Virus record (IMG/VR): IMGVR_UViG_3300035703_000435
Coordinates: 1-21,661 of that record
Strand: one strand, 5' to 3'
DNA from: a virus
Length of the DNA stretch: 21,661 bases
The notes under the pieces are model-generated. The model ran no database searches. It saw only the letters and a program-made list of their open reading frames with translations, and was not told where the DNA came from. This document shows, piece by piece, positions 1-21,661 of the stretch; the stretch's first letter is position 1, and each line of letters opens with the position of its first letter. The position numbers and the translations under genes were made by a program.

Positions 1-136
1 TTGCGGAAGTTGTTGCACGATTGCACACACTCAACGTCGAGCAGACAGCAGTCGTCGCAGACGGCACCGTGTACAACGATGTTTGTGTTGTCGCAGCCGG
101 TTCAGACTGACCCAAAACCTTATAAGTAGTAGGCAT
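1..136 (-). CDS. Tail-type virion protein, N-terminal part only (cut by window edge)
   Basis: Reading the minus strand from an ATG at 136-134 gives an open frame that runs off the left edge (45 codons visible). It begins MPTTTYKVLGQSEP and continues with Ala/Thr-rich text containing LYTVPSATTAV and a CNRATTSA end. Short beta-rich proteins with the pattern KVLGQ...P.A.T...LYTVP are common among small tail-associated or virion proteins of actinobacterial and marine phages, so a virion role is inferred from that resemblance and from position. The start is 3 bp after the stop of the upstream gene (140-526), as expected in one late operon. The competing plus-strand frame at 3-110 is open but is probably a shadow. 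The exact function is unknown. Confidence 0.6.
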   Translation of the reverse strand, partial: MPTTYKVLGQSEPAATTQTSLYTVPSATTAVCSTLSVCNRATTSA

Positions 137-139
137 AAC

Positions 140-526
140 TTACGCTCCCATCAAAAGAAAAGGACTGAAACCAGCATCCGCAGGAGCAGCCCACTTCACA
201 CCAGCAGTCTCACCAGAATCAACAGTCAAAACAAAACCGTTCGTACCACCAACAGCCAGCCGTGCGACCGTATCCGCAGCTGTTCCAACTAGCAGATCAC
301 CCTTCGCATCAACCAGCGTTTTCAACAACGCGTTAGTTTCCAGCTGATTGATCTTATAATCATGCGAAGTAGTAACAGCAGAACTGTTCGCCCCGACTTT
401 CGTTTCCAACGCCTCAACAGCATCATTCACGTTCGCGTGCTGATCCGCATGAGAAGGATTATTCAGCGGATCGGTTGAAAGCGGATTCGTTAGCGAATCA
501 AGAGAGGTAGGAAAATTAGTAGCCAT
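140..526 (-). CDS. Small tail/fibre-like virion protein
   Basis: This 128-residue protein begins MATNFPTSLDSLTNP and then has a helical stretch (NDAVEALETKVGANSS, about residues 33-48). Its C-terminal half carries the phrase DAKGDLLVGTAADTVARL followed by a G.NG.VL..DS...GVKWA pattern. That second module recurs in phage tail-fibre and virion proteins, where it appears as an adaptor in front of receptor-binding parts. Here it is nearly the whole C-terminus, so the protein may be a short fibre adaptor or a head/tail decoration protein. It lies 11 bp after the gene at 538-906 and 3 bp before the truncated gene at the left edge, within the minus-strand late operon. The family resemblance is fairly clear; the place in the particle is inferred. 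Confidence 0.7.
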   Translation of the reverse strand: MATNFPTSLDSLTNPLSTDPLNNPSHADQHANVNDAVEALETKVGANSSAVTTSHDYKINQLETNALLKTLVDAKGDLLVGTAADTVARLAVGGTNGFVLTVDSGETAGVKWAAPADAGFSPFLLMGA

Positions 527-537
527 CAGGCCACCCC

Positions 538-906
538 TCAGTCAAGCGACAATGTGAGGCTAGTGATCTGAAACGTGTCCCCCGCAGTCACAGCAGCAGA
601 CGACGACAACGCACCCGACCACAAACAGTTCCCAGCAGACAAATTATCCCACAAAGACCAATGACTATACGTCTCCGTCGTAGACACATTCGTCCACTCC
701 ACCGTCGCAGACGACCCAATCGAACCAGACGCAGCAGCGTTCCAAGACACACTCTTGCGAGTCGTCTCAGTCGCAGCGTTCGCAGTCCCATCCTCACCCG
801 GATCACCCGTATGCAACTTCAAATACACAGTCGTCGGAGCAGTCCACGCCGCACGACCAGTCGTATGATCCAAGATCTTCAGCTCAGCATAATTAGAAAT
901 CGACAT
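538..906 (-). CDS. Phage tail fibre-like protein (gp80-type small virion protein)
   Basis: The protein has 122 residues and begins MSISNYAELKILDHTTGRAAWTAP. Then follows VYLKLHTGDPGEDGTANAA, a Trp-rich middle (VSWNAAASG, VEWTNVS) and a SHWSLWD segment. This pattern (N-terminal 'NYAE.KILDH', then 'L.TGDPGE.GT', then 'H..L.D....GN.L..G.L') recurs in a small phage protein family often labelled tail fibre or gp80-like. It is likely a beta-rich virion component. It lies downstream of the capsid gene beyond a hairpin terminator (929-966), so its transcription probably depends on read-through. No catalytic motif is visible. I am fairly confident of the family and less so of the exact structural role. 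Confidence 0.65.
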   Translation of the reverse strand: MSISNYAELKILDHTTGRAAWTAPTTVYLKLHTGDPGEDGTANAATETTRKSVSWNAAASGSIGSSATVEWTNVSTTETYSHWSLWDNLSAGNCLWSGALSSSAAVTAGDTFQITSLTLSLD

Positions 907-928
907 CAGAAACTCCTACAGACAACAA

Positions 929-966
929 AGGGTGGTGGCACGGCAATTATACCGCACCACCACCCT
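929..966 (-). terminator. Hairpin terminator after the major capsid gene
   Basis: A 9-bp GC-rich inverted repeat pairs 929-937 (AGGGTGGTG) with 958-966 (CACCACCCT). A further inner pairing is possible between 941-943 and 952-954, with an AT-rich loop. Read on the minus strand, the stem ends in CACCACCCT and is followed by TTTGTTGTCTG, a short interrupted U-tract. It lies 14 bp past the capsid stop codon and before the gene at 538-906. This fits an attenuating rho-independent terminator that keeps capsid transcripts more abundant than downstream tail transcripts. The weak U-tract suggests partial rather than complete termination. Confidence 0.5.
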
Positions 967-979
967 CCAAACGGATGTG

Positions 980-1936
980 TCAGAGCGACGAAGCCGACTC
1001 AATACGACGAAGCGAAGCCTCACGGAAACGCCCGTAGCCACCCAACCAGTACCAGCCGATCGGCTGCAAACGGGCGAGCGTGTCCACGACAGGGCCGCGA
1101 ACAACACGAGGAACCGCACCGTTACCGTCCTGAGCAGAGAAAGCCTTCGCCAAAGCCTGACGGCCCATCACATGCGTGCAATACACCTCGATCGTGCCGG
1201 TCGAACCGGAACCGTCCGAAGCGTTCTCGAACACCTTCGCGCGGGGCGTCTCAATGAAACGCACACCCTCGAAAGCACCGATCTCAGCATTGTAAATGTT
1301 GGCGGTGTCCTGATACACATGCGGGTCACGCCAAGCGGCTGCACCAGTCTCCTTACGAAGATCGTATGCAACATCCGGGTGAATGTACGCCATGTACAGG
1401 CCGTCGAACGTGGGGACGTTCGCACCACGAAGCTGAGCGGTCACCTTACGGATGTCGTTCGCTTCAATAATGTCAGCAGCCTTCACCGTGGTACGGCTCG
1501 ACGGGGTGGTTGTTCCACCGCCACCGTAAATCACGTTGTCGCCACCGGCCAGAACATCCCGGACAACCGAGTCAATTGAGATACCGGCGTTGTACCCGAC
1601 AACGTTCGCAGCAACCGAATCCACATCAAGGAAAGCGGTGCCACGCAACTTGGCGGTCGTGATAACAGCGTTACCGTATTCAGCGAGCGTCACCGTGACC
1701 TGCGAATCCGACATTGCGGTCGGGGTCACATCAGTGACCTCGTTCAACGTTGAAGTAGCAGCTGCGATGTCATTGAAAATGGTGAACGTGACAGCCGAAC
1801 CAGGCATAGCCTGCTGAGTGGGCTGAACGTCTGCCGCCGCATCAAACAGAAGTTCCGAGCGGAGAGCAAAATAAGCGAGCCGATCAAATGCAATCTGATC
1901 AACATCAAGAGAGGAAGTCGTTGTTTCGTTTGCCAT
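980..1936 (-). CDS. Major capsid protein, N4-gp56 family
   Basis: This 318-residue protein should form the icosahedral shell. It begins MANETTTSSLDVDQIAFDRL, has YFALRSELLFDAAADV near residues 22-37, a central YMAYIHPDVAYDLRKETG segment, and ends with RLQPIGWYWLGGYGRFREASLRRIESAS. Length, the 'HPDVAYDLR...W' core and the 'Q.IGWYW..GYG..RE..LRRIES' end match the N4-gp56 type of HK97-fold capsid proteins. It follows a scaffold-like gene directly, as capsid genes usually do. The start is supported by an AAAGG motif about 8 bases upstream of the ATG at 1936. Transcription probably comes from the promoter at 2511-2541. Family assignment is by pattern recognition only. Confidence 0.85.
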   Translation of the reverse strand: MANETTTSSLDVDQIAFDRLAYFALRSELLFDAAADVQPTQQAMPGSAVTFTIFNDIAAATSTLNEVTDVTPTAMSDSQVTVTLAEYGNAVITTAKLRGTAFLDVDSVAANVVGYNAGISIDSVVRDVLAGGDNVIYGGGGTTTPSSRTTVKAADIIEANDIRKVTAQLRGANVPTFDGLYMAYIHPDVAYDLRKETGAAAWRDPHVYQDTANIYNAEIGAFEGVRFIETPRAKVFENASDGSGSTGTIEVYCTHVMGRQALAKAFSAQDGNGAVPRVVRGPVVDTLARLQPIGWYWLGGYGRFREASLRRIESASSL

Positions 1937-1974
1937 TGGGAAAACCTTTCGAATGGCCTCCCAACCAATTCAGA

Positions 1975-2418
1975 TTAGGAGGAAGTTTGGGCTTTGCGTG
2001 CTTCGGCCAGCCACTTCTCCAACTCCGCAGGCGATTCTGCACCTGCGATCTTCGCAACATAATCCACAGGCGGTTCACCGGCAGTGTTCCCTGATGCAGC
2101 CTGATTGGTTCGATCCCATGCGGCTGCATCTGCGGTTGCTGCTGGCTTAGCTGTGCCGATCAGTTGCGCTTCGATTGCTGCCTGCTTGATCGCATCAGGA
2201 TTAAGATCCCCATCATAAGCTTTCATGAAATACTTGGCCATCGGGGAAGACGGATCAACTCCGGCTTTCACGAAAGCAAGTTCACGTTCAGCTTGTGAAG
2301 CGGCCTCAGCTTTTGCTTTCAAGGCAGCGTTCTCGGATTCCAGTTGCTTCATCCTGTCTCGCAGGGGGTTGCGACCGGTTTCCTGTTCATCGAAGTCGTT
2401 GTCGATGTCGCTGTCCAT
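1975..2418 (-). CDS. Capsid scaffolding protein
   Basis: This acidic, helix-rich protein of 147 residues would guide capsid assembly. It begins MDSDIDNDFDEQETG, has a predicted coiled coil at about residues 20-52 (RMKQLESENAALKAKAEAAS), a segment FVKAGVDPSSPMAKYFMKAYDG, a disordered Ala/Thr-rich middle, and a C-terminal amphipathic helix (ELEKWLAEARKA). The combination of an acidic N-terminus, coiled coil and basic or amphipathic C-terminal helix directly before a major capsid gene is typical of phage scaffolds. A longer frame opens at 2460, but the ATG at 2418 is preferred because AAGGAG sits 7 bases upstream (2426-2431). No protease domain is seen, so the scaffold probably exits or is cleaved by another enzyme. 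Confidence 0.75.
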   Translation of the reverse strand: MDSDIDNDFDEQETGRNPLRDRMKQLESENAALKAKAEAASQAERELAFVKAGVDPSSPMAKYFMKAYDGDLNPDAIKQAAIEAQLIGTAKPAATADAAAWDRTNQAASGNTAGEPPVDYVAKIAGAESPAELEKWLAEARKAQTSS

Positions 2419-2425
2419 ATGTACA

Positions 2426-2431
2426 CTCCTT
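2426..2431 (-). promoter_or_regulatory. Ribosome binding site deciding the scaffold start
   Basis: AAGGAG on the minus strand, 7 bases before the ATG at 2418. It selects this start over the in-frame start at 2460, which has no comparable motif. Confidence 0.7.
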
Positions 2432-2449
2432 CGCCCAATCTCACCCCGG

Positions 2450-2495
2450 AGGCAGGGCAAGATGCTGCTTACTCCCCTTCCGGGGGTTCCTGCCT
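2450..2495 (-). promoter_or_regulatory. Nested stem-loop in the capsid operon leader
   Basis: Within the leader between the promoter (2511-2541) and the scaffold start (2418), 2450-2456 (AGGCAGG) can pair with 2489-2495 (CCTGCCT). This encloses an inner hairpin of 2474-2477 (CCCC) with 2482-2485 (GGGG). The leader is thus likely folded in RNA. Possible roles are RNA stabilisation of the highly expressed capsid message or feedback control; neither can be decided from sequence. Confidence 0.4.
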
Positions 2496-2510
2496 ATTGG
2501 CATCGAAGAA

Positions 2511-2541
2511 AGTATAGCAAACCTGTGGACAAGTTGTGCAA
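2511..2541 (-). promoter_or_regulatory. Extended -10 promoter for scaffold and capsid
   Basis: On the minus strand, TGC-TATACT (2519-2511) is an extended -10 element with five of six -10 matches. TTGCAC at 2541-2536 is a possible -35 with a long 19-base spacer. It sits in the only sizeable gap of the late block, just past the stop of the gene at 2542-3690, and would drive extra transcription of the scaffold and capsid genes, which are needed in highest copy number. Confidence 0.5.
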
Positions 2542-3690
2542 CTATTGGAGTCCGGTTAGGGTGGAGCCTTGCCCGGCGAACCGTCCCCCCTGCTCGAAAG
2601 CAGCTTGACGGCCCCGTTGCCTCTGCCGGATGCGCTGCTGAGCGGCTGCTGATGTGCCGAAAACACCGGCGATCTGTTCTTCTTGCCCGATGTTTTCTTC
2701 CCCGATGAGACCGGTGAACAGTTCTTGCGCCTGCTGGATCGCCTGGAATCCTTCCCGGGCCTGCTGTTCGTTAATACCGGCGATAGCCAGTCCCTCAGCC
2801 TGCTGCTGAGTCACATCTATACCGGCCTGGAGTCGGCCTTGCCCGGCGATACGGGCTGACTCAGCCTGACGGACAAGAACAGGGGCCGCTTTCGTGGGGT
2901 CGAGAAAGTAGGCTGCGAGCTGGCCTTCGGTGACACCGTAGAGACGACGCATTTCGTTGATGACTTGCGGATCGGCGTTGCGGACAGCCTCATATCCCTG
3001 GTTGATTCGGGTGGCGAGTTCCGCTACGGATACATCGTTTGCGATCAACTGTTGGACATCAGTGTTCTGATCGTACATTTCTTCGGGTAGACCGGACGCC
3101 CGAAAGTATTGCATGTACACTCTTTCCATTGCGACATATTCGGATTCGGAGAGAGCGTTCAAACCTTTTGTTCGACGCTGCTCGTTACCGGCGAAACGCT
3201 GCTTGTATTGGGTGGTTTGACGGAGACGTCCTAGCACAACGTTGGCGTCCACAACATCTTCCTCGAACACAATTTTGTTCACAAAGTCGGTGAGATCGGT
3301 CAGCCCATAGTTGGCGAGAGTTTCCTGAATGATCGCGAACGCTGACTGCTGTTGTGCTTCGCGTTGCGCCCGTAGTTCCTCGGCGGACGGCCCAGTGTAA
3401 GCAGGCATTTGCGGCTGAATGAACGGTGAACCACCATCAAAGAAGTCTGGTGCTGTGAACGACGGAGGGTTCTGCGATACACCCGATGGGGCGGAGACTG
3501 GTGCCACCGGGGGCGGTGGGGCAGGCTGGACAGGAGCTGGAGCAGGTCGAGATGCGGCCTGCTGACGCAAAATAGCGTTCACTTCAGCTTGAACCTGATC
3601 GTACTGTGCGCCCAGTTTCTGTCGTCGTTCTTGACCGACACCGAAGTCGCCTCGGATTGTTTGCCGTGCTAACTCTTTGATGGTTGCCAT
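2542..3690 (-). CDS. Virion protein, putative internal/ejection protein A
   Basis: A 382-residue protein with an N-terminal basic helix (MATIKELARQTIRGDFGVG) that resembles the first residues of several actinophage virion proteins. A Pro/Ala-rich linker spans about residues 45-95, and a Gln-rich helical region starts near residue 105. The middle holds VVLGRLRQTTQYKQRFAG, and the C-terminal third has AGIDVTQQQAEGLAIAGINEQQAREGF and QEEQIAGVFGTSAAAQQRI, ending in a very basic RQRQRGRQ stretch. I recognise this C-terminal pattern from actinobacterial and uncultured freshwater or marine phages next to portal and capsid genes. The alpha-helical, Gln-rich composition and location suggest an internal core or DNA-ejection protein. 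No enzyme motif is seen. It precedes the capsid promoter. Confidence 0.6.
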   Translation of the reverse strand: MATIKELARQTIRGDFGVGQERRQKLGAQYDQVQAEVNAILRQQAASRPAPAPVQPAPPPPVAPVSAPSGVSQNPPSFTAPDFFDGGSPFIQPQMPAYTGPSAEELRAQREAQQQSAFAIIQETLANYGLTDLTDFVNKIVFEEDVVDANVVLGRLRQTTQYKQRFAGNEQRRTKGLNALSESEYVAMERVYMQYFRASGLPEEMYDQNTDVQQLIANDVSVAELATRINQGYEAVRNADPQVINEMRRLYGVTEGQLAAYFLDPTKAAPVLVRQAESARIAGQGRLQAGIDVTQQQAEGLAIAGINEQQAREGFQAIQQAQELFTGLIGEENIGQEEQIAGVFGTSAAAQQRIRQRQRGRQAAFEQGGRFAGQGSTLTGLQ

Positions 3691-3699
3691 AACAGTTTC

Positions 3700-4734
3700 C
3701 TACACTTTCCCGAACAGGTTGGCGAGATCGTTTGCAACCTGATACGCCTTCGATTGAGCATCCGATGTGTACTCGTAACCGAACGATCGGTTTTGACGCA
3801 GATAGTCGTTCCATTCGGAGAACGACATGGGTCGCTGATTACCGGACTGATCAACGAACGTGATTGCTTTCGCCCATTTCGGGTCGGTGAAATCAATCAT
3901 GTTGGCGTTCATTTCGAGCAGGTTCGCAGCGGTATTCCGGTATGGGTCTACGATCTGCTGGAAGGTTTGACCTGTGTCCAACTGAGTAGAGATTGACGGA
4001 AACAGTTGCTTCGCCTGCTGAATCGCATAACTTTTAAAAGATTCGTTGGTCTGCTGACCGGTTGCGATGCTTGCTGTCCACTGGTTCACGTTCTGATCTG
4101 TGAGTTTCAAACCGTACTGATTAGCGATCTCTTTCACGTTCTGACCGACAAACCCTGAAGCGAGTTGTGACATCCCGCCACTAGATTTGGTTGCTTCCAA
4201 ACCGACAGCGTTCGAGATGAGAGCCTCATTCCAACCGAACTTCAGGCTGTCTGTAGCGAGACGACGAAGAATATCGCCACCGATCTGAACATTAAAGTTG
4301 TTCAGCGCAACACTCTGAATATAGGTTTGCCGATTCTGAATGTTCTGTTCTGCTGTCGCCGGATCAACTTCAGAGGCCATCTGCCATTCACGAGCAGAAG
4401 CAGAGTTGTTACGATACCAAGCTGTTTGACGCAGCTCATATTCAAATTGTTCACGAGTGTAGCCTTGCTGGGCTGCTTTGAAGAGCAGATCTTTCAGCTC
4501 CGGTTCGCCTTCTACGATCGCGTAGTAGCCACCATAGAGTTCTCGGGCTGCTTTCTCCCAGTCTTGCGGGGCAGCAGGTGCAGGCGGTGGAGGTGGAGGC
4601 GGGGGTGGAGTTGTTGATTGGTTTTGATTGTTGGACTTTCGGGGTGCTGTAGTGCCAGGAGTGACCCCAGAAGGAATCTTCTTTTCACCGGCTTCACGAG
4701 CCAACTGATCTGCCGTTTTACGGGTGGTCGCCAT
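3700..4734 (-). CDS. Virion protein, putative internal/ejection protein B
   Basis: A 344-residue protein: basic N-terminus (MATTRKTADQLAREAGEKK), a run of nine prolines at about residues 44-52, then a helix-rich body. The body includes EFEYELRQTAWYRNN-type text near residues 95-110, an LKLTDQNVNQWTASIATGQQT segment and a VDPYRNTAANLLEMN segment. The pattern 'Y....I..GQ......K.Y...A...FP....QLD.G.T...I..PY....A..LE.N' is familiar from paired virion proteins in actinophages. It shares the 'LRQT..(Y/W)' motif with its downstream neighbour (2542-3690). Its ATG overlaps the stop of the upstream gene by one base (TGATG), implying translational coupling and matched stoichiometry. Function in the particle is inferred; no catalytic residues are visible. 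Confidence 0.6.
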   Translation of the reverse strand: MATTRKTADQLAREAGEKKIPSGVTPGTTAPRKSNNQNQSTTPPPPPPPPPAPAAPQDWEKAARELYGGYYAIVEGEPELKDLLFKAAQQGYTREQFEYELRQTAWYRNNSASAREWQMASEVDPATAEQNIQNRQTYIQSVALNNFNVQIGGDILRRLATDSLKFGWNEALISNAVGLEATKSSGGMSQLASGFVGQNVKEIANQYGLKLTDQNVNQWTASIATGQQTNESFKSYAIQQAKQLFPSISTQLDTGQTFQQIVDPYRNTAANLLEMNANMIDFTDPKWAKAITFVDQSGNQRPMSFSEWNDYLRQNRSFGYEYTSDAQSKAYQVANDLANLFGKV

Positions 4735-5642
4735 CAGAACGCTCCAATCGAATCAAACAGTTGGTTCATATACCCCAAATACTTATATCCGGCTTCCTCC
4801 TGCGGACGAGCCTGCTGAACAAACGACATAGCAGAAGTCTCCAAAGACGGCACATCCATCACCGAACCGCCACCATAAGCAGCCTTCTGATAGGACACCT
4901 CCTGAGACTGATATGACGATGCGAACCTTGCCGCCTCATCATCCGTCAGTTTTCTACCGATCGTATCCTGAGCAACCTGATTAACGATACGCACAAGATC
5001 TTGTGTGTTAGTCGTCCTATAGGTGCGAGTAACACCACCTGTAGTGCGTCGAGGGGAACCAGCAGCTTTCTGTTGCAACCAGTTATCCAACTCTAAACCG
5101 AGAGTGTTCGCCTCATCCATCGCTTCGGTAAGGGCGGTGATAGAAGCCGAGAAATCTGTGGCATTGTCTTTGTCGAGAAAGCCGGCAGAAATCAAAGACT
5201 CAGTGAGAAGTTTCCTATTGGCAGGATTTAACGAACCGTAGGTTGCCCTCGGGTCTTGCGTCAAATCATAATATCCGGGGATCAGGTTACCGGCAGAATC
5301 AACACGGCCAGCAGCATCAGTGAAAACACGTTGACCGTTGGGCAAACGAACCCATCTTTTGCCATGCGCGTACTGTGGGCCTGGCATCAAAAGATCAAGT
5401 TGGGATTGAATGTCAGTGTTATATGCGACAACTTCGCTTGCACCAGCAGCCGTAGCGGTTTGACGTTGTGCTTCGGTCGGAGGCCCGATAGGTGACGCAT
5501 ATTGGGTGGTCGCACCCTTTTTGCCAGACGTTTTTGCTGGTGTCCCAACAGTTGTTTTAGTTTCTTTTCGAGGAGTTGTTGGTCTTGCCGGTGTTGAACC
5601 ACCGAACCTGTCTTCTTTCCTAAAACTTTTTTTGTCAGCCAT
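4734..5642 (-). CDS. Virion protein, putative internal/ejection protein C
   Basis: This 302-residue protein starts MADKKSFRKEDRFGGS. The first 60 residues are basic and Pro/Thr-rich, probably disordered. A compact segment follows (HGKRWVRLPNGQRVFTDAAGRVDSAGN, about residues 93-119), then helices, and the chain ends in GYKYLGYMNQLFDSIGAF. A GTG lies one codon upstream at 5645, but the ATG at 5642 is favoured because GGAG lies six bases from it. The stop overlaps the next start by one base. It belongs to the group of helical virion-type proteins between portal and scaffold. I do not recognise a named family, and a virion role is inferred from location and composition. Confidence 0.6.
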   Translation of the reverse strand: MADKKSFRKEDRFGGSTPARPTTPRKETKTTVGTPAKTSGKKGATTQYASPIGPPTEAQRQTATAAGASEVVAYNTDIQSQLDLLMPGPQYAHGKRWVRLPNGQRVFTDAAGRVDSAGNLIPGYYDLTQDPRATYGSLNPANRKLLTESLISAGFLDKDNATDFSASITALTEAMDEANTLGLELDNWLQQKAAGSPRRTTGGVTRTYRTTNTQDLVRIVNQVAQDTIGRKLTDDEAARFASSYQSQEVSYQKAAYGGGSVMDVPSLETSAMSFVQQARPQEEAGYKYLGYMNQLFDSIGAF

Positions 5643-5654
5643 CACAAACTCCGA

Positions 5655-8600
5655 TCACGCAATCACATCAACTTCGTTATACAACACTCGATCCCACAAA
5701 CGTTCAAACTCTGGGACACGAGCAGCCAAATCCTCACCAACCCGACGCAACACAGCACGCAACTCAGCAGCTTTCTTTCCACCGAGAGCAGTCAAACCAA
5801 GTTCAGCAGCAGCAGCCAACGCCTGATCTCGATAGCCCAGATAGACACGAGTGGCGTCAGCAATCGGATTGTCCGCCAGGTCAGCATCAAACGCAGCCTC
5901 ATACAGTTTATTAATCTGATTACGTTGAGCGTTTACATCAATAGCACGTTCAGCAAAACCGGGGAACTGTTCCCCAAGCTTGTCACGATACTCACGCAAC
6001 ATCTGTTCCTGCTGCTCGTTAGGACGGCCACCGACTTTACGCACCAAAGACCGGTACATGGCGATACCAACCTTCGCTTGCGCCTCATCAAGGATCTCTT
6101 GTGCTGACAGACGTTCACGTTGACCTGTCTCGATCTGACGCACATACGCCTGATAATCCAACTCGGTGCCTACAGGAGCGAAATATCCGGCGATCTCCGG
6201 GTATTTGCGGAACACATCATTGTTCGCACGTTCCCAGTTAGCAAACTCGGTTGAGGCATCCAATCCGCCGACACTTGTTTTGGTTTTGCTTTGCATATAC
6301 AGGATCACATCGTCACCGAACGTGTCCAGGAACTCGGGGACAGCCGTATCAAAGTTTGCTGACCGCAACTCATACCAGGCTTTTGATAGTTCGCTTGCGA
6401 GAACGTCACCCTGTGCTGTTGGGATAATGAACTCTGGTGTCGGTCTTGTCGGGCCGGTGAACTGCCCTAAACCTTGCAACACGAGAAGGATTCTTGCTCG
6501 GGATGTTGCATCGTCTTCGAGACGCTGTTTGCCTTCTTCGGTGGTCATGTCGTATTCGCCGGTGGCAGCCAACGCTTTCATTGTGTCAATCTTCAGGTCA
6601 CCGAAAATACGATCGGTTTCCGGGTTTGCTGTGATGGCCTGCACAACTTTGTTTGCCCATGCGGGGAGCGTCACAAATGAAACGTCTGGTTCGCCATACG
6701 GCATAATGATTTTGCGAATGAAATCTGCTTCCGGTCGGTCACCAATAATTTTGCTGGCAGCAACTTGAACATACGGCCCCATACCTGGGAGCAGGGTGAG
6801 TCCCATGCTCAACGATTTGACGGGCGCAGAGAACTGGGCGTTGATACCTTTCAGTTCTGGTGCGATAAGTGAACCGACACCCAACCCGCCTAAACCACCA
6901 GCGACAATACCTTTCGCCCCGCCGAACACTCCACCGGTGATACCGCCAACAACAGCGGACATGAACGGGGCGAGCTGTTCGGAGAAAGGATAGTTGAAAA
7001 CGTATTCCCCGGTTTGCGGATCTTTGTAGAAGAACCCTTTGCCGTCACCATCAGGGTCGGCTTCTTGCAATCCTTGAACGGTGACACCGATCCGCTTCAG
7101 GACTTCCGGGTCGGATGAGAGCATCCCCACCCATTTTTTGGTGACTTCTGCCCATGCTGATCCGAAGGGTGCGATGATGCGGAAAATGTCAGCGAAGTTA
7201 GATTTTTCGGATGCGTTGTAGAACAGTCGTTTGGTTTCGTCGAGTGCGAAACCTTTGGCGTATGCATCAAGTTGTGTTCGGGTAAGTTTTCCTTGTGTAG
7301 CGATCTTGCCGTTTTTGATGTCGTATAGTTTGTTCGCCAGATCAGGTGAACCCATGTATCTACCGACAGCTGATCTTGCCGACGCCTCATCCTTGAACTT
7401 TTTGCCTTCTTTAGCAAGACGCTGTTCAAGATCATCCAAAAGTCGAACAACTTCAGACTGTTGAAGTTCATCAGAGAAATCTTCAATGACCTTGTAGTAG
7501 TACTGGCGGAACACTGGTGAACGGTTCAACCATGCTTCACGCTTCGGATACAACTCAGCAAAGAACTTGTTGGTTGCCTGATCCCATGCTTCACGCAACT
7601 CGCTGCCACGAGAACCGCCCATGTTCACGGTTTCCTGCATCTTGTATTCGTTTTTCAAAGAAACGTTCGAATCATCCAAAACCTGATCTATCAAACGATA
7701 AAAGTTGTCTTCCTCATAACCAACAACTTTCCCGGCTTCGTTATATCGGAACGCAGGCAACGCTTCACCCAACTCATCGGTGTATTCACCGTTCGCGATA
7801 ATCTGCTTCAACCGCAAATCGCCGCCAGTCACCTCATCAACACGAGGCGAAATGTATTGGCGCACAAAATTCTCAAGATTCGTGCGATTCACATTCCCGG
7901 CAGGATCAATGAAATCAATCGTCCCGATCGTCTTCTCACCAGCAGATGTCGTCAACGTGCGGTTCTTCCATCGGTTCTGAAGATTCCGCACATACGTTTT
8001 CTTCGGATCGGCGATCAGCGCATCAACAATATCTTCAAGAGTGTCACCGGCAGCGACCATGCGCGCAGCCTCATCTGTCGCAAGCAATGTCACTTCAGCG
8101 GCGACACCTTGCATAAAGAAATCCCGACCGTCACCATAAAAGAATTCGCCGGTGTTCGGATCTTGGGTTCGTTTGACTCGTTTCCAAACACCAGTTTTCT
8201 GTTCCCTCGAATATCTGCTGAGAGGATCACGAGATTCGCGCAACGTTCCGGCTGCTGCTTCAGCCAACTCGACTTGATTGTTCCGCAACAATGTTTCCGG
8301 GTCACCCTTGAAAGTGTCCCCGATAATGTCGCCAGCAAACTTGCGGTGCATTGCGACTTGAATCCATTCAAACGGATGGAAGATACCTGTTTTAACGTTC
8401 GGGTTGAAAGACTGGCGGAGAAGACTGTCAGCCATGTTTCGCAACACATACCCACCGGTGAGGAGGGTGAGCGGTCGCCAAACCTCGTTTTGGACGAACT
8501 CTAAAGCTGCAAGAGGGATGCGCATTTGCCCTCGTTTGGTCGCGTCAAACGCACCTGTTTTGCCGGTAATCCAACCAAGATTGGACATAAGTCGGCGTGT

Positions 8601-10202
8601 CTGTCTCGGATCGGGAAGCATCATGGAGTGCTTCAACATTTCGGATTGCAACCCCGCCGTGTTCAACGGCTGCTCAACTGTCACAACTTTGCCGTCAACG
8701 ATCGCTTCAAACCTTCCACCGAAATCTGATGAGTCACCAGTGTTGTTGATTGCACCGTAAAGAGTGCGGTCATAGGTTTGTTTGAATGTTTTGATTCCGC
8801 TCAACATGTCGTCAATGAGACGATCATCCATGTACGGCTGATCTTTCAATGTTGCCCGGATCACATTCTCGATCTGACCGACAACGTTCCTCATGCTGCC
8901 ATCATCAGATTCCAACGCCCGAGCGAACTCGTCAACCAGTTTCACTCGTTCATCTGAACCGATACGTGCAAGCCGCAAATAGTCTTTCACGTTTTTGACA
9001 GCCTGCAACTTTTCGCGATCGGAACCGCCAGCCAACACAACATGACGACCAGGCATGTTCGCCATGAGACGGGCAGGCAAACTTTCGGTTTGCACCAGAC
9101 GGCGTTTCATGTTGTCCCAACGGGAAATGTTGATGTCTTCAACGCTTGTCGGGCCGATACCCCGGGTTGAGTCACCGACACCAAGACTGTCGTTCAAGAA
9201 TTGTCGCATCTGTACTTCGTCGGTTATTTCAGCAACGTTCCTCAGAAAGGTCAGGTCTGCTGTTGGAAAAACTTCAACAGCCTCATCAATGCTGTTCACT
9301 TCGGTCATTCTGTTGATGATTGCTCGACCGGGACGCGAGTTCAGAAAGTCGTTAACTTTGCCTGGCTGGATGAGGGCAGACTCAAAATCTGTTAACCCGG
9401 CGAGGGTTCGCAAACCTGCTCGTGCGCCAGCAGTTTTAGCCCCTGCTTTGATTGCACCAGTAACAGCAGCACCACCAGGAACAGAAGGGGTGACGATCGC
9501 AGCAGTAGCATCCACCAGCCCGGACAGGTACCGGTATTCGCGTGAACCCGGCTGATAGAACGTGCGGGCAAGACCTCGACCCAACGTGAAAGCCTGGCCG
9601 TCAATCGTCCCACGGAAACGTCTTGCACGTTCAGCCTGCGCCTGAGCTGCACGACCGCCAACAAAATATCCTTCCCCGGCAACCTCATCGTTCTCCAACA
9701 AAGTTCCGAGGTCTGTTGAAATCATGAAACCTTCAGTAGACCAAGCATCGGCGAACCCGCCCAGCCCGTCACTTTTCAAACCTTTACCCGCCTGATAACC
9801 CATTGAAGCAAGGTTTGTGACTGTCTGCGGGAAGAAGTTCAAAGCGGCCATCGCCCATCGTGAACCTGTTTTCACTTTGTCGGAAACGTTCCGTTCCCAC
9901 CAGCCTTTATCTTTCTGTTTCTTCGCTGCTTTGTCGGCGGCTTCTTGCTCAGCCATCCGTTTCGTCAAATCCTCCAGGAACTTCATCCCCTGATCCTGGC
10001 TCATCCGACCGGATGTGATCGCTTCAACAGTCGGAGCAAGAACATCAGGGTTTGTGCCAGGGAACTGACGGTAAAACTCAGCCATGTTCTGAGCAAGAAC
10101 AGGCGACGCACTATTGCGACGCTGCTCAATACGTTGCCGAGCTTCAGCGAGTTCCCTTCCTAACTGCCGTTCCTCATCTGGCGTGAAATCAAGATCAGCC
10201 AT
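5655..10202 (-). CDS. Very large virion protein, putative ejection/membrane-penetrating protein
   Basis: At 1515 residues this is the largest gene in the window. The N-terminus is helical and charged (MADLDFTPDEERQLGRELAEARQRIEQ). A hydrophobic-leaning stretch lies near residue 115-145 (WAMAALNFFPQTVTNLASMGY). Around residues 1080-1115 there is a glycine zipper-like segment (VVGGITGGVFGGAKGIVAGG, then LGGLGVGSLIAPE) that could insert into membranes. A long helical C-terminus follows. No lysozyme, peptidase, ADP-ribosyltransferase or polymerase motif was found by eye. Length, helical content, position beside the portal and the zipper are reminiscent of T7 gp16-like internal virion proteins; a tape-measure function is an alternative. 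Start ATG overlaps the previous stop by one base (TAATG). Similar giant proteins occur in freshwater actinophage contigs, as far as I recall. Confidence 0.6.
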   Translation of the reverse strand: MADLDFTPDEERQLGRELAEARQRIEQRRNSASPVLAQNMAEFYRQFPGTNPDVLAPTVEAITSGRMSQDQGMKFLEDLTKRMAEQEAADKAAKKQKDKGWWERNVSDKVKTGSRWAMAALNFFPQTVTNLASMGYQAGKGLKSDGLGGFADAWSTEGFMISTDLGTLLENDEVAGEGYFVGGRAAQAQAERARRFRGTIDGQAFTLGRGLARTFYQPGSREYRYLSGLVDATAAIVTPSVPGGAAVTGAIKAGAKTAGARAGLRTLAGLTDFESALIQPGKVNDFLNSRPGRAIINRMTEVNSIDEAVEVFPTADLTFLRNVAEITDEVQMRQFLNDSLGVGDSTRGIGPTSVEDINISRWDNMKRRLVQTESLPARLMANMPGRHVVLAGGSDREKLQAVKNVKDYLRLARIGSDERVKLVDEFARALESDDGSMRNVVGQIENVIRATLKDQPYMDDRLIDDMLSGIKTFKQTYDRTLYGAINNTGDSSDFGGRFEAIVDGKVVTVEQPLNTAGLQSEMLKHSMMLPDPRQTRRLMSNLGWITGKTGAFDATKRGQMRIPLAALEFVQNEVWRPLTLLTGGYVLRNMADSLLRQSFNPNVKTGIFHPFEWIQVAMHRKFAGDIIGDTFKGDPETLLRNNQVELAEAAAGTLRESRDPLSRYSREQKTGVWKRVKRTQDPNTGEFFYGDGRDFFMQGVAAEVTLLATDEAARMVAAGDTLEDIVDALIADPKKTYVRNLQNRWKNRTLTTSAGEKTIGTIDFIDPAGNVNRTNLENFVRQYISPRVDEVTGGDLRLKQIIANGEYTDELGEALPAFRYNEAGKVVGYEEDNFYRLIDQVLDDSNVSLKNEYKMQETVNMGGSRGSELREAWDQATNKFFAELYPKREAWLNRSPVFRQYYYKVIEDFSDELQQSEVVRLLDDLEQRLAKEGKKFKDEASARSAVGRYMGSPDLANKLYDIKNGKIATQGKLTRTQLDAYAKGFALDETKRLFYNASEKSNFADIFRIIAPFGSAWAEVTKKWVGMLSSDPEVLKRIGVTVQGLQEADPDGDGKGFFYKDPQTGEYVFNYPFSEQLAPFMSAVVGGITGGVFGGAKGIVAGGLGGLGVGSLIAPELKGINAQFSAPVKSLSMGLTLLPGMGPYVQVAASKIIGDRPEADFIRKIIMPYGEPDVSFVTLPAWANKVVQAITANPETDRIFGDLKIDTMKALAATGEYDMTTEEGKQRLEDDATSRARILLVLQGLGQFTGPTRPTPEFIIPTAQGDVLASELSKAWYELRSANFDTAVPEFLDTFGDDVILYMQSKTKTSVGGLDASTEFANWERANNDVFRKYPEIAGYFAPVGTELDYQAYVRQIETGQRERLSAQEILDEAQAKVGIAMYRSLVRKVGGRPNEQQEQMLREYRDKLGEQFPGFAERAIDVNAQRNQINKLYEAAFDADLADNPIADATRVYLGYRDQALAAAAELGLTALGGKKAAELRAVLRRVGEDLAARVPEFERLWDRVLYNEVDVIA

Positions 10203-10597
10203 TAAAACCCTCTGTTCCCGAATTTGCTAATCATTTCAGCTAAACCATCATTCGGGTACATCGCATACAAGGTTTGGAGTGTCTCCAAAACTGGATCGAC
10301 TGGGATCATTCGTGGCATGACACCAGCAGCAGCCGGGCCAGGGCCGGGACCGAAATCTGCACCTGCTGTCAACGGTTCGTCTGGTCGTTCCGTCTGTCGA
10401 GTTAAAGGCATGGAGCCGGGGCGAGGACGTTGTACGGCTGCCTGCTGCTGTGCTTGAACATCAGACGGGGCGGAACCAGGCGACACAGCCTGCTGAGCGC
10501 GTGCCTGCGCTGCACCCTCACCATAGGTTTGACCGGTGAAAGCCACCTTGCGGGTTGCCGGATTACGAAGATCGGAACGATTCGGATACTCAGCCAT
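10202..10597 (-). CDS. Small virion-type protein between portal and the giant virion protein
   Basis: This 131-residue protein begins MAEYPNRSDLRNPATRKVAFTG and contains QTYGEGAAQARAQQAV, followed by an Ala/Gln/Pro-rich and probably disordered middle. A short ordered end reads VLETLQTLYAMYPNDGLAEMISKFG. Proteins starting 'NRSDLR....(K/V)...PGQ.YG....Q...Q.AVP' occur immediately after portal genes in many actinobacteriophages, usually without a function. The start directly abuts the portal stop codon and its own stop overlaps the next ATG (TAATG), so it is probably made in step with the portal and the 1515-residue protein. It could be a portal-associated adaptor or core component; that is speculation based on position. 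Confidence 0.6.
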   Translation of the reverse strand: MAEYPNRSDLRNPATRKVAFTGQTYGEGAAQARAQQAVSPGSAPSDVQAQQQAAVQRPRPGSMPLTRQTERPDEPLTAGADFGPGPGPAAAGVMPRMIPVDPVLETLQTLYAMYPNDGLAEMISKFGNRGF

Positions 10598-12388
10598 TTA
10601 GCCTCCCAACTGTGCGAGCAACGATTGAATGTCAGGTGGCCCTGACGGTGCGCCTGCCCCTGGCGGTAAACCGGCACCCATCTCAGCACCCATACCAGGC
10701 ATCGCCAAACCAGGCATCGCTTCCGGTGTAGCAGGCTGCGCCTCAGCTGCTTGCCGTTCACGTGCAGCCTGATCGACTTCATCAACCGCCTCATACAACG
10801 ATTTGCTTTCCACCATCACCTTCTTCACAAGCATCGCAAGATCGGCAGGTTGATATGGGCCTTCCGGGTTTGCGGCCTGCTGCTGAATGGATGATAGGAG
10901 GGCTGCTTCGACGCCTTCGGAGATGATGCGATCATGTTCCATGTCGGGGTCGGAGATGAGCGGGTCGGCTTCACGAGCGGATTCTTTAGACATCAAGCCT
11001 GTTCCGACACGCTGCCCTAATCCGATAATCAGGTTGTTGACGTCGGTTCCGGCTGCCGAGTAGGACACATAGTGGAAGTCGGTTTCCCAGATTTTGTTGG
11101 GGACATAATCGACTTTGCCGATAGAAGTGCGACCGGGGATGAAGAACATTTTGGGGGTGGAACCCCAATACGCTTTTTCGGTGGCGATAGCGATCCGATC
11201 TTCTTCCAGCAAGGATTGGGCGAACGCTTCTTGTGCTTCTTGAACACGGAAGTCCACGGTGGCTGACAGCACCGATTCGCCACGGCGACCGGTCCGAATG
11301 TTGGTGGCGGATTCACCGCCGAACTCTGCGGGGATCGCGCCCTCTAAACGTTCCTGCCGTTCCAAACGATCCAATGCGATATCAGTTTTGTAGCCGGGGT
11401 TCACCTGCTGGGTGCGCAGCTCACCGCCTTTGACGACACCAACGATACCTTCTTTGCCGTCTGCGATCTGAATGATCTCCGGGTTCTCACCAGGTCGGGC
11501 AACCAGATATTCGTCGGGGAAAATGCCTCGCTCGATAGCGATTTCGGTGAGGGCTTGCAGTCTGGCACGCGTGTAGAACATGCCCATCAGCCCGTCGAAC
11601 TGGCCGTGCGGTCGATCCAATGTGATGCGGTTCGGGATGACACAGAGAGGCATATCGGTACGGTTTATGATCCGTTCCAACTCCATGAAATCCAAACCGT
11701 TACGCTCATACTGGGTCATGTTTGGTGATTCGTCTGCACCGATGACACCGAGAACAATGCTGTACGGGTCAATGTGTTCGATCAGGGTGAACATGGTGTC
11801 CGGTTCAGCTTTGCCGATTCGCAGGACACCGGAGATGATCGGCCCGTAGTTCATCATCAGCCATGAGTACGGCTTGCGGTAGGTGAAGATCACATCATAG
11901 GGGACAGGGTTATCGGGGTCGTCTGATGGGCAAGGGTAGGTGTCGAGCGGGTTGCGGATATGCCATTTCGGGGTGAGCGTTTTGAAGTCCGGTTTGATGA
12001 CGACAGGGGAGGATGCGTAGCCCAAAAAATGTCGTGCTCGACGGCGCATCTTCATGTTCATCCGATTGGAGTCCCACATGGCGAGCATCGCTTTACGGCG
12101 CAGGATCGCATTATCTTTTGACTTCTCGTTGCCTTCCTGCACAGCTGGGAAGAACGGGGTGGGCATGGTGGATGCGACACGCATTGACATTTGATCCAAA
12201 CCCTGTACCAGAAGGTTCGCCACTGACGCCCGAGCATTGCGATCCAGCTCGTTCAATGGTACGATAATGTCACCGTTGTACAGTTCACGGACACGTTGCA
12301 TCTGCGCGTGGACAGGACCGAGAGTCCTTTTCCGATGATTGTAGATGGCGACGATTTCTTCGATTGTTCGCACAGGCAGCTCCCGCAT
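10598..12388 (-). CDS. Portal protein
   Basis: A 596-residue protein, the usual size for a phage portal, which forms the dodecameric ring through which DNA is packaged and ejected. It begins MRELPVRTIEEIVAIYNHRK. An early helical part holds RELYNGDIIVPLNELDRNAR, followed by typical portal text such as WHIRNPLDTYPCPSDD, FTYRKPYSWLMMNYG and NRITLDRPHGQFDGLMGMF. The last 70 residues are Ala/Pro/Gly/Met-rich (AMPGLAMPGMGAEMGAG) and probably disordered. It follows the large terminase by 30 bp, the canonical order. The ATG at 12388 has no strong Shine-Dalgarno; translation may be aided by the terminase gene just upstream. Assignment rests on overall pattern, length and context. Confidence 0.8.
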   Translation of the reverse strand: MRELPVRTIEEIVAIYNHRKRTLGPVHAQMQRVRELYNGDIIVPLNELDRNARASVANLLVQGLDQMSMRVASTMPTPFFPAVQEGNEKSKDNAILRRKAMLAMWDSNRMNMKMRRRARHFLGYASSPVVIKPDFKTLTPKWHIRNPLDTYPCPSDDPDNPVPYDVIFTYRKPYSWLMMNYGPIISGVLRIGKAEPDTMFTLIEHIDPYSIVLGVIGADESPNMTQYERNGLDFMELERIINRTDMPLCVIPNRITLDRPHGQFDGLMGMFYTRARLQALTEIAIERGIFPDEYLVARPGENPEIIQIADGKEGIVGVVKGGELRTQQVNPGYKTDIALDRLERQERLEGAIPAEFGGESATNIRTGRRGESVLSATVDFRVQEAQEAFAQSLLEEDRIAIATEKAYWGSTPKMFFIPGRTSIGKVDYVPNKIWETDFHYVSYSAAGTDVNNLIIGLGQRVGTGLMSKESAREADPLISDPDMEHDRIISEGVEAALLSSIQQQAANPEGPYQPADLAMLVKKVMVESKSLYEAVDEVDQAARERQAAEAQPATPEAMPGLAMPGMGAEMGAGLPPGAGAPSGPPDIQSLLAQLGG

Positions 12389-12418
12389 TTTAGACGGATA
12401 CGCCTATAGGATAACAGA

Positions 12419-14419
12419 TTATCCGGTCAGGAACGATGGTCGCCACATTCGGGGTGGCAGCTTGGGTGCTGAGAGCCTCGGTGCGTGCAACACGGTGAAC
12501 CATAATGCCATCGCAAGGTCGGTTCCTTTCTTTTTGTCTTTCGTCCAGCTTGTGAGTTCTTCAACGAGCGCGAGTGTTTTCCAGTTGCCGGACATTGTTG
12601 GCAGTCGGAGCGACCCGGAGCGGACGATCGGTGGGATCAACGCTTCCAAACCGAGGTTTTCGTCCAGTTTGTTGCGTGAAGTGGTGTGTGGGATGACTTG
12701 AACGTTGCGTGTTGCCTGCCATCTGCGCACAAAATCGTGTGCCAACAGGAATCTTTGGGCTGCGTTCACCTCAACAACAATGTGAGTGATCGGATATCCC
12801 ATCCGGTCGGCTCTTTGCACCCATTCTTCAAGGATTCCGGTGTATTCGCCGGTTGTCATCTGCCATCCGAGCAGTTCTTCAGCGGTCAGTTTCACTCTTT
12901 CCAGGTCAACAACGTGATATAGCCCTTGATCTGGTTGCACTAACGTCCAGATGACACCCCAAAACTGGGATGGGGACGGGTCAACACTGATTATGGAGAT
13001 GAGCGGATGCGATAGATGCCGTGTAATCGACCCTGGCTGCCTGTCTTTGTCGATACAGCCCTGATATTGCACCCCGTCCAAACCGACACCACCTGTGAGC
13101 ATCGCTCGATCCACCAGCTGATAGTCGGAATCTATGTCTTCTTGCTGATAGACGATCCGATATTTGTTCGGCTGATTGTATTTGATGTACGACAAGTCTT
13201 TCCAGGGGAGTCGTACCGGGTCTAGGAGGGGGCCTTCCGGCCACGGCGATGCTTTTTTAGAACGGGATTTCGGGCCGGTGTCCAGTTCCTCATAATACGC
13301 TTTATAGGTGATGTGATGATACTTCTGTTTTTTGACAGGTTCGCTCAACCTTTCTTCCACAGTGGCGTCTTCGCCAGAAAGATCGTCGTCTTCATCAAGT
13401 TCGTCATAGGTGATTTTGTTCAGACAGTGGGCGTACAGGTCACCTGGTCCGAGTCGCTGTCCGATCACTGCAACAAGTCCGCCCGGGTCGCAGCGTGCCT
13501 CAGCCATCGAGTCCCAACGTTCCAGCAGTCTGTCTCGGGATGTGGACTCTTTTGCGTTCTCTGGGGATGCGACGTCATCAAACAGGCAGAGATCGGCACG
13601 GTGTCCGATGAACTCGGAGTCAATACCGTATGCGGAGACTGTCGGTTCTTTGTTTTCTAACATGCCAGGGTTCAACTGTTCAACAATGAATTCTTCTGCA
13701 CGCCACAGGGAGCCGGATGCTGTCGGTTTGAATCTGCCGTAATCATGGGCGAGGCATCCTTCCGCATCAACAGCTAAGCCTTTGCGGACAAGTTCGGGGT
13801 CTGCGATCAGACGGGTGGGGCGTTCAAGGGTTTCACGGATTCGACGGGAATACATTTTGGCGAGTGTCTGTGAGATAGACCCGATGAGGACACGGATAGC
13901 CCGGTTGCGGACGATACACCAGACAGCAACATCATGGAACAGAGTGGATTTGCCTGCACCGGGAGGACAGTTGAGAACAAGAAACTCTTTCTCCTCCGAT
14001 TCCAGATATTCAACGATCCGATAGGCGGCTTCAACCTGCCAGGGTGATGGGACACGCCCGAGATAGACACGCCGAAAATAGTCGAAATCATCCCAGCCTC
14101 GTTTCCCTCGTTCAGATAGACGCTCATATGGGATGACTGGTGGGAGTTCTGCGATGGTGTCAAGTTCGGCTCGGAGCTCTGCGACAGCTTTGCCGCTTCG
14201 GTTCGCTTTTACGTCCGCTACTTTTTCGTTGAGTTGCGCGACAGCGAGTTCGGCGTTCAGTCGGCGGCGTTTCGCATCCCATTTCTGGCCGGTGTTGTAG
14301 TGGATGCCAGCGATTTTGCAGGCTTCTTTGATGGAGATGCCTGCGGCGCGTGCTTCCCAGAATCGGATTTTGTCTGCGGATGGGACTTCTCGACGACCGG
14401 AGTTCAAGGTGCCTGACAT
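12419..14419 (-). CDS. terL: Terminase large subunit with N-terminal helix-turn-helix
   Basis: This is the DNA-packaging motor (666 residues). Residues about 15-55 look like a helix-turn-helix (KIRFWEARAAGISIKEACKI, then AGIHYNTGQKWDAKRR), which is usually the job of the small terminase. The ATPase has Walker A CPPGAGKST at 151-159 and Walker B LCLFDD at 277-282. The C-terminal RNase H-like nuclease shows SVDPS with Asp480, VVEVNAAQRF with Glu550, and KGTDLAMALW with Asp634 as the probable metal-binding acidic residues. All catalytic positions seem intact. It is the first gene of the minus-strand late operon and is transcribed away from the divergent control region. No separate small terminase is present in this window. 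The HTH fusion is directly visible; its role in DNA recognition is inferred. Confidence 0.9.
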   Translation of the reverse strand: MSGTLNSGRREVPSADKIRFWEARAAGISIKEACKIAGIHYNTGQKWDAKRRRLNAELAVAQLNEKVADVKANRSGKAVAELRAELDTIAELPPVIPYERLSERGKRGWDDFDYFRRVYLGRVPSPWQVEAAYRIVEYLESEEKEFLVLNCPPGAGKSTLFHDVAVWCIVRNRAIRVLIGSISQTLAKMYSRRIRETLERPTRLIADPELVRKGLAVDAEGCLAHDYGRFKPTASGSLWRAEEFIVEQLNPGMLENKEPTVSAYGIDSEFIGHRADLCLFDDVASPENAKESTSRDRLLERWDSMAEARCDPGGLVAVIGQRLGPGDLYAHCLNKITYDELDEDDDLSGEDATVEERLSEPVKKQKYHHITYKAYYEELDTGPKSRSKKASPWPEGPLLDPVRLPWKDLSYIKYNQPNKYRIVYQQEDIDSDYQLVDRAMLTGGVGLDGVQYQGCIDKDRQPGSITRHLSHPLISIISVDPSPSQFWGVIWTLVQPDQGLYHVVDLERVKLTAEELLGWQMTTGEYTGILEEWVQRADRMGYPITHIVVEVNAAQRFLLAHDFVRRWQATRNVQVIPHTTSRNKLDENLGLEALIPPIVRSGSLRLPTMSGNWKTLALVEELTSWTKDKKKGTDLAMALWFTVLHAPRLSAPKLPPRMWRPSFLTG

Positions 14420-14428
14420 GATTCATCC

Positions 14429-14434
14429 AGTATA
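14429..14434 (-). promoter_or_regulatory. Possible -10 element close to the terminase start
   Basis: TATACT on the minus strand ends 9 bases before the terminase ATG. If used, the transcript would start within a few bases of the ATG and be nearly leaderless. No convincing -35 stands at the proper distance, and GGATGA just before the ATG is only a weak ribosome site, so the element is uncertain. Confidence 0.25.
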
Positions 14435-14436
14435 AA

Positions 14437-14474
14437 CAGCAACCCCCCACCTGGCGGGAGGTGGAGGGCTGCTG
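14437..14474. repeat. Inverted repeat (hairpin) in the divergent control region
   Basis: An imperfect long hairpin: CCACCT (14447-14452) pairs with AGGTGG (14459-14464), extended by CCC (14444-14446) with GGG (14466-14468) and CAGC (14437-14440) with GCTG (14471-14474). It lies in the leader of any leftward transcript that begins at 14522-14550 and runs into the terminase gene, so it could attenuate late transcription. Confidence 0.45.
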
Positions 14475-14484
14475 CTAGGGGGTA

Positions 14485-14515
14485 GGGTCGCCCCGGAGAG
14501 AGTACAGGGCGACCC
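14485..14515. repeat. Perfect 9-bp GC-rich inverted repeat
   Basis: GGGTCGCCC at 14485-14493 is followed by a 13-base spacer and GGGCGACCC at 14507-14515. It stands between the leftward promoter and the terminase gene. It may be a hairpin in the late leader or an operator; there is no U-tract on either strand, so it is not a standard terminator. Confidence 0.5.
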
Positions 14516-14521
14516 CTGGGA

Positions 14522-14550
14522 AGTGTACGGGGTTCAAGTTTGTTTTGCAA
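14522..14550 (-). promoter_or_regulatory. Leftward (late operon) promoter
   Basis: On the minus strand TTGCAA (14550-14545) and TACACT (14527-14522) are separated by exactly 17 bases; each matches four of six consensus positions. It points toward the terminase gene and stands back to back with the rightward promoter at 14555, the two -35 boxes being four bases apart. Confidence 0.4.
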
Positions 14551-14554
14551 GTGG

Positions 14555-14585
14555 TTGACATGATTGTCACAGCGGTGTGTATGCT
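14555..14585 (+). promoter_or_regulatory. Rightward (early operon) promoter
   Basis: A perfect -35 TTGACA at 14555-14560 is followed by TGTATG at 14578-14583 (17-base spacer) or TATGCT at 14580-14585 (19-base spacer) as -10. It would begin transcription near 14592, ahead of a hairpin, a tiny ORF and the replication gene at 14692. A perfect -35 in front of early genes fits a host-polymerase promoter that acts first after infection. Confidence 0.55.
14556..14569. promoter_or_regulatory. Operator-like dyad over the early promoter
   Basis: TGACA (14556-14560), four bases, then TGTCA (14565-14569) form a dyad that covers the -35 box of the rightward promoter and lies 6 bp from the leftward -35. 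Such a position would allow one dimeric protein to control both divergent promoters. No repressor gene is identified in this window. Confidence 0.35.
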
Positions 14586-14599
14586 GGAGAAAGTAAATG

Positions 14600-14626
14600 C
14601 CCTGGCGACGCGCAAACGTCCCAGGG
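14600..14626 (+). promoter_or_regulatory. Leader hairpin of the early transcript
   Basis: CCCTGGCGACG (14600-14610) pairs with CGTCCCAGGG (14617-14626), a ten-pair stem with one bulged C and the loop CGCAAA. It begins just after the expected transcription start, so it would be a 5' hairpin in the early message. It has no U-tract. It may protect the RNA end or bind a regulator. Confidence 0.45.
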
Positions 14627-14653
14627 CCGGACAACCAGATGGAGTGGTCTGCC

Positions 14654-14695
14654 ATGAAGAATAATATCAGCATTGAACTGGTGATGGCGAAATGA
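14654..14695 (+). CDS. Putative 13-residue leader peptide coupled to the replication gene
   Basis: A tiny frame beginning ATG at 14654 encodes MKNNISIELVMAK. GGAG at 14641-14644 lies nine bases upstream, a better ribosome site than that of the next gene. Its TGA overlaps the ATG of the replication gene (ATGA at 14692-14695). An in-frame ATG at 14639 would give 18 residues. The arrangement suggests that translation of this short peptide delivers ribosomes to the weak start at 14692. Because the frame is so short, coding cannot be shown by sequence alone. Confidence 0.35.
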   Translation: MKNNISIELVMAK

Positions 14696-15435
14696 TCCGC
14701 CGATCGCCAAGACCGACAAACCATTACACGGTCATCCGCAATGATGTGATCCGTGACAGCCGGTTGAGTTTCCGTGCGAGAGGTTTGCTGATCGCAATCC
14801 TGTCTCGACCAGACAACTGGACTGTCAGATCATCGCAGCTTGCAGCGGAAACCACTGAGGGTCGGGACGCAATCCGCACCGCATTGAACGAGTTGCAGAA
14901 TTGCGGTTACCTCAAAATGGAAAGGGTGCGACTGGAAAACGGACAGTTCACCACAATTCAGGTCGTATATGACGTACCTTTTGAACCGCATGAGGTACCG
15001 CAACCGGAGCCGGGAAACCAGGCTTCGGGAAACCAGGCTTCGGTTTTCCAGGCTTCTTTAGAAGTAACGAGAATAAATACTGAGAAGAAAAGAGATATAT
15101 ATTCCGCATCTGAAGATGCGTGGGAAAAGTTCTGGGCTGTCTACCCTCGCAAAAAAGATAAACAGGCTGCACTCAAAGCATGGAAGAAAGCGTTGAAAGA
15201 CGGAACAGACCCGCAACACATCATCGACGGGGCGATTCGTTACGCCGAAGAACGCTCCACCGAAGATCCGCAATACACCAAATATCCGGCCTCCTGGCTG
15301 AACGCAGGCTCATGGGAAAACCAGGCTGACCAACCGGCAGCACCGAAAGCAACCGCACGAGGCGCACAAGTGGATAGAGTCCAAACCGCACTAGAGAGAA
15401 TAGGGCGCACACAACAGAGGGAGATCACACAATGA
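14692..15435 (+). CDS. Replication initiator-like protein (winged helix, lambda-O-like layout)
   Basis: The protein has 247 residues. Residues about 8-95 resemble the winged-helix domain of phage replication initiators (HYTVIRNDVIRDSRLSFRAR, then LLIAILSRPDNWTV and RTALNELQNCGYL). A linker at 100-135 holds three tandem five-residue repeats (GNQAS, GNQAS, VFQAS; residues 108-122). The C-terminal domain, about 140-210, has WEKFWAVYPRKKDKQAALKA and TKYPASWLNAGSWEN, a module typical of phage replisome organisers that recruit the helicase or its loader. The DNA repeats in the linker may be the origin itself. The start overlaps the leader peptide stop, and the stop overlaps the next gene (ATGA), so this is the head of the early operon. 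The fold is inferred by eye. Confidence 0.7.
   Translation: MIRRSPRPTNHYTVIRNDVIRDSRLSFRARGLLIAILSRPDNWTVRSSQLAAETTEGRDAIRTALNELQNCGYLKMERVRLENGQFTTIQVVYDVPFEPHEVPQPEPGNQASGNQASVFQASLEVTRINTEKKRDIYSASEDAWEKFWAVYPRKKDKQAALKAWKKALKDGTDPQHIIDGAIRYAEERSTEDPQYTKYPASWLNAGSWENQADQPAAPKATARGAQVDRVQTALERIGRTQQREITQ
15012..15056. repeat. Three tandem 15-bp repeats inside the initiator gene (origin candidate)
   Basis: Copies at 15012-15026 and 15027-15041 are identical (GGGAAACCAGGCTTC); the third at 15042-15056 differs in its first half (GGTTTTCCAGGCTTC). Each unit has partial dyad symmetry (GAA.CC.GG.TTC). An A+T-rich, purine-rich stretch follows at about 15055-15115. Repeats plus an AT-rich element inside the initiator gene is the organisation of lambda-type origins. 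Confidence 0.5.
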
Positions 15436-15764
15436 CATTCGACGAAACCACCGTTTTCCTCGGGTTCATAAAAGGACTCGACTACCGGATCGTCATCGAC
15501 GACCTATCCATCAGCTCATGGTTTAATGTGCTACCACCCGAACTTCAGTTGGATGATGCGATCGTCTACGCCCGAGAGCATTATTTGGAGAACGACCGGT
15601 CGATCATGCCCGCCCATGTCGCAGGCCGCCACTACTCTGCTTTGAGAAGCACTTATGCTTCCGAGAAACCTGCTCCGGAACCCGTGTGCGGGTGTATTAA
15701 CGGCTGGGAAATAATCGAGGAAAACGGCCATACCGCCGCCCGACCCTGCAACCATCAAAAGTAA
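15432..15764 (+). CDS. Putative helicase loader / G39P-like replication protein
   Basis: A 110-residue protein. Its first 70 residues (MTFDETTVFLGFIKGLDYRI, then SSWFNVLPPELQLDDAI and YAREHYLEN) have the helical pattern of G39P-type phage proteins that bind the replicative helicase and the initiator. The C-terminal part has a small metal-binding look: CGCINGW, then about 15 residues later RPCNH. Its ATG overlaps the initiator stop (ATGA) and is preceded by AGGGAG, so it is expressed together with the initiator, which fits a partnership in replisome loading. No Walker motif is present, so if it is a loader it would be of the non-ATPase kind. Family assignment is tentative. Confidence 0.5.
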   Translation: MTFDETTVFLGFIKGLDYRIVIDDLSISSWFNVLPPELQLDDAIVYAREHYLENDRSIMPAHVAGRHYSALRSTYASEKPAPEPVCGCINGWEIIEENGHTAARPCNHQK

Positions 15765-15782
15765 ACGGAAAGAGAGAGAACA

Positions 15783-16784
15783 ATGGAAGCAACAATTCTT
15801 GTCGGTGACGTTCTACAACGCCTATCAGATATTCCTGACGGGTCGGTTCAATGCTGTGTGACCAGTCCCCCGTATTGGGGTTTGCGTGATTACGGGCAGG
15901 ACGGGCAGTTGGGTTTGGAGTCCACACCAGAACTGTATGTGGAGAACATGGTTGCCGTGTTCCGTGAAGTGCGACGGGTGTTGGCCGATGATGGTGTGTG
16001 CTGGCTGAACCTGGGGGACTCATACAAGCCGTCAGGCAACGGTTCAACAAAAAAAGGTTTGAACGAAAGATACTTCGGTCGAGAATTCGCTAGCGACAAA
16101 CAAGGTGCGGATGAAGGACACCTTGACAGATCACAGTTCAAGGCAGAAGGTTTGAAACCGAAAGATCTTGTGGGTATCCCGTGGCGTGTCGCTTTCGCAC
16201 TTCAGGCTGACGGCTGGTGGCTTCGGCAGGACATCATCTGGCATAAACCGAACCCGATGCCCGAATCTGTCACCGACCGCTGCACCAAAGCACACGAATA
16301 TCTGTTCATGCTCACCAAATCAAGCCGCTACTACTACAACAATGACGCCATCAGAGAACCGGCTGTCGGCAAGTTCAATCCAAATTTCAAACCCAGAAAG
16401 AAAGACTGGCGGGAACGAGGATGGCCAACAGACGAAAATGGAAACGCCAGCAAAACCGGCAATCCAATACAAGCAACAAATCCGCAAGCACCCGAAGGTG
16501 GGAGAAATCGTCGGTCGGTCTGGACAATCACAACCAAGCCTTTCAAAGGCGCACATTTCGCTGTCATGCCCGAAGCACTCTGCGAACCGCCCATCCTCGC
16601 CAGCAGCCGGCCAGGAGATCTTGTCCTCGACCCATTCACAGGATCAGGGACAGTCGCAGTCGTCGCACTCCGACACAACCGCAACTTCATCGGGACAGAA
16701 CTCAACCCGGAATACGCCGAAATAGCAAAAACCAGAATCAGCAACGCCAACCCACTAATGAACGAAGTGAACATTCGGCCATGA
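15783..16784 (+). CDS. DNA methyltransferase, N6-adenine/N4-cytosine type
   Basis: A 333-residue S-adenosylmethionine-dependent DNA methyltransferase. The catalytic motif TSPPYW stands at residues 27-32 and the AdoMet-binding motif DPFTGSGT at 283-290, followed by GTELNPEYAEIA. Catalytic motif first and AdoMet motif last is the beta-class order, shared by N4-cytosine and N6-adenine enzymes. A Ser rather than Asp in the SPPY motif is more usual in N4-cytosine enzymes but does not settle it. The region between (residues 85-250) should contain target recognition. No restriction endonuclease is adjacent, so it is probably an orphan phage enzyme that protects DNA from host restriction. GAAAGAGAGAG precedes the ATG. 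Confidence 0.85.
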   Translation: MEATILVGDVLQRLSDIPDGSVQCCVTSPPYWGLRDYGQDGQLGLESTPELYVENMVAVFREVRRVLADDGVCWLNLGDSYKPSGNGSTKKGLNERYFGREFASDKQGADEGHLDRSQFKAEGLKPKDLVGIPWRVAFALQADGWWLRQDIIWHKPNPMPESVTDRCTKAHEYLFMLTKSSRYYYNNDAIREPAVGKFNPNFKPRKKDWRERGWPTDENGNASKTGNPIQATNPQAPEGGRNRRSVWTITTKPFKGAHFAVMPEALCEPPILASSRPGDLVLDPFTGSGTVAVVALRHNRNFIGTELNPEYAEIAKTRISNANPLMNEVNIRP

Positions 16785-17059
16785 CACCTCGCCAACATGT
16801 CCTCCAACAAGCCGAACAGCTCATCACCGGCGACCGCAACAACCAGTACGGCCCACCCACCCAAGACTTCGAAAGAACCGCCAAAATGTGGGAAGCCTAC
16901 CTGGGGACACCGATCCAAGCCCATGATGTTGCTGCGCTCATGTGCCTCCTCAAAATATCCAGGATCGCATGGCAACCAGAAAAACAGGACTCCTGGATCG
17001 ACCTGGCCGGATATGCAGCCTGCGGATATGAAACGACCGTGAAAGACGATCATGTATAA
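16781..17059 (+). CDS. DUF6378-like small phage protein
   Basis: This 92-residue protein begins MTPRQHVLQQAEQLITGDRN and continues QYGPPTQDFERTAKMWEAYL, then HDVAALMCLLKISRIA and DSWIDLAGYAACGYE. The pattern 'LI.GDR...YG.P...F......W..YLG..I..HDVA.LM.LLK..R......DSW.DLAGYAA.G.E' is the DUF6378-type family common in phages. It is all-helical, and a nucleotide-metabolism relation to MazG-like proteins has been suggested by its look but is not shown here. The start at 16781 overlaps the methyltransferase stop (ATGA). The frame is open further upstream to 16421, but that part is out-of-frame methyltransferase sequence. Confidence 0.75.
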   Translation: MTPRQHVLQQAEQLITGDRNNQYGPPTQDFERTAKMWEAYLGTPIQAHDVAALMCLLKISRIAWQPEKQDSWIDLAGYAACGYETTVKDDHV

Positions 17060-17273
17060 CGAAAACGGTTCCACCAAAACTGATCTCAACCAAACAGCCA
17101 GCCAACCAATCCGACCTGCACGGCAGCGCACCATCATCCATGAACACGGCATCTACTGGCTCGAAGAACATGATATGCGCACCATCTGGCCGGGAGGCGA
17201 TCCGATATCACGTGATAGCGAAACCCTCATCCTGTTCCTGAACCGGCAACCCAACCCGATATATAATCCTTAA
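17052..17273 (+). CDS. Small protein of unknown function
   Basis: A 73-residue protein, MYNENGSTKTDLNQTASQ at the start and DSETLILFLNRQPNPIYNP at the end, with a central HEHGIYWLEEHDMRTIWPGG segment that suggests a small beta-rich domain. I do not recognise a family. The ATG at 17052 overlaps the end of the preceding gene by eight bases, with GAAAG about six to ten bases upstream, which fits the tight operon style. The first 30 residues are polar and probably disordered. Confidence 0.5.
   Translation: MYNENGSTKTDLNQTASQPIRPARQRTIIHEHGIYWLEEHDMRTIWPGGDPISRDSETLILFLNRQPNPIYNP
17262..17267 (+). promoter_or_regulatory. Possible promoter (-10) before the basic miniprotein genes
   Basis: A perfect TATAAT at 17262-17267 at the very end of the gene at 17052-17273. 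CTGAAC at 17238-17243 (18-base spacer) is only a weak -35. The only small gap in this operon follows, so an internal promoter for the three small basic proteins is plausible. Confidence 0.3.
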
Positions 17274-17304
17274 AGAAATTTTTTACACGGAAAGGGTTAT
17301 TGCC

Positions 17305-17421
17305 ATGATGGGTAAGAAGAAGATGATGGGTAAGAAAATGGATGCGATGAAGAAGGGTGCAGCCCCGATGAAGAAGGCTGCTGCCAAGAAGATGGCTGCC
17401 AAAAAGAAGGGTGGTAAGTGA
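17305..17421 (+). CDS. Lys/Met-rich basic miniprotein
   Basis: A 38-residue protein made almost only of Lys, Met, Ala and Gly: 15 Lys and 8 Met, one acidic residue. It reads MMGKKKMMGKKMDAMKKG and then Ala/Lys repeats ending KKKGGK. AAAGGG lies about nine bases before the ATG, and the stop overlaps the next ATG by one base (TGATG), which supports translation. Composition suggests binding to DNA, RNA or membranes, like histone-H1-type tails; similar KKM/KKA miniproteins occur in aquatic phages as far as I recall. Two start codons stand in tandem (17305, 17308). No function can be assigned. Confidence 0.6.
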   Translation: MMGKKKMMGKKMDAMKKGAAPMKKAAAKKMAAKKKGGK

Positions 17422-17597
17422 TGCCGTACAATAAGAAAGCGAAAATGCCTGGTGATCCTGGTTGGGAGAACCCGAAGTTTGGTGGTGCCCCTGTCCGCAA
17501 CAAGCCGAAGCCTCCGAAAGGGCCGGTAACAATTCAGCCGGTCGGTAAGCCGAAGCCTGTTAAGAAGAAGTCTGCCGGTAAAAAAGGCATGAAGTAA
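17421..17597 (+). CDS. Basic Pro/Lys-rich small protein
   Basis: A 58-residue protein beginning MPYNKKAKMPGDPGWENPKF, with KPKPPKGP and GKPKPVKKKSAGKKGMK in its second half. It has no aromatic core beyond one Tyr, Trp and Phe and is probably disordered. Translation is supported by the one-base overlap with the gene before it and a two-base gap to the gene after it. With its neighbours it forms a group of three basic small proteins; nucleic-acid binding is the natural guess but there is no motif to prove it. Confidence 0.55.
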   Translation: MPYNKKAKMPGDPGWENPKFGGAPVRNKPKPPKGPVTIQPVGKPKPVKKKSAGKKGMK

Positions 17598-17599
17598 AA

Positions 17600-17875
17600 A
17601 TGACTGTGGAGCGGGCCGGGGAGAAGTTCTCGGGATACAACAAACCGAAACGAACCCCCGGCCATCCCACCAAATCTCATGCTGTCCTCGCGAAAGACGG
17701 CAGTCGAGTGAAGCTGATCCGATTCGGTCAGCAAGGAGTCACAGGCTCCCCCAAGAAAGCCGGCGAAACTGAGGCCGCTCGGAACAGGCGCGAATCGTTC
17801 AAAGCCCGCCACGCACAGAACATTCGTAAAGGAAAAATGTCTGCCGCATATTGGGCTGATAAAGCCAAATGGTGA
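17600..17875 (+). CDS. DUF5872-like basic phage protein
   Basis: A 91-residue basic protein: MTVERAGEKFSGYNKPKRTP, then HPTKSHAVLAKDGSRVKLIR, FGQQGVTGSPKKAGE, and an Arg/Lys-rich helix (RRESFKARHAQNIRKGKMS) ending AAYWADKAKW. The 'NKPKRTP.HPTKSH.V.A......K.IRFGQQGV.GSP' pattern followed by 'R..SFKARH..NI..GK.S.AYWA...KW' is one I know from many aquatic and actinobacterial phages, labelled DUF5872. The conserved His, Lys and Arg positions suggest nucleic-acid binding, but the function is not established. It is the last gene of the early operon before a 785-bp non-coding stretch. Confidence 0.75.
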   Translation: MTVERAGEKFSGYNKPKRTPGHPTKSHAVLAKDGSRVKLIRFGQQGVTGSPKKAGETEAARNRRESFKARHAQNIRKGKMSAAYWADKAKW

Positions 17876-17883
17876 CCCGCCAA

Positions 17884-17892
17884 TGATATAAT
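17884..17892 (+). promoter_or_regulatory. Extended -10 promoter at the head of the non-coding region
   Basis: TGA-TATAAT (17884-17892) is a perfect extended -10 and needs no strong -35. It lies 8 bases past the last stop codon. Transcription would begin near 17899, exactly where the first hairpin of the candidate RNA starts. Confidence 0.45.
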
Positions 17893-17896
17893 CATT

Positions 17897-18145
17897 CTGC
17901 TTCTGTCGAGACGACACAGCAGGCAAGCAGTAAGCGTTCATCGGTTGCACGATGCGGGCTGACACACGGAAACGTGGGTAGATCTCTCATGCCCAGACAC
18001 GTAGAACCACCGAATGGTTGGGCAGGAAGACGAGAGAGGCACGAACCCGCGAGGGCGACAACAAACATTAAGAGCCGAACCAGCTCCATAAACAACGGTC
18101 GGGAATCCAAGTGTGGCAACTGGATGGGGGGTTAAGCCAACCCTG
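17897..18145 (+). ncRNA. Candidate structured non-coding RNA (boundaries approximate)
   Basis: A dense series of stems follows the extended -10 promoter. CTGCTT (17897-17902) pairs with AAGCAG (17925-17930) around an inner TGTCG-AGA-CGACA hairpin (17904-17916). CACG (about 17966-17969) and CGTG form a GAAA-tetraloop hairpin; the stem can be extended across one mismatch. AACCA (18005-18009) pairs with TGGTT (18015-18019) around CCGAA. CTCTC near 17984-17988 can pair with GAGAG near 18032-18036. GGGTT (18129-18133) pairs with AACCC (18139-18143). I cannot match this to a known RNA class from memory; no tRNA T-loop or tmRNA ends are seen. The 3' end is a guess, set where the unstructured C/A-rich stretch starts. 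Confidence 0.4.
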
Positions 18146-18229
18146 TCGAAACATTCACCCAAACACACACCCCCACCACACGACACGCAGCTCCAACAGC
18201 AACAAAACCACACAGCGCAACAACAACTA

Positions 18230-18239
18230 ATATCGATAT
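18230..18239. repeat. ATATCGATAT palindrome at the strand-composition switch
   Basis: A perfect 10-bp palindrome in a short AT-rich patch. To its left the plus strand is C/A-rich, to its right G/T-rich. This abrupt switch together with an AT-rich palindrome is a feature of some replication origins. Confidence 0.45.
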
Positions 18240-18306
18240 ATGCTTGCGGGTGTGTCGGCAGACCCCGGGTTGGTGGATGCGGATACGGGTAGGGGTATGG
18301 TCGATG

Positions 18307-18342
18307 TTTACTGATGGGTGGGGCAGCTTCACCGTCAGTAAA
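18307..18342. repeat. Perfect 8-bp inverted repeat with inner stem
   Basis: TTTACTGA (18307-18314) pairs with TCAGTAAA (18335-18342); inside, GGTG and CACC can also pair. It is followed by a second hairpin, ACTGG-CTA-CCAGT (18348-18360). Neither is followed by a U-tract, so terminator function is unlikely on the plus strand. Confidence 0.45.
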
Positions 18343-18416
18343 ACTGAACTGGCTACCAGTGTAGAGGATATGCACCGTTCGACAAGACGAGGTGTGGATA
18401 GGGCAGAGACGTCGCC

Positions 18417-18488
18417 TAGTCAGTCAGCTAGCCAGTCAGTCTGTCGGTTGGTCTGTCGGTCTGTCGGTTGGTCAGTTGGTCTGTCTGG
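18417..18488. repeat. Degenerate tetranucleotide tandem repeat (about 72 bp)
   Basis: Mainly GT-ending four-base units (CAGT, CTGT, CGGT, TGGT) in tandem. The 12-mer CTGTCGGTTGGT occurs at 18441-18452 and 18461-18472, with CTGTCGGT between them. The repeat lies in the G/T-rich half of the non-coding region. Confidence 0.6.
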
Positions 18489-18545
18489 CGGGGGGTTGGC
18501 CGGGGGTGATCTTTGGGGGCGGGAGCTTGACCGTGGGGGTGATCT
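18489..18545 (+). other. G-run cluster with G-quadruplex potential
   Basis: Runs of three to six G recur in close succession: about 18489-18495, 18502-18506, 18515-18519, 18521-18523 and 18535-18539. Loops are mostly between 1 and 11 bases. The plus strand could fold into a G-quadruplex. Confidence 0.4.
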
Positions 18546-18595
18546 TCTTCGACGGTGATCTTCGGGTGATCTTCTTCTTCGGTTGGGTTGATCTT
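18505..18595. repeat. Five GGTGATCTT repeats upstream of the gene at 18662
   Basis: Exact copies of GGTGATCTT begin at 18505, 18538, 18554 and 18565, and a variant GGTTGATCTT at 18586. They are direct repeats on one strand with 11 to 33 bp spacing, like iterons or a cooperative regulator site array, and end about 70 bp before the next gene. Confidence 0.55.
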
Positions 18596-18661
18596 TGGCG
18601 GCGGTGGCCGTACACTTGCGGCTAGTAGTCGTAGGGGCTACGTGAGAGATAAGGAGAGATT

Positions 18662-19156
18662 GTGACTACATGCGCTAAGTGTGACCGGCCTACGGCCGGG
18701 AAATCTAAATATTGTAGGGATCACCGGGAGATTGCCCGGGAAGAATGGAAGAAGAAGATCGCCGAAAGTGAATCGGCCCGGGGCGACCGGGAGCTACGGC
18801 ACCGGGAGCTATTCGACGCTATGCGGGCGGCGGCGCAAGACGCGTGGGATCAAGCTACGCCGGCCCCTATGGTTGTAACGGATGACATGCGGGGCGTGTC
18901 GTATTTCGTTTCGGATGGCGTGTGCGGGTTTTCTAATGTCGTGATCCGGCCCGCTAATTCTTCTTTTGCCCTATGGGTCAAGAAGAATATTAGAACGTAC
19001 CCGAACTATTACGGGGGCCTGTCGATCCCCTCGCATAGTTTGGTCACTGAGAATGGGTCACAATCCTACGATCGTAAGGTAGCGGCGACCCGGGCGGCGG
19101 TGCAAGTGTTAGTAGCGGCGGGTGTCAAGGCCCGCACGGATAGCCGGCTAGATTGA
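18662..19156 (+). CDS. Zinc-knuckle protein of unknown function
   Basis: A 164-residue protein starting with GTG, supported by AAGGAG five bases upstream (18651-18656). The N-terminus has a likely zinc site: Cys4, Cys7, Cys18, His21 in TTCAKCDRP...YCRDH. A charged helix follows (REIAREEWKKKIAESESARG to about residue 62). A C-terminal globular domain contains GVCGFSNVVIRPANSS and VTENGSQSYDRKVAATRAAV. I do not recognise the family. Codon use is unlike that of the structural genes (many CGG, GGG, CCC and CTA codons; Gln mostly CAA), which it shares with the next two genes, suggesting a different history. It may be controlled by the GGTGATCTT repeats just upstream. Confidence 0.7.
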   Translation: MTTCAKCDRPTAGKSKYCRDHREIAREEWKKKIAESESARGDRELRHRELFDAMRAAAQDAWDQATPAPMVVTDDMRGVSYFVSDGVCGFSNVVIRPANSSFALWVKKNIRTYPNYYGGLSIPSHSLVTENGSQSYDRKVAATRAAVQVLVAAGVKARTDSRLD

Positions 19157-19211
19157 CCGGGGGCGTAGTGGCCCCGTAGGGGGTGCCGGTTTCATGTCCG
19201 GGCTACGCGCT

Positions 19212-19232
19212 ACCCGCCTATAGGGGGCGGGT
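19212..19232 (+). repeat. Hairpin before the gene at 19253
   Basis: ACCCGCC (19212-19218) pairs with GGCGGGT (19226-19232) across a seven-base loop, followed by TACAAAAAGAGAGGG and the start codon. Without a U-tract it is more likely a leader or intercistronic RNA hairpin than a terminator. Confidence 0.45.
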
Positions 19233-19252
19233 TACAAAAAGAGAGGGAATTT

Positions 19253-19693
19253 ATGTTTACGGTTGTCAAGTGCCGCGAATGTGGCACGAAATACGATATG
19301 GGCGACCCAGTACAGGCCGAAGAATGGAATTATGGTCATGATTGCCCGGGGGAAACGGCTACGCATGTAGAACGGGAAGAAGATCAGACACGGGCGATAC
19401 CCCGCCCCGACTACCCGGCCGTGCCGTATGTCCTTATCATCGGGGAGCATTTCGACGGGGTGCACGGTAATAGTTATTTCGGGGGGCGTATCATTGCCAC
19501 CGCCACCGGCGAGATAGCACCTATCCGGTACCAGTACGGGCGGGGGGAGCTTGCCTATCTACACGCCGCAAGTGTGACACTAGGGCAGGATATCTACGAC
19601 CGGGAACGGGGCGTATGGTGGCCGTCCGTTGTCATTGTGCGGGTGCCGTGTCGATCCCGTAAGGCCGTAGAACGTTTGGCGGCGGGACAATGA
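19253..19693 (+). CDS. Zinc-ribbon-like protein of unknown function
   Basis: A 146-residue protein. Cys7, Cys10, His29 and Cys31 (KCREC...YGHDC) form a probable zinc site at the N-terminus. The remainder is a compact domain with VPYVLIIGEHFDGVHGNSYF, GGRIIATATGE and a C-terminal RGVWWPSVVIVRVPC. The 'FD..NGNSYF..R' look is familiar from unnamed actinophage proteins. AGAGGG precedes the ATG. The stop overlaps the next gene (ATGA), so it is coupled to the GP88-type gene. Codon use matches the G/C-rich island of 18662-20700. No function is assigned. Confidence 0.7.
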   Translation: MFTVVKCRECGTKYDMGDPVQAEEWNYGHDCPGETATHVEREEDQTRAIPRPDYPAVPYVLIIGEHFDGVHGNSYFGGRIIATATGEIAPIRYQYGRGELAYLHAASVTLGQDIYDRERGVWWPSVVIVRVPCRSRKAVERLAAGQ

Positions 19694-20700
19694 CCGCCAC
19701 ACTACGCCGGGATAGGTTGCCCGCAATGGTCGCCCCTACGGGGGCGGCCTTTTCGCATGTATGCGGGTGTGGTGCCGTGTTGCGGTTCGCCCTATCGTAT
19801 GACGCGAAGACCTCACCGGCAGTCACGCTAGACGCCCGGGGCCGGTCAGTATCTGCCCGGGCTACGATCCCTAACGCGTGGAACCTACCTGCCGGGCCGG
19901 TTCACTTAGGCGGGGCGTGCCCCGGTTCTACTGACGCGTGCCGGGATTGCTACGGGGCGGGGCAAGAGGCCCGCTACACCAACACGGGCAACCTAGTTAC
20001 CGCCAACCTAGACAACCTACGGCACGTGTACGGTTGCGGGGGGCGGCGTGCCGTTGTCGATATTCTGACCCGGCTAGTCAATCTTTCTGCCGGGCAACAG
20101 CGGGCGGCGGGTATCACCCGCCCCAGTTTTAGGTGGCACGCGGACGGGGATATCTTCGCCGCATGGTACGCCCGGGCAATACGGGAGACCGCTACCGCTA
20201 CGCCCGGGGTGGATCAGTGGATCTACACCCGCTCTACAATGTACGTGCGGGAGCTTATGCCCGCCCCCGATAATCTTCGGGTGATTGTGTCCGTCGATCA
20301 GTACAACGCGACAACGGCGGCACGGGTGGCGGCCCGTTACGGGTTGCCGGTTGCCATTCTCGCCCCCGATAAGGCTACGGCGGCGGATATCTTCGCCCGG
20401 GTTGACCGTGCCGGACGGGGTTCTATTCCCGCCCCGGTTCTGTGCCCGGTAGCCGGGGCATATAAGGACGGTAGCGGGTTTCCCACGTACGTTGTCGGGG
20501 TCGACGGCAAGCGGTCAAGCTTGACCGCTACGGGGGCGGCGGTTGGGGCGTGTATCGCGTGCGGGTTGTGTCTCCCGGGCGGGGCTAATCGTTCGGTCAC
20601 GTTCCTGATACATGGGGGCACGGCGGCACCGGGTACGGGTGGCCGGTTGGCGGCGGCGGTTGCCGTGCGGGTTAGGCGGGGGGTGATAGCGGCGGCGTGA
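19690..20700 (+). CDS. GP88 family protein (gene product 88 domain)
   Basis: A 336-residue protein of the GP88 type, found mainly in actinobacterial phages and plasmids, function not established. Typical features are visible: a Cys group CPGSTDACRDCY (Cys77, Cys84, Cys87), FRWHADGD at 147-154, IYTRS near 178-182, and a second Cys group with Cys252, then CIACGLC (Cys288, Cys291, Cys294) near the end. The paired Cys groups suggest metal or iron-sulfur binding. The start overlaps the previous stop (ATGA). The last 30 residues are Ala/Arg/Gly-rich. Codon use is extreme (CGG, GGG, CCC). Overall pattern makes the family fairly sure; a catalytic role is speculative. Confidence 0.75.
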   Translation: MTATLRRDRLPAMVAPTGAAFSHVCGCGAVLRFALSYDAKTSPAVTLDARGRSVSARATIPNAWNLPAGPVHLGGACPGSTDACRDCYGAGQEARYTNTGNLVTANLDNLRHVYGCGGRRAVVDILTRLVNLSAGQQRAAGITRPSFRWHADGDIFAAWYARAIRETATATPGVDQWIYTRSTMYVRELMPAPDNLRVIVSVDQYNATTAARVAARYGLPVAILAPDKATAADIFARVDRAGRGSIPAPVLCPVAGAYKDGSGFPTYVVGVDGKRSSLTATGAAVGACIACGLCLPGGANRSVTFLIHGGTAAPGTGGRLAAAVAVRVRRGVIAAA

Positions 20701-20735
20701 CATGACATTCTGACAACCGATAGCGGCGGGGTACT

Positions 20736-20758
20736 GTCGCCGGGTGTTGCCCGGTGGC
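20736..20758 (+). repeat. Hairpin ahead of the KxxPG-repeat gene
   Basis: CCGGG (20740-20744) pairs with CCCGG (20750-20754), extended by G·U and Watson-Crick pairs outward. It overlaps the GTG at 20754, which could hide that start and favour a later one. Confidence 0.35.
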
Positions 20759-20975
20759 GGTGTCCTGTCGTGTGCGGGTTGGGCGTGTTCCCGTGAGGCG
20801 GCGCAAGCTCAATCCTGGCAGGCGGGACAAGCTCGATCCTGGTGAGTCGTTCAAGCTCGATCCTGGTAGGCGGCTCAAGTTCAGTCCTGCTGTTGACAAG
20901 CACTATCCTGGTAAGTACAGTCCTGGTATCAAGTACAGTCCTGAGAGACTGAGAGAGAAAGAGAGAGACACATGA
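20754..20975 (+). CDS. Putative KxxPG-repeat protein
   Basis: An open frame of up to 73 residues whose core is a tandem peptide repeat: KLNPG, KLDPG, KLDPG, KFSPA, KHYPG, KYSPG, KYSPE. Repeat starts are at 20805, 20829, 20853, 20877, 20898, 20913 and 20931, with spacings of 24, 24, 24, 21, 15 and 18 bases. All are multiples of three, which suggests that the sequence has been kept in frame and is translated. Its TGA overlaps the ATG of the next gene, the style of this phage. The start is uncertain: GTG at 20754, 20760 or 20793, none with a good ribosome site. The protein would be basic and probably extended. If untranslated, it is a 24-bp DNA tandem repeat. Confidence 0.45.
   Translation: MAVSCRVRVGRVPVRRRKLNPGRRDKLDPGESFKLDPGRRLKFSPAVDKHYPGKYSPGIKYSPERLREKERDT
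20805..20943. repeat. Seven tandem AAG...CCTGG repeats
   Basis: Each unit has AAG, six variable bases, then CCTG(G). The first three are nearly identical (AAGCTCRATCCTGG); the later four have diverged and have shorter spacers. The units give the KxxPG peptide repeat in the plus frame. Confidence 0.65.
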
Positions 20976-21118
20976 GGGAATACTGGTGTGTGGTCTGTGA
21001 AGATCAGATCACAGGCGATGACATTGACAGTCGGCATACTGACAAGCTTTCTGGCGAGGACTGCCACGCTGACTGCTGTTTGACATGCTGCCGTGAGAAC
21101 AGTGAGACATGCTCATGA
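20972..21118 (+). CDS. Cysteine-rich miniprotein, probable zinc binding
   Basis: A 48-residue acidic protein: MREYWCVVCEDQITGDDIDS, then HTDKLSGEDCHADCCLTCC and a short tail. Eight Cys (6, 9, 31, 35, 36, 39, 40, 47) and two His (22, 32) in so few residues suggest one or two zinc sites, with CxxC at 6-9 and CxxxCCxxCC at 31-40. A purine-rich ribosome site (GAAAGAGAGAG) lies just upstream of the ATG. The start overlaps the repeat ORF and the end overlaps the next gene, both as ATGA. It may be a small protein-binding or regulatory factor; no family is recognised. Confidence 0.55.
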   Translation: MREYWCVVCEDQITGDDIDSRHTDKLSGEDCHADCCLTCCRENSETCS

Positions 21119-21291
21119 CCGAGGATCGTGTAGAAGAAATCCTGTCGGTACTCGATGACCGTAACCTGCTCGCCGCTATCAGGCGGGGAGACGTTACCTA
21201 TCTGACTGACGGCGATCCGGTGTCGTCATACGGGTATTGGCAGCGTGCCAATCTCATGCGTGCCGAGGCACGGCGGCGAGGGATACTTTGA
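21115..21291 (+). CDS. Small helical protein of unknown function
   Basis: A 58-residue protein (MTEDRVEEILSVLDDRNLLA, ending RAEARRRGIL) with likely helices at both ends and a central YLTDGDPVSSYGYW. The start at 21115 overlaps the previous stop (ATGA); an ATG two codons earlier (21109) is an alternative. The TGA stop is the first codon of the 97-bp repeated leader. I do not recognise the family. Confidence 0.55.
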   Translation: MTEDRVEEILSVLDDRNLLAAIRRGDVTYLTDGDPVSSYGYWQRANLMRAEARRRGIL

Positions 21292-21385
21292 CCGAGGCCG
21301 AAACAGGGGATCTCTCCCCTGTCGTCCGGTAAGGCCGGGCCTGACGATGGCCGTCAGACTAACGAAAGAGAGACACAATGAAAGT
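21289..21385 (+). repeat. Three-hairpin leader repeat, copy 1 (97 bp)
   Basis: It starts with the stop codon of the previous gene and ends five bases into the next gene. It has three consecutive stems: ACAGGGGA/TCCCCTGT with loop TCTC (21303-21322), GTCCGG/CCGGGC with loop TAAGG (21324-21340), and CTGACG/CGTCAG with loop ATGGC (21341-21357). Then comes the purine-rich ribosome site GAAAGAGAG and the ATG at 21378. It differs from copy 2 at two positions only. Confidence 0.8.
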
Positions 21386-21533
21386 GCGACAACTGTTTGC
21401 TGTTCTTCTTCATCCGAAAACCTATCGGATGGGCAAGGCTGAGGCGTTCATGTCAACTGGTATGACATGGGGTGATCCTGACAGTTTTCGATCTGTGGCG
21501 TATGACGTTGGGCGTGACAGAGTTGAACGCTGA
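21378..21533 (+). CDS. Small protein of unknown function after leader copy 1
   Basis: A 51-residue protein starting MKVRQLFAVLLHPKTYRMGK, with TGMTWGDPDSFRSVAYDVGR near its end. It is slightly basic and probably one compact unit with a helical start. The ribosome site GAAAGAGAG is inside the repeated leader. Its stop codon is the first codon of leader copy 2. The shared MKV start with the following gene comes from the repeat and does not show homology. Confidence 0.55.
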   Translation: MKVRQLFAVLLHPKTYRMGKAEAFMSTGMTWGDPDSFRSVAYDVGRDRVER

Positions 21534-21627
21534 TCGAGGCCGAAACAGGGGATCTCTCCCCTGTCGTCCGGTAAGGCCGGGCCTGACGATGGCCGTCAGA
21601 CAAACGAAAGAGAGACACAATGAAAGT
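21531..21627 (+). repeat. Three-hairpin leader repeat, copy 2 (97 bp)
   Basis: Same sequence as copy 1, 242 bases downstream, with differences only at 21534 and 21602, both outside the three stems. It too begins with a TGA stop and ends with the ATGAAAGT start of the next gene, so the unit is exactly the interval between two coding bodies. Confidence 0.8.
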
Positions 21628-21661
21628 ATCTGTCCACATGACACCCGAACAGCTTGAAGAA
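21620..21661 (+). CDS. Start of a small gene cut by the right window edge
   Basis: The frame from ATG at 21620 reads MKVSVHMTPEQLEE up to the edge of the window. The ribosome site GAAAGAGAG is inside leader copy 2. Nothing can be said about function from 14 residues. Confidence 0.5.
   Translation, partial: MKVSVHMTPEQLEE

Follow-up and report, generated by a model that had tools for sequence, protein, structure and literature searches.

The window, i.e., the complete virus record of 21,661 bases that was analyzed here, carries ordinary genes on the + strand near the locus of interest. These include a replication initiator gene (14692-15435), a DNA methyltransferase gene (15783-16784), and small genes that reach to position 17875. 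Behind 17875 there is a gene-free gap of 786 bases, which is followed by a gene at 18662-19156 and more genes beyond. The terminase of the window matches phrog_38, and in this phage type it is encoded on the strand opposite to that of the RNA described below. ARAGORN and Rfam detected neither a tRNA nor a tmRNA in the window, no tRNA gene adjoins the RNA, and the window contains no WhiB gene. At 17306-17597, 5′ of the RNA, two tiny proteins are encoded that are very rich in lysine and methionine (MMGKKKMMGKKMDAMKKG... and MMPYNKKAKMPGDPGW...). Ahead of the next gene, 3′ of the RNA, there are tandem repeats at 18416-18485 and 18537-18605 (GTCTGTCGGTTGGT-like with a period of 20, and GGTGATCTTC-like), which might be origin repeats or binding sites. 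A 97-base direct repeat with 98% identity is located at 21289-21385 and 21531-21627, each copy ending in AGAGACACAATGAAAGT; one and the same leader, containing a GGGGATCTCTCCCC hairpin, hence precedes two start codons.

Architecture of the Structured RNA Locus

A preliminary description of the gap had proposed a gene-free, structured phage RNA at 17884-18145. The features that were identified in this region and directly behind it are as follows:

17884..17892, + strand: extended -10 promoter element TGATATAAT, a perfect match read in the sequence and conserved in homologs
17897..17930, + strand: 5′ hairpin domain CTGCTT/AAGCAG (17897-17902/17925-17930) with an inner hairpin, read in the sequence
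17932..18131, + strand: conserved RNA core, matching covariance model R1 with 177.7 bits, the window being one of the 18 seed sequences
17933..17960, + strand: P1 hairpin, supported by pairing and double changes in 30 distinct sequences
17965..17976, + strand: P2 hairpin CACG-GAAA-CGTG with a GNRA tetraloop, predicted and recovered in contigs found by P1 alone
17983..18037, + strand: P3 long hairpin with outer stem TCTCTC (17983-17988)/GAGAGA (18032-18037), 4/6 outer pairs compensatory in the plain alignment and 6/6 in the model-fitted one
18046..18055, + strand: P4 hairpin CCC-GCGA-GGG with a GNRA loop, from comparative alignments
18072..18099, + strand: P5 hairpin GAGC/GCTC (18072-18075/18083-18086), which covaries, with a proposed pseudoknot of ACC (18079-18081) with GGT (18097-18099)
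18105..18131, + strand: P6 hairpin ATCCA/TGGAT (18105-18109/18121-18125) with 5/5 pairs compensatory in the model-fitted alignment, and terminal G run GGGGGG (18126-18131)
18137..18236, + strand: C-rich, G-poor unstructured stretch (42 C, 9 G), by composition a possible rut-like terminator region

The extended -10 element lies right before the hairpins, as had been described. Of 44 window-type homologs, 36 have the sequence TGNTANNNT no more than ~85 nt 5′ of the RNA core, compared to 2.4% of 849 control stretches, and the -10 element is further away from P1 where the 5′ hairpin domain is longer. This comparison indicates that in phages of the window's type the RNA has a promoter of its own, which is conserved. 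In a second, ~14-kb type of carrier phage (see below) no -10 element is evident at the RNA and same-strand genes are present on both sides; there, the RNA may thus be processed out of a longer transcript or function in cis.

The structured RNA extends from ~17897 to 18131 and comprises ~235 nt with the 5′ hairpin, of which 200 nt form the conserved core. Compared to the originally suggested extent, the conserved RNA stops at ~18131, slightly short of 18145. Both stems that had been singled out before, CTGCTT/AAGCAG with its inner hairpin and the GAAA-tetraloop stem (P2), are present. The 5′ domain is variable, and relatives have another hairpin in the same place, e.g., GGCC-CACGCA-GGCC; stems read at this place in homologs, taken without pair statistics, are GGCC/GGCC, GAGC/GCTC, GGGC/GCCC, and GGAC/GTCC. 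In five contigs (L172, L252, L265, L222, and L223) the 5′ hairpin is interrupted by an extra whole domain, which consists of a closing helix GCTGG...CCAGC and inner hairpins and in L172 lies ~60-180 bases upstream of P2. In L182, L197, and L216 a long hairpin (e.g., GAAGGCCGCCCC...ACGGCCTTC) is added ahead of the 5′ domain, yielding an RNA of ~330 nt. P1 is built from a base AGC/GCT (17933-17935/17958-17960), an internal loop GTT/CGG, and a stem CATC/GATG (17939-17942/17951-17954), and its loop carries a conserved TNGCA. Directly 3′ of P2 follows a conserved GGTAGA (17977-17982). Within P3 an inner stem TGCCC/GGGCA (17990-17994/18020-18024) was read by eye. The loop of P4 is GCAA or GTGA in relatives, and in three contigs of the window's type (L101, L129, and L136) the P4 hairpin is lost while P1, P2, P5, and P6 are kept, so that P4 is dispensable.

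Short ORFs overlap the RNA region. However, each reading frame is interrupted in at least one of 20 homologs, and 104 of 114 indels have lengths that are not divisible by three, so that coding on either strand was ruled out, in agreement with the reported absence of a gene. The stretch at 18137-18236 is the most C-over-G rich 100-nt window of the + strand (0 of 2157 sampled windows equal it), and the 100 bases 3′ of the RNA contain on average 38% C and 15% G in 42 homologs. Because of this composition we propose a Rho entry site behind the RNA, at which transcription is probably terminated. Behind the RNA, phages of the window's type have 0.7-1.5 kb of DNA that is apparently non-coding, and small genes that are not conserved between relatives. 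The window-type relatives share a second conserved block (18199-18275 in the window), which consists of AACAAAACCACACA, ~14 bases further on TAATAT-N4-TATAT, and then a hairpin GGGT...ACCC with CTCGGC, with apparent covariation of its pairs (L137, e.g., has CTATACC..GGCATAG). This block is possibly the next promoter together with a second small structure.

Comparative Evidence for the Fold

Folding of the window sequence yielded a minimum free energy of -75.7 kcal/mol compared to a shuffled mean of -73.7 kcal/mol (z = -0.47), and the resulting structure misses some of the conserved helices. Since the folding energy is no better than that of the shuffles, the hairpins cannot be judged from the window sequence alone, and it is the comparison with homologs alone that shows them to be real. 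For this comparison, terminase relatives of the window were drawn from IMG/VR. BLAST revealed that the gap itself is conserved in about 35 of them, with 60-70% identity from ~17897 to ~18300. RNAalifold, applied to the whole set of early homologs, gave no fold because these vary in length at P3 to P5. In a plain MAFFT alignment of 18 window-type homologs, 17 of the 29 P1-P6 pairs are compensatory, with a covariation score of 0.439 compared to 0.155 after shuffling and at most 0.10 after sliding. The covariance model R1 was built from this alignment, its E-values being rough owing to a short calibration. R1 matched 44 times among 80 terminase loci and the window. In the alignment of these 44 sequences, which is fitted to the model, 27 of the 29 pairs show a compensatory change (0 of 500 shuffles reached this) and 95% are paired compared to 32-44% after sliding; many of the homologs in these comparisons are related to one another. 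Thus, pairing is conserved in the homologous regions, the lack of which had been named beforehand as the observation that should dismiss the RNA.

Further homologs were collected with the P2 hairpin pattern CACGGRAACGTGGN{0,1}TMGAY, which detected at least 120 more contig stretches. R1 matches were obtained 91 times in 94 of the P2-pattern loci, and the matches represent one RNA, whose core is conserved and whose outer parts vary. For P1, 28-mers were selected solely by the letters of loop and flanks, with no requirement for pairing. Over the 30 distinct 28-mers among the matches listed, 98.6% of the cells are paired, 6 of 7 pairs have double changes, and 46 cells are double-changed compared to 10.6 expected, a value that 0 of 500 shuffles reach.

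As a prediction test, a second scan was carried out with the P1 pattern alone, GTACACCNNTNGCANGGTGCGGG. It led to the identification of at least 56 further contigs, and all 56 that were listed match R1. A P2 hairpin with at least four pairs and a GNRA loop is present in the right place in 55 of these 56, whereas the last one is cut off 13 bases 3′ of P1. Most of them have a P2 stem unlike that of the window, and at least eight different stems occur (CAGG/CCTG, CCAG/CTGG, CTAG/CTAG, CGCG/CGCG, CTCG/CGAG, CCTG/CAGG, GCAG/CTGC, and CACG/CGTG). Loops that vary within the GNRA rule and the occurrence of G-U pairs argue for an element that acts as RNA rather than as DNA. In changing forms (ACC/GGU, GCC/GGC, GCUC/GAGC, and UCC/GGA), the loop of P5 is complementary to the segment that precedes P6. 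Over 17 sequences, this complementarity exceeded that of all 2000 re-pairings, with the relatedness of these sequences uncontrolled. For the latter reason, the pseudoknot between the P5 loop and this segment is regarded as tentative. Taken as a family, the sequences share P1 with a UNGCA loop and a GUA/CGG internal loop, P2 with its GNRA loop, GGGUAGAY or the like, a 3′ hairpin, a G run, and covariation.

Carrier Phages and Their Hosts

The RNA is present in well over a hundred uncultured viruses, which apparently infect Actinobacteria. Two unrelated phage types carry it, namely ~40-kb phages with the terminase type of the window and phages of ~14 kb. The large phage contigs have one copy of the RNA each. 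In the ~14-kb type, VRR-NUC, the RNA, and HNH-TerL follow each other on one strand near the genome end, and the terminase is an HNH domain fused to a terminase-like ATPase, which is unlike the terminase of the window. No protein family common to all carriers was seen. The 14-kb contigs end at one fixed point, ~560 bases after P2 and inside the HNH-TerL frame, which reads continuously in L227-L229. Because these contigs stop at one sequence point, it is taken as the cos site, which would probably lie within the HNH-TerL gene. The fixed end (TTTTTT, then ~20 bases to GCC) was read in L194, L210, L267, L181, L198, L231, L260, and L262. A fixed genome end beside the RNA in the window's type was considered and is not supported by the ~40-kb contigs, which show scattered distances.

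When only terminase loci with at least 4 kb of upstream sequence are counted, R1 detects the RNA in 18 of 24, and two more (L085 and L087) were recognized by eye. Relatives retrieved by means of the upstream gene (17600-17875) are mostly phages in which BLAST finds no RNA. A BLAST search for the RNA in isolated phages gave no homolog and one chance match of 28 bases. The core pattern ACACGGRAACGTGGGTMGAY, which comprises 20 bases and one exact form of the core, is absent from 257 Gb of bacterial and archaeal genomes, and no terminase relatives were found in bacterial genomes. The best match of the terminase among isolated phages has 25% identity and comes from two Ca. Planktophila phages (E7 and F5). 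R1 finds no match in these nearest isolates by terminase among those searched, even with filters off, and the RNA is thus not needed by all such phages. WhiB genes (PF02467), which are held to indicate actinophages (PMC10202952), are present in relatives of the window, and this points to actinobacterial hosts of the carriers. The actinobacterial-phage setting that had been assumed is thereby supported through the relatives, the window itself being without WhiB.

Relation to Known RNAs and Possible Function

In order to classify the RNA, Rfam 15 (4227 models) was searched. No credible match was obtained in the window, in the region itself (E up to 5), or in 20 relatives (135,709 bases), and a text search of the open literature for the core motif letters found nothing beyond an unrelated plant paper. 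Judged by these comparisons, the RNA is new as a family, whereas as a kind, the stand-alone structured phage RNA, it is known from GOLLD and ROOL. It had indeed been said to fit no RNA class. The parallel to GOLLD that was drawn at the same time holds in kind: GOLLD and ROOL are structured RNAs of phages or prophages with unknown function that were found comparatively, and GOLLD has a conserved part and variable outer domains like the RNA described here. However, the RNA is not GOLLD. The GOLLD model has no match in the Rfam scan of the window and 20 relatives, and GOLLD has a universal 3′ region and often exceeds 800 nt, whereas our RNA has ~235 nt in a gap of 786 nt as a whole. A ROOL RNA that has been studied comprises 659 nt, and the GOLLD profile used in that work was taken from Rfam (PMC12286853). 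The mycobacteriophages L5, D29, and StarStuff express a non-coding RNA of unknown function at the right end from an early promoter (Pleft) (PMC5712189), which is similar in being a non-coding actinophage RNA close to the right end of the genome. That RNA belongs to other phages, its transcribed region has ~500 bp, and its expression is shown, whereas the RNA described here is known from sequence comparison. R1 has no match in the right end of D29 (45000-49127), with filters off. The 6S and Ms1 RNAs, compact and abundant RNAs that occupy RNA polymerase, resemble our RNA only in a possible way of working, for they form one long bulged helix and not several hairpins, and no Rfam match was obtained.

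The first downstream genes in the window's type lie 0.7-1.5 kb off and differ between relatives, and the stretch that follows the RNA is C-rich and G-poor, which argues for a stand-alone RNA. Furthermore, the same RNA occurs beside unrelated genes in two phage types that share no evident feature other than the host group, no protein is common to all carriers, and the genes behind the RNA are not conserved, which argues for an action in trans. We therefore regard it as reasonably probable that 17897 to ~18131 is the gene for a stand-alone, non-coding RNA of ~235 nt that belongs to a previously undescribed family, has its own promoter, and acts in trans. In the window's phage type, host RNA polymerase is predicted to transcribe the RNA from its extended -10 promoter, and the transcript would stop before the next genes, probably via Rho in the C-rich, G-poor stretch. 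The RNA would fold into P1 to P6 and present its invariant unpaired residues (the UNGCA of the P1 loop, the GUA/CGG internal loop of P1, the GNRA loop of P2, the joining GGGUAGAY, and the 3′ G run) as one putative binding surface. As part of a ribonucleoprotein it may then act in trans on a component of the actinobacterial host, the most plausible target being the host transcription or translation machinery. The RNA is kept in 14-kb genomes and is therefore presumably worth its cost, and its presence in two unrelated phage types, one of only ~14 kb, points to a shared infection step. It is conceivable, and we suggest it with some reserve, that the RNA stands for a large new class of phage RNAs that in trans seize RNA polymerase, the ribosome, or an RNase as a conserved machine of the actinobacterial host, common to unrelated phages of abundant aquatic Actinobacteria and kept even in genomes of 14 kb. 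The phages of uncultured aquatic Actinobacteria, whose genes are mostly unexplained, thereby gain a widespread RNA family that covaries very strongly, and the alignment, the covariance model, and the fixed unpaired positions are a basis for designing mutation and pull-down tests.

The main rival to a trans-acting RNA is a cis-acting leader that alters the polymerase by which it is made, e.g., by processive antitermination, so that host RNA polymerase would pass terminators and enter the downstream same-strand genes. A precedent is put of phage HK022, a folded RNA element at the start of early transcripts, which is reported to suppress pausing and termination by itself (PMC9378689). Compared by description, put and, in the window's phage type, our RNA both lie right behind a promoter and share the strand of the genes that follow, and in the 14-kb phages, too, genes on the same strand lie 3′ of our RNA. 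However, put acts in cis, whereas the RNA described here precedes long, apparently non-coding DNA that includes the promoter-like block (18201-18241) and the rut-like stretch, and the first genes behind it are not conserved. The element put is also several times smaller. Such a leader is thus considered unlikely.

It could also be that the RNA is linked to replication, as a primer or a regulator at the replication origin. Its position 3′ of the replication initiator and methyltransferase genes, and 5′ of an AT-rich block and the tandem repeats, which could be parts of an origin, is in line with this. However, the 14-kb phages place the RNA elsewhere, before HNH-TerL, and the RNA was found to contain no initiator-binding repeats, so that we hold this role to be rather improbable.

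A DNA packaging RNA at the portal/terminase motor, similar to the phi29 pRNA, would likewise be a small structured phage RNA, and the 14-kb relatives carry our RNA near the genome end beside packaging genes, ~0.5 kb from the fixed contig end and just before HNH-TerL. For 37 of the 65 whole contigs among the matches listed, the end downstream of the RNA is at most 1 kb away, and in no contig is the upstream end this close. However, the terminases of the two carrier types are unlike each other, and a packaging ATPase of the phi29 gp16 type is not found in the carriers, which have phrog_38 (window) or the HNH-fused terminase-like ATPase (14-kb phages). The 40-kb contigs show scattered distances between the RNA and their ends, the downstream ends lie at no fixed point, and the Rfam phage pRNA model has no match in the window or 20 relatives. 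A packaging function is therefore regarded as very improbable.

That the hairpins arose by chance, or that the region is a DNA-level element or codes for a protein, could be argued from a folding energy not below that of shuffles and from the overlapping short ORFs. These readings are practically refuted by covariation far above all shuffles and slides, the 55 of 56 outcome of the prediction test among the matches listed, frames that are not kept, and the presence of G-U pairs and GNRA loops.
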